From positions 372,001-436,000 of the forward strand of contig NZ_FOBH01000002.1 of the NCBI RefSeq assembly GCF_900109785.1: DNA of 64,000 nt. The letters are read 5' to 3'. Positions 1 through 64,000 of this stretch are shown piece by piece. The stretch is from Nitrosovibrio tenuis. GTDB taxonomy: Bacteria > Pseudomonadota > Gammaproteobacteria > Burkholderiales > Nitrosomonadaceae. Position numbers and translations under genes: made by a program. The notes beneath the pieces were generated by a model that did not search any database, was not told where the DNA came from, and was given only the letters and a program-made list of their open reading frames with translations. Positions within the stretch are counted from its first letter, which is position 1. Each line of letters starts with the position of its first letter.

Positions 1-384
1 GCGGTTTAATTTACGAATCCGCTCACTCGGCGTAATGATGTCGGTCAGCCGAATACCGAATTTTTCATTGACAACCACAACTTCACCCTGGGCAATCAAA
101 TATCCATTAACCAATACGTCCATCGGTTCTCCTGCCAAACCGTCCAACTCCACAACTGAGCCTTGAGCCAGTTGCAGCAAATTCTTGATGGCAATTTTGG
201 TCCGCCCCAACTGTACGGTGAGCTGGACCGGTATATCCATGATCATGTCTATATCGTTCTGGATTTCCGACTTTTGCCCACCGTTGAATTGCTCGAAAAT
301 CCGTGCTGAAGCAGGGTCTGCCGCGGCCATTGCGGCATCTTCCTGCTCGATCACACGGGCTGAATTAGTTTTTTTTGCGGGCAC
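1..384 (-). CDS. fliN: Flagellar motor switch protein FliN (3' end outside window)
   Basis: FliN is a C-ring (switch complex) component that binds FliM and FliH and helps reverse the motor. The visible 128 codons start at a GTG preceded by a GGGAGA ribosome-binding site. After an acidic/alanine-rich N-terminus they enter the SpoA (surface-presentation) domain: 'IPVQLTVQLGRTKIAIKNLL', then 'GSVVELDGLAGEPMDVLVNG' and 'LIAQGEVVVVNEKFGIRL', all typical of FliN. The gene runs off the left edge, and only the last few residues should be missing. It lies 62 bp after fliM in the same operon. fliO, fliP, fliQ and fliR would be expected next, outside the window. Confidence 0.95.
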   Translation of the reverse strand, partial: MPAKKTNSARVIEQEDAAMAAADPASARIFEQFNGGQKSEIQNDIDMIMDIPVQLTVQLGRTKIAIKNLLQLAQGSVVELDGLAGEPMDVLVNGYLIAQGEVVVVNEKFGIRLTDIITPSERIRKLNR

Positions 385-446
385 GTTCGTCTCCCTGGAT
401 TTATTCTTAAAGGGCCTGTTGGAAAGATTGCGGCGTTCGACCGAAC

Positions 447-1430
447 TCATTCGCCGCTTGCCGAGCTCAGCATTTTTTCCATCCGGAGTGCATACTGGCC
501 ATTGGAAATGCCATAGCGGCACTCCATCACCGGCACGCCATCCACGCTGGCTGTGACAAATTCAGGGATAGCCAATGGAATGACATCGCCCACCTGCATT
601 TTGAGTATCTGGTCAAGGGTTACCTGCACCTGCGCCAGATTCACCAGTAGCGTTACCTCAGCCGACTGCACCTGTTTTGACAGACGGCCAACCCACCGTT
701 TATCCACCTCCAGTGCCTCGCCCTGCACGCTGCTGGACAGCAGATCACGGATCGGTTCGAGAACGGAGTATGGAGTACAAATGTGCATCTCACCCACCAC
801 CGAGCCAAAATTGACCTCGAACGTCGTAGCGACCACCACTTCATTCGGTGTTGCGACGTTGGCGAACTGGATATTCGTCTCCGCACGTACGTATTCAAAT
901 TCAATCGGGTAGACCGGATGCCAGGACTTCCCGTAGCTGTCGAACACAAGATTAAGCAAGCGTTGGATAATGCGTTGCTCTGTCTGGGTGAAATCACGGC
1001 GCTCCGCCTTTGGCTGGAAGCGGCTGTCCCCACCGAACAGGTTGTCGACTACCAGAAATACCAGAGTCGGATCGAATACGAACAGCGACATGCCACGTAG
1101 CGGTTTGACGTGCACCAGGTTCAGATTGCTCGGCACCACCAGGTTGCGCACAAATTCGCTGAATTTCGTTACCCGCACAGGTCCAGCTGTGATATTGGCG
1201 CTACGGCGCATAAAATTGAACAGGCCAAGGCGCAGTAGGCGCGCAAAACGCTCGTTAATGATTTCAAGCGTGGGCATGCGCCCGCGCACGATCCGCTCCT
1301 GGGTTGCCAGGTTGTAAGGGCGAAAACCGGACGAGGAACCGGTTTGCTGCGTTGTGCCCTGCCCGGTCATTCCCTTAAGCAGGATATTCACCTCTTCCTG
1401 GGAAAGAAAGTCATCCGCCATTGCGCTCAC
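447..1430 (-). CDS. fliM: Flagellar motor switch protein FliM
   Basis: 327 aa, the normal FliM length. FliM is the middle layer of the C-ring and receives CheY-P. The N-terminus carries the CheY-binding signature 'LSQEEVNILL' at about residues 9-18, followed by the CheC-like middle domain and a C-terminal SpoA domain that packs with FliN. The start overlaps the fliL stop by 4 bp (ATGA), indicating translational coupling. A second in-frame ATG three codons later ('MADDFLSQ') is an alternative start. An intact CheY-binding motif implies that chemotaxis genes exist elsewhere, since none lie in this window. Confidence 0.97.
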   Translation of the reverse strand: MSAMADDFLSQEEVNILLKGMTGQGTTQQTGSSSGFRPYNLATQERIVRGRMPTLEIINERFARLLRLGLFNFMRRSANITAGPVRVTKFSEFVRNLVVPSNLNLVHVKPLRGMSLFVFDPTLVFLVVDNLFGGDSRFQPKAERRDFTQTEQRIIQRLLNLVFDSYGKSWHPVYPIEFEYVRAETNIQFANVATPNEVVVATTFEVNFGSVVGEMHICTPYSVLEPIRDLLSSSVQGEALEVDKRWVGRLSKQVQSAEVTLLVNLAQVQVTLDQILKMQVGDVIPLAIPEFVTASVDGVPVMECRYGISNGQYALRMEKMLSSASGE

Positions 1431-1936
1431 TGAATCACGAACGAAGTAAAGAGCACACTTTCAACGGTTTGACTCGTGCCGCCCTCGGCAAACGGGTGAT
1501 TGACCTCGGCGGCCAGTTCGGTGGCAAGCTTCTTCTTGCCTTCCACAGTGGCGATCTGTGACGCGGTCTTACTCGAGAGCAACAACAGTATTCGGTTGCG
1601 CACTACCGGCATATGCAGCTTGATCAGATCTACCGCTCCTGTATCTGCGACCCTGAAAGTCAAATTGGTCTGGAGATGCTGATCACTATGCTCAGGCTGC
1701 AGGTTGACGGTAAAAGTTTCAAGGGCGATAAAAACTGGCGGCTTTTGTTTTGCAGCAGCGGTAGCACCATCCTGGGCCTGAACAAAGTACCAGGCAGCTC
1801 CCCCTCCACCCGCCCCAAGCAGCAACACTGCTGATGCAATGGCTAGTATCAGCTTCAGCTTGGATGACTTGGATGATTTTTGTTCCACCTTGACTTCCCT
1901 GGAATCCTTGTCGTGTTTAATAGGTCTGCTCGCCAT
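1427..1936 (-). CDS. fliL: Flagellar basal body-associated protein FliL
   Basis: 169 aa inner-membrane protein. A basic, Ser/Lys-rich N-terminal tail of about 28 residues precedes one transmembrane helix ('LILAIASAVLLLGAGGGGAAWYF'-like segment, about residues 28-50). The periplasmic domain has the FliL signature 'FTVNLQ' and a C-terminal 'VLFTSFVIQ'. FliL surrounds stator units and raises torque or stator stability. It is first of the fliLMN set and overlaps fliM by 4 bp. A 209-bp gap separates it from the upstream fliK, so a separate promoter there is possible, but I could not identify one. Confidence 0.95.
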   Translation of the reverse strand: MASRPIKHDKDSREVKVEQKSSKSSKLKLILAIASAVLLLGAGGGGAAWYFVQAQDGATAAAKQKPPVFIALETFTVNLQPEHSDQHLQTNLTFRVADTGAVDLIKLHMPVVRNRILLLLSSKTASQIATVEGKKKLATELAAEVNHPFAEGGTSQTVESVLFTSFVIQ

Positions 1937-2145
1937 GATTTGATCTTGTCGCGGAAGATGCCATTATCGGGTGATCAGAGCGCAGCCAATGCAGCAAATA
2001 AACAGGGAAAGAGGCGTTATCTTGGAATTTGGGTCAAGACAGGCGTTCCAGCCGAAAGCCTCACGATTGCTTGTTTTAAATGCCGCCGAGTTTCGGGTAT
2101 TGTCGTGAAGGATTTTTCATGAATTACGGCCGCACTACTCAGCTG

Positions 2146-3642
2146 CTACGCGAACGTATCTATAAGTCCGCTGATACTGATGCCGGTAATATTTACGCGC
2201 GCGCCGTCCGATGTGCTCGTTGGAGCGCCACCATTGACATCGCTATGATGCCCACCGGAATTATTGCGTCCCTCAGACCCTTCCAGCCATTCGTTTTGTT
2301 GTGAATTGTCGGAGTTGACAGTCGTGTTGCCTAAACTGATGCCGCTGTCCGCCATCATTTCCTTCAGTTTTGGCAATGCGGCTTCCAGCGCCTGGCGGAC
2401 ATCGGCACTCTGCGAAATAAACATCGCGCTGGCCTGGTCGTTGTTGACGGACAAAATGACCTGCAAGGGGCCCAGATCGGGCGGATTGAGGCTTAACTCC
2501 GCAATCTGTTGCTGCTGAGAAACCGTCCAGACCACTTTTTGACCCAGCGCAACATCCCAGCCGGCCGAGCCGAGGCGAGGCTCGAGTCTTGATAATGAAT
2601 GATCGGGAGAGCTTTCCGCCGTGGATAAAATGCCAGGCGTAAAGCCACGCTCGGCTGTAGCGACTGACAGCACCGTTTCCGTCTGAATAGTCGACAGATT
2701 TTGTGGAGTAGCACCCGACGAAGTGTCTGCCAGCTTTGCGAGCTCTCCTGTAAAGCCTTTTTCAGGAAGACTGAATTCCTGGGACTTCAAACCGTCCTGC
2801 CTAGCATTTGTATTGAGCTGGATTACCGTGTTTTGAAGAGCAGCGGATCGTCCCCTTCCCACTCCCCCTTCCTGGACGCCATCCGTCATGCCAGCGGATA
2901 AGCCGGCGGAAACACCAGTGGACCCATCAGCGATTTTCAGTGCGGCCCGATCGCCTGCAGCCGTGACCGGTCCCGCACCGGTTCCAGCGTGCGTGTTCTT
3001 GATAGGGATAAAGCCGGCCGGCAAGCCTGCAAAGCCAGCATATGCCGCTGCATCAACGAGTTGCTCCGCCTGTGCCACGTCGGCCAATAAATCTTCTGCT
3101 AGGGTCCCGGCCCGGCTACGAGCGGTAGCATTGACCCCATTTTCGCTTTTCACATGGGCTTGGGCATCCAGGTCGTGCCCAATACGAACGTCGATATGAG
3201 CATGAGCTCCTGTAATAGCCAAGGCCTCGGCCGGGGGCTGTACCGATTGCCCGGTAGTCATCCCGGTATGCAGATCGGGTAGCATGGTCGCAAAATTCAC
3301 GAGCTGCAATGGCGCGGAACTTGCAGGAGTGGCCTCCGTTTTGCTCGCTTTTCTCAAGCCCGGCGTGTCTTCGCCTGGGTCCACCGAAGCGTCGCCACCC
3401 TCGGAACCTGCGGCCGTAGCCCTCTCGTTTTTACCCGCTTGTACCGAGGTGTTTATATTTGTTGATCTAGCCTCCGACATATGGGTTCTATCATTCATTT
3501 CCTGCTCAAACAGCTTGTTGAAACCCGATCTTTCGGGTGACTGCAACGTTTCACCGGCGTTGGCGGCAGAAGCTGGTGTTTTTACCGGGCCGCTCAAAGA
3601 AGAATTAGAAGGAGAATTAGAAAAAATGGATGGGGTAAGCAT
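2146..3642 (-). CDS. fliK: Flagellar hook-length control protein FliK
   Basis: 498 aa. FliK is a secreted ruler that switches export from hook to filament substrates through FlhB. The first ~370 residues are low-complexity, rich in Ala/Gly/Ser/Thr and poorly conserved, as usual. The conserved Flg_hook C-terminal domain follows, with 'ELSLNPPDLGPLQVIL' and the 'QALEAALPKLKEMMADSGI' helix at about residues 380-435. After it comes an unusual Asn/Gly/Ser-rich tail (about 55 residues) ending in 'ISGLIDTFA'. It lies 41 bp after fliJ in the fliF-to-fliN run. A second FliK-like gene is present at 10041-11168. Confidence 0.93.
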   Translation of the reverse strand: MLTPSIFSNSPSNSSLSGPVKTPASAANAGETLQSPERSGFNKLFEQEMNDRTHMSEARSTNINTSVQAGKNERATAAGSEGGDASVDPGEDTPGLRKASKTEATPASSAPLQLVNFATMLPDLHTGMTTGQSVQPPAEALAITGAHAHIDVRIGHDLDAQAHVKSENGVNATARSRAGTLAEDLLADVAQAEQLVDAAAYAGFAGLPAGFIPIKNTHAGTGAGPVTAAGDRAALKIADGSTGVSAGLSAGMTDGVQEGGVGRGRSAALQNTVIQLNTNARQDGLKSQEFSLPEKGFTGELAKLADTSSGATPQNLSTIQTETVLSVATAERGFTPGILSTAESSPDHSLSRLEPRLGSAGWDVALGQKVVWTVSQQQQIAELSLNPPDLGPLQVILSVNNDQASAMFISQSADVRQALEAALPKLKEMMADSGISLGNTTVNSDNSQQNEWLEGSEGRNNSGGHHSDVNGGAPTSTSDGARVNITGISISGLIDTFA

Positions 3643-3683
3643 GATGATGCGTTCTCGTGGTTGGGTGCTGGTTGGGTGTAGAC

Positions 3684-4151
3684 TCAGGATGACGAATGCG
3701 ATGAATGCGATCCATCCCGGCGGGTAGCGGAATTGGTGACATGTTCATCACTTTGCTTTTGCTCATACCGTGCCGCACGCAGCGTTTCCGCGCGCACCCG
3801 CCGCTGATCCAATGTATCGTAGGAGGAAAGTGTTTGCCTGGCCGTTTGCCACGCCGTCTGCCCTGCCGCGACGCGCTGCCGCATCAAGATCAGGATTTCG
3901 CGCTGCTGTACGATGGCGGCGTCGAGCTTATTGAGAAATTCATGGTAATTTCGCCAGTCCGATGCCGTCAGTCCGCGCTGCATCGAAGCCTGAAAACGCG
4001 CGCGATACTCATCACAATATTGAAGCAGCAAGACAAGTTTGGCTTCCATATCCAGGTTTTGCGCGTTCAAGGCGCCCAGGCGCTTCGCCGCATCGTCGGC
4101 GCGGGTCTGGGCCAACTCGATCAAGGTCTCTAAAGCAGAACGTTCTGACAT
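3684..4151 (-). CDS. fliJ: Flagellar export chaperone/coiled-coil protein FliJ
   Basis: 155 aa from the ATG ('MSERSALETLIELAQ'), 13 bp after the fliI stop. A longer reading frame extends upstream into fliI, but the internal ATG gives the normal FliJ length and start. The protein is almost wholly helical and charged, with heptad-like Leu/Ala spacing and a Gln/Arg-rich second half ('QKEQ...'). FliJ sits as a central stalk in the FliI hexamer and contacts FlhA during export. It is assigned from size, coiled-coil character and position between fliI and fliK. Confidence 0.9.
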   Translation of the reverse strand: MSERSALETLIELAQTRADDAAKRLGALNAQNLDMEAKLVLLLQYCDEYRARFQASMQRGLTASDWRNYHEFLNKLDAAIVQQREILILMRQRVAAGQTAWQTARQTLSSYDTLDQRRVRAETLRAARYEQKQSDEHVTNSATRRDGSHSSHSSS

Positions 4152-4164
4152 TTTTTGTTTCGGC

Positions 4165-5586
4165 TCAGTTAATGTTGGAAGCCAGCAAAGCGCCCAATCC
4201 GGCGGCGCTGTCCGTATAATCCGCGCGTTCAAACATACTCTGCTGGAGAAATGACTCCAATCGGGGGTACAGTGCAATCGCCCGGTCCAGCAAGGGATCG
4301 GTCCCAGACGAGTAGGCGCCCACGCTAATCAGGTCGCGCGAGCGCTGATACCGCGAATAGAACCGTTTAAAATTCCGTACCTGTTCAAAATATTCCGGCC
4401 TGACGAGACCGGTCATTGCACGGCTGATTGATGCTTCAATATCGATAGCGGGGTAATGCCCGCTTTCCGCGAGCTGGCGCGACAGTACCACGTGCCCATC
4501 CAGGATTGCGCGGGCCGCATCTGCGATAGGGTCCTGCTGGTCGTCACCTTCAGTCAACACTGTGTAGAATGCGGTAATCGAACCGCCGCCTTTTATGCCG
4601 TTGCCGGCCCGTTCCACCAACCGTGGCAGTCTGGCGAACACCGACGGCGGATAGCCTTTGGTCGCGGGTGGTTCCCCTATTGCCAACGCGATCTCCCGCT
4701 GCGCCATGGCATAGCGAGTAAGTGAATCCATGATCAGCAGGACATTCTTGCCCTGGTCGCGAAAGTATTCGGCGATGGAAGTTGCGTAAGAAGCACCCTG
4801 CAACCTCATCAAGGGCCAGGTATCGGCCGGCGCCGCGACTACGACCGAGCGAGCTAACCCTTCAGGTCCCAGGATCTGCTCGATAAACTCCTTCACCTCG
4901 CGGCCCCGTTCGCCGATTAACCCGACCACGATCACATCGGCGCTCGTGTAACGGGCCATCATACCGAGCAGCACGCTTTTCCCCACCCCGGACCCGGCAA
5001 ACAGGCCCATGCGCTGGCCGCGTCCCACGGTCAGCAGCGCATTGATGGCACGCACGCCGACATCCAGTATCTGGTTGATCGGCTCCCGATCGAGCGGATT
5101 CAACGATTGCTCCGTAGGGCGCGCGCCCTGCTCCACTTTCAGCGGACCGAGACCGTCCAGGGGGCGGCCTGTTCCGTCCAGCACCCGTCCGAGCAATTCA
5201 TTTCCTACGGGAAAACGCGTGATTCTGTCTGATGCACGACGGCCTGGATTGCGGCCATCGCTAGAGACGGGCAATACCCCCGCTCCGTCCCAAGAGACCA
5301 CTTTTGCGCCCGCCGTCAGCCCAAATACATCACTGGTTGGCATCAGATAAAGTCGGTCGTCGTGAAAACCCACTACTTCCGCCTCGACTCTATTACCGTT
5401 GGGTAACAGCACAGTGCAACCGCTGCCTACCGCAAGCTTGAGTCCTACCGCTTCCATTACCAGTCCGGTAACGCGGGTGAGGCTGCCCGAAAGCAGGAAA
5501 GGCTGCGAAACCGCTGTAATATCGCCGCAGCTCTTGAGGAAATTGCGCCACTGGGCAGTATGGCTGGGAGTTTCAGTTGCTGTCAT
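4165..5586 (-). CDS. fliI: Flagellum-specific ATP synthase/export ATPase FliI
   Basis: 473 aa when started at the ATG that overlaps the fliH stop by 4 bp (ATGA). FliI is the hexameric, F1-beta-like ATPase that energises type III flagellar export. Visible motifs are the Walker A '[14 protein letters not shown]', the export-specific '[14 protein letters not shown]', the Walker B '[20 protein letters not shown]' and '[14 protein letters not shown]', which separates the type III/flagellar ATPases from F1. A longer frame would add 16 residues, but the overlap start is preferred. It is part of the fliH-fliI-fliJ complex module. Confidence 0.97.
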
Positions 5587-6326
5587 TCCAACCAAGTACC
5601 GTTTTGTCCCAGTGCCTGACAGATGCGCTGCCAACGAGTCGTCACCGTTGCATCGGTTTGGCTATGGCCCATTTTGATCCGGCAACCGCCGCGTTCCAGC
5701 TTAGAATCGATGCAAATCGTCCACCCATCAAGTTCCTGATTCAGGTATTGCCGCACCAGGGCAGCATCCTCCGTATGTAAAAATATTTGCGCCGGCTGCC
5801 CGAAAGCAAATTCCTGTTGAAGACATTCGCGTACCACCGCAACCATGAGTTCCGGTTTTATCCGCAGAGCCTCACGCGTCATTTGCTTGGCCAGACTCAA
5901 GGCAAGTATCAGCAAATCACTGCCGATGGCTTGATCTGCAATCGCTAATTCTTTTTGGAAACTTTGTAGCAGGGCTTCCAGCTTAATTACCTCCGCCGCG
6001 GCATGGTCCCCGCCGGCCTTGTACCCGGCCTGATAACCCGCATTGTGTCCCACTTTATAGCCAGCCTCATAGCCTGCTTCCTGGCCCGCTTCATGGCCGG
6101 CTGCATACCCCTCGTGCTTTGCCTGCTGATGGGCTTGCTCGATCTGTTCGTGAAGATGCTGGGCCCCGGCTTGCCCCGCACTCGAATCTCTTTTCATGCC
6201 CGCGCGTCCGGACCACAGTCGCTCGACGCCAGGCTCAGGTACTCGGGGTTGCTCTCCCTCGAAGGCATCCATTTTCCAACGTTGATAAGAGGAGAGCCGT
6301 TCTTTGGGAATTATTCGACTGGCCAT
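5583..6326 (-). CDS. fliH: Flagellar assembly protein FliH (FliI regulator)
   Basis: 247 aa. FliH dimers bind FliI, hold it inactive in the cytosol and dock it to FliN at the C-ring. At about residues 70-105 there are eight consecutive four-residue units beginning with glycine ([32 protein letters not shown]). This is the GxxxG helix-packing repeat typical of FliH. The C-terminal half ('[14 protein letters not shown]', '[23 protein letters not shown]') matches the FliH/YscL ATPase-binding domain. It lies 109 bp after fliG and overlaps fliI. Confidence 0.95.
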
Positions 6327-6435
6327 GGACGTTCATCCGTTCGTTTGTGATTCTGTCATCCGGCTTTCAACCTGAATCCGGCATTTGGACGAGGTGGAAT
6401 GCAGTGTTTGAGGTTTAGGTATAAGGAGCGTTTAA

Positions 6436-7431
6436 TCACACATAGCTCTCCTCGTTCTTGGAGCCAAATACGATTTGGCCTTCATCGGCGAGCCGCCGGA
6501 CGGTCTGCAATATCTGCTTCTGTTGAGCTTCCACCTCACTAACCCTGACCGGGCCCATCGCTTCCAGATCTTCGCGCAGCATTTCTGAAGCCCGACTCGA
6601 CATATTCCTGAATATTTTTTCCCTTAATTCCCATGCGGCGCCTTTCAGCGCAATAACCAGTGAATCGGACTGAATTTCCCGCAGCAGGATTTGAGTGCCA
6701 CGGTCATCGATATCCATCAGGTTTTCGAATACGAGCATCTGGTCCATTACTTTCTGGGCTAATTCGGCATCAAACTCGCGCAGATTATCGAGCACTGAGG
6801 TTTCGGCCGCGCTGCCCATGAAGTTGATAATCTCTGCCGCAGTACGGATCCCGCCTACCGAGTTTTTTATGTTCTCACTGCCTGAGAGCAAATCGGTAAG
6901 GACATTATTCAGTTCCCGCAGGGCCGAAGGCTGGATGCCCTCAAGCGTAGCGATCCGTAATAAGACGTCATTACGCAGTTGCTCGGTAAGCTCCCCCAAA
7001 ATTTCGCTTGCCTGATCACGGTCGAGATGCACCAGAATGGTGGCGATGATCTGCGGATGTTCCCCCTTGATCAACTCCGCCACCGATTGCGAATCTATCC
7101 ACTTGAGGCCTTCGATTCCGCTGGTATCCTGGCCTTCCAGAATACGGCTGATGTTGTCCGTCGATTTATCTTCGCCCAATGCTTTTTGAAGTACCGAGCG
7201 AGCGTAACTCTCCGCGTCGAGATCCAGAAAAAGGTTTTCTCTTGTGGCACGGCTACAGAAATCAGAGAGCACGGTATCAACTTCACTCCGGCTAAGCTTC
7301 TTGAGCCTGGCCATTGCCGCGCCAAGTTTCTGCACCTCGAGGTGGTTGAGATGCTTGAGCACCTCCACCGCCTCGTCCTCTCCCAATGACAGAAGCAGGA
7401 CCGCGCCTTTATAAACGCCCTCATCATTCAT
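6436..7431 (-). CDS. fliG: Flagellar motor switch protein FliG
   Basis: 331 aa, full length. FliG forms the top of the C-ring, anchors to FliF and meets MotA. Armadillo-like N and middle domains are followed by the charged C-terminal torque helix 'IDDRGTQILLREIQSDSLVI', which contains the Asp-Arg and Arg-Glu residues that interact with MotA. The motif 'EHPQIIATILVHL' is the FliM-contacting EHPQR-type loop. The start overlaps the fliF stop by 8 bp, consistent with coupled translation. Confidence 0.97.
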   Translation of the reverse strand: MNDEGVYKGAVLLLSLGEDEAVEVLKHLNHLEVQKLGAAMARLKKLSRSEVDTVLSDFCSRATRENLFLDLDAESYARSVLQKALGEDKSTDNISRILEGQDTSGIEGLKWIDSQSVAELIKGEHPQIIATILVHLDRDQASEILGELTEQLRNDVLLRIATLEGIQPSALRELNNVLTDLLSGSENIKNSVGGIRTAAEIINFMGSAAETSVLDNLREFDAELAQKVMDQMLVFENLMDIDDRGTQILLREIQSDSLVIALKGAAWELREKIFRNMSSRASEMLREDLEAMGPVRVSEVEAQQKQILQTVRRLADEGQIVFGSKNEESYV

Positions 7432-9103
7432 GGCCCGCTACCCACTGCTTGAGCACATTCGCCACCATTTTTGGATCGTCTCTTGCCAATTGCCGGGCCA
7501 GTGCCAGAGTTTCTTCATGCTGTGAAACCTGCGGTGCCTGTTTCGGGGCAGGAATAGCCTGTGCAATGCCATCATCCGGCTGCTCGGCCGGTAATAAGGG
7601 AGGGGCTGGTACATTCATGCGTTTCAGCGTAGGTTTCAACACGCCCACCACCAGATAGAGAATCAGTCCACCGATCAATACAGTCTTTCCTATCTGCTGG
7701 GCAATCTCAATCATCTCGGTTTGTTTCCATAAAGGAAGCTCCGGCGTGGTTTCCTTCTCCATATCCGCAAACGGGCTGTTGACCACATTCAATGTATCGC
7801 CACGCTCGTTGCTGAAGCCCATAGCCTCTTTCACCAGATCTGTAACCTGGGCCTTTTCTGCCTCGGTCAGCGGCCTTGAGCTGGTTACTCCATTCTGGTC
7901 CGTCACCTGACGGTGGTTGATCACCACCGCTGCCGATAGCCGCTTGATTCCGCCCACCGGCTTGCGTATATGTTGAACGGTTTTATCCACCTCATAATTA
8001 ATAGTGCTGTCTTTACGCGTGTTGGGAGGCACCAAAGGAATAGTTGGCGGAGTGCCAGGCGCAGCACCAGGCTGCGCGGCGTTCGCAGGGGGGGGTACCG
8101 TAACCGGAGCCGTTGCGGGTGCTGGAGGCTGATTGGAAAGCGCTCCCGGTACTCCGCCTTCGCCCAGACCGGACCGGCTGGCCGATTCGGATGTTTGCTG
8201 GCTGCGCACCACGGAATCCGCAGGATTCTGGTTAGGCTTGTATATCTCGCTGGTATGCTCCGACTGAGCAAAGTCGATATCCGCCGCGACTTGGGCGCGG
8301 ACATTCTCGTGTCCGAATATGGGAGATAAAATTGCCTCGATGCGTTTGATATAGCTTTGTTCCAGCGCTTGAACATATTTTAGTTGGCTTGGATCGAGGC
8401 CGGTATTGATGTTCAATTCGTCAATCTTGCTTAGAAGATTGCCATGCTGATCCACCACCGTGACGTTCTTGAGAGGCAGGTTGGGCACACTGCTGGAAAC
8501 CAGATGTAAAACGGCGCTGATCTGTTGTGTATCGAGGGTACGGCCGGCGTGGAGATTTACCAATACCGACGCGCTGGGTTTTTGTTGTTCACGCATGAAT
8601 ACGGATTGCCTGGGCATCGCCAGATGCACCCGCGCTCCGCTGACAGCGGACAGTGACTGAATGGAACGGGCAAGTTCACCTTCCAGCGCACGTTGAAAAT
8701 TGACCTGTTCAAGAAACTGGCTCGTACCAAACTTCTGGTTTTCCATCAGCTCGAAACCGACCAGTCCGCCCTTGGGCAAGCCTTGCGAAGCGAGCTTGAG
8801 CCGGACGTCATGCACCTGGCTGGCTGGCACAAGAATCGCGCCGCCGCCTTCTGCAAATTTATACGGCACGTTCATTTGTTGAAGGGCTGCAACGATCGCC
8901 CCGCCATCACGATCGGAGATATTACTGAATAGCACCTTATCATCGGGCGCCCGGTTCCACATCCAGCCGGCGGCCATCAACGCGACAATAGCGGAAATGG
9001 CCACTATCAACCCCATCTTCTGCTGGCTGGAGATTCTGCTTAAATACCCCCGTACAAGGCTCTGGGTACCGCCGACCGTTATGGCTTCCGTTTCAACCGC
9101 CAC
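7424..9103 (-). CDS. fliF: Flagellar MS-ring protein FliF
   Basis: 559 aa. FliF forms the MS-ring in the inner membrane, the first structure built. One transmembrane helix lies near residues 30-48 ('MGLIVAISAIVALMAAGWMW') and a second near 470 ('TVLIGGLILYLVVGVL'). Between them are the ring-building motifs, with a Pro/Ala-rich linker around residues 315-360. The C-terminal cytoplasmic tail ('LARQLARDDPKMVANVLKQW') is the FliG-binding peptide. It is first gene of the minus-strand run and divergent from fliE, with 276 bp between them. Confidence 0.97.
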   Translation of the reverse strand: MAVETEAITVGGTQSLVRGYLSRISSQQKMGLIVAISAIVALMAAGWMWNRAPDDKVLFSNISDRDGGAIVAALQQMNVPYKFAEGGGAILVPASQVHDVRLKLASQGLPKGGLVGFELMENQKFGTSQFLEQVNFQRALEGELARSIQSLSAVSGARVHLAMPRQSVFMREQQKPSASVLVNLHAGRTLDTQQISAVLHLVSSSVPNLPLKNVTVVDQHGNLLSKIDELNINTGLDPSQLKYVQALEQSYIKRIEAILSPIFGHENVRAQVAADIDFAQSEHTSEIYKPNQNPADSVVRSQQTSESASRSGLGEGGVPGALSNQPPAPATAPVTVPPPANAAQPGAAPGTPPTIPLVPPNTRKDSTINYEVDKTVQHIRKPVGGIKRLSAAVVINHRQVTDQNGVTSSRPLTEAEKAQVTDLVKEAMGFSNERGDTLNVVNSPFADMEKETTPELPLWKQTEMIEIAQQIGKTVLIGGLILYLVVGVLKPTLKRMNVPAPPLLPAEQPDDGIAQAIPAPKQAPQVSQHEETLALARQLARDDPKMVANVLKQWVAGHE

Positions 9104-9379
9104 GCATCCTCCTGTGGTGCTTCAGTTTGAATCAAACAGTTTTTTAATCTTCGTATCAGATTCAGCTTGCGCGATAAGGCGCGAGTGCATTGAGCGCGAC
9201 GTGAGCCAGTTGCAAGTGCGCTGCCAGTACCAGTACCTGTACCAGCCAGCATTATCGATATACCCGCTTATTTCGAAACATCGAATAGAAGCGCGTTTTT
9301 GGGGCTTATTCCTACCCGAGCTTGAGCAGGGCAGTGATATCTTGCCTGGATTCCGAAAAAAGCCAATAGCAGGGTCCGT
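9104..9379. promoter_or_regulatory. Divergent fliF/fliE control region
   Basis: This 276-bp gap between oppositely oriented fliF and fliE must hold both promoters. No sigma-28 box of the type found elsewhere in the window is visible, nor a sigma-54 GG/GC pair. As early hook-basal-body genes in an FlhDC genome, they would be expected to use FlhDC-activated sigma-70 promoters. That is inference; no clear FlhDC box could be picked by eye. Confidence 0.4.
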
Positions 9380-9718
9380 ATGGACGTATCCAAAATAGAT
9401 TCGATGCTCGCCCAGTTGAGAACGGGTGCAGCGCTTGCCGCCGGGAAGCCGATGGAAGGTGGTACGCGGCTGAGTGAGAATATGGGTGGTAATGGTGTCG
9501 ATTTCGGCACTGTTCTCAAGAATTCGCTGGACCAGGTCAACAATACGCAGCAGCGTGCAGCAAAGCTTGCACGGGATTTTGAGGTGGGCGAGCCAGAGGC
9601 TAACCTGACCGAGGCCATGATTGCGATGCAAAAAGCGTCACTATCATTCAATTACACATTGCAAGTGCGCAATAAGCTTGTCGCCGCGTATCAGGAAATC
9701 ATGAACATGCCGGTGTGA
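9380..9718 (+). CDS. fliE: Flagellar hook-basal body adaptor protein FliE
   Basis: 112 aa. FliE is the periplasmic adaptor that joins the MS-ring to the rod and is the first exported subunit. The C-terminal FliE signature is clear: 'EANLTEAMIAMQKASLSFNY' followed by 'LQVRNKLVAAYQEIMNMPV'. The ATG is preceded by GCAGGG. It is a single gene on the plus strand, divergent from the fliF operon, the usual arrangement in FlhDC-type bacteria. Confidence 0.96.
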   Translation: MDVSKIDSMLAQLRTGAALAAGKPMEGGTRLSENMGGNGVDFGTVLKNSLDQVNNTQQRAAKLARDFEVGEPEANLTEAMIAMQKASLSFNYTLQVRNKLVAAYQEIMNMPV

Positions 9719-9769
9719 GAACCAGTATGCGACAACGGGTGAGAATACCGGACAGGAGCAAATCCTCGA

Positions 9770-10057
9770 TTAGACTCGCCGCCTGATTTCGCTTGCTGTT
9801 TCCAATTTGTAAAGCCATGCAAGCAATTCCGCGATCGCTTGATAGAGTTGCGGCGGAATATGCTGGTCCAGATCCACCTGCATCAACAAAGATACCAGCT
9901 CGGGCGACTCATGCACATAGATGCCATGCGCCCGTGCCTGGCTGATAATGGTTTCAGCAATCAGACCGCGGCCCTTGGCGACAATTCGAGGAGCGGCCTG
10001 GCCTTCCCGATAAGCCAGGGCCACTGCAGCACCGCGTGGCTCAAACCTGTTCGTCAT
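9770..10057 (-). CDS. FlhB C-terminal-domain homologue (FlhX/FlhB2-like)
   Basis: 95 aa corresponding only to the cytoplasmic C-terminal domain of FlhB, with no membrane helices. Shared features include 'AVALAYREGQAAPRIVAKGRG', 'ARAHGIYVHESPELVSLLMQ' and 'DQHIPPQLYQAIAELLAWLY', parallel to the segment after the NPTH site in the full flhB at 42963-44129. The NPTH cleavage motif itself is missing. Similar stand-alone proteins (FlhX/YlqH-like) are known in other flagellated bacteria and can partly stand in for the cleaved FlhB C-domain. It overlaps the FliK-like gene upstream by 17 bp, so the two are probably co-translated and may work together in substrate switching (inference). Confidence 0.88.
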   Translation of the reverse strand: MTNRFEPRGAAVALAYREGQAAPRIVAKGRGLIAETIISQARAHGIYVHESPELVSLLMQVDLDQHIPPQLYQAIAELLAWLYKLETASEIRRRV

Positions 10058-11168
10058 TCACCTTCACTCCCATGCCGAGCAATCTAATGCCAGCTCCCTC
10101 AAGGCCATGCGTAAGCGATAGGGCGCCGGATCGCAATAGAGGGATGACCGCATGATCGGGTGTCTCAAGATTTACCTCCAAACCATGCCGATGTAGCCGC
10201 AAACCTACGGTAACCTGACCCAGGTTGGGCAGGGTTAAGCACAAGCAGGCATTCCATGGAATAGCGGAAGGCTGATCGGGTTCTCCTGATTCCCTTCGTT
10301 CTTCCTCACAGATTTCCAGGGAGAGGGCCTGGCCCGGCCATGCTTCTCCCTGCCATGCGATATGGCGTGTCTCAAACACCTCCAATTGCTGGCGCACCAG
10401 TGCAAGCGCATCGAAGTGGACCGGGTTACGATCGCTCGGATTCGGATGAGCCGGATTTAAAGATAGGCGGTCGGAGATCAGAGACGTATCCTCCACCGCC
10501 GGATCCGTAGTCGCCATTATCGTTGCTCTTACATTCGCCTCGTTCGCATCCTTATCTTTCCCTGGGAGCCCCGGCCAGGCAAGATGCGCCTGGGGCTCCG
10601 CCAGCAATTCGGAAAATGGCCTCACGCCGCCAACCCATTGCGCCTGGTGCGATTCATAGAACAGGCCGCTGCGTTCAAGTGCTTGCGCCAGGCGCAGAGA
10701 TAATTCCGCTCCACTACCTGGCGGCACTTCAAGCAGCGGCGTTGCTTTCGAAAGGGCGGCAGGACTATCCGGAAAAACCGGGTGACGTAAAAGATCATCA
10801 ATAAAGCGACCCGTCCCGCTCAGCAGTGGCGATTGCGGCCTCGGGGAAGCATCCTCAGCCAGCACAAACTCGGACCGGGCTTCATGACCGATGAAAATCA
10901 GCTTCAATATATCGCCCGGCCTCACCCCAACGGGAAGCTGCATGCGCCACGCCTGACCATCCGGTGACCCGCCGTCTTGTGAATGCAGCATAACGGCAAA
11001 CTCGCCATTGGAAAGGCTGGCCTGCACTGTTGCTTGTAGACGCTGGCCCAACTCGAGCTTTCTTAAAAACGGTGAATCACCGCTGTGGCGCTGAGCGATC
11101 GCTGCGCCAGGATCAATCGCGGCTACCGGGTGCAGCGCATCAAATCGAGGCATATCCAGTTTTTCCAT
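10041..11168 (-). CDS. FliK-like protein (second hook-length-control-type protein)
   Basis: 375 aa without membrane segments. The N-terminal part ('ELGQRLQATVQASLSNGEFAVML' region, about residues 40-110) looks like a beta-rich domain. The middle is Pro/Ala-rich. The last ~75 residues ('CLCLTLPNLGQVTVGLRLHR' then 'GLEVNLETPDHAVIPLLRSG') resemble the FliK Flg_hook domain: a core Leu-Pro-x-Leu-Gly strand, then a helix-forming segment. Position next to the FlhB-domain gene supports a role in export switching. Identification is by pattern only; the canonical fliK is at 2146-3642. A start six codons later (MPRFDALHP) is also possible. Confidence 0.65.
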   Translation of the reverse strand: MEKLDMPRFDALHPVAAIDPGAAIAQRHSGDSPFLRKLELGQRLQATVQASLSNGEFAVMLHSQDGGSPDGQAWRMQLPVGVRPGDILKLIFIGHEARSEFVLAEDASPRPQSPLLSGTGRFIDDLLRHPVFPDSPAALSKATPLLEVPPGSGAELSLRLAQALERSGLFYESHQAQWVGGVRPFSELLAEPQAHLAWPGLPGKDKDANEANVRATIMATTDPAVEDTSLISDRLSLNPAHPNPSDRNPVHFDALALVRQQLEVFETRHIAWQGEAWPGQALSLEICEEERRESGEPDQPSAIPWNACLCLTLPNLGQVTVGLRLHRHGLEVNLETPDHAVIPLLRSGALSLTHGLEGAGIRLLGMGVKVNDEQV

Positions 11169-11263
11169 TTATTTGTCAGGAATGGATACAGGACGATAAA
11201 ACTGCTAAAGCGGCCAGGCGGCTTTGACGATGGGAGGACGGGCGCAGGACCCATGAGACGGGT

Positions 11264-11599
11264 TTACCGGAACCCATCCCGGCCATATGCCTGATGTACC
11301 CGCCGGGTCATCCCCGTATTGCTAAGCAAGGTCTGAATGCGCCGCATCCAAGGTTCGGTATAGCTGCGTATTCTGGCATCGTCGGCTAAAATCTTGTGAA
11401 TCAACTCGACCTTTTGACGCTGCATCTCTCCGGTAAGCGGCACGGTCGGCTGAGCGGCCCTGAGTTGAGCCACCACAGCGGCACAGCGCTCCTCCAGTTC
11501 CGCTAATTTGTCCCATTCGCCAGCTCGGGCAGCTTCGGCCATGTCGCCGGTAAAATTGGAAATCGATCGAAATGCCGAGATGATTTGTATGCTGTTCAT
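11264..11599 (-). CDS. fliT: Flagellar export chaperone FliT-like protein
   Basis: 111 aa from the ATG ('MNSIQIISAFRSISNFTGDM'), 5 bp after the fliS stop. The upstream extension of the frame inside fliS is discarded. It is all-helical: the 'MAEAARAGEWDKLAELEERC' segment is characteristic of FliT-family chaperones, and 'IHKILADDARIRSYTEPWMRRIQTLL' matches the C-terminal helices. FliT binds FliD and, in enteric bacteria, also inhibits FlhDC. Context (fliD-fliS-fliT) supports the call, since sequence conservation in the family is low. Confidence 0.85.
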   Translation of the reverse strand: MNSIQIISAFRSISNFTGDMAEAARAGEWDKLAELEERCAAVVAQLRAAQPTVPLTGEMQRQKVELIHKILADDARIRSYTEPWMRRIQTLLSNTGMTRRVHQAYGRDGFR

Positions 11600-11604
11600 A
11601 AGCG

Positions 11605-12087
11605 TCACGCTTTTCCAGAGCCGGTGAAAGGTACTGCTGTCGCTGCAGGTAAAATCGGGGAAGCCGGTGCACCGGAGCCGGCACCATAAGATAAACTGGA
11701 TGTACCGATCGCTTCCCACGCCTCACCGAGCTGACCGAGCAAACGAGAGACTTCCTCGACATATCCAATATTGTTATGCAAATTTGCCTGCAACAGCCGG
11801 TGCCCCATATATTCGTAGAGAGCGTTCAACTGCTGAGCCAAGGGTCCGCCGGCCTCGACATCCAGGCTGGCCTGCAGACCCGAATTGATGATCGCAATGG
11901 CTTTGGAAATGGATTTTCCCTTGGCTGTGATATTGCCGCTTTTCATATGAATGAGAGCGGAAGACAATGCGACATGAGCGCCTTGGAATAGCATCAGGAT
12001 GAGTTTGTGCGGATTGGCGGCAAGGACGCCGGTCTCAAGCCCAACACTGGCATAGGCGTTCACGCCGTGGCTGGATTTTGAATACAT
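11605..12087 (-). CDS. fliS: Flagellin-specific chaperone FliS
   Basis: 160 aa. FliS binds the C-terminus of flagellin in the cytosol and prevents premature polymerisation. Typical segments are 'YASVGLETGVLAANPHKLIL', 'MLFQGAHVAL', and the helix 'NNIGYVEEVSRLLGQLGEAW'. The C-terminal ~25 residues (Ala/Pro/Ser-rich) extend beyond the usual end at about 135 aa. It lies between fliD (43 bp upstream) and fliT (5 bp downstream). Confidence 0.95.
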   Translation of the reverse strand: MYSKSSHGVNAYASVGLETGVLAANPHKLILMLFQGAHVALSSALIHMKSGNITAKGKSISKAIAIINSGLQASLDVEAGGPLAQQLNALYEYMGHRLLQANLHNNIGYVEEVSRLLGQLGEAWEAIGTSSLSYGAGSGAPASPILPAATAVPFTGSGKA

Positions 12088-12130
12088 TGGTTCGTTTCTC
12101 CCGGATTATTCTGTGTTTGAGGTTTCTGGT

Positions 12131-14128
12131 TCAAGGATTGTTCTTTGGTAAGGTAGCCAACTGCTGCTGGAGGAACTGGCTGGTCTGATTCAGGCTGCTT
12201 AGCATCGTATCCAGCGCGGTAAACTGGGCCCGGTACCGAGCTTCAGTCGTGGTCAGGCGCTGGTTGAAATCTTCCTGACGACGGTCGATATCCTTCACAC
12301 TGGCATTAATGCCATCCATGCGGTTGGCAATGATGCCATCGCTCGACAGCAGGTCACCCATCAGTTTGTTCAACTGATCGGCATACCCGCGCGACAAGTT
12401 GACGTTGCCTCGAGCTCCGAGTGCGCCACCATTGACGGTGAGGCGCAAGCCCTCGGAAGCCTCGCCGGCCGCCGCGGCAAGCGCCTGACCTGTTCCGGTG
12501 GCAGCCAGGCTATTGATTGTACCGGCCACGTCTGTTCCCGCCGTTGTGGTAGGGCTTGCACCCATCAGATTAACGGCACCGTTCCCGCCAATGATGCTTA
12601 CGCTGGAAGCGGAGCCGTAGCGCATGGATGTAATACTGATGACACCGGAGGATTGCGAAACTGAGACCCTGTTGCCAGCATCTGTCAGGCTGGCAGCCCC
12701 GTTCAACCGGTTTTGCACCTCGGCCGCCAGCGCGTCGGTCGATGCGTAGAGACCGGCTCCAAGCGTGACGCTGGCCGTCACCCCGTCAATATTTATGTCT
12801 AACTGATCATTTACTCCGCTGGTGATAGTCAGCCCCGTCGCCTGGCTGCCGGTAAGACGGGCCTGGGAGGCCAGTTGCGTAACAGTAACCGCATAATTCC
12901 CTGCAGCCGTCTTGTCGGTCGCACCCGCATAAGTGAGCAGGCTGTCGGTGGGTTTGCCGACCAAAGTGAACAAGCCGGCGATACTGCCGAAATTATTGTC
13001 CAGCGCCGCCTGCAGCTTGGTGGAGTCCAGGGCCAAACTTCCATCTTTCTGAAAAGCAACACCGATTTGGGATAAGGTAGTGAAAGCGCCCGTGTCGACT
13101 GCGGCCGATAGCGTGGCCCGGATACGGGTCTGGATTGAAAAAATCGTCGAGTCGCCCTGCAAAACAGCGCCTGACTTGGTCGCCGCGTTGTAGGCGCTTA
13201 AGTTGCCGAGCGTCTGGTTGAGGGTATTGAAAGACTTTACGAAAGTTTCCACCGATGACTTCACGCCCGCGGTGTCGCGCGCCACGTTAAGCACGGTCGG
13301 GCTTCCCGCATTACTCTTGAGCAAGTTGAGCGTTACACCCTCAATCGCATCAGTAACCGTATTGGAGGGTTTGATGACGGCAATGCCATCAATCTGAAGC
13401 TTGGCATCCTGTGCGGCCTGCACCTGGGTGAGGTTTTTGCCGGAGCCTGCGGCAACTGTCGGGTCGAAAGCGAGCTGCGACAAACCCGCAGAATCGAGGT
13501 TCGTGCCGTCGTCATCGCTGGCCGTAATCTTGATGCTGTTGGAAGCTCCGGTGTCCTTTGCGGTCAACACAAGCTTGCTGCTCGTCCCATCGTTGATTAT
13601 TGTCGCGCTCACGCCGATATTCGCCGCGTTGACCGTATCGCGCACCCCGGAAAGCGTATTGTTGGATGGATCAATGGTTATTGTCTGAGCCGGCTTCCCG
13701 CTGTTCAGGGTAAAGGTGTTCGAGCCACTATCGTAAGTGCCGTACTGGATGGTCAGCATACCGCTGCCGACCGCGCTGGAGGCACTGGCAAATCCTTCCG
13801 AACGGATTTTCTGCTGTTGTGCCAGTTGCTGCACCTCCACTGAATAACTGCCGGGTACCGCCTTGCCATTGGCGGTAACGGTAAAAACGGAAGGATCTGC
13901 CGCGCTGGCCGTGGCAGCCTGAAACTTTGCCCCATCAGCGAGCCCATTCATTGCGGTCTGGAAAGCTGACATTGCACCCTTCAGTGCTCCATAGGCGGAC
14001 AGCTTCGCCTGATAGTCTGCTCCGCGCTGCGTCAATAGATCGAGTGGCCGTCGCTCGATTGCCATCAACTGACTGACAATGCCATTCACATCCAGATTCG
14101 AGCCCGCGCCTGGTACGGTGATACCCAT
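12131..14128 (-). CDS. fliD: Flagellar filament cap protein FliD
   Basis: 665 aa, on the long side for FliD. FliD forms the pentameric cap that folds flagellin at the filament tip. The N-terminal D0 segment 'GAGSNLDVNGIVSQLMAIE' and the C-terminal 'QEDFNQRLTTTEARYRAQFT' plus 'SSLNQTSQFLQQQLATL' are classical. The Ala/Thr/Ser/Gly-rich middle holds the surface domains. It lies 52 bp after flaG and is followed by its chaperone genes. No sigma-28 box was found directly in front of flaG-fliD, although this would be expected for a late operon. Confidence 0.95.
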   Translation of the reverse strand: MGITVPGAGSNLDVNGIVSQLMAIERRPLDLLTQRGADYQAKLSAYGALKGAMSAFQTAMNGLADGAKFQAATASAADPSVFTVTANGKAVPGSYSVEVQQLAQQQKIRSEGFASASSAVGSGMLTIQYGTYDSGSNTFTLNSGKPAQTITIDPSNNTLSGVRDTVNAANIGVSATIINDGTSSKLVLTAKDTGASNSIKITASDDDGTNLDSAGLSQLAFDPTVAAGSGKNLTQVQAAQDAKLQIDGIAVIKPSNTVTDAIEGVTLNLLKSNAGSPTVLNVARDTAGVKSSVETFVKSFNTLNQTLGNLSAYNAATKSGAVLQGDSTIFSIQTRIRATLSAAVDTGAFTTLSQIGVAFQKDGSLALDSTKLQAALDNNFGSIAGLFTLVGKPTDSLLTYAGATDKTAAGNYAVTVTQLASQARLTGSQATGLTITSGVNDQLDINIDGVTASVTLGAGLYASTDALAAEVQNRLNGAASLTDAGNRVSVSQSSGVISITSMRYGSASSVSIIGGNGAVNLMGASPTTTAGTDVAGTINSLAATGTGQALAAAAGEASEGLRLTVNGGALGARGNVNLSRGYADQLNKLMGDLLSSDGIIANRMDGINASVKDIDRRQEDFNQRLTTTEARYRAQFTALDTMLSSLNQTSQFLQQQLATLPKNNP

Positions 14129-14180
14129 ATTTGTCTCCGTTTCGTACGGTTATCTTGTGTGTGGTTAATTCGCCTGTAAT

Positions 14181-14534
14181 TTATGCTTTTGTTTTCAGCA
14201 ATAAACCTTGTAACTGGTCGAGCGATTTGGCCAGCGCAAGCATTTCTTCCATCGGTATCTGCCGCAATAATTCCCCTGTTGCGCTGTCGGTGATTTTCAC
14301 CACGACCCTGTCGGTCTCGGCATCGATATTAAATTGCAGGCTTGACCCCCCGGGCTGAGCAATTTCCTGCGCAGCTTTCTGTATCGTCTGCACATCCGCT
14401 GATGCGGGGACTTGGCCAGGACGTTTTTGGCTGTCCTGTGGCGCTCGTGTCAGGCCTAGCTCCTGTGGCTTTACGGCGATAACCGTCGCCAGAGTATTTG
14501 GTCCAAGCTGTTCGATCCCCATTGCGGGCTCCAT
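14181..14534 (-). CDS. flaG: FlaG family flagellar protein
   Basis: 117 aa (113 if started at the second Met). The N-terminal half is variable. The C-terminal half carries the FlaG domain 'SLQFNIDAETDRVVVKITDS' followed by 'TGELLRQIPMEEMLALAKSL'. FlaG proteins influence filament length in several polar flagellates. It lies between fliC copy 1 and fliD, the usual place. The nearest upstream feature is a 9-bp-stem inverted repeat just before the start. Confidence 0.93.
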   Translation of the reverse strand: MEPAMGIEQLGPNTLATVIAVKPQELGLTRAPQDSQKRPGQVPASADVQTIQKAAQEIAQPGGSSLQFNIDAETDRVVVKITDSATGELLRQIPMEEMLALAKSLDQLQGLLLKTKA

Positions 14535-14553
14535 CAGGGTTTGATAAGAAGTG

Positions 14554-14577
14554 CGGATCCGGAATCACCCGGATCCG
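14554..14577. repeat. Perfect inverted repeat between fliC copy 1 and flaG
   Basis: Two 9-bp arms (CGGATCCGG and CCGGATCCG) flank a 6-base loop, 20 bp upstream of the flaG start. As RNA it would form a GC-rich hairpin. There is no T-tract on either strand, so it may be a processing or attenuating structure rather than an intrinsic terminator. Confidence 0.7.
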
Positions 14578-14607
14578 TCAAGCAACCGGCTCTCGGCCAG
14601 GTTTGCC

Positions 14608-14636
14608 GGCCTTGTCGATTTTAATCGATCAAGGCC
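14608..14636 (-). terminator. Stem-loop downstream of fliC copy 1
   Basis: The outer arms GGCCTTG/CAAGGCC plus an inner TCGATT/AATCGA stem lie 43 bp after the fliC stop. The same 29-base structure follows the second fliC copy. In the flagellin direction no T-run follows it, so termination efficiency is uncertain; it may also protect the 3' end. Confidence 0.55.
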
Positions 14637-14678
14637 CTTTGTTTTCGTACTCGCTTCTTCTACTGCGCTTATCCGGGC

Positions 14679-15824
14679 TTAACCCCTGAGTAAGGTCAGG
14701 ACACTTTGCGGCATTGCATTGGCCTGAGCCAGCATGGCCGTTCCCGCCTGTTGCAGCACTTGATTGCGGGACAGCGTTGCGGTTTCAGAGGCAAAATCCG
14801 TATCGACGATACGGCTGCGAGATGCAGTCAGGTTCTCGGCGGTGGTTTGCACATTCGATATCGCCGACGAGAAGCGGTTCTGATATGCGCCCAGATCGGC
14901 ACGGCCCGCGTTAAGCGCACTGAGCGCCTTATCCATGGAAGCAATGGCAGCGTCGGCGCCCCACTTGGTGCTGATGTCCAAACTCGTGAACCCGGCGACT
15001 GTAGTGGCCGAGGTCGTAGCTGCTGTCAGGCCGGTGGTTGCCGTGGTGGCGGTGCCCGCAAGAGCCACGACCGTACTGCCGCCAGACACGTTAATAAGCG
15101 ACACCGCGCCGGTAGCCGCATTGGCTGTGGCATAGACACTGGTCGTGTTGGATACCGTATTGATAGCGGCCGCGATGTTCGCTCCCTGAGTGACGGCATT
15201 ACCACCTGCGGCGACCGCACCCACGCTGGTACCGTTGATGGTCAGGTCGCCCGCGGTGATTGCGGTAAAAGCCGTGGCGGCAATGCCGGTCACGTTGGCG
15301 GTGGTGGTAGTGCCCAGGGATGAGCTTTGCGCATTCACCAGGCTGTTGATATTGATGGTTTCACCGACATTGGCGCCTACCTGGAACGATTGATTGGTAA
15401 ACGAGCCATCGATCAGCTTGATTCCGTTGAACGAGGTGGTCGAGGCGACACGGTCAATTTCCGATTTAACCTGCTGTACTTCATTATTGAGCGCGGTACG
15501 GTCGCTTGCGCTGTTGCTTGCATTGCGCGATTGCACGGCCAACTCGCGGATGCGCTGCAGGTTGTTGCCGATTTCTCCCAAAGCGCCCTCGGCGGTTTGC
15601 GACATCGAGATACCGTCGTTAGCATTGCGGACTGCCTGGTTAAGACCACGAATCTGCGAAGTCATACGCTCGGAAATCGCCAGCCCCGCGGCATCGTCCT
15701 TCGCGCTGTTAATACGCAGACCGGAGGACAATCGCTGCAGCGTGGTGGCGAGTGCGTTCTGCGAACTGTTGAGGTTGCGCTGCGCATTCAACGAAATGAC
15801 GTTGGTATTAATAATTGCTGCCAT
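14679..15824 (-). CDS. fliC: Flagellin FliC, copy 1
   Basis: 381 aa from the ATG '[18 protein letters not shown]', which follows an AGAAGGAGA ribosome-binding site. A GTG 33 bp upstream lacks a site and is rejected. Flagellin D0/D1 coiled-coil ends are conserved: '[20 protein letters not shown]' at the N-terminus and '[20 protein letters not shown]' near the C-terminus ('QSVLTLLRG' end). The central D2 region (about residues 170-300) is low in complexity, Ala/Thr/Gly-rich. It differs from copy 2 by about 20 substitutions, all between roughly residues 100 and 320. A sigma-28 promoter precedes it. Confidence 0.97.
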   Translation of the reverse strand: MAAIINTNVISLNAQRNLNSSQNALATTLQRLSSGLRINSAKDDAAGLAISERMTSQIRGLNQAVRNANDGISMSQTAEGALGEIGNNLQRIRELAVQSRNASNSASDRTALNNEVQQVKSEIDRVASTTSFNGIKLIDGSFTNQSFQVGANVGETININSLVNAQSSSLGTTTTANVTGIAATAFTAITAGDLTINGTSVGAVAAGGNAVTQGANIAAAINTVSNTTSVYATANAATGAVSLINVSGGSTVVALAGTATTATTGLTAATTSATTVAGFTSLDISTKWGADAAIASMDKALSALNAGRADLGAYQNRFSSAISNVQTTAENLTASRSRIVDTDFASETATLSRNQVLQQAGTAMLAQANAMPQSVLTLLRG

Positions 15825-15919
15825 GTAAATCTCCTTCTGGTTTTTATGGAATTGCACCGTACAGCGTCAAGTTTGGGTCGCCTTCCCTACCGGAGGCTGA
15901 TCAATCGCTGTTATGCTTA

Positions 15920-15946
15920 TTAACGGTGACCCAGGAGAAACATTTA
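15920..15946 (-). promoter_or_regulatory. Sigma-28 (FliA) promoter of fliC copy 1
   Basis: Read on the minus strand: TAAA, 15 bases, ACCGTTAA. This matches the general FliA pattern (TAAA-N15-GCCGATAA) in 10 of 12 positions and the local consensus shared with flgK, flgM and motA. It is about 95 bp upstream of the start codon, giving a leader of roughly 90 nt that is conserved in both flagellin copies. Confidence 0.85.
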
Positions 15947-15967
15947 ACCTGTCCGCCAAGTTTTTTT

Positions 15968-16910
15968 GGCAATATCGCTTTATTCCTAAGAGGCTGCAGC
16001 CCCGCGTTAATTAAAAAATCATTCCCCTGAACAGTGCTTGCAGCCGTGCTATAAGACATCATCATCGTTGAAATGTAATCCAGTCCAATCCGGCCGATCG
16101 GATCCCGCTTAATAAACATTCTTCCGCAGAGGGGAACCCGGACTTACTCAAGATGATTGTCTTCTCTAATTAATGATCGATCTGCGCTGCTGCGAATCTG
16201 TCCGCGTCAACAATCTATGGAGACTGTCATGATAAACCGTTGGGATGGCGCGCCATGAGGCGATTAGGGGCTATTCGACGTCATATATTCAAACTTTGTG
16301 GTGCAACGAGGAAGGAGAGGAAGGGCTCGGTGGAGCATGAGCACCGCACCGGTGAGCGGGAATTGAACCTGGGGCAACAAACGAAAAGGGGTTTTAAGCC
16401 CAGGGAATTGAGAAAACTAGCGCAATAAGAAACAGAGTAAAACAATTGAATCAATAGATGAATTGCGTCCCCTTACCGGGGCTATTCTTGGCAAGCTATC
16501 CGCTTTTTACCGGGAGGATCCCAATTACAAAACGATGGCTGTTCCACTCTTCAAAAACTCGATTTGACCGTCGCGCCACGCAGTCGATCTGGTTAGGAAA
16601 GAAGACGCTCGTGGTCGACCAAGATGATGTCGATGTGCCTGCTTCAGGTGCGGCAGCCTGCTCTGCTTCCTTCCACTCGGCAGATTCAAACTCATCGTTC
16701 ACGAACGGGTGTATTTCCTGCCGCTTTTCAAAGCCCAGGTATGCTGTCGAGTCGAGGCCGAAGCGCCTCCTGCATGAAACTGTACGCATGAACCTGAACC
16801 CCAGTGGAACTCGAACCCCAGTGTTTTTTGGCAGCTCGTGTGGCTCGGTCACCGAGGCTTCGAACTCGACATCGGATACGCTTGGCAGTTGTACGGCCGC
16901 CACGACTGCG
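15968..16910. other. Spacer between the two flagellin units
   Basis: About 940 bp lie between the duplicated units. Positions 16224-16376 contain a ~150-bp segment with a diverged counterpart at 18297-18440, beyond the promoter of copy 2 (shared GAGGAAGGAGAGGAAGGGCT). The original duplication was therefore longer, and this spacer has since gained about 250 bp relative to the other side. A 135-codon minus-strand frame (16496-16903, GTG start, no recognised domain, no good ribosome-binding site) is present. I do not regard it as a reliable gene. Confidence 0.6.
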
Positions 16911-16939
16911 GGCCTTGTCGATTTTAATCGATCAAGGCC
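16911..16939 (-). terminator. Stem-loop downstream of fliC copy 2
   Basis: This is the same 29-base hairpin as at 14608-14636 (outer GGCCTTG/CAAGGCC), 42 bp after the stop. It marks the exact left boundary of the duplicated block. No T-tract follows in the flagellin direction. Confidence 0.55.
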
Positions 16940-16981
16940 CTTTGTTTTCGTGCTCGCTTCTTCTACTGCGCTTATCCGGGC

Positions 16982-18127
16982 TTAACCCCTGAGTAAGGTC
17001 AGGACACTTTGCGGCATTGCATTGGCCTGAGCCAGCATGGCCGTTCCCGCCTGTTGCAGCACTTGATTGCGGGACAGCGTTGCGGTTTCAGAGGCAAAAT
17101 CCGTATCGACGATACGGCTGCGAGATGCAGTCAGGTTCTCGGCGGTGGTTTGCACATTCGATATCGCCGACGAGAAGCGGTTCTGATATGCGCCCAGATC
17201 GGCACGGCCCGCGTTAAGCGCGGCCAATGCCGAATCCATTGAGGCAACAGCCGCGTTGGCTCCGGCCTTGGTGCTGATGTCCACTCCGCTAAAACCTGCA
17301 ACTGTAGTGGCCGAGGTCGTAGCTGCTGTCAGGCCGGTGGTTGCCGTGGTGGCGGTGCCCGCAAGAGCCACCACCGTACTGCCGCCAGACACGTTATAAA
17401 GCGACACCGCGCCGGTAGCGGCATTGGCTTCGGCATAGACACTGGTTGTGCCGGATACCGAATTAATGGCTGCCGCGATGTTTACACCCTGAGTGACAGC
17501 ATTGCCGCCGGCGGCGACCGCACCCACGCTGGTACCGTTGATGGTCAGGTCGCCCGCGGTGATTGCGGTGAAAGCCGTGGCGGCAATGCCGGTGACATTC
17601 GCTGTGGAGCTACTGCCCAGTGATGAGGTTTGCGCATTTACCAGGTTGTTGATATTGATGGTTTCACCGACATTGGCGCCTACCTGGAATGATTGATTGG
17701 TAAACGAGCCATCGATCAGCTTGATGCCGTTGAACGATGTGGTCGTGGCAACGCGGTCAATTTCCGATTTAAGCTGCTGTACTTCATTATTGAGCGCGGT
17801 ACGGTCGCTTGCGCTGTTGCTTGCGTTGCGCGATTGCACGGCCAACTCGCGGATGCGCTGCAGGTTGTTGCCGATTTCTCCCAAAGCGCCCTCGGCGGTT
17901 TGCGACATCGAGATACCGTCGTTAGCATTGCGGACTGCCTGGTTAAGACCACGAATCTGCGAAGTCATACGCTCGGAAATCGCCAGCCCCGCGGCATCGT
18001 CCTTCGCGCTGTTAATACGCAGACCGGAGGACAATCGCTGCAGCGTGGTGGCGAGTGCGTTCTGCGAACTGTTGAGGTTGCGCTGCGCATTCAACGAAAT
18101 GACGTTGGTATTAATAATTGCTGCCAT
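16982..18127 (-). CDS. fliC: Flagellin FliC, copy 2
   Basis: 381 aa, same start, ribosome-binding site and length as copy 1. The first ~100 and last ~60 residues are identical in both. Substitutions such as Val/Leu and Ser/Thr, plus '[13 protein letters not shown]' versus 'STKWGADAAIASM', sit in the exposed middle part. It is upstream of copy 1 in transcription order but has its own sigma-28 promoter and stem-loop, so the two are independent units. They could make a mixed filament or be expressed alternatively (inference). Confidence 0.97.
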
Positions 18128-18222
18128 GTAAATCTCCTTCTGGTTTTTATGGAATTGCACCGTACAGCGTCAAGTTTAGGTCGCCTTCCCTACCGGAGGC
18201 TGATCAATCGCTGTTATGCTTA

Positions 18223-18249
18223 TTAACGGTGACCTAGGAGAAACATTTA
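18223..18249 (-). promoter_or_regulatory. Sigma-28 (FliA) promoter of fliC copy 2
   Basis: Minus strand: TAAA, 15 bases, ACCGTTAA. The boxes are identical to the copy 1 promoter, with one changed spacer base. The distance to the ATG is the same. Confidence 0.85.
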
Positions 18250-18296
18250 ACCTATCCGCCAAGTTTTTTTTAAAGGAGTATCCGCTTCATGCATTG

Positions 18297-18440
18297 TCAT
18301 GACAAACCGTTGGAATGGCACGTCATAAGATGATAAGCATCATATGTCCAAACTGCGTCTCGTAAAGAGGAAGGAGAGGAAGGGCTCGGGGGAACATGAG
18401 CACCGCACGCGTGAGCGGGAATTGAACCTGGGCAAAAATG
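18297..18440. repeat. Diverged repeat shared with 16224-16376
   Basis: Shared blocks include AAACCGTTGG, GAGGAAGGAGAGGAAGGGCT, GAGCACCGCAC and GTGAGCGGGAATTGAACCTG. The identity is far lower than within the flagellin unit. It lies between the promoter of fliC copy 2 and the response regulator gene. No function is visible. Confidence 0.65.
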
Positions 18441-18526
18441 ATGGAGGGGATTGAATCCCTCGTATCTGTCGATGGATGTGCTGAAAATGATGGGCTCGGC
18501 GAGAGCTACTCAGGCCGTGCCAGGAA

Positions 18527-19153
18527 TCAGGCCAAACCATTTTTGATGGCGTAATGGGTTAGCTCGGCGTTGTTTTTGAGCTTCATCTTTTCCAGCAGGC
18601 GGCTGCGGTAGACGCTAACCGTCTTTACAGACAGGCGCATCTCCTCTGCGGCGTCAGTCAGGCTTTTGCCGGACGCAATCAGGCACAGAGTCTGGTATTC
18701 CCTATCGGACAGCGTCTCATGAGGCGACCGGTCAGGGTCTTCACCGAAGCTGTCCGCCATGGCCTCGGCCAGCGTGGCGGTGAGATATTTGCGGCCCTTC
18801 GCCACGTGGTGGATCGCGGCCATCAGCTCGCCCGGCGCGCTCTGCTTGGTGATATAACCCGACGCACCCGCCTTCAGTGCTCGGATAGCATATATGCCTT
18901 CATCGTGCATGCTGAGCATAAGGACGCGGATTTTCGGGCATTCTTTTTTGATTTGCTTCAAGATCTCGATGCCGTTCCTGTCCGGCAAGGATATGTCCAG
19001 CACCACAACATCCCATCCGCCTTCCCGTACTTGCCGCATCGCTTCGGCGCCACGCTCCGCTTCCCCGACAAGCAAGACTTTACCGCTCTCTATCAGGATC
19101 TGCCTCAAGCCTTGGCGGACGATAGCATGATCGTCGACGATGAGAATATTCAT
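18527..19153 (-). CDS. NarL/LuxR-family two-component response regulator
   Basis: 208 aa. The receiver domain (residues 1-120) has the acidic pair Asp7-Asp8 and phospho-acceptor Asp53 in 'VVVLDISLPDRNGIEIL', a Ser/Thr switch in 'VLMLSMHDEG' and Lys in 'SGYITKQSAPGEL'. The C-terminal LuxR-type helix-turn-helix follows ('LSDREYQTLCLIASGKSLTD', 'AAEEMRLSVKTVSVYRSRLL'). The start overlaps the sensor kinase stop by 4 bp, so they form a pair. Its position next to the flagellins, and a NarL-type palindrome in front of flhD, make flagellar genes plausible targets, but this is inference. Confidence 0.95.
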   Translation of the reverse strand: MNILIVDDHAIVRQGLRQILIESGKVLLVGEAERGAEAMRQVREGGWDVVVLDISLPDRNGIEILKQIKKECPKIRVLMLSMHDEGIYAIRALKAGASGYITKQSAPGELMAAIHHVAKGRKYLTATLAEAMADSFGEDPDRSPHETLSDREYQTLCLIASGKSLTDAAEEMRLSVKTVSVYRSRLLEKMKLKNNAELTHYAIKNGLA

Positions 19154-20273
19154 GACTTCACGCCGTTCAGCTGTACGATGGCTGGATCATTCAGCCTTGT
19201 CGCGAGCGGAATCAACAAATGCACCGTAGTACCTCGTCCGGCCATACCGCTTACAGTCAGCTTGCCGTCGAGCAGGCCGGCGCGTTCAATCATGCCGCGA
19301 ATGCCAAAAGAATTGAATTTGGAAGTATCCGCCGGCGTGATGCCGCAGCCGTTATCGCGCACCTCCAGTTGCAATTGGCCTTTCGCTGTATCCGCAACCA
19401 AACTTACCCACGCGCGGGAGGCGCGGCCGTGTTTGGCGATATTTGTAAGCGCTTCCTGAAAAATCCGGAATACCGAAATCGCCACATCCTGTTCCAATTC
19501 GATGTCCTGATGGGCACCAATGACTTCGCACGGAATGCGGAGGCGCTTGCTGAATTCTCCAGCCTCCCATTCGATGGCCGCAACAATGCCAAAATCCATG
19601 ATACCCGGGCGCAGGTCCCGCGATATGCGCTTGATTGAATCCATGGTGCGATCGACCATTTGAGAGACGGTATGGATTTTTGCCACCCATGCCTCGTTTT
19701 CTGCGGCGTCGCTGCCTCCGCTGCCGCCGCGCACGTTGCGAGCCAACCAATCCAGATCAATCTTGATAGCCGTCAGATTGCCGCCCAGGTCATCGTGGAT
19801 TTCCCGAGCAATGCGAATGCGCTCATGTTCCCTTGCCGCTATGATATGAGACGATATTTCTTTGAGCCGTTCATGAGATTCCTTGAGCTCTGTCTCTCGT
19901 TGTCTGCTCTGGGTGATGTTGATAATGATCCCTTCCCAGATGACGCCAATACCTTTCTCCCGGCGCGGACTCGCCCGCAGGCTGACCCACTTTACGTCGT
20001 TATAGGATTCGATCCACAGGCGTCCCTCCCAATTCCATGTGGACAGATTGGCGGCTGATTGTGCTCTGGAATCATACAGGCCTTTTCGGTCCTTCCACAG
20101 TATGATCTCCTCGAACAGCGCGGGATTGGCCTGCAACGTCTCAGCCGTAATCCCAGCACATTGGCGCACTGGTTGCTGACAAACGGTACGGCATATTGAC
20201 CATCTTCGCACAGTATGTACTGGAAAACCATGCCAGGAGCGAGGGAAACGATGGCTCTTGATTGTGCTTCCAT
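19150..20273 (-). pseudogene. PAS sensor histidine kinase (NarX/DegS type), apparent frameshift
   Basis: Two overlapping frames together encode one protein. The first 41 residues, from an ATG at 20273 behind GGATCAGG, reach 'PFVSNQCANVLG' in a PAS domain. The next frame resumes at 'ITAETLQANPALFEEIILW' and continues through PAS/PAC ('GVIWEGIIINITQ'), a HisKA_3 dimerisation domain with 'AREIHDDLGGNLTAIKIDL' (His phospho-acceptor) and an HATPase domain ('EVRDNGCGITPADTSKFNSF', 'GIRGMIERAGLLDGKL'). The break lies at the three C's at 20152-20154; one extra base there would restore the frame. The catalytic part is intact, so this may be a real loss of sensing, a sequencing error, or a gene rescued by an internal start. 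Confidence 0.8.
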
Positions 20274-20611
20274 TATCCTGATCCTTTCAATATCTTTTCT
20301 CTTCTTTTCCTTTTTCTTCTCACTTCAGCCGACGTTATCGGAAGGGGCGATAATACCGTCTCCGCACCCGGTATTTCAATGCGCACATACAGCGGAAAAG
20401 CAGCCAAATTAATTCAGGAAAAAAGCGGGCGTACTCAATGCCTCAAGCGTATACCACTCTTGCGGGTGGACACAACTCTTTGACAATCGATAGGTTCCGC
20501 CAAAGCCTTCCTTTTAATTCGCTCCCATTCAGCGCGAGGGAATTTCTAAAAATGGAATTATCCACATCCCATCAAATCAAATAATGATGGGTATGTCCAG
20601 GACAGTCGGCA
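20274..20611. other. Gap between sensor kinase and thioredoxin-like gene
   Basis: This 338-bp gap contains the kinase promoter side and a 7-bp-stem inverted repeat (CCCATCA/TGATGGG, 20568-20591) just downstream of the thioredoxin-like gene. No T-run follows the repeat. I see no coding potential. Confidence 0.4.
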
Positions 20612-20938
20612 TCATACTGTGCCGGAAACCCTATCCAGGGCTTCACTAATCACTGCGGCATCGGCGGGGCGGACCAGGCGGGCGATTTCTTTGCCGTCCT
20701 TTAAAAAAATCAGAGTCGGCCAGAGCGTGACGCGAAAAGACCGCCCAAGCGGACGACCCTTGCCGTCTTCTACCTTTATGTGGCGTATGGCAGGGCGCTC
20801 GGAGAGCGCCGATGCAATCAATGGTTGGGCAGCGCGGCAATAGCCGCACCATGAAGCGCCGAATTCCAGAAGCGTTACCCCACGGAGGAAATCAATCTCG
20901 GCGCGTTTGGGTTCGCTCGCGGCATAAGTATTGTTCAT
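20612..20938 (-). CDS. Thioredoxin-family protein
   Basis: 108 aa cytosolic protein with no signal peptide. The thioredoxin fold is supported by 'TLLEFGASWCGYCRAAQPL' (active-site Cys31-Gly-Tyr-Cys34) and the cis-proline strand 'VTLWPTLIFLKDGKEIARL'. The WCGYC variant and the short N-terminus separate it from canonical TrxA (WCGPC), suggesting a specialised disulfide reductase. It lies alone between the two-component genes and the HDOD gene, with 150-bp-plus gaps either side. The substrate is unknown. Confidence 0.9.
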   Translation of the reverse strand: MNNTYAASEPKRAEIDFLRGVTLLEFGASWCGYCRAAQPLIASALSERPAIRHIKVEDGKGRPLGRSFRVTLWPTLIFLKDGKEIARLVRPADAAVISEALDRVSGTV

Positions 20939-21090
20939 GCATCCATTATAAATACTTCAGCCCCACCGGGGAATTCAGCCGTGCCGGATGGATTGATCGG
21001 TGTAATAAAGTAACGGCTTATGCTCTGCTACAACTTCAGTCATCCTCAATTCATCCGTGGATTTTGGCTGGTTCTCATAAGAGGACAAAG

Positions 21091-22395
21091 CTAAGTTACA
21101 TTACGCTTGCATACATTGGACAACAAATTATTGCTCCATTCAAACGCTTCCAATTGCAGGGGATAAAGATCTGCAACCGGCAGTTCCAATTTAACAAGCA
21201 GCGGTAATAGAAGCCGGCTGGCCTCAGCGGGTTTTTCAATATATTCGGATAGCTTCAGCAAGTCACCGTAAAAGCCGGCGCGATATAATAAAGCTTCGCT
21301 GACATCCTTGCCGAGAACCATCCGTTCAAGAATTTTCTTCATGGGTTGTCCGAATAGTGCGTCCAGCAGGGATAGGATACCAACCGTGAAAGCGGTATCG
21401 GCGACAGCCTTGGTCGCAGGTTTCAATTTTTCCGCGGCGAGCTCAAGAAGTTTGCCCCGCGTCGTTGCCAGCAATAGAAGTGGCGATGCGAGCTGAGTAC
21501 TGGTATGACTCCCGACATAGAGCTGGATTTGCAGCCATCGCTGCAGTTGGCGGCGGCCCAACACCACTAAAGCCTCACTTAATGAGTTGATGCTCTTCGT
21601 GATGCCCATCCCGGGCGTATTGACCAGCCTCAGCAATGACAGGCAGAGCGATACTTCCTTCTTGATGCTGTGCTCGATTTCCGCATTATCGGCATCCCTG
21701 GCTAGCAACATCATCAACTGCACAATTACCGATTGCGAGGTGGTCAGCGTTTTGCCCGACAGAATAGCGGGCTTGGCAAAATAATAGCCTTGGTGATAGT
21801 CGAATCCAAGATCCAGATAATTCCGGAACTGCTCGATCGTGTCCACTTTTTCTGCCAGAAGTAATTTGTTGGCCTGCTTGAACTGATCGACCACGATGAC
21901 TATGTCTTCCCAGGTCATGGCAAACGTATTGATTTTGACGATCTCTATCAGGGGCAGCAGCGGCTTGATGTAGTCGGAATACGTAATCACATCGTCGAGC
22001 GCAAACGTGTACCCTTCATCCACCATTTTGGAGACGCGCTGGACAAGCTCGGAAGTTACGTTGATTGTTTGAGGAATTTCAAGCACGATCCTCTGGCTTG
22101 GCAGAAAATCAACCAGGTCACGCATGAGCGTAGCATAGTCGACATTCAAGAATCCCCTGACTCCGCCAATTACATTTTCAAGACCGAGTTCCGATGCATG
22201 CGCGATTATGGAGACAGCTCCGCGCCAGTTGTCCGCGTCGCTCGCTGAACAAGCTTCCGGACGGCGGAACAATAATTCATAAGCAACAAGGTTCTCGTTC
22301 CGATCCAGAATCGGTTGGCGTGCAAGGAAAAACTCCTTCACTTGAGGAGCAAAAGAAAAATCGTGAGCCATATCGGGATCGTTCGTCGGTCTCAA
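21091..22395 (-). CDS. EAL-like/HDOD domain signalling protein (YuxH type)
   Basis: 434 aa. The N-terminal ~220 residues form an EAL-like domain: 'FLARQPILDRNENLVAYELL' opens it, but the EAL triad reads 'YELLFR'. Later motifs are altered too ('FALDDVITY' instead of DDFGxG). These proteins usually lack phosphodiesterase activity and bind or sense instead. The C-terminal half is a HDOD domain ('LVNTPGMGITKSINSLSEAL', 'LGRRQLQRWLQIQLYVG'). Placed beside flgL within the flagellar locus, it may link c-di-GMP or other signals to motility (inference). The start could also be the Met nine codons in (MAHDFSFAP). Confidence 0.88.
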   Translation of the reverse strand: MRPTNDPDMAHDFSFAPQVKEFFLARQPILDRNENLVAYELLFRRPEACSASDADNWRGAVSIIAHASELGLENVIGGVRGFLNVDYATLMRDLVDFLPSQRIVLEIPQTINVTSELVQRVSKMVDEGYTFALDDVITYSDYIKPLLPLIEIVKINTFAMTWEDIVIVVDQFKQANKLLLAEKVDTIEQFRNYLDLGFDYHQGYYFAKPAILSGKTLTTSQSVIVQLMMLLARDADNAEIEHSIKKEVSLCLSLLRLVNTPGMGITKSINSLSEALVVLGRRQLQRWLQIQLYVGSHTSTQLASPLLLLATTRGKLLELAAEKLKPATKAVADTAFTVGILSLLDALFGQPMKKILERMVLGKDVSEALLYRAGFYGDLLKLSEYIEKPAEASRLLLPLLVKLELPVADLYPLQLEAFEWSNNLLSNVCKRNVT

Positions 22396-22624
22396 TTCAT
22401 CCGTTAAAAAACCCGAACCCCGTTATGCTGAAATCGCGCCGAAGAGCTGTAAAGATAAATAGCCTGAACAACCAGCTTAGCGGCAACATTCTCGCACTCT
22501 GCCGATATCTGACAGAGCCGTTATGAAACTTGTTTCGCGGACTATCGTTTGATGCCGGATCGGTCTCCAGGCGGACTTGCATCCTTGGGTTGTGAATGGC
22601 AAATATTCGGGAATCCAATCACCA

Positions 22625-23560
22625 TCACTTTATATAGTCGAACAACGACAGACCTTGCACGTTCAGAAACGCTTTTTGCGTCGCTTCCAGGTATGTCTGC
22701 TGTTGCTTAAGGTCACTTATAGCCTTGGCGTAATCGACATCCTGCAGATCGGAAAGCTGCTGCTTGTATTGGATGTTCAAGTCGTCTCCACTCGCGTTTA
22801 GCGTGTCCAATTCCTTTGCGCGCGTCCCCACCGACGCATGGACGCGCAAGACATTGTCAAGGGAATTGGACAGGTTGGCCTGAGCAGCGCTCAGGCCGCT
22901 GGCCAGCGCAGCCTTGTCGGCAGCATTGGTTACCGGGGTTTCAAGGATATTGATGAGATCGGAGAGCGTTTTGAACATACTTTGGTACCCGCCCCCTGAA
23001 GCCGGAATGCGCTCGAATACTTCTTTTCCCGACTCGTTTACCGCAAGCTGGCGTGATGCACTGGCCTGTACCATCCGCAGCCCCTCATCGCCGGAATACT
23101 GAACGCCGCTGCCCGTATCAGCGAACGGTTTTGTCCCGCTCTGAAAACCGGAAAACAGGTATTGCCCATTCCCGTCGGTTCGGTTGGCGAGGCCCAGCAA
23201 TTCGTCGAGGCTACCGCGCAATTCGGTTGCGATGGACCGCCGGTCGCTGTCGTTAAGCGTGCCGTTGCCCGCAGAGACGGTAAGTCCCTGCGCATTTTGC
23301 AGGAGGTTGGTTACTCCGCTCAGAGCCCCTTCCAATACCGCAAGACTGCCGGCGGCACTCTGCCGGTTCGAGGCATATTGGGTATTGGCTGAATCGGCCT
23401 GCGATACCTCCAACGCCCGCACATAGGCCGCCGGATCCTCCGATGGTGTTAGCATGCGTTGGCCGCCGCTTATCTGCTCCAGCGTCTTGAGCTGCGCAGT
23501 CTGCTGACGACCAAGCGCAGCAATGCCAACTTCATAAGCGGTATTACTACTGACGCGCAT
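22625..23560 (-). CDS. flgL: Flagellar hook-filament junction protein FlgL (HAP3)
   Basis: 311 aa. FlgL joins the hook to the filament together with FlgK. The N-terminal flagellin-like motif 'MRVSSNTAYEVGIAALGRQQ' and the 'RMLTPSEDPAAYVRALEVSQ' segment are typical, as is the C-terminal 'DLQDVDYAKAISDLKQQQTY' coiled coil. It lies 136 bp after flgK, presumably co-transcribed from the flgK sigma-28 promoter. Confidence 0.95.
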   Translation of the reverse strand: MRVSSNTAYEVGIAALGRQQTAQLKTLEQISGGQRMLTPSEDPAAYVRALEVSQADSANTQYASNRQSAAGSLAVLEGALSGVTNLLQNAQGLTVSAGNGTLNDSDRRSIATELRGSLDELLGLANRTDGNGQYLFSGFQSGTKPFADTGSGVQYSGDEGLRMVQASASRQLAVNESGKEVFERIPASGGGYQSMFKTLSDLINILETPVTNAADKAALASGLSAAQANLSNSLDNVLRVHASVGTRAKELDTLNASGDDLNIQYKQQLSDLQDVDYAKAISDLKQQQTYLEATQKAFLNVQGLSLFDYIK

Positions 23561-23696
23561 TGTTGCTCTCCTTTCTCTTTGTCGTTTGAGCTGTGATGTT
23601 GGCGATAGTCTCCAGGGACTGATCCGGGAAACCAGCTACAAATTACTTAAATTGCATAAACAGGACCATGATGCATATACACTGCGCACTGCTAAC

Positions 23697-25616
23697 CTAT
23701 CTCATTACCGCGAGCAGAGTGTCAAACATCTGGCTGGCAGTCTGTATTACCTTGCTGGCTGCCTGATATGCCTGCTGATAACGCAGCAGGTTGGCAGCTT
23801 CCTCATCCAGGTTGACCCCGGATTCTGATTGCTGCAAAGCCTGCGTCTGGCTCAACAGCGCCGTTTGGGCTTTGCTGGTCACTTCCAGCTCCCGGGCTTT
23901 ATTACCCACTAGGCTTACGACCTGTCCATAAGCTGCCTGGTAGGTTGCCGTGCCGCCTGCGAGTACGCTGCGAGTCTGCAGCGCTCCCAACAATAAAGCG
24001 TTCCGGTTATCATCGGCTCCACGGGTGTTGGGCCCGATGCTGAACGTATCGCCCGGCTTGGGTGATCCGGTGATTTGCACTGTCCAGCCATTGAAGCTGA
24101 TCGGGTTGCCCCGAACAAAGATAATGCCTCCAGGATTACCTGTTCCCACGCCATTCACGTCGAAAGTCGTAGCGCTGGTGAATGTGATCGTCACGGGCTG
24201 TTTCAGATTTGGATCGGTTGGCGGCGGTGCATTAACGGTACCGGCGCTAATCCGTCCGGTACCTGTATTGGCGAGCTGGGCATCGGTACGGATCGGTGCG
24301 GCAGCTGCAATCAGGCTTGTGTCCTGAATGGCTACGCCGATTTGCCCCGCGCCATTTACGGTAGGCCGGATGAGAAATTCATCTCCCGCAGCCGTGGCGC
24401 CCGAAGTGAGGCTCAAGCGTACGCCATCTACTGTCTGCGGAAAGGTGGCGAAAGTTTGCGCGGCACCTTCAATGCCGTTTGTGATCTGCGTAAGTGTGTA
24501 AAGGGTACCATCGAAGCGTAAACGGTAATCGCTCACGGTAAGGGCGCTATGATTAACGATGTCAGCGCTTATAACCGCGCTGCCGCCATTCTTTATGGAA
24601 GGAGTCACCGATGGGCTTGGGGAGGTAAAAAAGGCACCTCCCGCGTTACCCTGAACGTCCTGCCCCAGCGCCTGCTGCGCGTTGAAAGTGCCCGCCAGGC
24701 CAATGGCGAGACGTCCCAGACCGTTGCGCACAGCATCGATCGCTTCATTGCGAAATTGCAACAGGCCGCCCAGCTTACCGCCATCCAGGGCCGATTCCTT
24801 AATCGGTACACTATTGCCGCCTGATCCATAGGCTATTTCCAGACGGTGTGCGTCCGTCGGCGAAGCTATAGTGTCAAGCTGGAACGATTTCGGACCCGCG
24901 ACCAACGCCTGCCCCGCACCGATGAAAACACTATACGCACCATCGCCCTGTACAACTACTTTGGCGCGGGTTTCCTGATTGAGCTGATTTACCAGTTCGT
25001 CACGCTGATCGCGCAGGTCGTTTGCCGGTTGGGCACCCGCCGCGCCTTCAGCCAAACCAATGGTTTCGTTCAGTTTGGCGATCCGTTCCGCAAGTGTATT
25101 GATGAGTGAAACACTATTCTCGATCTGTGTGTTCACCCCACCCTGAATCTCATCGAGACGATCGTTCATCGACTGAAAATGCCGTACCAGCACCTCGGCA
25201 TTGGATAGCATGGATTGCCGTGAGGCAATGTCAGAAGGATGAGTAGCAACCCCTTGCACGCTGGCAAAAAAATCCTGTAGTGCCGGGGACAATCCCAGTT
25301 GGCCGCTCGGGTCAGCGAGCAGGCTATCGATCTGCTTCATCTGGGAGAGATATGTGTCGAGCTGGCTGGATTCGGTTTGTGCCTGCGCGACCTGATTCGC
25401 AAGAAATTGATTATATGCACGCTTTACCGAATCAATCTGTACGCCCTGGCCTATGAACCCACTACCGGTCCCTTGGGCCTGATTGGCGGACTGAACGATC
25501 TGCTGACGCGTGTAGCCGGGAGTGGCCGCATTACTGACGTTGTGGCTGGCCACGAGCAAACCGTGCTGCGCGGCGTTCAATGCGCTGAGGCCAATGCCGA
25601 AAATACTATTACCCAT
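23697..25616 (-). CDS. flgK: Flagellar hook-filament junction protein FlgK (HAP1)
   Basis: 639 aa. The N-terminus 'SIFGIGLSALNAAQHGLLVA' with 'HNVSNAATPGYTRQQ' is the rod/hook/HAP signature. The C-terminal 'VNLDEEAANLLRYQQAYQAA' and 'VIQTASQMFDTLLAVM' form the matching D0 helix. The central ~300 residues are variable and Gly/Thr-rich. A sigma-28 promoter ends 34 bp upstream, placing it in the late class. Confidence 0.96.
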   Translation of the reverse strand: MGNSIFGIGLSALNAAQHGLLVASHNVSNAATPGYTRQQIVQSANQAQGTGSGFIGQGVQIDSVKRAYNQFLANQVAQAQTESSQLDTYLSQMKQIDSLLADPSGQLGLSPALQDFFASVQGVATHPSDIASRQSMLSNAEVLVRHFQSMNDRLDEIQGGVNTQIENSVSLINTLAERIAKLNETIGLAEGAAGAQPANDLRDQRDELVNQLNQETRAKVVVQGDGAYSVFIGAGQALVAGPKSFQLDTIASPTDAHRLEIAYGSGGNSVPIKESALDGGKLGGLLQFRNEAIDAVRNGLGRLAIGLAGTFNAQQALGQDVQGNAGGAFFTSPSPSVTPSIKNGGSAVISADIVNHSALTVSDYRLRFDGTLYTLTQITNGIEGAAQTFATFPQTVDGVRLSLTSGATAAGDEFLIRPTVNGAGQIGVAIQDTSLIAAAAPIRTDAQLANTGTGRISAGTVNAPPPTDPNLKQPVTITFTSATTFDVNGVGTGNPGGIIFVRGNPISFNGWTVQITGSPKPGDTFSIGPNTRGADDNRNALLLGALQTRSVLAGGTATYQAAYGQVVSLVGNKARELEVTSKAQTALLSQTQALQQSESGVNLDEEAANLLRYQQAYQAASKVIQTASQMFDTLLAVMR

Positions 25617-25967
25617 GCTCCACCCTGGCCATATTTATTCGCTAATATCTTAACGGCGCCACACGGAATATATTTAGCTCCAACATTTCACCAAACAGCC
25701 GATAATTGTGGAAAGCAGCATGAACCATGGTATTTGGTTAACAGGGCTGCTTTGGGCATTTTTGTGCCCTGCTTCGCGTCAGTAGGCTCGGCTATTGGCT
25801 TGGCGCGGGATGCATAAATCCACTCCAAAACACCTCGCCCTTATCCTGCGATGCGGTGAAATATCCGGGCCAGCCCTGACAAATCACATACGTGCGTTCG
25901 CATGCTCCTGTCATACTTACCTGGGATGAGATATATACGTTGCAGCGAAATATCGCCGATTGCTCCA
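25617..25967. other. flgJ-flgK gap holding the flgK promoter
   Basis: This 351-bp gap interrupts the flg run. It contains the flgK sigma-28 box at its right-hand start. The rest shows no convincing ORF or repeat. flgJ transcription probably ends here. Confidence 0.5.
25650..25676 (-). promoter_or_regulatory. Sigma-28 (FliA) promoter of flgKL
   Basis: Minus strand: TAAA, exactly 15 bases, GCCGTTAA. It is the best -10 match in the window (7 of 8 to GCCGATAA). The predicted start site is only about 25-30 nt before the flgK ATG. Confidence 0.88.
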
Positions 25968-26963
25968 TCAGGACAGTTGGGCGCGCTTGATGATCCGGCT
26001 CAACTTATCCGCATAGTTCGGATCGGTCGCATAGCCCGCCCGCTGCAGGCCATGTGCAAAACCTTCCGCATCAATGCCCTGTGCCGCCTGTGCCAGCACT
26101 CCTGCATAGCGCGGATTGCTGCGTAGGAAATTGGCATAATCCCGGAAGGCATCGGCGTAGGAAGAGTAAGCCCGGAATTTTTCGACGGTCTTACGCGCAA
26201 CACCGTTTACGTATTCTGTCGTCGCCGCTTCCACGACCGGCCCACTCCAGTTGGCACCAGCTTTTATGCCGAACAAATTATGGCTGGGAGTTCCGTCCGC
26301 TGCGCGAAGCTCCCGTTTACCCCATCCGCTTTCAAGTGCTGCCTGCCCGAGCATGAACCGCGCCGGTATGCCTGTAGTCTGGCTGGCTTCGTGTGCATGG
26401 GCCATTAGCCGAGCCTGAAATTCCATGGTCGGGGACTGTTGTATCTGTGATTGTTGCCCGGGCTGAAACGCCGTGGCCCCTGCCTGCTGTGCCTGCCCCG
26501 ATGGTGGCGGTTGTTCCTGCGCTTGTGCCCCTTGTTGCACGACTGGATGAAGGGCGTCCGCCTGCCGCGCAGCCGGAGGCAGCGCTCCCATGTTGCGCAC
26601 TTCTTCAGTGCGCAACTGGCTGGGAACCGGCGCATCAGTCTGTGGTGCCGTGTCGGGCGGCAGACTATGTTGCAGCTGTCGCATCATGATCTCGGCCAGG
26701 CCAGCACCGCGTGCCGCCATGCTCTGGGACAACTGTTGATCGAGCATCGAGACGTAAAGACGGGTTTGCTCGCTGTCCATCAAACTGTCTTTTGGCGTGG
26801 CCTCACGCATGCTCTTGAGCATCATGTTCAGGAAAAGAGCCTCGAACTGCCTGGCAGCGGCTTCAAGTCCGGCCTGCCCGGTTTTCCTCGCGGCGACGCG
26901 CAACTCACTGACCGCTTGCACATCGAGCGCGAACTTACCGGAGATATCAGCTGGGGCTGCCAT
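25968..26963 (-). CDS. flgJ: Flagellar rod-cap/peptidoglycan hydrolase FlgJ
   Basis: 331 aa, the dual-domain form of beta/gamma-proteobacteria. The N-terminal rod-cap domain ('AARQFEALFLNMMLKSMREA') covers about residues 30-105. A Pro/Gln/Ala-rich linker follows. The C-terminal glucosaminidase-type domain has 'FMLGQAALESGWGKRELRAA' (catalytic Glu), 'HNLFGIKAGANWSG' and 'FRAYSSYADAFRDYANFL'. It drills the peptidoglycan for the rod. Its start overlaps the flgI stop by one base (TGATG). Confidence 0.96.
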   Translation of the reverse strand: MAAPADISGKFALDVQAVSELRVAARKTGQAGLEAAARQFEALFLNMMLKSMREATPKDSLMDSEQTRLYVSMLDQQLSQSMAARGAGLAEIMMRQLQHSLPPDTAPQTDAPVPSQLRTEEVRNMGALPPAARQADALHPVVQQGAQAQEQPPPSGQAQQAGATAFQPGQQSQIQQSPTMEFQARLMAHAHEASQTTGIPARFMLGQAALESGWGKRELRAADGTPSHNLFGIKAGANWSGPVVEAATTEYVNGVARKTVEKFRAYSSYADAFRDYANFLRSNPRYAGVLAQAAQGIDAEGFAHGLQRAGYATDPNYADKLSRIIKRAQLS

Positions 26964-28090
26964 CAGATGATCTCCAATTCCGCCCGCAGCGCTCCGGCCG
27001 ATTTCATCGCCTGCAATATCGCCAACAAGTCTTGCGGTGTTGCCCCGATTGCATTCAGCGCCTTCACCACTTCAGCCAGCGATGTGCCCTGGACCATTGT
27101 GAGCAGGCCTGATTCCTGCTTGATCTCAATGGTCGAGCGCTGTGCCTGCACCGTTTGTCCGCTGGAAAATGGCCCTGGTTGGCTGATCACGGGCTCAGTG
27201 CTGATGACCACGGATAAGTTGCCGTGGGCGACGGCGCATGGTTCCACTGTCGCAGCCTGATTCATCACGACCGAGCCGGTACGGCTGTTGACGATCACCT
27301 TGGCTTGCGCCTGGGCTGGGTTGATATTCAGGCTCTCCATTTCCGCCATGAATGCCACGCGTTGGTCACTGCCTGCCGGTGTCCGCACCTGAACCGTCCG
27401 GCCATCCAGCGCCGAAGCAGTGGCTTCGCCAAACCGAGTATTGATCGCATCCACCACCTTCCGCGTGTTGGAAAAATCTGTGGTGTTCAGCTCGAGACGT
27501 ATGAGATCGTCCTGTCCCAGCGCTACCGGCACGGCGCGCTCGACCGTCGCACCGCCAGTGATACGCCCCACGCTCAAATGGTTGACCTGCACCTTGCTGC
27601 CGCTGGCAGAGGCCCCGAATCCGCCGACCAGCAGGTTACCCTGGGCCATTCCATAGACCTGGCCGTCGGCCCCCTTGAGCGGAGTCATGAGCAACGTGCC
27701 GCCGCGCAGGCTCCTGGCGTTGCCCATGCTCGACACCGTCACATCGATCATCTGGCCTGGCTGAGCAAGCGACGGCAGCACGGCGGTTACCATCACGGCA
27801 GCCACATTTCTCAAACGCATATTGGTGCCTGGCGGTACGTTGATACCCATCTGCATCAGCATGCTGGTGAGGGTTTGTATGGTAAACGGAGTCTGAATAG
27901 TTTGATCGCCTGTGCCATCCAGCCCCACCACCAGGCCGTAGCCAACGAGCTGGTTGGGACGCACGCCCTGGACCGAAGCCAGATCTTTTATGCGATCGGC
28001 CTGAGCCGTCGTTGCGATGGCGCAGCACGCCAGCCATAGGATAACCAGCAATGGAGCAGCGAGCCGGGGTGTCGCACTTGCTTTTTTCAT
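26963..28090 (-). CDS. flgI: Flagellar P-ring protein FlgI
   Basis: 375 aa with a Sec signal peptide ('[20 protein letters not shown]', cleavage about residue 31). The mature start '[20 protein letters not shown]' and '[13 protein letters not shown]' are diagnostic. FlgI forms the periplasmic P-ring bushing in peptidoglycan. It lies between flgH (3-bp gap) and flgJ (1-base overlap), strongly suggesting one transcript. Confidence 0.97.
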
Positions 28091-28093
28091 AGT

Positions 28094-28819
28094 TCAGAAC
28101 GGTGAAATCGTCAGGAAGAAACGTGAAAGCCAACCCATCGTCTGCGCCTCGTCGATATAGCCGTTGGCCTTGTATTCGAGGCGCGCATCCGCCACCTGTA
28201 TCGAGGATACTGTATTGTTGATGACGGTTTCGGGGCGCACCACGCCGGAAAAACGGATGTATTCGGTACCTTGAGTCATTGCCAACTGCTTTTCGCCGCT
28301 GACCACCAGATAGTTGTTGGGCAGGACGTCGATTACCGTGACCGCAATGGTGCCATTAAAATTGTTGGTGGAGGCCGCCTCTCCTTTGCCCGTGTACTGA
28401 TTGGTGGACGATGCTCCCAAGTCGACTTTTTTCGTGATCGGCACGCCGAATACCATCGGAGGAACGGCAAAGTTCAGGGTGCCGCTCTTGTCGGCGCTGC
28501 TGTTGGATTTCTTGCTGGCATTGGTTTTTTCGTTGAGCAGGATAACCAGTGTATCGCCCACCTGGCGTGCGCGGCGATCCTCGAATAATGGCCGGTGGTG
28601 AGTGCGCTCCTGATAGATGGCGCCATTGCTGGGGGGCGGCGTCCATTGCGCCGCGCGGGCGGACATCGGTTGCTGCACGATCGCGGGCGGGGCCGGGAGG
28701 CTCATGCAGCCGGAAAGCATGAACAGTGTTATGACAACAAGCTGCGCTAGCGGAAGGGGCGCCCCGAGTCCGCCGCTTTGCTTAGATGAAAAAAAAGCGA
28801 TCATCTGGTCTGTGCACAT
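28094..28819 (-). CDS. flgH: Flagellar L-ring lipoprotein FlgH
   Basis: 241 aa from the ATG at 28819 just behind GGGGGAG. The open frame extends further, into flgG, but that part is not FlgH-like. A start five codons later (MIAFFSSK) is possible. The lipoprotein signal 'LVVITLFMLSGCMSL' has an L-S-G-C lipobox. The FlgH domain includes 'NGAIYQERTHHRPLFEDRRA', 'QVGDTLVILLNEKTNASKKS' and 'LAMTQGTEYIRFSGVVRPE'. It forms the outer-membrane L-ring. Confidence 0.94.
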   Translation of the reverse strand: MCTDQMIAFFSSKQSGGLGAPLPLAQLVVITLFMLSGCMSLPAPPAIVQQPMSARAAQWTPPPSNGAIYQERTHHRPLFEDRRARQVGDTLVILLNEKTNASKKSNSSADKSGTLNFAVPPMVFGVPITKKVDLGASSTNQYTGKGEAASTNNFNGTIAVTVIDVLPNNYLVVSGEKQLAMTQGTEYIRFSGVVRPETVINNTVSSIQVADARLEYKANGYIDEAQTMGWLSRFFLTISPF

Positions 28820-28847
28820 TGCTCCCCCCGCCCGTTCACCATCGTTG

Positions 28848-29630
28848 CTACATTTGTGACAGACGCTGCAGCATCTGATCCGATGTCTGGATGGACTTGC
28901 TATTGATCTCATAGGCACGCTGGGTCTGAATCATATTAACCAACTCTTCCACCACGTTAACATTGGACGTTTCCACATAACCCTGGTTGAGCAAGCCGGT
29001 GCCATCCGTGCCGGGGGTATTAATGTTGGGAGTTCCGCTGGCGCCCGTTTCCATATAGAGGTTTTCGCCCACGCTCTGCAATCCTGCCGGGTTGATAAAT
29101 GTTGCAAGTTGCAGCGTCCCCACCTGAACCGGAGCCGCCGTGTCCGGCTGGGTTACGGAAACAGTACCATCGCGCCCAACGGTGATGCTTTGGGCATTGA
29201 CGGGAATCGTAATCGCCGGTTGAACAAAGTAGCCGCTGGATGTCACGAGCTGGCCTTCGGCATCGGTTTGAAACGAGCCGTCTCGCGTATAAGCCGTCGA
29301 TCCATCCGGCCGCAAAACCTGGAAAAAGCCCTGTCCCTGAATAGCGACGTCCTTGGAGTTCCCGGTTTGCTGTAAATTACCTTGGGTAAACACGCGTTCG
29401 GTTGCGACCGGCCTGACTCCGGTGCCGATCTGTAATCCAGACGGTAGTTGAGTCTGCTGCGATGATTGAGCGCCAGGCTGGCGCAAGGTCTGATACAGCA
29501 GGTCTTCGAATACTGCGCGCGAGCGCTTGAATCCATTGGTGCTGACATTCGCCAGATTGTTGGCAATCACGTCCATCTGGGTCTGTTGCGCATCCAGACC
29601 GGTCTTCGAAATCCAAAGTGAGCGAATCAA
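28848..29630 (-). CDS. flgG: Flagellar distal rod protein FlgG
   Basis: 260 aa, standard length. '[20 protein letters not shown]' and '[20 protein letters not shown]' are the FlgG N-terminus. The C-terminal '[20 protein letters not shown]' is the FlgG/FlgE D0 helix. FlgG builds the distal rod. It sits 119 bp after flgF and just before flgH. Confidence 0.97.
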
Positions 29631-29749
29631 AATGAGTCTCCTGGGCGTTAAGAAAAATGAGGTGGCCGTGCCAGACTGGACTGTGCCCCACGATTAAGGA
29701 TATCGGATGTTCCGCCTGCGTTGATGTCTGGCATTTTTTCAGCTATGGG

Positions 29750-30502
29750 TTACGAATTGATGCTAAGCAGGTTGCTCGCCCGTTGTGCGTTACCTTCAGC
29801 ATTTTGTAGTAGCTTCATATGCATTTCGAACTGGCGGGAAAGCGAAATCATGTCCACCATCGCCTCGATAACGTTGACATTGCTTCCCTCCAGCACACCG
29901 CTGATGAGCGCGACCCCCGCATCCGCTTCGGCCTCACCGCCGCCCGCAAGCCTGAACAGGCCATCCGGTCCGCGTGCAAGCTGAGCTTCCGGAGGATTGA
30001 CCAGCTTGATGCGCCCTATCATCGCGGAGATATTGGGTTCGCTCGACCCAGCGCCGGCGGGCGCCGTAGAAACCGTACCATCTTTCGCCACCGCAACGAT
30101 ACTATTCGGCGGAATGGAAATCGGCCCGCCATCTCCTTGCACATTCAAGCCGTTACGCGTCTGCAGCAGACCGTTGGCATTGATATGCAGATTGCCGTTG
30201 CGGGTGTATGCCTCGCTGCCATCTTCCAGCTGCACGGCGATCCAGCCAGCGCCTTGAATGGCCATGTCGAGATCACGCCCCGTTTCCTGCACCGTACCTG
30301 CACGAAAATCCGCACCGCCACTGGAATCAACCACAAATGCGCGGGTTGCCAAGGTGTCGCTGAACACGGGTACGGCACGCAGGACGCTGGTTTCAGCGCG
30401 ATAGCCGGTCGTATTTGCATTGGCCAGGTTGTTCGAGACAGCGGCATGCTGCTCCAGCGTATGCTTGGCGCCGGTCATGGCAACGTAAATCATGCGATCC
30501 AT
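29750..30502 (-). CDS. flgF: Flagellar proximal rod protein FlgF
   Basis: 250 aa. The N-terminus 'DRMIYVAMTGAKHTLEQHAA' and 'SNNLANANTTGYRAE' identify FlgF. The C-terminal 'EAMVDMISLSRQFEMHMKLL' matches the rod-protein D0 helix. It is a minor rod subunit lying between flgE and flgG. Confidence 0.96.
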   Translation of the reverse strand: MDRMIYVAMTGAKHTLEQHAAVSNNLANANTTGYRAETSVLRAVPVFSDTLATRAFVVDSSGGADFRAGTVQETGRDLDMAIQGAGWIAVQLEDGSEAYTRNGNLHINANGLLQTRNGLNVQGDGGPISIPPNSIVAVAKDGTVSTAPAGAGSSEPNISAMIGRIKLVNPPEAQLARGPDGLFRLAGGGEAEADAGVALISGVLEGSNVNVIEAMVDMISLSRQFEMHMKLLQNAEGNAQRASNLLSINS

Positions 30503-30592
30503 TGCATCTCCTTCGGCAACAGGGGCGGATGCGCGTCCGGAATACGGCGACGCTTTTTACTGTAGCGGCTATCCCTCATTTATGTTGACCTG

Positions 30593-31819
30593 TCATTTCA
30601 GGTTTACAATCGTCTGCAACAACTGGTCCTGTGTTTTGATGGTCTGGGCATTGGCCTGGTAAACCCGCTGGGCCGTGATCATATTGACCAGCTCGGAGGT
30701 AAGTTCCACATTCGAGTCCTCCACCGCGCCGGATTGCAATACACCAAGACTGCCGGTAATCGGTTGGCCGACCAGCGCAACACCCGAGGCGGCACTCTCT
30801 TTCCAGGTATTATTACCATGTACTTCCAGACCCTGCGGATTGGCGAAGTTGGCCAGTACAACCTGACCCAGTGTAAGAAACTTGCCGTTTGAGTAGCTGC
30901 CACGGATCACCCCATCGGGGGCAACGGAAAAGCCGGTTAGCTGACCCGAGGCGTAACCATCCTGACTGAGTGCGTTGACGCCGAAACTGGAACCGAACTG
31001 TGTCGTGCCTGCAAAGTCGAGATTGAAGGCGAGAGGAGTGGTGGCGCCGGTGGTGATTGGGGCTGACATGCTGAACGTACTGGGGCTCAATGGGTTAAGC
31101 ACGCCGCTGGATAAAAAATTCAGGGTGCCTACCGCCGCGCCGGCGTTCAGCGGAGCGCCATCATTGGTTGCAAATACATCCCAGGTGTTGGCAGCGGTTT
31201 TGAGAAAATAGGTCGCCAGTGTGCTCGGATTGCCCAGGCTATCGTAGATGGATACCGAGGTCGAAGAGTTATAAGTGGTTGGATCGGATGGATTGAATGC
31301 GAGTGGATTCAGCGTTGTCCCGCGAGCATCCACGTTTACCACTGCATTGATGAGGCCGGTGGAGGTCGGGGGCAAATCCGATCTGGAAATCTGCAGATCG
31401 ACTGGTGCTGAGGCATTAATCTGTCCGGCCGCGTTCGTCGTATAGCCCGTGAGACGCAGACCGTTGCTGTTGACAATGTATCCGTCCTTATCGGAATGAA
31501 ACTGACCATTGCGCGAATAACTGATGGCCCCTTGGTCACTTAGACGATAAAAACCGCTTCCGTTGATGGCAATGTCGAGTGAATTGCCGGATACGGTAAT
31601 GCTGCCTTGGCTAAACTGTTGCGATATAGCAGCCAATTTGACGCCGATGCCTGCCTGTCCGGTGCCGCCGCCACCGGACAGCGAGTTGGCAAACATATCC
31701 GCGAACTGTGTCTGCGACTGCTTGAACCCTACCGTATTGGCATTGGCTACGTTGTTTCCGATCACATCCAGATTTTTGGACGCTGCGTTCAGACCGCTCA
31801 AGCCTTGCTGAAAACTCAT
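30593..31819 (-). CDS. flgE: Flagellar hook protein FlgE
   Basis: 408 aa. 'SFQQGLSGLNAASKNLDVIG' followed by 'NNVANANTVGFKQSQTQFAD' is the hook N-terminus, and 'SELVNMITAQRVYQANAQTI' with 'TQDQLLQTIVNL' is the C-terminus. The internal domains D1-D2 have normal length. It is the main structural protein of the universal joint, lying after flgD. Confidence 0.97.
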   Translation of the reverse strand: MSFQQGLSGLNAASKNLDVIGNNVANANTVGFKQSQTQFADMFANSLSGGGGTGQAGIGVKLAAISQQFSQGSITVSGNSLDIAINGSGFYRLSDQGAISYSRNGQFHSDKDGYIVNSNGLRLTGYTTNAAGQINASAPVDLQISRSDLPPTSTGLINAVVNVDARGTTLNPLAFNPSDPTTYNSSTSVSIYDSLGNPSTLATYFLKTAANTWDVFATNDGAPLNAGAAVGTLNFLSSGVLNPLSPSTFSMSAPITTGATTPLAFNLDFAGTTQFGSSFGVNALSQDGYASGQLTGFSVAPDGVIRGSYSNGKFLTLGQVVLANFANPQGLEVHGNNTWKESAASGVALVGQPITGSLGVLQSGAVEDSNVELTSELVNMITAQRVYQANAQTIKTQDQLLQTIVNLK

Positions 31820-31937
31820 CGTGTGCTCCTTATTGTATGCCTTTGGTAAGCTGCTGCTTTTAAATAATTATCTCTTCTTCGAGCTGAATGCTTCTGCCTG
31901 ATATTGGCCGAAGCAGAATGGTTGCCCTATACCCCGG

Positions 31938-32606
31938 TTAAAATATCTGCTTGATATCCGACAATCCCACGGATCCCAGCGTGCCCACGTTCAACCGCAC
32001 GCCCTGATCACTCTGTGTTACACCATTGACCGTGGCGGAGGCCAATGTTTGCGCATCGACTTTCTGGCCACCGCGCAACGCGCTGATGCTCACACTGTAG
32101 TCCCCATCAGTTGCCTGGACGCCATCCGAAGTTTTACCGTCCCACGCCAGTGTCAAGGGGCCGGCAGCTTGCGCACCAAGATCCAGAACCCGCACTGCGC
32201 GGCCCGAGGCATCGGATATCGATACTTTCACCTGATCCGCAGCCTGTCCCAGATCGATGCCGAATAATGCGCCTTCACCCGCTAGCCGCAGCGTCGAGCC
32301 CGGCACGAGCACATCTCTGCCAATCATGCTTGCCGCCTGCAGAGATTGCCCTGCAGCCAGGCTGCTCCCCATGGCCTGCATCGTTTGGTTAAGTTTTTCA
32401 ATCCCATTCACTGTGCTGATTTGCGCAAGTTGCGAAGTGACTTGGGCGTTGTCGAGCGGATTGAGCGGGTCCTGGTTTTTCATTTGCGTGACCAACAGCT
32501 TGAGAAACCGGTCCTGAGGGTCATCCGCGTTGGTCTTGGCCGCATTATTGACACCTGCGGACAGGTTTAGCGATTGGGAAGACTGGATATTCTGAACTGT
32601 ACTCAT
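31938..32606 (-). CDS. flgD: Flagellar hook-cap assembly protein FlgD
   Basis: 222 aa. The conserved N-terminal stretch 'DRFLKLLVTQMKNQDPLNPL' with 'NAQVTSQLAQISTVNGIEKL' is diagnostic of FlgD. The C-terminus holds the FlgD Ig-like/Tudor domain ('TLAWDGKTSDGVQATDGDYS'). It is a transient scaffold at the growing hook tip. It lies between flgC and flgE in the rod-hook operon. Confidence 0.97.
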   Translation of the reverse strand: MSTVQNIQSSQSLNLSAGVNNAAKTNADDPQDRFLKLLVTQMKNQDPLNPLDNAQVTSQLAQISTVNGIEKLNQTMQAMGSSLAAGQSLQAASMIGRDVLVPGSTLRLAGEGALFGIDLGQAADQVKVSISDASGRAVRVLDLGAQAAGPLTLAWDGKTSDGVQATDGDYSVSISALRGGQKVDAQTLASATVNGVTQSDQGVRLNVGTLGSVGLSDIKQIF

Positions 32607-32628
32607 GATCGTATTCCTTTTTTTCGGT

Positions 32629-33057
32629 TTATTGCCCTATTGATAAAGTCTTCAACAGCAACGTCTTGGCGGTGTTCATCATATCTACGTTGTTCTGATA
32701 TGAGCGTGAGGCGGAAATCATGTCGACCATTTCTTCCACCACATTCACATTCGGCATGGTTACATAACCCTCTTCATTCGCCAGCGGATGAGCGGGTTCA
32801 TGCAAAAGCTTCATCGGAGACTGATTCTCGATTATTTTTGATACCCTCACGCCATGAGTGCCGCTCGCCGTGCTGCCGGGATCAGCATCCTGAGTGAATG
32901 GGGTACTCACGAATACGACCTGCTTGGCTTTGTAAGGCTGGCCGTTTGAACTCACTGCGCTGTCGGCGTTGGCCAGGTTGCTGGCAACGACGTTGAGGCG
33001 CTGACTCTGGGCCGTCATTGCCGAGCCGGCGACGGTAAAGATATTGAATAGGGACAT
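32629..33057 (-). CDS. flgC: Flagellar proximal rod protein FlgC
   Basis: 142 aa from '[20 protein letters not shown]'. A 25-codon upstream extension runs into flgB and is rejected. '[16 protein letters not shown]' and the C-terminal '[20 protein letters not shown]' are the FlgC signatures. A GGAGCAACC ribosome-binding site lies before the start. It is second gene of the flgBCDE run. Confidence 0.96.
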
Positions 33058-33112
33058 GCGAGGTTGCTCCTTGTATTTCCTTGAGTCTTTCTTAAACCTT
33101 TGTTGATTTTTC

Positions 33113-33514
33113 TTAACCCTGGATGGCCGCACGCATGATTCTGATCTGGTCGCTTATGAACGTGAGGTTGGCCTCGTAATGAATGGCGTTGTCGGCAAAC
33201 TGATTGCGCTCCACATCCATATCCACGGTATTTCCGTCCACGCTGCCTTGTACAGCGGTACGGTACAGCACGGGTTCTCCGCTCACCGTACCGGCGGCGG
33301 ATGACGTGATATGACCGGGCGCCGTACTAATCAGCTTGGTGGTTCGAGTTCCAGTCAACGTATTTTCCAGAGCAGCCTTGAAGTCGATGTCGCGTGCTTT
33401 AAAACGCGGCGTGTCCGCATTGGCGATGTTGGAGGCAATCAATTGCTGGCGATGAGCCCGCAGGTTGGCGGCATCCTGATAAAAGCGGAATGTCGCATCA
33501 AGTTTGTCGATCAT
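33113..33514 (-). CDS. flgB: Flagellar proximal rod protein FlgB
   Basis: 133 aa. '[20 protein letters not shown]' is the typical FlgB N-terminal motif. The C-terminal '[20 protein letters not shown]' and '[13 protein letters not shown]' complete it. It is first gene of the minus-strand rod-hook operon, divergent from flgA with about 310 bp between. Those 310 bp must hold the early (FlhDC-class) promoters. Confidence 0.96.
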
Positions 33515-33608
33515 TGGGCGTCCTCAAATGGTGGTGCTTCTGCTGTGCAGTTCAGCAGTCATGATATAGATGGCAACCCAACTCAAAAAAAGGATCAGCA
33601 GGGTTAAA

Positions 33609-33642
33609 CGGCGTTATCTTCGGGTTTTGAAATAACGTGCCG
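33609..33642. promoter_or_regulatory. Inverted repeat in the flgB/flgA divergent region
   Basis: The arms CGGCGTTATCTTC and GAAATAACGTGCCG pair with a two-base bulge around a 7-base centre (GGGTTTT). The half-site AAATAACG resembles an FlhDC half-site (AAATAGCG/AAATAACG), but its orientation is outward rather than the inward arrangement known from enterics. It could be a regulator site or a cruciform. Confidence 0.4.
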
Positions 33643-33823
33643 TATTCACCCCCACAACCCGCAGCCTGTTGTGCGCCGTCGGCAGACATAGTACGTCGGC
33701 ATGCATGCAGCAATCCGGCGAACAACGCGTAAATCCTGCTTCATTTTGCCCCCTGTCTGAGACAGATCCAAACTAGAATTGCAGTGGGATTATTATCGCC
33801 CGGGAGAACTTCAAGGAACCATT

Positions 33824-34540
33824 ATGCGAATTGTGTATTTTGGGCTGCTCTCATGCGGCCTGAATCTGATGGCCATTTCATATTTGCCTGCCGCAGTATC
33901 GGCGCCAATGTCCGCAAAGCAGGACTTGGGTCTTGTTCAGGAAACGGCAGAAAACTTTCTGCGTGCTCAGTCGGCTGGTCTACCCGGCCAAGTCGAAATT
34001 GTGCTGGGACCAGTGGATGCGCGAATCAGCCTCCCAACCTGTGCGGCGCTTGAAGCGTCATTGGCGCCGGGTAGCAGGGCGTGGGGCAACACAACGGTAA
34101 TCGTGCGTTGTGCTACGCTTAATCCATGGACGGTCTACGTCCGGGCAACCGTAAAGGTAATGGCCGCTTACGTGGTCAGCGCAAAACCTTTGACCCAGGG
34201 CCATATTCTGACTGCGGCAGACCTGACCATGCGTAGCGGAGACCTGAGCCAATTGCCCACGGGCGTCATCACCAATCCGGATCAGGCATTCGGCAGGACG
34301 CTCGCCGCCAACCTTGCCTTCGGCAGCCCCTTGCGGAAGGACATGCTGCGCGTACAGGCGGCTGTTATACAGAATCAAAGTGTAAAGCTGGTTTCGAGCG
34401 GACGCGGATTCAGCGTGAGCGCCGAAGGCAGAGCGCTTAATAATGCTGAGGAGGGGCAATTGGTACAGGTTCGGAGCGCATCAGGCTCATTGGTGAGTGG
34501 AATCGCCCGCACCGGCGCAATCGTGGAAGTCAGTTATTGA
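33824..34540 (+). CDS. flgA: P-ring chaperone FlgA
   Basis: 238 aa from the ATG 'MRIVYFGLLSCGLNLMAISY' behind AAGGAA. A 15-codon upstream extension is rejected because the signal peptide starts here. The mature protein has the SAF/FlgA domain with 'LTQGHILTAADLTMRSGDLS', 'GRTLAANLAFGSPLRKDMLR' and 'GEGQLVQVRSASG'-like C-terminal motifs. It is a periplasmic chaperone for FlgI. It lies divergent from flgB and upstream of flgMN, the standard order. Confidence 0.95.
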   Translation: MRIVYFGLLSCGLNLMAISYLPAAVSAPMSAKQDLGLVQETAENFLRAQSAGLPGQVEIVLGPVDARISLPTCAALEASLAPGSRAWGNTTVIVRCATLNPWTVYVRATVKVMAAYVVSAKPLTQGHILTAADLTMRSGDLSQLPTGVITNPDQAFGRTLAANLAFGSPLRKDMLRVQAAVIQNQSVKLVSSGRGFSVSAEGRALNNAEEGQLVQVRSASGSLVSGIARTGAIVEVSY

Positions 34541-34618
34541 TGAACTCATCCAATAAAAACACTTTATATAATGACAACCTTGCGCTGCGGCACATATTAA
34601 GATTGAGCCAAGCTAGCC

Positions 34619-34645
34619 TAAACTTCCACACGAGGTTGTCGTTAA
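34619..34645 (+). promoter_or_regulatory. Sigma-28 (FliA) promoter of flgMN
   Basis: TAAA, 15 bases, GTCGTTAA: 6 of 8 matches in the -10 and 4 of 4 in the -35 core. It lies 31 bp upstream of the flgM GTG. It allows FliA to drive its own anti-sigma factor, the expected feedback. Confidence 0.8.
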
Positions 34646-34676
34646 GCAGTTTACGGCTAACTGTAGGAGGTCCCCC

Positions 34677-34982
34677 GTGAAGATCGACAATTCCATCAAA
34701 ACTACCGCCGCCGTGCCCGGCGACATATCCTCTGCAAAATCGCTGCAAAGGGCGGAGATTACGGCCAAAAACGCCCAGAGCAGCTCGAGTGATAGCGTCC
34801 AACTCAGTGCGCAACTGAAAAATATCGAGAGGAACCTTTCAAATGGAGAGGTTTTTGATACCGCGCGAGTGGAAGAAATCAAGCAGGCAATAAGCGAAGG
34901 CCGCTTCACCGTAAATCCGGAAAAGGTAGCCGATCGTTTGCTGGAGACAGTGCACGAGTTGTTGCGCACCAGGCAGGGTTGA
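34677..34982 (+). CDS. flgM: Anti-sigma-28 factor FlgM
   Basis: 101 aa from a GTG behind GTAGGAGGT. The N-terminus is disordered and Ser/Ala-rich. The C-terminal FliA-binding region has 'DSVQLSAQLKNIERNLSNGE' and 'ARVEEIKQAISEGRFTVNPE' with 'KVADRLLETV'. FlgM holds FliA until it is exported through the finished hook. It is followed 4 bp later by flgN. Confidence 0.95.
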   Translation: MKIDNSIKTTAAVPGDISSAKSLQRAEITAKNAQSSSSDSVQLSAQLKNIERNLSNGEVFDTARVEEIKQAISEGRFTVNPEKVADRLLETVHELLRTRQG

Positions 34983-34986
34983 ACCG

Positions 34987-35451
34987 TTGGATAATACCTT
35001 CGATCCAGCTGCCTGTATTGCTTCTGAATGCGATGCGACGCGGAATTTTATTGATCTCTTGCGATGTGAGCAACGCGTCCTGGAACAGGCCGATGTGTTC
35101 ACGCTGGCGTCGCTGACAAAGGAAAAAACACATCAGGTACAGCAACTGGCCCAACTGGCTGATGCACGCAACCGCTGGCTCGTTACGCTCGGCTACGCCG
35201 GGGATCGTTCCGGCATGGAGTCCGTGCTGAACGATCGTCCCGCTGCAAGCGCCCTGTGGAAAGAATTACTTCAGTTGGCCGAGACGGCCGTTCATCTCAA
35301 TAAAACCAACGGGGTCCTTATCGACCAGCGCCTGCGCTATAACCAGCAGGCGCTCACGATATTGCAAGCCGCTACCCAAAACTCCGGCCTGTACGGCTCG
35401 GATGGGCAATCACGGCCTTTCTCTCGGGGACGCCAGCTTGGCGAGGGCTAG
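34987..35451 (+). CDS. flgN: FlgK/FlgL export chaperone FlgN
   Basis: 154 aa from a TTG located 4 bp after flgM, with AGGG upstream. It is helical and Leu/Gln-rich: 'NFIDLLRCEQRVLEQADVFT'-like N-terminal helix, 'EKTHQVQQLAQLADARNRWL' and 'HLNKTNGVLIDQRLRYNQQA', the last being the conserved FlgN 'NG.LI..R' motif. It binds FlgK and FlgL. Its transcript runs convergent to motD. Confidence 0.9.
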   Translation: MDNTFDPAACIASECDATRNFIDLLRCEQRVLEQADVFTLASLTKEKTHQVQQLAQLADARNRWLVTLGYAGDRSGMESVLNDRPAASALWKELLQLAETAVHLNKTNGVLIDQRLRYNQQALTILQAATQNSGLYGSDGQSRPFSRGRQLGEG

Positions 35452-35475
35452 CCCGAATAATTCACTATCCGGGCT
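35450..35475. terminator. Stem-loop between convergent flgN and motD
   Basis: The arms AGCCCG/CGGGCT lie 14 bases apart, right at the flgN stop and 50 bp beyond the motD end. There is no strong T-run on either strand. It may act as a bidirectional stop, with low confidence. Confidence 0.4.
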
Positions 35476-35527
35476 GGCGAGCCGGTGCCTCGGTAATCCT
35501 TTCCGAAGTATACCCCGCGGGCATTTT

Positions 35528-36451
35528 TCAGATGCTGGATATCTCAGATGCTGGATCGGCAGTATCAGTGGTATCAGCGGTATCGGCCGTCATCGGCGGG
35601 GTATCAGATAACATATCAGCCGAGGTACCCGAGGGTGCAGACAAGATCATCACTGTAACGCGTCGGTTGTGCTTGCGGCCCTCCTCGCTATCGTTAGGTT
35701 CCAAAGGACGGGTATCCCCGTATCCCACCGCAGTAAGCCGGGCCGCATCCACTCCATTGCCGATCAGCAGACGCACTACACTGCTGGCGCGCACTGCCGA
35801 TAATTCCCAATTTGAGGGAAACCTCTCGGTTACAATCGGTATATTGTCGGTGTGACCTTCCACCTGAATCGCATGGTCGATATTTTTCAATACCTGTGCC
35901 ACCGATCCCAGCACTCTGTTGGATTCTTCCTGTAATACTGCCTGACCTGGAGCGAACAGCACGCTGGCATCAATTTCCACACGCACGCCCACGCTGCTCT
36001 GACTTACACGTACCCGCCCGTTTTTCAAAAGTGGATCGAAAGCCGCCATGACGTCACGCGCGATAACTTCCATATTTTCCTGCTGCCGTCGTTGCGCTTC
36101 CGCAACGCGGCGCGCTTTTTTCGCTACAAGGTAGTCGCGCATCGGGTCGCCCCTTAACTCACCCCTTAACTCACCCCTTAAGTCGTCCATCGAAGCGCTC
36201 AGTGGGTCGCGAACCGGCTTGGGCATTTGCGGCAGAGAATCAGGCGTTATTATCGTGATAGGTTGACGATTCGGTTGATTTCCAAAAGCAGTGACAAGTG
36301 AGCCTGCCACCACCCTATACTTGCCTTCGTTTACATGCGAGATTGCGTACATCACGACAAACAGCGCAAGCAGGAGCGTAATGAAATCCGAATACGACAC
36401 CAGCCAGCGCTCGTGATTTTCAGGTTCCTCCGGTCTGCGTCTTCGCGGCAT
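35528..36451 (-). CDS. motD: Second flagellar stator B subunit (MotD/MotB family)
   Basis: 307 aa from 'MPRRRRPEEPENHERWLVSY'. The longer frame adds 20 unlikely residues. One transmembrane helix at about residues 18-40 carries the proton-binding Asp22 ('SYSDFITLLLALFVVMYAIS'). The OmpA-like peptidoglycan-binding domain is at about 170-280 ('VEGHTDNIPIVTERFPSNWE', 'LSAVRASSVVRLLI', 'GRKHNRRVTVMILS'). A plug-like segment contains a four-residue tandem (LRGE twice plus LRGD) from 12-bp DNA repeats. The tail is Thr/Ala/Asp-rich repeats. It pairs with MotC, from which it is separated by an unusual 341-bp gap with an octanucleotide repeat. Confidence 0.93.
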   Translation of the reverse strand: MPRRRRPEEPENHERWLVSYSDFITLLLALFVVMYAISHVNEGKYRVVAGSLVTAFGNQPNRQPITIITPDSLPQMPKPVRDPLSASMDDLRGELRGELRGDPMRDYLVAKKARRVAEAQRRQQENMEVIARDVMAAFDPLLKNGRVRVSQSSVGVRVEIDASVLFAPGQAVLQEESNRVLGSVAQVLKNIDHAIQVEGHTDNIPIVTERFPSNWELSAVRASSVVRLLIGNGVDAARLTAVGYGDTRPLEPNDSEEGRKHNRRVTVMILSAPSGTSADMLSDTPPMTADTADTTDTADPASEISSI

Positions 36452-36792
36452 TTTAGGTCCAATCCTTGCGTTACGAGTTAGCGCAAGCAGGCGCAAAACA
36501 GTTACCGTCACAAGTCGTCATTTTGTCCTTTGCTCGTTTGCTCGTTTGCTCGTTTGCTCGTTTGCTTATCCGGCCCTGCCGGCAATCAGGTTTTTTTCTG
36601 TCGGAATCGTTTGCTCCTCCGCTATTCGGATTGCCAATCCAGCGCACCGCTCTGCTTCTCGTCCGGGATGCATTCGGTATTTTGAGGCAGCCCCGTTATA
36701 CTCATCAGAGTGAGCTGCCCATTCTTTGCCGCGCATTCCATTCACCGCGCATTCCGTTCGCCTCGTTGTGCCTTTTTTACTGTCCAACCGGG
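36452..36792. other. motC-motD gap
   Basis: This 341-bp non-coding stretch lies inside an otherwise overlapping or tightly packed operon. It contains the tandem octanucleotide at 36529-36566 and an imperfect direct repeat of GCGCATTCC near 36730-36755. The plus-strand and other-frame ORFs here have no family resemblance and seem accidental. Confidence 0.5.
36529..36566. repeat. Tandem octanucleotide repeat (TTTGCTCG, about 4.75 copies)
   Basis: Four perfect copies of TTTGCTCG plus TTTGCT lie about 80 bp upstream of the motD start. Simple repeats of this length can change copy number by slippage. Here the repeat lies in the untranslated gap, so it would alter spacing, not reading frame. Confidence 0.9.
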
Positions 36793-37533
36793 TCACATAA
36801 CGTACCCCTTTAGCCGCCCGGTAATCAGCCGCGGGTTTTCTCCTTTCGCAATCCCTACCAATCCGTCCACCAGCATTTCGCGCATCAGTACCTGGCGGGA
36901 AATCAGAGTCTTCAATTTGTTCGCAATCGGCAGAAATGCCAGATTGGCTAATCCCACCCCATAAATGGTCGCCACGAATGCCACCGCAATTCCCGCGCCC
37001 AGACGCGTCGGGTCGGCGAGATTCTCCATCACCTGGATAAGTCCCATTACGGCTCCCAAAATGCCAATGGTCGGCGCATATCCGCCCGCTGCTTCCCACA
37101 CCCGGGCGCCCTGGCGATGCATGTCATCGAACGTCTCGATTTCCACTTCCAGTACCTGCCGCAATACCGGCGGCTCGATACCGTCCACCACCAGCTGCAG
37201 GCCTTTTCTTATGAAAGGGTCATCGATTCCTTCGATATGCGTATCAAGCGCCAGCAATCCTTCTTTTCGCGAAATGGCACTCCAGACGGAGATATGTTCC
37301 ACCAGTCCCGCGGCATCGAGCAATGGCGGAACAAAAATCCAGCGACTCATTTTCATGCCGAGCACAAACTGCCGTAGTGGACTTTGCAATAGTACGGCGC
37401 CCAGCGTGCCACCCAGGACAATGGCTAAAGATGTAAACTGGACAAGTGAACCAGGATGTCCGCCATCCAGCGCCTGCCCGCCGAATACGGCGACTAAAGC
37501 AATAATGATTCCGATTATGCTATTGAAGTCCAT
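36793..37533 (-). CDS. motC: Second flagellar stator A subunit (MotC/PomA family)
   Basis: 246 aa with four transmembrane helices (about residues 5-22, 32-50, 145-168 and 178-198). Motifs include 'GIIIALVAVFGGQALDGGHP' and 'GGYAPTIGILGAVMGLIQVM' (TM3), 'GAGIAVAFVATIYGVGLANL' (TM4), and the cytoplasmic loop between helices 2 and 3 that contacts FliG. It is shorter than the MotA at 45371-46231 and closer to the MotC/PomA group. It overlaps the fliA end by 19 bp, so it is coupled to sigma-28. Confidence 0.93.
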   Translation of the reverse strand: MDFNSIIGIIIALVAVFGGQALDGGHPGSLVQFTSLAIVLGGTLGAVLLQSPLRQFVLGMKMSRWIFVPPLLDAAGLVEHISVWSAISRKEGLLALDTHIEGIDDPFIRKGLQLVVDGIEPPVLRQVLEVEIETFDDMHRQGARVWEAAGGYAPTIGILGAVMGLIQVMENLADPTRLGAGIAVAFVATIYGVGLANLAFLPIANKLKTLISRQVLMREMLVDGLVGIAKGENPRLITGRLKGYVM

Positions 37534-38243
37534 GCGCCTTCCTTGAGTCTGGCGCGGAGCCGCGCAATAGCCTGGCTATGTATCTGGCATACTCTCGATT
37601 CAGATACTCCCAGAATCGCTCCAATTTCCTTGAAATTCAGCTCTTGCTCATAGTACAGCCCCATCAGTGTTTTCTCCCGCTCGGGAAGAGCATCAATTGC
37701 GCCGATTAACGTTTGCCGAAGATTGCCATCCAGCAGATCTGTCAGTGGATCGGAGCGGCTATCGGCGCAGTTGCGTTCCAGGAAGTCGTCGTCTTCACTG
37801 TCACCGAAATCTTCATAGTTGAGAAGCTGAGTGCCGCGTGCATCGAACAGCATTTCGTGATAGATATCGATTGATACTTTGAGTTCGCCCGCTATCTCGA
37901 GCTCCGACGGTGAGCGGCCCAGGCGCTGCTGCAATGCGTTAACCGCCGCTTCAATTTGACGCATATTTTTGCGCGCGCCACGCGGCAGCCAATCCATCTG
38001 GCGAAGCTCATCCAGCATTGCGCCGCGGATGCGCTGCTGTGCGTAGGTCGCAAACTGGGCCCCCGGCATTTCCTCATAGCGGTCCAGGGCCTCCATCAAA
38101 CCGATCATGCCTACCTGTATCAGGTCATCGGCCTCCACGCTGACCGGCAGCCTGGCTACCATGTGGTAGGCAATCCGCTTGACAAGCGGAGAGAACCTGG
38201 TGAGATGCTGTTGTTTATCGATAATTCCGGTTGAGGTATACAT
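37515..38243 (-). CDS. fliA: Flagellar sigma factor FliA (sigma-28)
   Basis: 242 aa. Region 2 ('SPLVKRIAYHMVARLPVSVE', 'DDLIQVGMIGLMEALDRYEE', 'GAQFATYAQQRIRGAMLDEL'), region 3 ('RSPSELEIAGELKVSIDIYH') and region 4 ('LPEREKTLMGLYYEQELNFK', 'EIGAILGVSESRVCQIHSQA') are all intact. It directs transcription of flagellins, flgKL, flgMN and motAB, whose boxes are in this window. It lies 4 bp after flhG and overlaps motC. Confidence 0.98.
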   Translation of the reverse strand: MYTSTGIIDKQQHLTRFSPLVKRIAYHMVARLPVSVEADDLIQVGMIGLMEALDRYEEMPGAQFATYAQQRIRGAMLDELRQMDWLPRGARKNMRQIEAAVNALQQRLGRSPSELEIAGELKVSIDIYHEMLFDARGTQLLNYEDFGDSEDDDFLERNCADSRSDPLTDLLDGNLRQTLIGAIDALPEREKTLMGLYYEQELNFKEIGAILGVSESRVCQIHSQAIARLRARLKEGAWTSIA

Positions 38244-38247
38244 TAGT

Positions 38248-39156
38248 TCACCATGAACCCGCGGTCATTGCACTGGCGCGGCTGCTTTGATTGCCTTGAT
38301 TGCTTTGCAACAAACACTGTATAAAACGTTCGAGTCTCGGGCTTTCGCCCTCCTGGCACGGCCAGTTGGTTAGCGATTCCGCTGCGCAACGAAAAGCGGC
38401 CGCTGAGGCAGCGACCGGAAATGCCTCTGCCACTGCACGGCCCAGGCAGAGTTTGTCGTCCGACGGGATGGCCCCCATGAAATCAAGCGAGACATCCAGA
38501 TATTGCATGGCGGCGCTGGCCATATTGTCAAAGATGATCTGTGCTTCGGCCTTGATACCGGTCTTATTGACCAGTATGTGGAAGCGCTGCTTTCCTTGAT
38601 GCTGGCTATTGATATGCTTGATCAATGCATAGGCTGAGGTAATCGAGTTCGGCTCGGGTGAAACAACGATCAGGAGTTCATGTCCGGTAAAGTTGAGTGG
38701 AAGCAATCTGCTGGATCGGCGCGGGGCGGCGTCGATCAATACCACATCCATCGGTTGCGCAAGACGTGCAAAACAGCCGATCAAGTGCGCCCGGTCCCCT
38801 GCGCTGAGTTTATCGAGCACACGCATACCGCGCCCCGCCGGCAGGATGTGAAGACCTTCGCCGCGCGAAATGATGACCTGGTCAAGTGTTTTATCCCGGC
38901 GGATGACATCTAGCAAATCTCGATGGGCACTGATGCCCAGCGTGGCAGATAAATTGTTGGCGCCCACATTCTCGTCTATTACCAGCACGTTTTTGCCGTT
39001 CCGCGTTAGAAAAGCCGCGAGATTGATCACCGTGGTCGTCTTGCCAGTGCCCGCGTTGCCGGAAGTGATCGTGACGATGCGTACAAAGTCCTGCACCAGT
39101 AAACGGCGCAGGCCCTCCGCCTGATCATGGATGGGATCAGTCAAGGCGAGCTCCAC
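38248..39156 (-). CDS. flhG: Flagellar number regulator FlhG (MinD-like ATPase, FleN/YlxH)
   Basis: 302 aa. The deviant Walker A 'TSGNAGTGKTTTVINLAAFL' and the MinD-type switch motifs ('VLVIDENVGANNLSATLGI', 'DVVLIDAAPR') identify a ParA/MinD ATPase. The N-terminal 'QAEGLRRLL' segment is the FlhF-activating peptide (typically DQAxxLR). The C-terminal ~60 residues are amphipathic. It controls the number of flagella together with FlhF. It overlaps flhF by 20 bp. Confidence 0.95.
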   Translation of the reverse strand: MELALTDPIHDQAEGLRRLLVQDFVRIVTITSGNAGTGKTTTVINLAAFLTRNGKNVLVIDENVGANNLSATLGISAHRDLLDVIRRDKTLDQVIISRGEGLHILPAGRGMRVLDKLSAGDRAHLIGCFARLAQPMDVVLIDAAPRRSSRLLPLNFTGHELLIVVSPEPNSITSAYALIKHINSQHQGKQRFHILVNKTGIKAEAQIIFDNMASAAMQYLDVSLDFMGAIPSDDKLCLGRAVAEAFPVAASAAAFRCAAESLTNWPCQEGESPRLERFIQCLLQSNQGNQSSRASAMTAGSW

Positions 39157-40849
39157 TGATTTTCAGATGGGACTTCTTGCCTTCGCTGCGCGTCATAACC
39201 AGAGGGAACGCACCCTCTGGTGCCGCATGGAGAGGGGGGGTCAAGCTGTCCAACGCACCGTTCACCAAGTGCCTGGGATCAGCCAATTCAAGATCCTCAG
39301 GTACGCGCTGGCCCCGGGAGACATAATAGAGCGGCAACTGATGACGGATTGCAGCATCGAGCGCACAGCCGCTAACGACGGCTTCGTCCAGCTTGGTGAT
39401 GATAGCGCCCGTCAGGCCGTCGCCGCGATAGGCCTCCGCCACCTCATCCAGGGTATGCAAATTCGATGAAGCATTGAGCAGCAGCAAGCGCTTGACCTTG
39501 GTGCCACAGCCTGCGAACATCGCCACCTGCTCGGCTACCATCTGGTCTCGCTGGCCTACGCCGACTGTATCAATCAACACCATATGCTTGCCCCGAAGCT
39601 CAACCAGAGCAAGGGCCAGGTCCTGCGCATCCTTGACAGCGTGGACGGTGACGCCGAGAATCTTGCCGTAAATTCGCAATTGCTCATGGCCGCCGATACG
39701 GTAGCCGTCGGTCGTCAGTAAAGCCAGCTTATCCGCGCCGTGGCGGATTACGCAACGCGCCGCAAGCTTGGCGGTGGTCGTCGTCTTACCAACCCCTGTT
39801 GGGCCCACAAGCGCATAAATGCCCCCCTTTTTCAGAATTTCGTCCTCATCACCGATGGTCTTGAGATTTCGCGTCAACGAACTTCTTATATGTTTCATCG
39901 AACCTTCCTGATCGTTCCGAATGTCCGCATGATCTGCCAATTTGTCCAGCAAACCGTGGGCCAAGGGAGCGCTGAAACCCGACGTCAGCAGTTTGTGCAG
40001 CAAATATTCCCGAGTCGAACCGCTGTGCTCCCGCCCCTTCCAGTTCAGCGAGGCAAATTGTTGTTCCAGCGTGCTGCGCATCGAGTTGATCTCCCTGAGC
40101 ACGCTCGCAGCCACCTCGTCGGCCAATTGGCGCGTATCGATTGCGGATATCTGCCTCGATTTTCTTTTGCCGTCCGTTTTAACGTCTGGAGCTATTTCAG
40201 CCGCAGCCCTGCGAGAATTACGCTGCCTTTTAACAGGAATCGCGGCTTCGAGCGCCTCATCGCTCGCCAAACGGTTTGCTATAGGTCCCTCCGCTTTAGC
40301 TCCCCCTGGTGAGCGCCCCACCGAACGCCGTTTTTTTGTGACAGGTTTCGTCACCTGCCCCACCTGAATTTGACTGATCTCTTCCCGTTTTTTTACGACA
40401 TCACGAACTGCAACACCGCTTGTCCAACTCAAACCGCTTTCCCGATTCACCCCCCGCTCTTGCGCCTCGGTTTGTAGGGACAAAACATCGCGGCCCCAGC
40501 CTTTTCCCGTTATGCCTGCCTCCCTGATGCGGTTCAGAATATCTTTCCGGCCGGCGAGAGAAGGATCTTGTGCCTCGAACACAGGTTTGGATGCATTCGC
40601 TCCCACTTCTTTATCCGAAACGGCCCTGCGCGAAAGGGATACATGTACGCCTTCGGAGTTTTCAGCGTCAGGCTCTTCGGCAGTCTGAACCGGTATCAGC
40701 GCCGTAATATCGTCCTGGCGTAGAGCCAGTATCTCGATGCCCCCTTCCAGCGGGCGATTGGACAGGATAACCCCTTCAGGTCCGAGCGCATCGCGGACCT
40801 TCCGCAATGCTTCGCTCGTCGTTTTCGCGAAAAACCGCTTGATGCTCAT
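39137..40849 (-). CDS. flhF: Flagellar placement SRP-type GTPase FlhF
   Basis: 570 aa. The N-terminal B domain 'SIKRFFAKTTSEALRKVRDA' is followed by a long basic, Ser/Arg-rich, poorly conserved middle (about residues 60-250). Then come the N and G domains with Walker A 'GPTGVGKTTTTAKLAARCVI', 'LLTTDGYRIGGHEQLRIYGK', 'LIDTVGVGQRD' and 'IITKLDEAVVSGCALD'. FlhF marks the cell pole for flagellar assembly. It overlaps flhA and flhG. Confidence 0.96.
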   Translation of the reverse strand: MSIKRFFAKTTSEALRKVRDALGPEGVILSNRPLEGGIEILALRQDDITALIPVQTAEEPDAENSEGVHVSLSRRAVSDKEVGANASKPVFEAQDPSLAGRKDILNRIREAGITGKGWGRDVLSLQTEAQERGVNRESGLSWTSGVAVRDVVKKREEISQIQVGQVTKPVTKKRRSVGRSPGGAKAEGPIANRLASDEALEAAIPVKRQRNSRRAAAEIAPDVKTDGKRKSRQISAIDTRQLADEVAASVLREINSMRSTLEQQFASLNWKGREHSGSTREYLLHKLLTSGFSAPLAHGLLDKLADHADIRNDQEGSMKHIRSSLTRNLKTIGDEDEILKKGGIYALVGPTGVGKTTTTAKLAARCVIRHGADKLALLTTDGYRIGGHEQLRIYGKILGVTVHAVKDAQDLALALVELRGKHMVLIDTVGVGQRDQMVAEQVAMFAGCGTKVKRLLLLNASSNLHTLDEVAEAYRGDGLTGAIITKLDEAVVSGCALDAAIRHQLPLYYVSRGQRVPEDLELADPRHLVNGALDSLTPPLHAAPEGAFPLVMTRSEGKKSHLKISGARLD

Positions 40850-42933
40850 GCTCTGGCTCCAAGGATAGAAGTAACTTTAATATTGCTGGAATCAGGTATT
40901 TCGGCATGCGACAGTATCTTGAGCTGTGGCAACGCGCGTCGCAGGAAGCGCGCCAGTAACGTCCGCAAGGAGGCAGGCACCAGCAAGACGGGCACCAAAC
41001 CCACCTGCTCCTGCCGCTTGCTGGCACCCGAAGCTTCGCGCAGAAGGGTTTCGGCCAATCCTGGCTCGATACCGGTCCCGTTCGGATTACCCTGCAAAGC
41101 GTGCGTCAATAATTTTTCCAGCCCGGAATCCAGGGCCATTACCTGCAATTCACCAGCCTGCGGCCAGATTTGCTGGACAATCGCGCGGCTCAGGGCGATT
41201 CTTACCAGGGCAGTCAGCTCATGCGGGTCCTGTACCCGGGGGGCATGCTCGGCCAGGGCATCAACGATAGTGCGCATGTCGCGGATATGCACGTTCTCTT
41301 CGAGTAGATTCTGCAAGACCTTTTGCAGAGTGGAGAGTGATAGCAGCTTGGGAGTCAGGTCTTCCACCAGCTTGGGAGATTCTTTCGCCATGCGGTCGAG
41401 CAATTGCTGGACTTCCGTGCGGCCAAGCAATTCTGCCGCATGGCTATGCACGAGATGATTCAAGTGGGTCGCGACGACGGTGCCGGCATCAACTACGGTA
41501 TAACCCGACATTTGTGCCTGTTCGCGTTGGCTGGGCTCGATCCAGACCGCCGGCAGCCCGAACGCGGGATCGTTCGTTACGGCGCCAGGCAAAGTGCCTG
41601 AAACGTTACCAGGATTTATGGCAAGGTAATAGCCCACGCTGACCTCGCCACTGCCAATTGCGACGCCTTTGAGAGTGATGCGATAACCATTGGGCCTCAG
41701 GTCGAGGTTGTCACGAATATGTACCGTCGGCGGAAGATACCCGACTTCCTGGGCGAACTTCTTGCGCACACCTTTGATGCGGCGCAACAGTTCCCCATCC
41801 TGCGCTTTGTCTACAAGCGGGATCAGCCGGTACCCCACTTCGAGCCCGAGGACATCTACGGGAATGACATCGTCCCAGCTTGCGTCCTGTACCTCCGGCT
41901 GCACGGCTGGCGCGGCTGGAGGTTTCGTTGCAGACTGCCTCTGGCGGCGGATTATTAAATAGGCGCCCCCGCCCAATGCCCCAGCCAATAACAGAAAAGC
42001 GATGTGCGGCATGCCGGGTATGAGCCCCATGAAGCCGACAATTGCAGCGGTCAGAATCAATACCTGCGGTCTCGAAAGCAGTTGGCCGGCCAGTTGGGCG
42101 CTGATATCCTCATCGGTTCCAACGCGGCTAACCACCAGTCCAGCAGCGGTAGAGATGATAAGGGCCGGAATTTGCGCAACGAGGCCGTCGCCGATGGCGA
42201 GCAATGTGTAGTTCCGGGCAGCGGTGGCAAAGTCCAGATCGTGTTGAAGCACGCCTATGATCAAGCCGCCGATCACATTGATAAAAAGAATAAGAATTCC
42301 TGCTATTGCGTCGCCTCGCACAAACTTGCTGGCGCCGTCCATCGAACCGTAGAACTCCGCTTCCTGGGCGATGGTGGCACGCCGCTTGCCTGCCTCTTCT
42401 TCCCCGATGAGGCCGGCATTGAGATCGGCGTCTATCGCCATTTGCTTGCCCGGCATGGCGTCAAGGGTAAAACGCGCCGAAACTTCCGCAATGCGGCCCG
42501 CACCCTTCGTAATGACGATGAAATTGATCACTACCAGGATGATGAATACGACAATGCCCACCGTGTAGTCGCCGCCTACCAAATAATGGCCAAACGCTTC
42601 TATAACCTTACCCGCCGCGTCCGGCCCGTTATGGCCTTCCATCAGCACGATGCGGGTGGAAGCCACATTGAGCGACAACCGCAATAACGTCGAGAGCAAC
42701 AGAACGGTGGGAAACACCGCAAAATCCAATGGCTTGTGCGTTTGAATACTGACCAGCAGCACCATGATCGCAAGGGCGATGTTGAACGTGAACATGATAT
42801 CCAGCAGGAATGCCGGAAGGGGCAGCACCATCATGCCGAGAATCATGAATATCAATAAGGGACTGGCGAGGCTGCTCGCCTTTATGTCTTTCAGTGCTGC
42901 GAATATGTCTGTCAGTCTGGCGATCGAGTTCAT
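40846..42933 (-). CDS. flhA: Flagellar export gate protein FlhA
   Basis: 695 aa. Eight N-terminal transmembrane helices (to about residue 330) include 'FVRGDAIAGILILFINVIGG' and the FHIPEP-family motif 'VSARFTLDAMPGKQMAIDAD'. The large cytoplasmic domain receives chaperone-substrate complexes ('VDAGTVVATHLNHLVHSHAA', 'LVPVLLVPASLRTLLARFLR'). It is full length, overlaps flhF by 4 bp and lies 29 bp after flhB. Confidence 0.98.
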   Translation of the reverse strand: MNSIARLTDIFAALKDIKASSLASPLLIFMILGMMVLPLPAFLLDIMFTFNIALAIMVLLVSIQTHKPLDFAVFPTVLLLSTLLRLSLNVASTRIVLMEGHNGPDAAGKVIEAFGHYLVGGDYTVGIVVFIILVVINFIVITKGAGRIAEVSARFTLDAMPGKQMAIDADLNAGLIGEEEAGKRRATIAQEAEFYGSMDGASKFVRGDAIAGILILFINVIGGLIIGVLQHDLDFATAARNYTLLAIGDGLVAQIPALIISTAAGLVVSRVGTDEDISAQLAGQLLSRPQVLILTAAIVGFMGLIPGMPHIAFLLLAGALGGGAYLIIRRQRQSATKPPAAPAVQPEVQDASWDDVIPVDVLGLEVGYRLIPLVDKAQDGELLRRIKGVRKKFAQEVGYLPPTVHIRDNLDLRPNGYRITLKGVAIGSGEVSVGYYLAINPGNVSGTLPGAVTNDPAFGLPAVWIEPSQREQAQMSGYTVVDAGTVVATHLNHLVHSHAAELLGRTEVQQLLDRMAKESPKLVEDLTPKLLSLSTLQKVLQNLLEENVHIRDMRTIVDALAEHAPRVQDPHELTALVRIALSRAIVQQIWPQAGELQVMALDSGLEKLLTHALQGNPNGTGIEPGLAETLLREASGASKRQEQVGLVPVLLVPASLRTLLARFLRRALPQLKILSHAEIPDSSNIKVTSILGARA

Positions 42934-42962
42934 GGATTATTGGCTTTTTCAAATACCGGGCA

Positions 42963-44129
42963 CTACAGCCCGGGATCCAGTTCAGCGGGGACTGGCAAAT
43001 CATCCGGGAACTGCGGGGCTTTCCCCGCATACTCTCCGGACTCACTGGATTTACGGTAGCGGCGCAGCTGATAGACGTAAGCCAGCACCTCCGCTACGGC
43101 GTTATAAAGTTTCTGAGGAACCTCATCCCCCAGCTCGGTATGGTGATAAAGAGCGCGTGCTAGCGGCGGCGCTTCCAGCAGCGGGACCTGATGCTCGCGG
43201 CCCGCTTCCCGAATTTTTAGGGCCAGGATATGCGCCCCTTTCGCAACTACGCGCGGCGCACGCATCTTGCCATCTTCGTACTTGAGCGCAACGGAGTAGT
43301 GCGTTGGGTTGGTGACGATCACATCCGCCGTGGGAATTTCGGACATCATCCGTTTTCTCGCCATGGCCCGCTGCTGGGCACGAATACGGGCCTTGACATG
43401 CGGATCACCCTCGGTTTCCTTGTTTTCCTGCCGCACTTCTTCCTTGGTCATCTTGAGCTTGCGATGGTGATCCCAGAGCCTGAACGGCACGTCTACCGCG
43501 GCGACCAGCGCCAGGGCTCCCGCTATCGCAAGGAAACTTATGATGACCAACTCGGCCATGTGAGCAGCGCTGGCTACGAACGGTGCGTCAATAAGAGAGA
43601 GCGCGGCCTCTTTATGGCGCCATATTGTCCAGGCGCCGATCGCACCGATAAGCGCGGCCTTGAGGAGCGCCTTGATCAGTTCAACCAGGCCATGGAGTGA
43701 AAATATGCGGGCAAGGCCTTTGAGCGGATTGATCCGGTTGAAATCGGGAGTGACTGACTTCCAGCTAAAAAGCCAGCCGGAAAGCAGCATTGGTGCAATG
43801 AGGGCTGTCACAAACATCAAAAACAGGTAGGGAGCCAACGCCACCAGCGCGTGCAGGGATTGATCGAGCAACCGCTCTCCAAGCACCCCGGAATCGAAGC
43901 CGACCGTACGAGGCAGCTTCATGCCCTCTCTCATTAATTCGGAGAGTTGTGCGGCGAGATGGCCGCCCAACAGCCACAGGCCGCCACCCGCAGTGATCAG
44001 GACGGCAAAGGTGGAGAGCTCCGGTGAACGTGGCACTTGTCCGTCCTCCCGCGACTTTTCCAGCCGCTTGGGCGACGCAGGCTCCGTTCGTTCCATATCG
44101 CTCTCTTCACTCACCGTCTGTTCCCTCAA
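42963..44129 (-). CDS. flhB: Flagellar export switch protein FlhB
   Basis: 388 aa. Four transmembrane helices lie within residues 30-215. A charged linker ('KMTKEEVRQENKETEGDPHV') leads to the autocleavage site NPTH in 'ADVIVTNPTHYSVALKYEDG' near residue 270, then the C-domain 'REHQVPLLEAPPLARALYHH' and 'LYNAVAEVLAYVYQLRRY'. It switches export specificity together with FliK. It is first of the flhB-flhA-flhF-flhG-fliA-motC-motD run. The 293 bp upstream carry the probable early promoter; no exact box was recognised. A paralogue of its C-domain is at 9770-10057. Confidence 0.97.
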   Translation of the reverse strand: MREQTVSEESDMERTEPASPKRLEKSREDGQVPRSPELSTFAVLITAGGGLWLLGGHLAAQLSELMREGMKLPRTVGFDSGVLGERLLDQSLHALVALAPYLFLMFVTALIAPMLLSGWLFSWKSVTPDFNRINPLKGLARIFSLHGLVELIKALLKAALIGAIGAWTIWRHKEAALSLIDAPFVASAAHMAELVIISFLAIAGALALVAAVDVPFRLWDHHRKLKMTKEEVRQENKETEGDPHVKARIRAQQRAMARKRMMSEIPTADVIVTNPTHYSVALKYEDGKMRAPRVVAKGAHILALKIREAGREHQVPLLEAPPLARALYHHTELGDEVPQKLYNAVAEVLAYVYQLRRYRKSSESGEYAGKAPQFPDDLPVPAELDPGL

Positions 44130-44422
44130 ATACGCTCATGCTGCCCCATTAATACATGGGTTTGCGGCATTATCGAACGATTGAGAAATACGCTATCGGA
44201 GGAAAAGGATGAAATTCGTCCCGCAATTCGGCTTTAGGACGAGATTATTGATGGTGCTGAGGAAGTAACGATCGAAGCAATCGGGACGCCAAATGGCATT
44301 AGCGGCTTACGATGGCGTCTTACGATATCTCATTTTCATAGTCAGGAGTATGCCAGGCTGGTGACTTCCAGCACTTATGGGTAAGGTACTTATGGGTAGG
44401 ATACTTCCACAGTGGCAATGCC

Positions 44423-45364
44423 TTAGCTGGCGTCAGAGGGTCGAGGGGCCTGCAGATCGACTATCGTATTGGCCTTGATCTGCTTTGTCTGGCCGTCTTC
44501 CTTGCTTAACGCCTCCTCAGCCTTTTTGCTCATCACGATGATACTGATGCGCCGGTTGATAGGATTGACGGGATCATCCTTGTCGAACAGCACGGCTGAA
44601 CTCAAGCCCACCACACGCATCATCTTCTGTTCATGCATCCCGCCTGAAATGAGTTCGCGACGCGAGGCATTCGCCCGGTCGGCGGATAACTCCCAATTGC
44701 TGTAGTTCTTCTCGCCGCTTGCATAAGGTGTTGCGTCGGTATGACCAGAGAGACTTATCTTGTTGGGCATTTCGTTCAGTACTCCACCGAGTTTTTGCAG
44801 AATATCCCTGGTATGGGGTTCCAGCTCGGCTTTTGCGAGACCGAACATCGGACGGTTCTTGTCATCGACGACCTGGATGCGCAAGCCTTCAGTGGTGATG
44901 TCCAGCAATAATTGCTTTGTGAATTGTCGCATGGTTGGATTGGACTCGATCAACCGTTCCAGTCTTTTCTTCAAATTCTCAAGCCTGAGCGTATCGAGAC
45001 GCTCCAGCTCAGCCTGTGCTTCCTTTAGGCTGAGGCGTTTTTTGGCGGCTTCGCTATTGTGCTCACCGACACGTCCATCGTGCCGCATGAGATCCCTGCC
45101 ACCGCCATTAATTATGCTAACGCCATCCTGGGCGCCGGAGCCGCCTCGCGGCAGCACCTGCAGCGGGGACTGGAAGTATTCGGCAATTCCTCGTAGCTCC
45201 GCCTTTGTGGAGGAGCCAAGCAACCACATGAGCAAAAAGAACGCCATCATGGCAGTGATGAAATCGGCATAGGCAATTTTCCATTGGCCGCCGTGGCTGC
45301 GTTGATGTTTCTTGAGTTTCTTTATAACGATGTGGCGATGTCCTTCAGCCATGACAATTCCCAT
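44423..45364 (-). CDS. motB: Flagellar stator protein MotB
   Basis: 313 aa (309 from the internal Met5, 'MAEGHRHIVIKK'). One transmembrane helix carries the proton-accepting Asp34 in 'IAYADFITAMMAFFLLMWLL'. The OmpA-like domain has 'LSGHTDATPYASGEKNYSNW' and 'NPINRRISIIVMSKKAEEAL'. It anchors the stator to peptidoglycan. The charged linker ('EAQAELERLDTLRLENLKKR') is normal for MotB. It lies 6 bp after motA. Confidence 0.97.
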   Translation of the reverse strand: MGIVMAEGHRHIVIKKLKKHQRSHGGQWKIAYADFITAMMAFFLLMWLLGSSTKAELRGIAEYFQSPLQVLPRGGSGAQDGVSIINGGGRDLMRHDGRVGEHNSEAAKKRLSLKEAQAELERLDTLRLENLKKRLERLIESNPTMRQFTKQLLLDITTEGLRIQVVDDKNRPMFGLAKAELEPHTRDILQKLGGVLNEMPNKISLSGHTDATPYASGEKNYSNWELSADRANASRRELISGGMHEQKMMRVVGLSSAVLFDKDDPVNPINRRISIIVMSKKAEEALSKEDGQTKQIKANTIVDLQAPRPSDAS

Positions 45365-45370
45365 TCCCGA

Positions 45371-46231
45371 TCATTTTTTCTTGGCCTGTCTCACATGTTC
45401 TTCCAATTCGGAGAAGCTGGGCCGCTCGGTCGAGTAGAGCACTTTGCGGCCGAACTCAACCGCCAGCGCCGGGGCATAGCCGTTAATACTCGCAAGCAGG
45501 GTTACCCGGATGCATTGCAGCATTTTGGTGGATTCGCCCAGCTTCTGCTCTAGCACTGCCGCGAAGGGGCCCACAAAACCATAGCCAAGAAGAATACCTA
45601 GAAAGGTGCCAACCAGAGCTTGTGCGACCAGTATGCCCAGCTCGGACGGAGGCAAACCAACGGATGCCATTGTGTGGATTACTCCCATTACCGCTGCGAC
45701 AATGCCAAACGCCGGCATGCTGTCGGCTAGTTTGCTGATGCAGTGCACGGGTATTTCCCCCTCCTGATTGTGCGTCTCGATTTCGTTGTCCATCAAGTTC
45801 TCGAGCTCGAACGCGTTAAGATTGCCGCCGACCATCAGGCGCAAGTAATCTGTCATGAACTCGATGACTTCACGATCAGCGAGAAGGTTAGGATACTGGG
45901 TAAAAATTGCGCTCTCCTCGGGGTTGTCCACATCCGTTTCGATTGACATCAACCCTTCTTTGCGTACTTTTGCGAGCAAACTGTAGAGCAAAGCCATGAG
46001 GTCCATATAAATGGCTTTGGTGTACTTGGGGGCCCGGAGCACTTTTGGCAATGCCTTGAATGTCGCCTTTTGCGCCTTTTGCGTATTGCCGAGCACGAAT
46101 GCGCCTGCCGCGGCGCCGCCGATTATCAAGAGTTCGAGCGGCTGATAAAGTGCGGCGATGTGACCGCCGCCAAGCGCGAACCCACCGAAGACTGACCCGA
46201 TAACGATGATAAGCCCGACTATGACTAACAT
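45371..46231 (-). CDS. motA: Flagellar stator protein MotA
   Basis: 286 aa, the MotA-type length. Four transmembrane helices; the signatures 'IVIGSVFGGFALGGGHIAAL' at the N-terminus, 'VHCISKLADSMPAFGIVAAV' with 'MGVIHTMASV' for TM3 and 'VAQALVGTFLGILLGYGFVG' for TM4 are clear. It conducts protons and meets FliG. A sigma-28 promoter lies about 140 bp upstream, making motAB a late operon separate from flhDC. Confidence 0.97.
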   Translation of the reverse strand: MLVIVGLIIVIGSVFGGFALGGGHIAALYQPLELLIIGGAAAGAFVLGNTQKAQKATFKALPKVLRAPKYTKAIYMDLMALLYSLLAKVRKEGLMSIETDVDNPEESAIFTQYPNLLADREVIEFMTDYLRLMVGGNLNAFELENLMDNEIETHNQEGEIPVHCISKLADSMPAFGIVAAVMGVIHTMASVGLPPSELGILVAQALVGTFLGILLGYGFVGPFAAVLEQKLGESTKMLQCIRVTLLASINGYAPALAVEFGRKVLYSTERPSFSELEEHVRQAKKK

Positions 46232-46373
46232 GGTGATCGATGCTACCTGATTTGAGCTGTTGTAAGGATTACGAGCCAGCGCCTGATCCGCGATTTATAT
46301 CTCGCGAGTATTACATTGAACCAATCAGGTGAGGACATCGGAGAAATGCAAATGTGATGAATTATTCACATTT

Positions 46374-46400
46374 GTAACGGCCGGGCTGTAGCAAACTTTA
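46374..46400 (-). promoter_or_regulatory. Sigma-28 (FliA) promoter of motAB
   Basis: Minus strand: TAAAGTTT, 11 bases, GCCGTTAC. The -35 is a perfect FliA match (TAAAGTTT) and the -10 matches GCCGATAA at 6 of 8. The spacing is right. The leader to motA is about 135 nt. Confidence 0.85.
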
Positions 46401-46632
46401 GAGAAAAAAATGGGGATAGAAAGATGAAGACCTAAATTATATTCGCCGACGCCTGGCTGCTTTCCCACAAGTGATGTTACTGCCCCGGCGGTCTTACCGT
46501 TTTAGGCGTAACAGTGCATGCAAACTCTGGTCAGAGCCTGCAGAAAAGAGTAGATATGAAATATGCTAGTAAACGAGGAAAAGCTTCCGGCCACCGTGGA
46601 GGTAAGGCAGCCGGGAGCAGGAGGGATCGATG

Positions 46633-47181
46633 CTAGTTCGCCGCTACCGCGAGCTCGGCCGAGCGTGACTTGTTCGTTTTGCCGGCACGTGACGGCATAT
46701 GGCATAAGCCGCATACATAACGTGCGTGAAGATCGTTGCTATGCACGACGAAATGTCCTCCGCAGTGAGTGCAGGGCGCGGTTTGGAGCATTTTGGCCTC
46801 GAAGAACCGTATCAAAGTCCAGGCGCGGGTCAAGCTTAACACGGGTTCTATTTCCGTCATTTCGCAATGCTCCAGATAGAGCTTATAGCTTTTGACGATA
46901 GCCGCGACACCTCGGCAGTCAGCATGCCTGATCAGATACTGGTAAGTATTTGCAAATACGGAAGAATGAATATTGGGCTGCCAGGTTAGAAACCAATCGG
47001 CCGAAAATGGCAGCATTCCCTTCGGAGGCGACACCCCTTTCAATTCCTTATAAAGCTTGATGAGTCGCTCGCGGCTCAGGGTGGTTTCGCTTTCCAGCAA
47101 CTGCAGGCGGGCGCCCAGATGAATCATCTCCATTGCGGTGTGAATTTCTCTGGCTTCCGATACAACGCTCTTTTTGCGCAT
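46633..47181 (-). CDS. flhC: Flagellar master transcriptional activator FlhC
   Basis: 182 aa. FlhC with FlhD forms the FlhD4C2 activator of early flagellar operons. The zinc-binding region shows four cysteines in two C-x2-C pairs ('APCTHCGGHFVVHSND' and 'YVCGLCHMPSRAG'). Upstream helices 'REIHTAMEMIHLGARLQLLE' and 'LIKLYKELKGVSPPKGMLPF' match the family. It lies 22 bp after flhD. The motAB unit follows with its own promoter. Confidence 0.97.
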   Translation of the reverse strand: MRKKSVVSEAREIHTAMEMIHLGARLQLLESETTLSRERLIKLYKELKGVSPPKGMLPFSADWFLTWQPNIHSSVFANTYQYLIRHADCRGVAAIVKSYKLYLEHCEMTEIEPVLSLTRAWTLIRFFEAKMLQTAPCTHCGGHFVVHSNDLHARYVCGLCHMPSRAGKTNKSRSAELAVAAN

Positions 47182-47203
47182 GATGCACCTTTTCCGGTCT
47201 GGT

Positions 47204-47521
47204 TCAGGAAATCTCTTCAGCGGGCTGGCCCGCCATCAGAATGGCTGCATGGGATTGCACCATGGCTTTGCCCTTGCTGTAATTCACCAACAGGCCGAAC
47301 ACCAGGTTATCGTCGAAGCGTATCCGGCACAGCATCATATTGGAGTTTGACAGCTTAAGGATCTGCCCCGGCGTCAGGACCTCCAGTACGTCGGCGACGT
47401 CCTTGCTTATTCCCAATCGGAAAATTGCCGTATCCTTGTCCGCCATTACCATCTGTTGGGCCAGCATCAGGTAAGTCAGATTAAGTTCCTTGATCTCGGT
47501 TGCCAATTCGTTGGATTTCAT
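47204..47521 (-). CDS. flhD: Flagellar master transcriptional activator FlhD
   Basis: 105 aa. 'EIKELNLTYLMLAQQMVMAD' and 'DTAIFRLGISKDVADVLEVL' are characteristic. A GGGAGG ribosome-binding site precedes the ATG. It is first gene of flhDC. Its 460-bp upstream region holds a striking palindrome, so its own control is likely to be complex. Confidence 0.97.
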   Translation of the reverse strand: MKSNELATEIKELNLTYLMLAQQMVMADKDTAIFRLGISKDVADVLEVLTPGQILKLSNSNMMLCRIRFDDNLVFGLLVNYSKGKAMVQSHAAILMAGQPAEEIS

Positions 47522-47981
47522 TATTGCCTCCCGTTAATGTAATGTCGCCATTGTGCCCAGCCGCACAGCAGCACAAAACCGGAATAAATCCGATTTGCAG
47601 GTAAGAAATAATAGAGATCCTGTGTAGGAAAATTTCCTACACGATAATCCAACTTAATCCAACAGGTAACTTGCCGGAGAACGGCTAATGAGATACACCG
47701 CCCCTAATGAGACAGAGCTGTGTCCTTTGTTTCAGACAACGGCCAGCTTTAGGGAAAACTTTAGTATTTAACAGAAATATTTATGAAATATTGGTGATTA
47801 CGACTTGCCAGGCTATTGGTCCTCATAAATTATGGAGTCGCGGTGATTATCAATTAAAAAGTGATTATCAGCTTTCCACCCTTCTGCAAAAGCGGAAACC
47901 GAGCTATTCCAAAGCCCATGATAGCCAAATGTTAGGAAATCAGGGCTTCGCAGCCGATCCAAGGTCAGGTAGCCCGCGTAA
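47522..47981. promoter_or_regulatory. flhDC upstream region
   Basis: This 460-bp region between flhD and the convergent end of the next gene contains the 47622-47642 palindrome, about 100 bp before flhD. Its remainder is AT-rich with no reliable ORF. It is the expected location of the master operon promoter, but I cannot assign a sigma-70 promoter with confidence. Confidence 0.5.
47622..47642. promoter_or_regulatory. Perfect palindrome upstream of flhD (NarL/RcsB-like site)
   Basis: Two 10-base arms, GTGTAGGAAA and TTTCCTACAC, face each other around a single A. The core TAGGAAA...TTTCCTA resembles targets of NarL/LuxR-type response regulators such as RcsB, which controls flhDC in enterics. 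It lies about 100 bp upstream of the flhD start. It has no T-run, so it is not a terminator. Confidence 0.7.
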
Positions 47982-49193
47982 TCAACGAAATTTTCTATCC
48001 AGTGCAGTGTAGAAGGAACTGATTTGCCCTCTTATGCTGAGTGCGCCGCTTTTATCCTCTTTGGCTAAATCATCCACCAGTGCTTCGATGGCCGGTCGCT
48101 TTTCCTTAAACTCGGCCACTACCTGTGAAACGTCGCCCGGTTTAAAAAAACGTCTATCAGCCAAGTCGGGCAGCTCAGGTGGGGAATTGTCGGATTTTAC
48201 CCAGCCAGCCAAATCATAATCGTATGGAAAAACGATCCAGTTGCCATCAGCTTCAACAACCTTGAAATTCCAGAGCCCCTGCGAGTCAGGAATGTCATCG
48301 GGAAAAATACGAAGCTCCCAATCATAATTCCGGGCAAGCGCCTGAAAAAGCAGAATTCGAATAATATCCTTCGGATCGATGGGTTCGATCGTTGAACCGG
48401 CAGCACGCGCATCTCTTTGAGCATTCACAATGCTGGTGAATATATAAGGCTTGTCGGGATCCTTGAAGCGCGCGTCCGCAGCCCGGATCTCCTTGCCGTC
48501 CGCATTCTTGACAAAGGTTTTGATATCCTCCAGGAAAAATCCGGGCATCGGCCGATCCACCACGAACCCGCTGGGCTGCGGCTCAACGGGCCCTTTTCCG
48601 GTTTTGCTGTCGATATAACTGAAGTTTGCCGGGGCTGCCTGAAAGCCCGGTATGGACAGCAGTTCCTGTACCTTATAAATGAGTGCTTCCCGATGTGGTG
48701 ACAGTCCTCCCCAGACACGATGGAAACGCACTGAAGAACCAGGCTTCCCCCCGCAATGCGTGCCTATCCCAACCGTTTTCAAACCCTCGAATAGCGTCCC
48801 TTTTGAAACTCGGTCGCCCTCCCGATCTTTTTCAAAGCTCAAGGTCATTTTGGGAAAGGGGCATTGCGATTCAACCTGGCTGGTGTTCCCGCGCAAATGC
48901 ACCTGCACCGGCAGATCATGTTTGCCTTTACTGTCTGTCCATGAAAGTTGTCCTGGCGCCTCGAATTCCTTGATGTCCTCGGGCACTTCGGCATTTGGTG
49001 GCGCACGGTGCTTCCATAAATTGCCATAGTCGGTCTTCAGCGTGAAAACGATCTTTTCCTTGGTGGTAAAGACTGGCGCTTTGGTGTGACCAATTTCGAC
49101 CGTCGCTTTGTCGGCGAGAGCAGCCGGCGCCAAAAAAAATGAGCAGGCGGCCAGAGCCATAAGCGTGATATAGGTGCGCAAATACTTTTCCAT
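47982..49193 (-). CDS. Secreted protein, possibly CotH-kinase related
   Basis: 403 aa from 'MEKYLRTYITLMALAACSFF' behind CTGGAGA. A Sec signal peptide ends at 'APAALA-DK'. No assured family. Two segments recall the CotH spore-kinase fold: 'QVHLRGNTSQVE' (compare the RGRGNSS element) and 'WIVFPYDYDLAGWVKSDN' (compare the D-x-D-x-A metal-binding element). Cysteine pairs are few. It might be a secreted protein kinase or an envelope protein. It lies in the same direction as flhDC with 460 bp between, so it is not an operon partner. Confidence 0.6.
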   Translation of the reverse strand: MEKYLRTYITLMALAACSFFLAPAALADKATVEIGHTKAPVFTTKEKIVFTLKTDYGNLWKHRAPPNAEVPEDIKEFEAPGQLSWTDSKGKHDLPVQVHLRGNTSQVESQCPFPKMTLSFEKDREGDRVSKGTLFEGLKTVGIGTHCGGKPGSSVRFHRVWGGLSPHREALIYKVQELLSIPGFQAAPANFSYIDSKTGKGPVEPQPSGFVVDRPMPGFFLEDIKTFVKNADGKEIRAADARFKDPDKPYIFTSIVNAQRDARAAGSTIEPIDPKDIIRILLFQALARNYDWELRIFPDDIPDSQGLWNFKVVEADGNWIVFPYDYDLAGWVKSDNSPPELPDLADRRFFKPGDVSQVVAEFKEKRPAIEALVDDLAKEDKSGALSIRGQISSFYTALDRKFR

Positions 49194-49698
49194 TACGATC
49201 TCCAGGTTGATTCGAAGTCCCACGCCTAGATTACAGCACCTTATCGGGAGGATGAGATTTAATCATAGGAAATCATTGCCTATTTTCAAGTTCAGTGGAA
49301 CAACCCGTTTTATAGAACTTGCGTTTATGGAGCAGCTCTGATTACCTCAAAGCGCTACGCAACATCTGAACGGCATGCGTTCCGTAGGGCCGGGATTGCC
49401 CTGCAGGTCTATAGATATAAAAGTTGCAGAGATCCCCAGACGGCGCTGCGGCTGCGTATGAAAGAATTTGCCCAAGAAGGAGACGGGCAATAAAAACCCG
49501 CCTGGGGCGGGTTTGGGATGAACGGGTATACGTCAGCGCTTGAGCTTATCGTGATCCTTTATCGTAATCCTTTGTGATGGCGGAGACTGAATGATTAGAC
49601 TTTACAACTTCAACTGATAGCTGCTTCATTTTCAGCTTTAACTGCTTCACTTGTTCAGTCGCCTGATTTTCAAGAAGTGAATGACTGTCTCGCGTCAA
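49194..49698. other. Gap with terminator, no genes seen
   Basis: This 505-bp gap separates the secreted protein and the PEP-CTERM gene, both on the minus strand. It contains a clear minus-strand intrinsic terminator at 49494-49514, 185 bp after the PEP-CTERM stop. No ORF of note was seen. Confidence 0.5.
49494..49514 (-). terminator. Intrinsic terminator downstream of PEP-CTERM gene
   Basis: The 9-bp stem AAACCCGCC/GGCGGGTTT with a 3-base loop continues on the minus strand as TTTTTATT. This is a good rho-independent terminator for the gene at 49699-50346. Confidence 0.8.
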
Positions 49699-50346
49699 TC
49701 AGCAAGGCCTAAGTTTCACATTCTGGCGCCGGGCGAACCAAAGACCTAGAAGACCCAGGCTCAGAAGTGCAATGGATGAAGGCTCTGGAATTGCCGTACC
49801 CGGAAGGTCTGGTAACTGAGTTGGTAATAAATGGTCTGTCGTCGCAGTTAAATGGAAAGCGGTTTGAACGTTAAAGCCATTATTTTCATAGTCAATATAG
49901 TTCGAGGGACCGTTACTAAAAAGATTCAGTTCTCTGCCACTCGCTGTTATGAACAATAGGCCAGGATTACTGATCAGTAGATCGTGATTATCAGGAAATA
50001 GCTGATTGTCATAGAAAAAGTAACCGGAAGGCGAAAATGATATGCCGAGTCCATTCGGATTCGGGAATAAGTTGAAGGAATCCGTTATGGTACCCGTTTC
50101 GCTGCCAAACCCGTTTACTGCGGTAAAACTCCCGTCACCATTAGCAATCGCCTCAAGCGTCCCGCTACCCGATTCACTCGCGCTAGTAAATGTGAAATCG
50201 AATTTGATCAGTGTTGCCATAGCGGGATTTATGCCAACGATGAGAAGGGCTATCGTGATAGCCGCAAACACTGCCTGTTTCATAGCAGAGATACGAGTTG
50301 CCGCAAAAATCCTTAGTAAAGTCATCCATTCAACAGTTTTAAGCAT
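49699..50346 (-). CDS. PEP-CTERM sorting-domain protein
   Basis: 215 aa from an ATG preceded by GGGGAGGGAGATC. An alternative is the internal 'MKQAVFAAITIALLIVG' at the signal peptide, which would start at 50283. A signal peptide ends near 'INPAMA'. The mature part is Ser/Asn/Gly-rich with no enzymatic motif. The C-terminus is a PEP-CTERM sorting signal: 'AIPEPSSIALLSLGLLGLWF' then the basic ARRQ. It should be processed by an exosortase and exported, probably linked to exopolysaccharide. Its own terminator follows. Confidence 0.9.
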   Translation of the reverse strand: MLKTVEWMTLLRIFAATRISAMKQAVFAAITIALLIVGINPAMATLIKFDFTFTSASESGSGTLEAIANGDGSFTAVNGFGSETGTITDSFNLFPNPNGLGISFSPSGYFFYDNQLFPDNHDLLISNPGLLFITASGRELNLFSNGPSNYIDYENNGFNVQTAFHLTATTDHLLPTQLPDLPGTAIPEPSSIALLSLGLLGLWFARRQNVKLRPC

Positions 50347-50457
50347 GATCTCCCTCCCCGGCTTTTTAGCTGACCGACAGGCCAGCGGAGAGGGTATCTT
50401 ACGGACTTTGTAGACTTTAACTATTGGACTAAAGTACACCTAGGGCTTGCGGCCCTT

Positions 50458-50488
50458 GCGAAGGGGGTGAATAACCCCATAACTTCGC
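50458..50488. repeat. Nested inverted repeat upstream of PEP-CTERM gene
   Basis: The outer arms GCGAAG/CTTCGC enclose an inner GGGGT/ACCCC stem with a 5-base loop. It lies about 110-140 bp upstream of the PEP-CTERM start codon. It could form a 5' leader structure or be part of a degraded structured RNA. Confidence 0.6.
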
Positions 50489-50867
50489 ACCTATAAAACT
50501 CTGTGGCGCAGCACCGGCGAGTGGAGAAATGTGTGCAAGAGCAGATCAATGTCGGGCTCTGGCCAGGAGCCTTCCGTGTCGGAGCAATCCTCAGCCGGCC
50601 AGGGAAGCAGCACGGGGAACAGAGCGGACCGACATATGGCCAAGGCATGTCCATGTCCGGTAAAAAGGTCTCATCAATGGAATCTTCCAGAAAGCAAGGC
50701 TCCCGGCTCAACCGGGGACACAGGCATGGGATCGAGCTCTGCCCAAGGGTCTAGTACGTGTGGAATAACATCGGATCGGGCGACTGCTGACCTCTCTGTC
50801 GGTTATAAGATATGTCAGAGCTGGAGTAAAAAATGCGCCGGAACCATCAGGGTATAAGAAATGAAAA

Positions 50868-50897
50868 AGCCCGGCGAGAAGGGGGTCTCGCCGGGCT
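50868..50897 (-). terminator. Strong intrinsic terminator with no recognised gene
   Basis: The 12-bp GC-rich stem AGCCCGGCGAGA/TCTCGCCGGGCT, with a 6-base loop, is followed on the minus strand by TTTTTCATTTC. No large minus-strand gene precedes it; only a 15-codon ORF and a smaller hairpin lie immediately upstream, so it may end a small RNA or a short peptide transcript. Confidence 0.85.
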
Positions 50898-50910
50898 GTG
50901 CCTACATGTG

Positions 50911-50958
50911 TTAGGCACCTATAACGCCTTTAGGGATGGCGCGCAAATAGAATCTCAT
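50911..50958 (-). CDS. Possible 15-residue ORF before terminator
   Basis: ATG to TAA encodes MRFYLRAIPKGVIGA. It ends 13 bp before the terminator stem, and a 7-bp hairpin (GTGCCTA/TAGGCAC) overlaps its stop. Only a weak CCGGA precedes the ATG. It could be a leader peptide or the end of a non-coding RNA. No family is known to me. Confidence 0.3.
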   Translation of the reverse strand: MRFYLRAIPKGVIGA

Positions 50959-51398
50959 AAAAATATGTCCGGCTCGTGACAGCGCGACGCCAGTTGTCGA
51001 TAATGCTGATATTACTATTCATTCTGTAATGCGAATTTTAGAGCGTAAATGCATGGTCGATTTCAGCTAACCGCGGTAGTTTTCGCGATTGTTAGCGACA
51101 GTGAGATCAAGTGCTGGCGTGGGGATGCGCGCTCAAGCTACCGATTAATATGGCACTTCTGCTGCCTCCTGGTTTCTTGGAAAGCCACACCAACAGGTGA
51201 TCGATTTTCGATGCCATCGTAGGATATCGCTCTAGAATCCATGCGGGTTTTCAGGCGATGAAACTCTGAACATAAATCTGTTTAGGCGCAGGATATTGCA
51301 TAAGCTTCTCCAGGCTGGGTGGGCTTTCCAGGCGTCGGTTATTGCACTAAAAACGAGGCCCCCCATTAGGCGTTTTACTGTCAAATTTAGCTGATGCC

Positions 51399-52486
51399 AT
51401 GATCGAACACTTATTCGACCTGAAGGTTCCTAAGGGTTTGCGACACGATACGCGGATACACCGGATAGTGGACTTCTTCTCGGTCGCACATCTTGTCACC
51501 TCGGGTAGTTTGTACATTCCGCTGGCCGAGCGACTGAAGGATCCCAATGAAGGAATAGATGCTGCACTAGATCGTTATGCGGTATCGGTGGGGCCGTGCG
51601 CAGGAATGACATCGTTCTTCAGGGGTGCTGATGAGTTTAAGGAGTATCACGAGCGGCAGCAGCGGGTCAGCTATGTCTCTTGTTGGACCCAAATTCGCGA
51701 GTCTGTGGCAATGTGGGCTCTATACTCTTTAGACTCATGCTCAGTACAGATAACAACGACGGTCGGGCAACTGGCGGATGTGCTTAGCTCATATTGCGGA
51801 AGAGAGCATGATCCTAGAGAGGTACTTGATAAGGCTGGCAAGAACGGACAGTTTATTCAGTCTGCACGCCTTGTGCCGGTAAAGTATTTATCGATTCTTG
51901 ATTTAAGCGCGCGAATTAATCGAAGGCGTCGCGCCTATGACAGGCTTGAACCCAAAGGACTGATCAGGCCGCGAGCAATAGGAGCAGGCTGGAGCGCTCG
52001 GGATGCAGCGCGAGCCAATCAGTACAGTTTGCCGCGTTCGAACTCAAGGATGCGTCTTTCTCACATGAAATGGAGTTGCGTGCCGTCATTGAGGCTGTTC
52101 CGTACGACCTCGAAACACTCGGCCTTGCTAGAACCGCCAGAACGGAACTTGTAAAAAGAAAAAGGACGATGATTTCGATATTATGAACCCAAAGTATGAT
52201 CAGAACATTCTGAAGTTCGTGCGCGGAACCTTGAGCAGAGGGGACAAAGAAAAACCTTAATCCGTCGGAGGCGCTCTTCCTGCCGGTACCGCAAAGTTTC
52301 GTTACTCAAGTTTCAATTGACCCCAGGTGCCCACCGCACAAGCATGAGTACATGACAAACTTCTTTCGCGAAAAGGGTATATCGGTCATCCCATCGACGT
52401 GTTTCGGGTACGCCGCAAATATGATCGGCATCCAACCTCGAAGCAAACTTCTGAACGATCCGTATTACACGGCGCGTGGTTGGTAG
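51399..52486 (+). pseudogene. DUF2971-like gene, frameshifted
   Basis: The N-terminal part ('DTRIHRIVDFFSVAHLVTSG' and 'YVSCWTQIRESVAMWALYSL') resembles DUF2971 proteins, in which a 'SCxxxxxxxxxMW..Y' core is common. The frame breaks around 51945-51960: a second frame continues with 'FAAFELKDASFSHEMELRAV', and a third near the end with 'LPVPQSFVTQVSIDPRCPPH' to a TAG at 52484. At least two shifts are therefore needed. The product is not expected to be full length. The biological role of intact relatives is unclear; some are found in defence islands. Confidence 0.65.
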
Positions 52487-52601
52487 TTCCGATGGGCGTC
52501 CTCGACCTCAAACGTTGAGAAGGTGCGCGGGATAGCCTGTATGCCCGTTCCGAGCGAAAGACTGATGCTCAGATGTAATGTAATAGCCTAGCGTTTTCTG
52601 C

Positions 52602-52910
52602 TCAGGGATCCTCCTCTTGCCCTAAATACCCTGCTTCGCGCTGATGACGAATCGCAAGAATCAGGACCACATCCTGACCTTCCTCCAGACTATAAAGGGC
52701 CACGTAGCCGGTACGTCCATGAGATATGACCAACTCACGCAATCCATACTCCACAGGTCGGCCGACAAGGGGATGCCGAACTAATAAATTTACCGCTTCT
52801 TCAATTAATTCAAGCGTCTCTGCCGCCGCCGTCGGATCTTTATCAATCAGAAAGTCGGTTAGTCTTTCGAGATCGTCAAGCGCTTGTTCCGAATAGCTCA
52901 GCTTCGCCAA
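52602..52910 (-). CDS. ParE/RelE-family toxin
   Basis: 102 aa. 'LSYSEQALDDLERLTDFLID' (alpha-1/alpha-2), 'VRHPLVGRPVEYGLRELVIS' and 'GYVALYSLEEGQDVVLILAI' followed by 'RHQREAGY' match the ParE/RelE fold, with a C-terminal RHQRE motif. It could inhibit gyrase or act as an mRNA interferase; the sequence alone does not decide. It overlaps the antitoxin stop by 13 bp. The order is antitoxin first, as usual. Confidence 0.9.
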   Translation of the reverse strand: MAKLSYSEQALDDLERLTDFLIDKDPTAAAETLELIEEAVNLLVRHPLVGRPVEYGLRELVISHGRTGYVALYSLEEGQDVVLILAIRHQREAGYLGQEEDP

Positions 52911-53182
52911 GATTTGGCTTTGGGCTTTACAGAATTATTGCCGGCGATGCGCGCCTTGAGGTAGGTGTGAACCTCATTGACATGAAAACCCTTTCCAGTA
53001 CTTAACATTTTCTCCCGTGCGGCTTGAGCTTCACCTACGAAGCTGGCACGCGATTCAGCTGCCGTGGCTGCTCTTTCTATCGCTTGGACCATGAAAGCAT
53101 GGGGCGACACTCCCTTTTTTTCAGCTGCGGCAATAGTTCGTTGCTTGAGTTCATCAGAAAGCTTTAATGATGTGGTGGCCAC
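52898..53182 (-). CDS. Antitoxin (ribbon-helix-helix, ParD/CopG type)
   Basis: 94 aa from a GTG behind GAGG. The N-terminal 'MATTSLKLSDELKQRTIAAA' with 'EKKGVSPHAFMVQAIERA' is a ribbon-helix-helix DNA-binding domain. The C-terminal half should wrap the toxin. Autoregulation through an operator at the upstream promoter is expected. It overlaps the 3' end of the integrase fragment by 29 bp. Confidence 0.88.
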   Translation of the reverse strand: MATTSLKLSDELKQRTIAAAEKKGVSPHAFMVQAIERAATAAESRASFVGEAQAAREKMLSTGKGFHVNEVHTYLKARIAGNNSVKPKAKSWRS

Positions 53183-53690
53183 TGACTTGCACCTCTTGAA
53201 TTGTTAGTGCTATCAGAGTAACACCTCGCATTGTGCGACGCAAGCCTGCATCCGCCCCATGTCCCAGCTCGTCCATATATTCAAGGATGAGGCCGCCTGC
53301 GGCAGGATGCAATGATATATAACGCGTCTTTCCGCCCTTGCCGGAAACCTTCAAATGGGCGACTCCGCGGCGTTCATGCTTGAAATCCTTTACCAGCAAC
53401 TTGCAAAGCTCCTCACGCCGCAAGGCGTGATAGAGCAAGGTCGCCAAAATGGCGCGATCACGCTTACCCTTTAGTGATATGTTTTTCGGAGACTCCAGCA
53501 GACTGCGTGCCTGGTGATCCCCGATTGCCGGCGTCTTGCCTTGATAGCCTTCCACCGGCGGCCGCTTGATACCTATGACCGGATTATGCGTCACGGCATT
53601 CTGATCACACAAATATTCGAACAATGAGGACAACGCAGCCAGACGATGCCTGATGGTCAGAAACAAAAGAATGTAATAACGCTCAGGCAT
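53154..53690 (-). pseudogene. Tyrosine recombinase/integrase fragment
   Basis: 178 codons. The N-terminal core-binding part is incomplete ('TIRHRLAALSSLFEYLCDQN' remains). The catalytic domain begins normally with 'RDRAILATLLYHALRREELC' (first catalytic Arg in ALRREE) and 'VSGKGGKTRYISLHPAAGGL' (catalytic Lys). After 'DELGHGADAGLRR' the reading frame enters unrelated sequence, so the His-x-x-Arg box and the Tyr nucleophile are lost. It is inactive. It is a sign of an old mobile element; the antitoxin promoter lies within its remains. Confidence 0.85.
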
Positions 53691-53729
53691 AATGTGATCT
53701 CGACCATTAATTATCCCAGAGTATCAGAC

Positions 53730-53801
53730 ATGGACCACATAATTATTTGGGGAACATTTATTCTTATCCTGATTGTTGGCTTAGGTTTTGTTGCAGCATA
53801 A
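53730..53801 (+). CDS. Possible small membrane protein (23 aa)
   Basis: ATG to TAA gives a peptide with one predicted membrane helix: 'MDHIIIWGTFILILIVGLGF' then VAA. The upstream CCAGAG could serve as a weak ribosome-binding site. A GC-rich hairpin follows 10 bp after the stop. Many such micro-ORFs encode membrane peptides, some of them toxins, but no family is recognised here. It may be a chance frame. Confidence 0.4.
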   Translation: MDHIIIWGTFILILIVGLGFVAA

Positions 53802-53810
53802 GACAACAAA

Positions 53811-53826
53811 ACCCGCCGGGGCGGGT
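53811..53826 (-). terminator. Intrinsic terminator (minus strand)
   Basis: The stem ACCCGC/GCGGGT with a CGGG loop is followed on the minus strand by TTTTGTTGTCTT. It would stop transcription from the lipoprotein gene at 54077-54229, 250 bp upstream. On the plus strand no T-run follows. Confidence 0.6.
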
Positions 53827-54076
53827 GCTGTGATTAACTGAGCTGGCGGGCCAAGGCCTATTTATCTTTATAGTCATCTCCCTTGTGCAGGCAGACAGTT
53901 TGCGCGGCAGCTTAGACTGGTTTCCCGATTCATCACCGCCAGGTTGTCCGCTGATTTCAGCACAACAGGCTTGGGGTTGTGTATGTCTGCCATACCGCCA
54001 ATTGAGTCACGCGTAACGAAAAACGATAGCTATTTCGCCCAACTCTTTAATTAGAGCCTGGGGCATTGTCCGACAT

Positions 54077-54229
54077 TTAATCAGCGGCTTCTGGAAGAGT
54101 CCTTGTAACTGGCACTCCGAAGATCTCGGACTCAGAACTCGCTGGAGGTTTCGGTGGCACTTGCTTTTCTGCCGTGACGCAGCCAAGTAATGCCAGCGAA
54201 AGACACATTAAGATAATTATTTTGTTCAC
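54077..54229 (-). CDS. Small lipoprotein
   Basis: 50 aa from a GTG preceded by AAGG. A longer TTG-started frame adds ten polar residues before the signal and is less likely. The signal peptide 'IIILMCLSLALLGCVTAEKQ' ends in an L-L-G-C lipobox. The mature part is Pro/Ser/Glu-rich and only about 35 residues. The family is unknown; similar tiny lipoproteins occur throughout proteobacteria. Confidence 0.65.
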   Translation of the reverse strand: MNKIIILMCLSLALLGCVTAEKQVPPKPPASSESEIFGVPVTRTLPEAAD

Positions 54230-54438
54230 TGTATTTCTGCCTTGTTTTTGATTGTTCAAAGCGGTCGCACATTCTTAAGTCTATGCCAAGTGAAAAGGAT
54301 TTCCGGAAAAAAAAGAAGATGGCACGCCCTGAACAAAAAAAGGCCGGACAATATTAAAAACCGCAGGATAGGTAGGAGATAAAAACAATGTTGGTAGCTC
54401 ATCCGTATCTACGTGGAGCTTTCATCAACTGGCGGTCG

Positions 54439-54456
54439 GACACAAGGGACTTAAAA
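54439..54456 (+). repeat. 18-bp copy of tRNA-Leu anticodon arm
   Basis: GACACAAGGGACTTAAAA is identical to an 18-base piece of the tRNA-Leu at 55947-56036 spanning the anticodon stem and loop. Here it is on the plus strand, whereas the tRNA is on the minus strand, so the copies are inverted. It could be a trace of tRNA-targeted integration followed by rearrangement. Confidence 0.7.
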
Positions 54457-54574
54457 CCCCCTCGGACCCATACTCGGACCTATAATATGCATTACTAGGG
54501 TCAATCATGAAAACCCCTCAGCCTTTCGAGCTTAAGCCGCATGGATATAGAGGTCTGACATTCTCGATCTTGGC

Positions 54575-54598
54575 TATGTGTACACTTGGGTACACATA
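54575..54598. promoter_or_regulatory. Palindrome resembling a repressor operator
   Basis: The arms TATGTGTAC and GTACACATA lie around a 6-base centre (ACTTGG). The dyad symmetry and the length are typical of dimeric helix-turn-helix repressor sites. No adjacent regulator gene was found. Confidence 0.45.
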
Positions 54599-54965
54599 CG
54601 GTTCAATATGATGTCGGCATGCATACCCGAAAATTCTCCCACTGTGCGTCACTCACTTTTGTTCCGACGTGAGTCGCTACGCGAGCTCGTTTCGCCTTGG
54701 TCGCTGACTGCTGCCCACGTGCTGTTAGCTCAGAGATAAGCCCATCTAGTTTCATGCCCTTTTCAGTTATCTCTTTTTACGTCTCCCCTCCCCTTCCCCG
54801 CTGCATTACATCCCGCCAATTATGCGTTCTGTCATCTAAATGTAACGTAACGAACAGTATGAGTCGGAAAACATCGTTAATCTTTCTTTTATCTCACCTA
54901 TGTATCTGCAATCGGCGAGTGGTGGATGAACGATAAGATTGTTCTTGTAAGAAAGGAAGTTAATA

Positions 54966-55118
54966 ATGAATAAAGATCAAGACAAAGGTCCAGCGCGCGA
55001 GACTGATGAGAAGACCCGGGAAGAAACCGAGAAACTTAAAAGGAATAGAGAGCAGCAAGCTAAGGGGCGCGCAAATCGAATGGCCGGACGAACCCAAAAA
55101 AAGGATGGGCGGCGTTAG
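54966..55118 (+). CDS. Small highly charged protein (50 aa)
   Basis: The ATG lies behind a good AAGGAAG site (7 bp spacing) and the frame ends at TAG. The peptide starts 'MNKDQDKGPARETDEKTREE', continues 'TEKLKRNREQQAKGRANRMA' and ends in basic residues. It is Lys/Glu/Arg-rich without hydrophobic core, probably helical or disordered. The MNKDQ...KG start vaguely recalls CsbD-like stress proteins, but this is not sufficient to assign a family. Confidence 0.6.
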   Translation: MNKDQDKGPARETDEKTREETEKLKRNREQQAKGRANRMAGRTQKKDGRR

Positions 55119-55537
55119 TTCCCAAAGCCCCTCATAAAATGCCGTTAAGCGATTAGCCCACCGTGGAGGACATTCCACCGGGATTTCCATCGCTATCAGC
55201 AAACTTTTGCGGCTTCTACCTGAACGGTTGAGAAAGCTGCCGAGGTTGAGGTGGGCCGCATCAACCAGGCTTATCAGATTCTCGCGCGAGTTTCTGCCCA
55301 GGAATTCTGAGATACGGAAGGGACGAGATTAGAGACTCGGAATAGTGCTTATTCGCATCGGTCCGAATTCTGCGGTTTTCGATTGACCGTAAAGGCCGAC
55401 CAACGGATGTTCACCTGCAGCGAGCCGTATGACCGTAACATGTCATCATTAGTCATCGGCCGGCAAACAAGTCAGAACTTGATCAGTTCTTGTCCGGTGA
55501 TAACAACTGCACCCAACTCGACAGCTTGTCCCAAGCT
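55119..55537. other. Gap without recognisable features
   Basis: This 419-bp stretch separates the 50-aa gene (plus) and the next lipoprotein (minus). I see no ORF with ribosome-binding site, no repeat and no terminator. GCCGTTAA occurs at about 55142 but without a -35. Confidence 0.4.
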
Positions 55538-55726
55538 TTATTTTTCTGCCACAGATTGGCATTTATCAATAAATGCTTGCCGCTCAGCTTCGTTGCCGAA
55601 AGTTGGAAGCACCGCTTGCATTCCTGCGCCGGAACAATTCGTTGAATTTACTTCAGGAACCCCGCGACCACAACTAATCAAAGCGACACTAAGGGCGGTA
55701 ATAAACACTATATATTTAGAACTCAT
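55538..55726 (-). CDS. Small lipoprotein
   Basis: 62 aa from 'MSSKYIVFITALSVALISCG', with AAGAGAAG upstream. The lipobox is L-I-S-C. The short mature domain contains two further cysteines ('NSTNCSGAGMQAV' and 'AFIDKCQSVAEK') that may form a disulfide. The family is unknown. It lies between the small-protein gene and the tRNA-Leu. Confidence 0.65.
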   Translation of the reverse strand: MSSKYIVFITALSVALISCGRGVPEVNSTNCSGAGMQAVLPTFGNEAERQAFIDKCQSVAEK

Positions 55727-55946
55727 TAAATAATTCTTCTCTTTAAAATCATTCAATATGGCACGGATTCAAGTCCGAAGTGCAACAACTAGTGGTTGCT
55801 TAGTGTAGCTCATCATTGTCACGGCAATCACCTCTAGCATTTTCTTTTCTAAAACTAACGGCAAATATTCTGGCTTAGTGCCCCTTTTGTGCCCATATTA
55901 AATCAGAAAGCCTTCGCTGGCGGATTTTTGAGTCAACTCTTTGTTT

Positions 55947-56036
55947 TTGGTGCCCGGAGCCGGAATCGAACCGGCATGGGCGATTAAGCCCGAGGGATTT
56001 TAAGTCCCTTGTGTCTACCAATTTCACCATCCGGGC
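55947..56036 (-). tRNA. tRNA-Leu (anticodon UAA)
   Basis: Read on the minus strand: acceptor arms GCCCGGA/TCCGGGC, D-loop GGTAGACACAA, anticodon loop in GGGACTTAAAATCCC with anticodon TAA, long class-II variable arm CGGGCTTAATCGCCCATG-type, T-arm GCCGGTTCGATTCCGGC, then A and an encoded CCA. The long variable arm and the TAA anticodon fit Leu. The 87-nt body plus CCA gives 90 nt. Confidence 0.97.
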
Positions 56037-56483
56037 GGATTGATACTCGAAAAATAATGGGTTGGCTCAGTCGGATGTGATGAGTACCCAATCGCGGCGG
56101 TTATCTTATCATAATGTAACCCAGCCTAATGTAGCCGCCCTATCCCAAGTGATGGATATGATTGCCCGCAATGGATTCTAACGGATGACGAAAGCGAGCC
56201 CAATCGAGTTCCTACGTTTCATTTGCGGCACAAACTGAATCTATCCCTTTGTTTGAGCTGGAATTTGCCGTTAATTTAAACGATAAGCTTGGGGCGAGCG
56301 CTTTATAGTATGTATAAGTCAAATTGTCACAATTCAAGCTGCAGATAACATTAGCTGGCAGACATAAAGTGCCGAGACACCGGCCCAAGTAACTTATTTT
56401 TATCCCGCATCATAATCTGTTCGATTAACGGATACTGCAATCGATCGGCGGTTGGACTCAGAACCTTCCAGGTATCCCAGCCA
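56037..56483. other. Gap upstream of GGDEF-EAL gene
   Basis: This 447-bp stretch has no gene. It contains GCCGTTAA (56267-56274) like the local sigma-28 -10, but TTTG instead of TAAA at the proper distance, so I do not call it. The promoter of the GGDEF-EAL gene should lie here. Confidence 0.4.
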
Positions 56484-59306
56484 TGCAATCTGGAGGCGAA
56501 AATTAAAATCCGCAAGCATAGACCTCGTTTTTATAGCGCTCACTCCCGCTGGGTAATAGCTGCCCTGACCTTTTCCGTCTTTCTGTCCATCACCATCAAA
56601 AGCTGGTCGGTCATCGAAAATTTGCATGAGCAGAATGCGAATAGCCGGTTTAATGCGGAATTGTCCGAGGCTGTCGCCAAAATCGGCCACCACTTTTCGG
56701 AATATGAACAGGTACTGAAAGGGGCTTATGGATACATGCTTGCCACCGGCCCTGTTTCACGGCGTGAATGGCACACATACATCAACGCACTACGGCTGGA
56801 CGACAGCTACCCGGGAATACATGGCATCGGCTTTGCCCAGTACTTCCGTTCGGCTGAAATGACCGCGCACGTCGCCTCGGTTCGTGCAGAAGGATTTTCT
56901 GAATATAAGGTTTGGCCGGATACGCTCGGGGGAGAATACACTGCAATCATCTATCTGGAACCATTCTCGGGCCGGAACCTTCGCGCTTTGGGGTACGACA
57001 TGTTCTCAAACCCTGTCCGGCGCGCCGCTATGGCGCGCGCAAGAGATTCTGGAGAAGTCACTCTTTCGGGCAAGGTAAGGCTTGTTCAGGAAACCAGCGA
57101 AGACATTCAGGCGGGTGTTCTTATGTATATCCCTTACTATGGCCCAACAGGTCTGCCGGAAACGCTTGAGCAAAGGCGCTCGTCTCTTGCCGGTTATATT
57201 TATGCACCGTTCAGGATGGATGATTTCGTAACAGCCGTGCTTCGTGCCGAGCTTCGTGATCTGGAACTGAGAATTTTTGATAGCCATACAGATGCGCAAG
57301 ATAATTTGCTTTTTGAGAGCGACAAAAATCAGCCCGGCCGCGCTTCCTTGCCGAAGTTCAGGCGAACAATCAGCATACCCCTTTATGGCCAAACCTGGAC
57401 GATTGAGGCGCTCTCCCGCCCTGGCTTTGAAAATGCTGTGAACAGTCAGGAACCCCAACTCGTGTTGCTGGGTGGAACCCTGTTAAGCATTCTCGCCGCC
57501 ATTGTTTCCTTCATGCTCCTGGTGAATAAAGAGAAAGTGGGGGCCCTGGCGCGCGCAAATGCCGAACTGGTATCAGCAATTGAGGAGCAACAAGTCGCAA
57601 CAAGAGCCCGCCAGGAAGCTGATATGCGTATCCGCCAGCAGGCATCATTGCTCGACAAGGCAACAGACGCGATTATCATCCGTGGAATTGATCACCGCAT
57701 ACACTTCTGGAACCACGGTGCCCAGCGCCTTTATGGATGGAAACCGGAAGAGGTCATGGGCAAATCCATAGAAGAGGTAATTTATGGTGATACCACCTCC
57801 TTCCGTAACGCGCACCAGGTGCTGCTTCGCGAGGGTGAATGGCGCGGGGAGATCATGCAACTGCGCAAAGATGGCGGCATGCTGACAGCTGAAGCTCATT
57901 GGACTCTGGTTGCGGACGATGACGGACGGCCCCATTCGATTTTCGCAATCAATACCGATATTACCCAGCGCAAGATGGCAGAGAAGGAAATCCAGCATCT
58001 GGCGTTTTATGACTCTTTGACAGGTCTACCCAACAGGCAGCTTCTGCTGGATCGCCTGCGACAGGCTCTGGCAGGCAGCACGCGTAATCGTCAAACCGGT
58101 GCGCTACTGTTCATTGATCTGGACAATTTCAAATTACTCAATGACACCCTCGGTCACGACGTCGGTGACTTGCTGCTCAGGCAGGTCGCACCGCGGCTCA
58201 TCTCTTGTGTACGTGATGGCGACACTGTGGCTCGGCTGGGGGGAGATGAGTTTGTAGTTGTACTGGTCAGTAACTTTAGTGAACATCCAGAGGAAGCGGT
58301 TACTCAGATCAGAGCTATTTGCGAAAGAATCCTTGCGGCTTTTAGCCAGCCTTTTAGCTTGGGGGCGTATAAACACCACAGTACCCCGAGTATCGGTATC
58401 GCTCTGTTCAATGATCAGTCATCTGCAATGGACGAACTACTGAAACAGGCGGATCTCGCGATGTATCAGGCCAAGGCGTCAGGCCGTAATTCAATATGTT
58501 TCTTCAATCCGGGCATGCAAGTGGAAATGGACGCTCGTGTCGTGTTGGAGTCGGACCTGCACAAAAGTTGGGAGAGGAATGAGTTTGTCCTCCATTATCA
58601 ACCCCAAGGGGACGGGCAGCGCGTAATTGGCGCGGAAGCGCTGGTAAGATGGCAGCATCCTCGGAGAGGGCTGTTATCACCGTCGGAGTTCATCCCCCAC
58701 GCCGAGGAAACCGGCCTGATTCTACCCTTGGGTACCTGGGTGCTGGAAACCGCATGTGCTCAGTTGGCAGCCTGGGCGCGCGACCCGGCCATGGCTTGGC
58801 TCAATCTCGCTGTGAATGTGAGCCCCCGCCAGTTCTGTCAGCCGGATTTTGTCGAGCAAGTGCTCTGTATACTCGACCATGCTGGCGTCAACCCACAGAA
58901 ACTCAAGCTTGAACTGACCGAGAGCCTGTTGTTGAATAACATGGATGACACCATTACCAAGATAGCGGCCCTCAAGGCCAGGGGCGTTGGTTTTGCATTG
59001 GACGACTTCGGTACAGGCTATTCATCGCTATATTACTTAAAGTGCCTCCCTCTGGATTGGGTGAAGATCGATCAATTTTTTGTACGGGATGTGCTGACGA
59101 ATCCCAATGACGCAACCATTGTGCGTGCCATCATACTGCTTGCAAGAAGTATGGGATTAGAGGTGATTGCAGAGGGAGTGGAAACAGAGGCGCAGAAGCT
59201 CTTTCTCGCCCAGCATGGCTGCAATGCCTATCAGGGCTACCTGCTTAGTCCGCCGCTCTCATCGGGCCAGTTCCAGGAATTCATGCAACAAAGAGGGGGC
59301 GGATAA
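56484..59306 (+). CDS. CHASE-PAS-GGDEF-EAL membrane protein (c-di-GMP turnover)
   Basis: 940 aa if started at the ATG at 56484. A shorter frame from TTG 56622 would lose the first membrane helix ('VIAALTFSVFLSITIKSW', residues 23-40). Order: TM1, periplasmic CHASE domain ('DDSYPGIHGIGFAQYFRSAE', 'LGYDMFSNPVRRAAMARARD'), TM2 ('LVLLGGTLLSILAAIVSFML'), PAS/PAC ('IHFWNHGAQRLYGWKPEEVM'), GGDEF with intact 'ARLGGDEFVVVL' and EAL with 'GAEALVRWQHP', 'LKLELTESLLL', 'LDDFGTGYSSL' and 'EVIAEGVETEAQ'. Both catalytic motifs look active. It is a candidate for control of motility or attachment. Confidence 0.93.
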   Translation, partial: CNLEAKIKIRKHRPRFYSAHSRWVIAALTFSVFLSITIKSWSVIENLHEQNANSRFNAELSEAVAKIGHHFSEYEQVLKGAYGYMLATGPVSRREWHTYINALRLDDSYPGIHGIGFAQYFRSAEMTAHVASVRAEGFSEYKVWPDTLGGEYTAIIYLEPFSGRNLRALGYDMFSNPVRRAAMARARDSGEVTLSGKVRLVQETSEDIQAGVLMYIPYYGPTGLPETLEQRRSSLAGYIYAPFRMDDFVTAVLRAELRDLELRIFDSHTDAQDNLLFESDKNQPGRASLPKFRRTISIPLYGQTWTIEALSRPGFENAVNSQEPQLVLLGGTLLSILAAIVSFMLLVNKEKVGALARANAELVSAIEEQQVATRARQEADMRIRQQASLLDKATDAIIIRGIDHRIHFWNHGAQRLYGWKPEEVMGKSIEEVIYGDTTSFRNAHQVLLREGEWRGEIMQLRKDGGMLTAEAHWTLVADDDGRPHSIFAINTDITQRKMAEKEIQHLAFYDSLTGLPNRQLLLDRLRQALAGSTRNRQTGALLFIDLDNFKLLNDTLGHDVGDLLLRQVAPRLISCVRDGDTVARLGGDEFVVVLVSNFSEHPEEAVTQIRAICERILAAFSQPFSLGAYKHHSTPSIGIALFNDQSSAMDELLKQADLAMYQAKASGRNSICFFNPGMQVEMDARVVLESDLHKSWERNEFVLHYQPQGDGQRVIGAEALVRWQHPRRGLLSPSEFIPHAEETGLILPLGTWVLETACAQLAAWARDPAMAWLNLAVNVSPRQFCQPDFVEQVLCILDHAGVNPQKLKLELTESLLLNNMDDTITKIAALKARGVGFALDDFGTGYSSLYYLKCLPLDWVKIDQFFVRDVLTNPNDATIVRAIILLARSMGLEVIAEGVETEAQKLFLAQHGCNAYQGYLLSPPLSSGQFQEFMQQRGGG

Positions 59307-59459
59307 GAATAGCGGTTGGCCGTATCGAAAAACCAGTCAGCGCAACGAAACCGACAAAATGCGCATCAAATACAGCCAGGTCTGGAATCCAGGCTGCACA
59401 CCAGGGAAAAATGAGAAAGCCCGCTTGCTCCTTTGAAAGCGATCAGGCTCCCTTTCAGG

Positions 59460-60044
59460 TCAACCGCGTCTGCGGCGTGCCACCAAACTTATAGCAGCAA
59501 GACCAGCCATCAGCATGGCATATGCTTCCGGTTCCGGTACAGGCGCCAGGAAGCCACGAATTTCACCGCCAGGAAACGCACTGGTGTGGATATTCGAATA
59601 GGCTGTGCCATGATCCAACCCTGCCACCAACGCATCAAATGCGCCGCTGACAGTGCCACCGTTGGTCACAATGAATGCCATGTTGTAACTCGACGCCAAC
59701 GTCATATCAAAAGTGTGGTCGTAGGACCCCTCTGTTACATTTAGAGGAAACTCGGGGAACGTAGGGATCGTGGTAGCGACTCCTGCCGTGTCGGGCGCAG
59801 CGGTGCAGCAATGGATGTGTGCGGCTGTGGTATTTGCAGTAAGACCGCTGAAACTCTCCTGAACACGCATGGTGTGCTGATCGAGGTTAATGGTAATTAT
59901 TGCACTACCAGTCCCCGGAGATGAGTTGGTTGGGAACTCGCTGGGACCGTTCAGTTGGGCTGTATATATCGAGTCAAGAGCGGCAGCGGGTGGGGCGACC
60001 GCAGCCGCAAGAAGCCCTGCTGTAAATAAGAGATTCATTTTCAT
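59460..60044 (-). CDS. CHRD-domain PEP-CTERM protein
   Basis: 194 aa. A signal peptide ends at 'PPAAAL'. The CHRD domain is typical: 'YTAQLNGPSEFPTNSSPGTG', 'AAHIHCC' and 'NIHTSAFPGGEIRGFLAPV', with the usual His and IHT..FPGGEIRG endings. The C-terminal PEP-CTERM signal 'PVPEPEAYAMLMAGLAAISL' ends in VARRRR. An envelope protein processed by exosortase. It is convergent with the GGDEF-EAL gene. Confidence 0.93.
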   Translation of the reverse strand: MKMNLLFTAGLLAAAVAPPAAALDSIYTAQLNGPSEFPTNSSPGTGSAIITINLDQHTMRVQESFSGLTANTTAAHIHCCTAAPDTAGVATTIPTFPEFPLNVTEGSYDHTFDMTLASSYNMAFIVTNGGTVSGAFDALVAGLDHGTAYSNIHTSAFPGGEIRGFLAPVPEPEAYAMLMAGLAAISLVARRRRG

Positions 60045-60360
60045 GATCGTCTATCCTTGTAAGATGGGTTAGGCTGCCAGTTCGGTAAGGACTCGATAAA
60101 CGGTGAGTAATCTTTGGTCTTGCAATCACATCTTATATATCGGCGCCAGTTTTTCAATAGTCCGTTATGCTTATAATGGGTCCCCAACGGCCCCCCCTCA
60201 CAAGCTTTAGCCTGAGCTTACCGCTCAGTCGAAAGGTAGAGCTTTTTTGAGCAAGTTAAAGGAAAAAAGAGGTTTTTTCACTTCAGGTTCATGCGGTATT
60301 ATTAATAACCTTGGTCTCTAGAGGGAGTTTAAAAACGTTCGAAGTTTTTTACTCGCCAAT
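60045..60360. other. Gap upstream of hybrid-sensor kinase
   Basis: This 316-bp gap between divergent genes holds a 6-bp perfect hairpin (CTGAGC/GCTCAG, 60212-60228) and a T6 run 14 bp beyond. It could be a weak terminator or a regulatory leader. No ORF is seen. Confidence 0.4.
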
Positions 60361-62283
60361 ATGTTTAAAAATTTGACCATCAAATCGCGCCTGATCTTTA
60401 TCCTTTCCTTCCTGGTCGCCTTTCTGCTGGGAATTCAAATGTTTGCATTGTTCGGGATGAGCAGCGCCATTGATGGCTTAAAAACCGTCTATCAAGATCG
60501 TGTCATCCCGCTCAAACAGGTGGGACGCATTGAGTCGCTTTTGCTGCACAACCGTGTTGTTTTTACGGCGACATTGTTGACGCCTTCACCAGAGGTCATC
60601 GAAAAAAATACTGCCATTATTGAAAAAAACATCGACGAAATAACCAGGGCCTGGGTAGCTTATACGATGACTTATCTGACCCCGGAGGAAAACAGGTTGG
60701 CGGCAAACTTCGCTGACTATCACAGGGCGTTTATCATCGAGGGCATGAACCCGGCAGTAGATGCTCTGCGTGCAAATGAAATCGAGGAAGCGCATCGAAT
60801 TCTCATAGAAAAGATCCGCCCCCTTTATCAGCCGGTTGACGACAGCATTCGCAAGTTAATCGCGCTGCAACTCAGTGAGACCAGGCAGGAATATAACCAG
60901 GAGCAGGACCGCTACTGGACTATTCGCAACATTTTTATCGCCTCGATAATTGTTGTGCTGGTGTTAGTGGCATTGTTTAGTTTTATTATTTTGAGCGCAA
61001 TTTTTCGCCCGCTTGAAGGCGTCGTAAAAATTGCCCGCGGCGTTGCCGCAGGCAATTTTTCGCAGGATTTCGAAATCCGCTCAAGCGACGAGATCGGCCA
61101 GCTTATGCGTGCTCTGAAGGACATGCGGGATAGCCTGGTGGAAACCATTGGCCAAGTACGAGCCAGCGAAGCACATACTCTCGCTTTATTGAGCAACATG
61201 ATCGATGGGGTTGCATCGATCGACGAAAAGGGGGTAATTCAAACCTTCAATCCGGCTGCCAAAAGGATTTTTGGTTATGCCGAAAGCGAAATAATCGGGC
61301 AAAATGTCAGCGTACTATTCCCCGCACACGAGCAGGGGCAAGGACAGAGTCAACATCTTGACTATTTCAAGAGTTACCCGACGGTTAAAAAACTGAAAGG
61401 CCTTGGTATACCAAGTGAAGTGATGGGTGTGCGAAAAGATGGAACGGTGTTTCCCATGGATCTCGCAGTGGTGGAGATGCACGATGGCGATCAAACCATG
61501 TTTGTCAGTATCATGCGGGACATCAGTGAACGCAAATTGGCCGAGGAGCAAAAAACCCGCTTGATGGACGAACTGGAGAGTGCCAATGACGAACTGAGAA
61601 GCTTCGCTTATGTGGTATCCCACGATTTGAAAGCGCCGTTACGTGCTATCGGTGCATTGGCTGACTGGCTTTCGACAGATTACGCAGCGAAATTTGATGA
61701 GGAAGGTAGAGAACACATGCGCCTTCTAGTCAACAGGGTGCACCGCATGGGCAATTTGATCGATGGCATTTTAGAATATTCTCGTGTCGGGCGCGTGAAG
61801 GAAGACTTGGTTGGAGTTGACGTCGGACAGGTAGTGCATGAGGTAATTGATCTCATTGCGCCGCCGGCAAATGTTACCATAAGCGTCGAAAATCCCCTGC
61901 CTACCGTAGTGGCGGAGCCGACACGTATCCAGCAGATATTTCAGAACCTGCTTTCCAATGCGATTAAATATATGGATAAGCCTCGAGGCGAAATACGGAT
62001 TGGCTGTGCCGCTGAGGGCGAGCAGTGGAAATTCAGCGTGAGCGACAACGGACCCGGCATTGAGCCACGCCACTTCGATAAAATCTTTCAGCTATTCCAG
62101 ACCCTCGCTCCACGCGACCGGATAGAAAGCACCGGCGTAGGCTTGGCCCTGGTAAAGAAAATCGTGGAAATGTATGGTGGGCGTATCTGGCTCGAATCAA
62201 TACCGGGTGTGGGCAGCATATTTTATTTTACCCTACCCCGAACCACAGTAATTGCTAACACAACTATAGGAAAGGAAACGTGA
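60361..62283 (+). CDS. Membrane sensor histidine kinase (HAMP-PAS-HisKA-HATPase)
   Basis: 640 aa. TM1 is at about residues 10-32. A helical periplasmic sensor with the 4HB-MCP look ('LIALQLSETRQEYNQEQDRY') precedes TM2 near residues 195-215 ('IASIIVVLVLVALFSFIIL'). HAMP follows ('IFRPLEGVVKIARGVAAGNF'), then PAS/PAC ('GVIQTFNPAAKRIFGYAESE', 'VSIMRDISERKLAE'), HisKA ('FAYVVSHDLKAPLRAIGALA', phospho-His) and HATPase ('FQNLLSNAIKYMDKP', 'SVSDNGPGIEPRHFDKIFQL', 'TGVGLALVKKIVEMYGG'). The phytochrome-like 'SHDLKAPLR' box is typical for kinases paired with CheY-like regulators of the Rcp1 type, here 4 bp overlapping downstream. Confidence 0.94.
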   Translation: MFKNLTIKSRLIFILSFLVAFLLGIQMFALFGMSSAIDGLKTVYQDRVIPLKQVGRIESLLLHNRVVFTATLLTPSPEVIEKNTAIIEKNIDEITRAWVAYTMTYLTPEENRLAANFADYHRAFIIEGMNPAVDALRANEIEEAHRILIEKIRPLYQPVDDSIRKLIALQLSETRQEYNQEQDRYWTIRNIFIASIIVVLVLVALFSFIILSAIFRPLEGVVKIARGVAAGNFSQDFEIRSSDEIGQLMRALKDMRDSLVETIGQVRASEAHTLALLSNMIDGVASIDEKGVIQTFNPAAKRIFGYAESEIIGQNVSVLFPAHEQGQGQSQHLDYFKSYPTVKKLKGLGIPSEVMGVRKDGTVFPMDLAVVEMHDGDQTMFVSIMRDISERKLAEEQKTRLMDELESANDELRSFAYVVSHDLKAPLRAIGALADWLSTDYAAKFDEEGREHMRLLVNRVHRMGNLIDGILEYSRVGRVKEDLVGVDVGQVVHEVIDLIAPPANVTISVENPLPTVVAEPTRIQQIFQNLLSNAIKYMDKPRGEIRIGCAAEGEQWKFSVSDNGPGIEPRHFDKIFQLFQTLAPRDRIESTGVGLALVKKIVEMYGGRIWLESIPGVGSIFYFTLPRTTVIANTTIGKET

Positions 62284-62693
62284 AAATCACCAATAAACCC
62301 ATTCTTCTGGTAGAAGATGATCAAGTGGATACGATGACGGTTAAACGCGCTCTCAAGGAAATCCATGTGACCAATCCACTTGTACATTTTGAAAACGGCG
62401 AGGAAGCGGTACATTACTTACGAACTCCCGAGCGGGATAAACCGTGCATTATCCTGCTCGACCTGAACATGCCGATCATGAATGGGATTGAATTTCTGCA
62501 GGTGGTGAAGCACGACGACCAGTTAAGGCGTATTCCCGTGGTCGTGCTGACTACATCGGAGGAACAACAGGATAAGGTTAACAGTTTTAACTTGGGGGTG
62601 GCCGGCTATATGGCCAAACCGGTTGATTACCGTCAGTTCGTCGAAGTCATGCGCTCGATCGACGCTTACTGGACAATTAGCGAAATGCCATAA
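62280..62693 (+). CDS. CheY-like single-domain response regulator (Rcp1 type)
   Basis: 137 aa from a GTG overlapping the kinase stop by 4 bp. Receiver motifs: Asp13/Asp14 ('LLVEDDQVD'), phospho-acceptor Asp61 ('IILLDLNMPIMNGIEFLQVV'), 'VVVLTTSEEQQDKVNSFNLG' and Lys in 'GYMAKPVDYRQF'. No output domain. It probably shuttles phosphoryl groups between the kinase upstream and the hybrid downstream. Confidence 0.95.
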   Translation: MKITNKPILLVEDDQVDTMTVKRALKEIHVTNPLVHFENGEEAVHYLRTPERDKPCIILLDLNMPIMNGIEFLQVVKHDDQLRRIPVVVLTTSEEQQDKVNSFNLGVAGYMAKPVDYRQFVEVMRSIDAYWTISEMP

Positions 62694-62746
62694 ACAAAAA
62701 CGCCGGGAAACGATCTTTGGGAATTCTCACGTCGGATGATCTTGCC

Positions 62747-64000
62747 ATGACCAGACCGCAGATTCGCGTGCTTCTCGTCGAGGACGATGCAGTGGACCGC
62801 ATGGCCTGCCGCCGCGCCCTTTCGCGCAACCCGGACTATGAATTCCTGCTTTCCGAAGCTGACTCCGGCCTGGAGGGGCTGCAACTCGCCCATGAGCAAA
62901 GGCCGGATTGCGTGTTGCTCGATTATCACCTGCCAGACTTGAATGGCTTGGAGTTTCTGGCTGCGCTGAGGGATGATTCGGGCGACATTCCCGTTCCTGT
63001 CATGATGTTGACAGGTACCGACAATGCAACGATCGCCGTGGAAGCCATGAAACGGGGTGCCCGGGATTATTTGATCAAAGATACGGAACACCAATATCTC
63101 GAGTTATTGCCCGCGGTCATCCAGCGCGTGCTGAGCGAGCGCCGGATGTTGATGGAAAAGAAACTGGCGGAAGATAAGCTGTTCCAGGCGGAGGCGAAAT
63201 ACCGCTCGCTGGTCGAGACCATCCCGGCGATCGTTTATATTGCCGCGCTGGATAATACCAACCGGTTCCTCTACATCAGTTCGCGCATAGCAACTCTGGG
63301 GTTTTCACCGGAACAATGGCTTGGCGATCCCGATATACTGGTTGCGCAAATTCACCCGGAAGACCGGACACGTGCGCTTGAGGAACGCGCAAACAGCCGT
63401 TCTACCGGCGCACCCTTGCGCTCGGAATACCGCCTGCTTGCGCGCGACGGAACAATTTTGTGGTACCGGGACGAAGCAAGCGTAGTCAGGGATGAGTCCG
63501 GGCGTTCGCTGTTCCTGCAGGGTATTCTCGTTGACGTGACTGAAAGCAAACAGGCGGAAGCCGAGCTGCGGCAGCACCGTTTTAGCCTTGAAGAGCTGGT
63601 GGCAAAGCGTACCGATGAACTTGCGAAGGTGAATGAGGAATTGCGGCGCGATATTGCGGAACGCAGGCGAATAGAAACGGAACTGACCAAAGCCAAGACA
63701 GACGCTGAAAAAGCCAATCTCGCCAAGTCAGAATTCCTTTCCAGCATGAGTCACGAGTTGCGTTCTCCGCTCAACGTCATGCTCGGCTTTGCCCAATTAA
63801 TGGAGTCCGGTTCTCCCCCGCCCACTCCCACTCAATTGACCATGCTCAGGGAAATCAACGCTGCGGGCTGGTATCTGCTGGAGCTCATCAACAAGATTCT
63901 TGATCTGGCCGCGATCGAGTCCGGCAAGCTGATCATTTCACAGGAACCGATTTTCATGGCGGAGGTCATGGCTGAGTGTCGGACTATGATCGAACCCCAG
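62747..64000 (+). CDS. REC-PAS-histidine kinase (3' end outside window)
   Basis: 418 codons visible from the ATG 'MTRPQIRVLLVEDDAVDRMA', open to the window end. The REC domain (about residues 1-130; Asp in 'CVLLDYHLPDLNGLEFLAAL', Lys in 'ARDYLIKDTE') is followed by a PAS/PAC domain ('KYRSLVETIPAIVYIAALDN', 'ILWYRDEASVVRDESG'), a coiled coil with many Glu/Arg/Lys, and a HisKA domain ('EFLSSMSHELRSPLNVMLGF', phospho-His). The HATPase should lie outside. It is part of the same signalling operon. Confidence 0.92.
   Translation, partial: MTRPQIRVLLVEDDAVDRMACRRALSRNPDYEFLLSEADSGLEGLQLAHEQRPDCVLLDYHLPDLNGLEFLAALRDDSGDIPVPVMMLTGTDNATIAVEAMKRGARDYLIKDTEHQYLELLPAVIQRVLSERRMLMEKKLAEDKLFQAEAKYRSLVETIPAIVYIAALDNTNRFLYISSRIATLGFSPEQWLGDPDILVAQIHPEDRTRALEERANSRSTGAPLRSEYRLLARDGTILWYRDEASVVRDESGRSLFLQGILVDVTESKQAEAELRQHRFSLEELVAKRTDELAKVNEELRRDIAERRRIETELTKAKTDAEKANLAKSEFLSSMSHELRSPLNVMLGFAQLMESGSPPPTPTQLTMLREINAAGWYLLELINKILDLAAIESGKLIISQEPIFMAEVMAECRTMIEPQ

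Follow-up and report, generated by a model that had tools for sequence, protein, structure and literature searches.

The window, i.e., the whole stretch of 64,000 nucleotides analysed here, encodes the flagellar master operon flhDC and, 28 kb from flhD, a response regulator and its partner histidine kinase, lying between the flagellins and flgL (Table 1). Upstream of flhD, the plus strand at 47622-47642 reads GTGTAGGAAAATTTCCTACAC, i.e., GTGTAGGAAA-A-TTTCCTACAC, with two perfect 10-base arms separated by a single A. This confirms the earlier note, which had described a perfect 21-base palindrome about 100 bp before the start of the master operon: the arms have no mismatch, and the palindrome has its near edge 101 bp and its centre 111 bp from the ATG of flhD.

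Table 1. Features of the flhDC upstream region and of the two-component pair in the window.
Feature	Coordinates	Strand	Basis or remarks
Site 1 (palindrome)	47622..47642	-	Strong inverted heptads TAGGAAA-N-TTTCCTA inside TGTAGG-N7-CCTACA; centre 47632
Site 2 (putative)	47602..47616	-	Centre 47609, 23 bp from site 1; half-site TTTCTTA at 47602-47608, far half degenerate
Site 3 (putative)	47576..47596	-	Centre 47586, 46 bp from site 1; imperfect AAATCGGATT-T-ATTCCGGTTT, 8/10 pairs (hand count)
Putative weak -35	47573..47578	-	TTTTGT here; TTTACT in most of the family outside the genus, at +54..59
Putative -10	47550..47555	-	CACAAT, 17 bp from the -35; +77..82 relative to site 1
flhD, putative target gene	47204..47521	-	Pfam FlhD, 4.9e-42
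flhC, putative target gene	46633..47181	-	Pfam FlhC, 6.6e-90
Response regulator (receiver + GerE), 208 aa, candidate ligand and activator	18527..19153	-	Domains, NCBIfam score, co-occurrence
Partner histidine kinase (HisKA_3 + HATPase)	19150..20211	-	N-terminus shorter than in a genus relative

Perfect palindromes with 10-base arms and a 1-base spacer are expected 0.06 times per 64 kb under a uniform expectation, and the window has one. With spacers of 0 to 8 bases allowed, the window has five where 0.55 are expected, and two of the five are one and the same hairpin. At 50869-50896, about 3.3 kb upstream of flhD, lies a perfect GC-rich hairpin whose 10-base arms enclose an 8-base loop. A search of the 3.1 Mb genome for the 21-base motif gave no second match with up to three mismatches allowed, so that the 21-mer is single-copy at this tolerance, and its inner 19-mer is the sole exact TGTARG-N7-CYTACA in the genome. 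A palindrome alone is only suggestive, and it is the conservation of the element at the same place in other genomes that points to selection.

Conservation of the site before flhD

Sites were scored against TGTARG-N7-CYTACA (12 specified bases) and counted as positive at 10/12 or more, with the reversed pattern as control. FlhD was found in 107 of the 125 family genomes, and the family set holds 106 rows, one per FlhD-positive genome except G026; left out were a second flhD of G022 (L070), the G026 row at the end of a contig (L092) and two partial copies of FlhD (L109, L110). In a sample of 200 genomes of the same order, FlhD matched in 74 and strongly in 65; the order set comprises the 59 rows from outside the family, which come from 58 genomes (G127 appears twice), second weak copies were dropped, and nine genomes with weak or partial FlhD matches were scored as FlhD-negative. 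The named set consists of 80 loci from an FlhC search, in 78 of which flhD was found (all but L184 and L186); the named loci nearest to the window are Nitrosospira (L181-L187).

The site is present before flhD in 102 of the 106 family regions (reversed control 2/106) and in 38 of the 59 regions from the rest of the order (control 2/59). It is also present in 73 of the 78 flhD regions of named loci (control 3/78), a set in which five rows are Nitrosospira, some start codons were placed too far downstream and some species may also occur in the other sets; the loci with a site include Herbaspirillum, Noviherbaspirillum, Duganella, Janthinobacterium, Undibacterium, Thiobacillus, Methylotenera and Trinickia. 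All 21 same-genus regions carry the motif upstream of flhD, and the comparison with close relatives thus did not refute the earlier note. Among the order positives the centre lies 100-210 bp before the ATG in 36 of 38 cases, and the remaining two, at the odd distances of 39 and 268 bp, may be chance matches.

The order set (n = 59) shows that spacer 7 is specific: 38 rows reach 10/12 at spacer 7, against 3, 3, 5, 0, 3 and 2 at spacers 4, 5, 6, 8, 9 and 10. Three of the five rows at spacer 6 (L148, L165 and L177) have a perfect TGTARG-N6-CYTACA, which is the spacing of UvrY. Of the 21 regions below 10/12 at spacer 7, four pass at spacer 6, and accepting either spacer gives 42/59 (control 3). 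Within family f48, the flhD rows L168 and L171 have 12/12 sites, L177 and L180 have a perfect and a 10/12 site at spacer 6, and L162 has no site at the usual place. The class sample (276 genomes) contained two full-length FlhD beyond the order, both without the site (best 7/12 and 9/12), and the region upstream of E. coli flhD scores 8/12 at spacer 7 and 10/12 at spacer 6. On this comparative evidence, the palindrome is a real, order-wide element that recurs before these genes across Betaproteobacteria, and a predicted operator of flhDC to which a regulator would bind. A literature search, for which subscription journals were mostly beyond reach, found no description of the element, and the accessible parts of PMC13063649 and PMC3283707 added nothing on it.

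In this genome, the flhDC site is the sole exact site of its kind at spacers 6 and 7. The spacer-7 pattern with one mismatch occurs at five more places, against 23 for the reversed control; the spacer-6 pattern has no exact match and four one-mismatch places, against 13. Since one-mismatch matches are rarer than controls at both spacers, we do not claim a wider regulon. In genome G013, TAGGAGAATTTCCTA occurs at four places, one of them upstream of flhD, and could be a repeat or belong to a wider regulon.

A phased array ending at a putative promoter

Three profiles of the upstream regions were anchored on site 1, one from the 21 genus rows, one from 81 of the 87 other family rows and one from 37 of the 59 rows of the order set. 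Within the family but outside the genus, likeness to TARG-N7-CYTA peaks at +23 (0.88, z 4.8) and +46 (0.67, z 2.9). In the genus +46 ranks first and +23 third, and in the order +23 and +46 are the top two, if barely (0.43 and 0.41, vs 0.41 at +13). Palindromy has its maximum at +46 in the genus (z 4.4-4.6) and again in the order set (z 3.0). The other family rows peak at +23 instead (z 3.1), and +46 falls below their top six. Nine other family loci (L002, L007, L061-L064, L066, L080 and L085) carry site 2 as a complete TAGG-N7-CCTA palindrome and have two such motifs exactly 23 bp apart. Sites 1 to 3 look like evenly spaced binding sites, of which site 1 is the strongest; the family shows this array clearly, the wider order weakly.

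The hexamer at +77..82 is conserved as CACAAT in the genus and GAAAAT elsewhere in the family. Together with the TTTACT 17 bp away it makes a plausible weak sigma-70 promoter, from which we infer a start of flhDC transcription near 47543. A consensus promoter scan does not call the proposed -35/-10, and their placement therefore rests on conservation. If the start is correct, sites 1, 2 and 3 would be centred near -89, -66 and -43, with the -35 beginning where the core of site 3 ends.

This layout recalls BvgA-type promoters, a likeness drawn from published descriptions. In the accessible text of PMC7250471, phosphorylated BvgA occupies the fha promoter as three dimers 22 bp apart, the strongest upstream and the last abutting the -35, and the ptx and fim3 promoters depend on a poor -35; the typical high-affinity BvgA heptad is TTTCCTA according to the part of PMC4314077 available to us. 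Both heptads of site 1 are TTTCCTA, as in an upstream strong site, and they would head three putative dimer sites, the strongest upstream and the last at the putative -35. In contrast to fha, the phasing is 23 bp instead of 22 (centres 23 and 46 bp from site 1, weak beyond the family, next to a putative -35), the TGTA/TACA flanks are conserved, the target is flhDC and the regulator is UvrY-like by score.

A flagellar-cluster regulator co-inherited with flhD

The genome encodes eight GerE-domain proteins, five of which match receiver-type regulator families. The regulator at 18527-19153, which the earlier note had put forward as a candidate ligand, has its best NCBIfam match in the UvrY/SirA/GacA family, at 183 bits (curated NF007018 cut-off 280), and scores 81 bits for RcsB (cut-off 235), both below cut-off. 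Its paralogue L113 has the second best UvrY/SirA/GacA score of the genome (166 bits) and 60 bits for RcsB. The recognition helix is SVKTVSVYRSRLLEKM in the window regulator, SAKTVSTYRARILEKM in L113, SPKTVNSYRYRMFSKL in E. coli UvrY and SIKTISSQKKSAMMKL in E. coli RcsB; the SVKTVSVYRSRLLEKM form is little changed in 20 aligned counterparts from other genomes. A tree of the regulators is poorly resolved (13 of 24 inner branches open) and served as a caution. In the available portion of PMC4682653, UvrY recognises TGTAAGNNNNNNCTTACA-like repeats that precede csrB and csrC; the half-sites of the flhDC element are of the same TGTARG/CYTACA type, with TGTAGG/CCTACA here as the R/Y form of TGTAAG/CTTACA. 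The flhDC element differs from the UvrY box by its spacer (7 vs 6) and by being a promoter array on flhDC instead of a distant element of an sRNA gene (csrB, csrC).

Genomes were regulator-positive at 204 bits or more in the order (195 in a second count) and 240 or more in the family, and paralogue-positive at 215 or more; the co-occurrence lists were read by eye from search results and then counted by script. Counts below are given as both/FlhD only/regulator only/neither, and p-values are nominal, as the genomes are related and relatedness was ignored. FlhD and the regulator co-occur in the family (91/16/4/14, Fisher 2e-7), also when genus g3 is left out (25/1/0/14), and in the rest of the order sample (46/12/20/115, Fisher 8e-18). 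The corresponding family counts for the L113 paralogue are 64/43/4/14 (Fisher 0.004). The two genus members without FlhD, G112 and G114, also lack the regulator (at 1e-40) and any match to TAGGAAANTTTCCTA at one mismatch.

The site is present in 90 of 90 family regions from regulator-positive genomes and in 12 of 16 from regulator-negative ones (Fisher 3.7e-4), and the only family regions without it (4/106; G042, G047, G048 and G071) are all regulator-negative. In the order, 34/47 regulator-positive regions have the site vs 4/12 negative ones at 204 bits (Fisher 0.018), and 36/52 vs 2/7 at 195 bits (Fisher 0.085), i.e., the link depends on the threshold. Among the regulator-negative family genomes that bear a site, G016, a genome of 30 contigs with an estimated completeness of 100%, shows a 12/12 site but neither the regulator nor the L113 paralogue at 1e-40; the others are less complete, and G032 retains a fragment of the regulator.

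The kinase-regulator pair is together in most of the 20 stretches examined. It forms a single row with flhD and flhC in L267 (kinase-regulator-flhD-flhC), is divergent from flhD in L269, adjoins flhD by coordinates in L268 (where no flhC is recognised) and is on the flhDC contig in L273, L274 and L275. Elsewhere it adjoins flagellin genes (L278, L279), is near flaG-fliD or flagellin genes (L276, L277) or lies by flgL- and flgK-like genes (L280, its regulator placed from the tree). Counted by eye, 22 of 47 order genomes have the regulator no more than 65 kb from flhD (21 of 46 without G130, at 203.8 bits), against an assumed chance level of 0.04; beyond this distance, many are on different contigs of fragmented assemblies and some are far apart on one contig. 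The proposal that the 18527-19153 protein is the ligand thus gains from the co-occurrence, the recurring linkage and the correlated loss, which make it the best candidate.

A flagellar-cluster response regulator of this kind has been studied in Acidovorax citrulli. From the accessible text of PMC7060138, AcrR has 209 aa, with a receiver and an HTH domain, and is encoded on the complementary strand 3' of fliRQP; its mutant has no flagella, with logFC of -2.83 for flhD and -2.77 for flhC, and 30 of the 33 affected flagellar genes are down while fliR, fliQ and fliP are up. That text describes no operator for AcrR. The window protein has the same domains and nearly the same length (208 vs 209 aa), but is placed by the flagellins, not by fliR. 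In family f48, where two of the stretches L261-L266 (L265 and L266) were examined for the FliR arrangement, the regulators L265 (209 aa) and L266 are convergent with a Bac_export_1 (FliR-type) gene, which is the arrangement of acrR. Given its domain make-up, length and arrangement, AcrR is probably the counterpart of the window regulator. A second LuxR-type motility regulator, AclR, has reportedly been described.

Compared with its 521-aa relative in G094, the window kinase has no match to the first ~140 residues within 18001-21500, and residues 141-190 are found in another frame; the kinase (19150-20270) may be decayed or misassembled. The f48 partner kinase at L265 3156-4214 begins with a receiver domain, and that of L267 has a PAS fold there, so the sensing module may have been swapped while the regulator was kept.

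Proposed activation of flhDC and its alternatives

We propose that flhDC has its primary, high-affinity operator in the palindrome, which would be bound by a dimer of the phosphorylated UvrY/GacA-like regulator 18527-19153. Two more dimers would join cooperatively, 23 and 46 bp downstream and on about the same face of the helix, and the last would contact the weak -35 and recruit RNA polymerase, so that flhDC, and hence the flagellar regulon, would be transcribed upon a signal from the partner kinase. What comparison of the genomes establishes directly, i.e., a conserved site, an array with 23-bp steps that the family shows clearly, and the co-inheritance and linkage of regulator and target, is read here as an activator operator of flhDC served by the flagellar-cluster regulator, to which we give a probability of about two in three; binding, phosphorylation, the position of the promoter and activation itself are the predicted parts. 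This reading is drawn from the co-inheritance of the regulator with FlhD, its linkage near flhDC, the correlated loss and the need of AcrR for flhDC. Site 1 stands farthest upstream in an array that stops at the putative -35, which is an activator layout, and three phased dimers that activate are the most economical explanation given the precedents of BvgA, UvrY and AcrR. We counted against it the site-bearing regulator-negative family regions (12/16, G016 included), the four family genomes with the regulator but without FlhD, the 21 of 59 order regions below 10/12 and the two order positives at odd distances, the threshold-dependent link in the order, the weak order-wide phasing, the promoter that the scan does not call, the shortened kinase, the rise of fliR, fliQ and fliP in the acrR mutant, the second motility regulator AclR, and the L113 paralogue, which has nearly the same recognition helix and could bind.

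The earlier note had likened the palindrome to targets of NarL-type regulators and to the site through which RcsB represses flhDC in enterics. The first part stands, as the element does look like a NarL/FixJ-type operator of flhDC, with conserved inverted half-sites of about 7 bases. Repression is unlikely. In its favour, the operon and the regulator superfamily are the same and the core TAGGAAA..TTTCCTA resembles a stretch upstream of E. coli flhD, TTTAGGAAAAATCTTAGA, which we take to be the RcsAB box, near the transcription start. RcsB does bind a box in the flhDC promoter (according to the available part of PMC5829831), and the flhDC start is placed here from sequence alone, which leaves some room for a repressor. 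However, the E. coli stretch, about 187 bp before the ATG, would be a repressor site in another position than site 1, which precedes the putative promoter and heads a phased array. Among the best 25 families per protein, the top RcsB score of the eight GerE proteins is 81 bits, against a cut-off of 235, so that none of them scores as RcsB, and the loss of AcrR lowers flhDC expression instead of raising it (in the accessible text of PMC7060138). The RcsB-like part of the earlier interpretation is thus unsupported on three counts, i.e., the scores of the regulator (183 bits for UvrY/SirA/GacA vs 81 for RcsB), the UvrY-type half-site TGTARG and the activator layout.

It is also improbable that another NarL-type regulator, most plausibly the L113 paralogue, binds the site, alone or with the flagellar-cluster regulator. 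L113 has a nearly identical recognition helix, an adjoining kinase gene and the second best UvrY-like score, but it co-occurs with FlhD less well than the flagellar-cluster regulator does, and its orthologue was not found in the genus members G101, G111 and G115, all of which keep FlhD and the site. A role of the palindrome as RNA, either as a terminator of the upstream gene or as a leader structure, is very doubtful: by inspection the arms could form a 7-bp stem with a 7-base loop, but the palindrome is upstream of the putative start, the upstream neighbours differ among the loci examined (an unassigned ORF in the window, but the regulator in L267 and the kinase in L269), and we rejected this candidate as there is no terminator-like site in 47450-48050 and no Rfam match at E 0.1 in 47100-48100. 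A chance palindrome, of which about 0.5 with perfect 10-base arms (spacer 0-8) would be expected per window, is refuted by the conservation at a fixed position before flhD (102/106, 38/59 and 73/78) and is almost certainly not the explanation.

A broader version of the activator reading is that a dedicated two-component system, made up of a co-inherited kinase and a UvrY/BvgA-like regulator, sits above the flagellar master operon across Betaproteobacteria and acts through a single three-dimer operator, the ancestral on-switch of flhDC in the class, with Bordetella BvgA and the enteric UvrY and RcsB as relatives used otherwise; we hold the case for and against it to be evenly balanced. Activation of flhDC outside enterics is little described, as far as we know and could find, and a conserved operator with a candidate regulator provides a testable flagellar switch in nitrifiers, Herbaspirillum, Duganella, Undibacterium and other Betaproteobacteria. 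If the site is indeed an activator operator, it would explain why the acrR mutant has no flagella. The combination of UvrY-like half-sites with a BvgA-like promoter layout would also link two well-studied systems.

Some other features of the window were noted in passing. Beside the regulator are two tandem, very similar 392-aa flagellin genes (14679-15857 and 16982-18160), and the flagellar cluster includes a gene for an EAL-HDOD protein (21091-22395) that lies close to the kinase-regulator pair. On the minus strand, two short neighbouring ORFs (52602-52910 and 52898-53182) resemble by eye a ParE-type toxin and its antitoxin.
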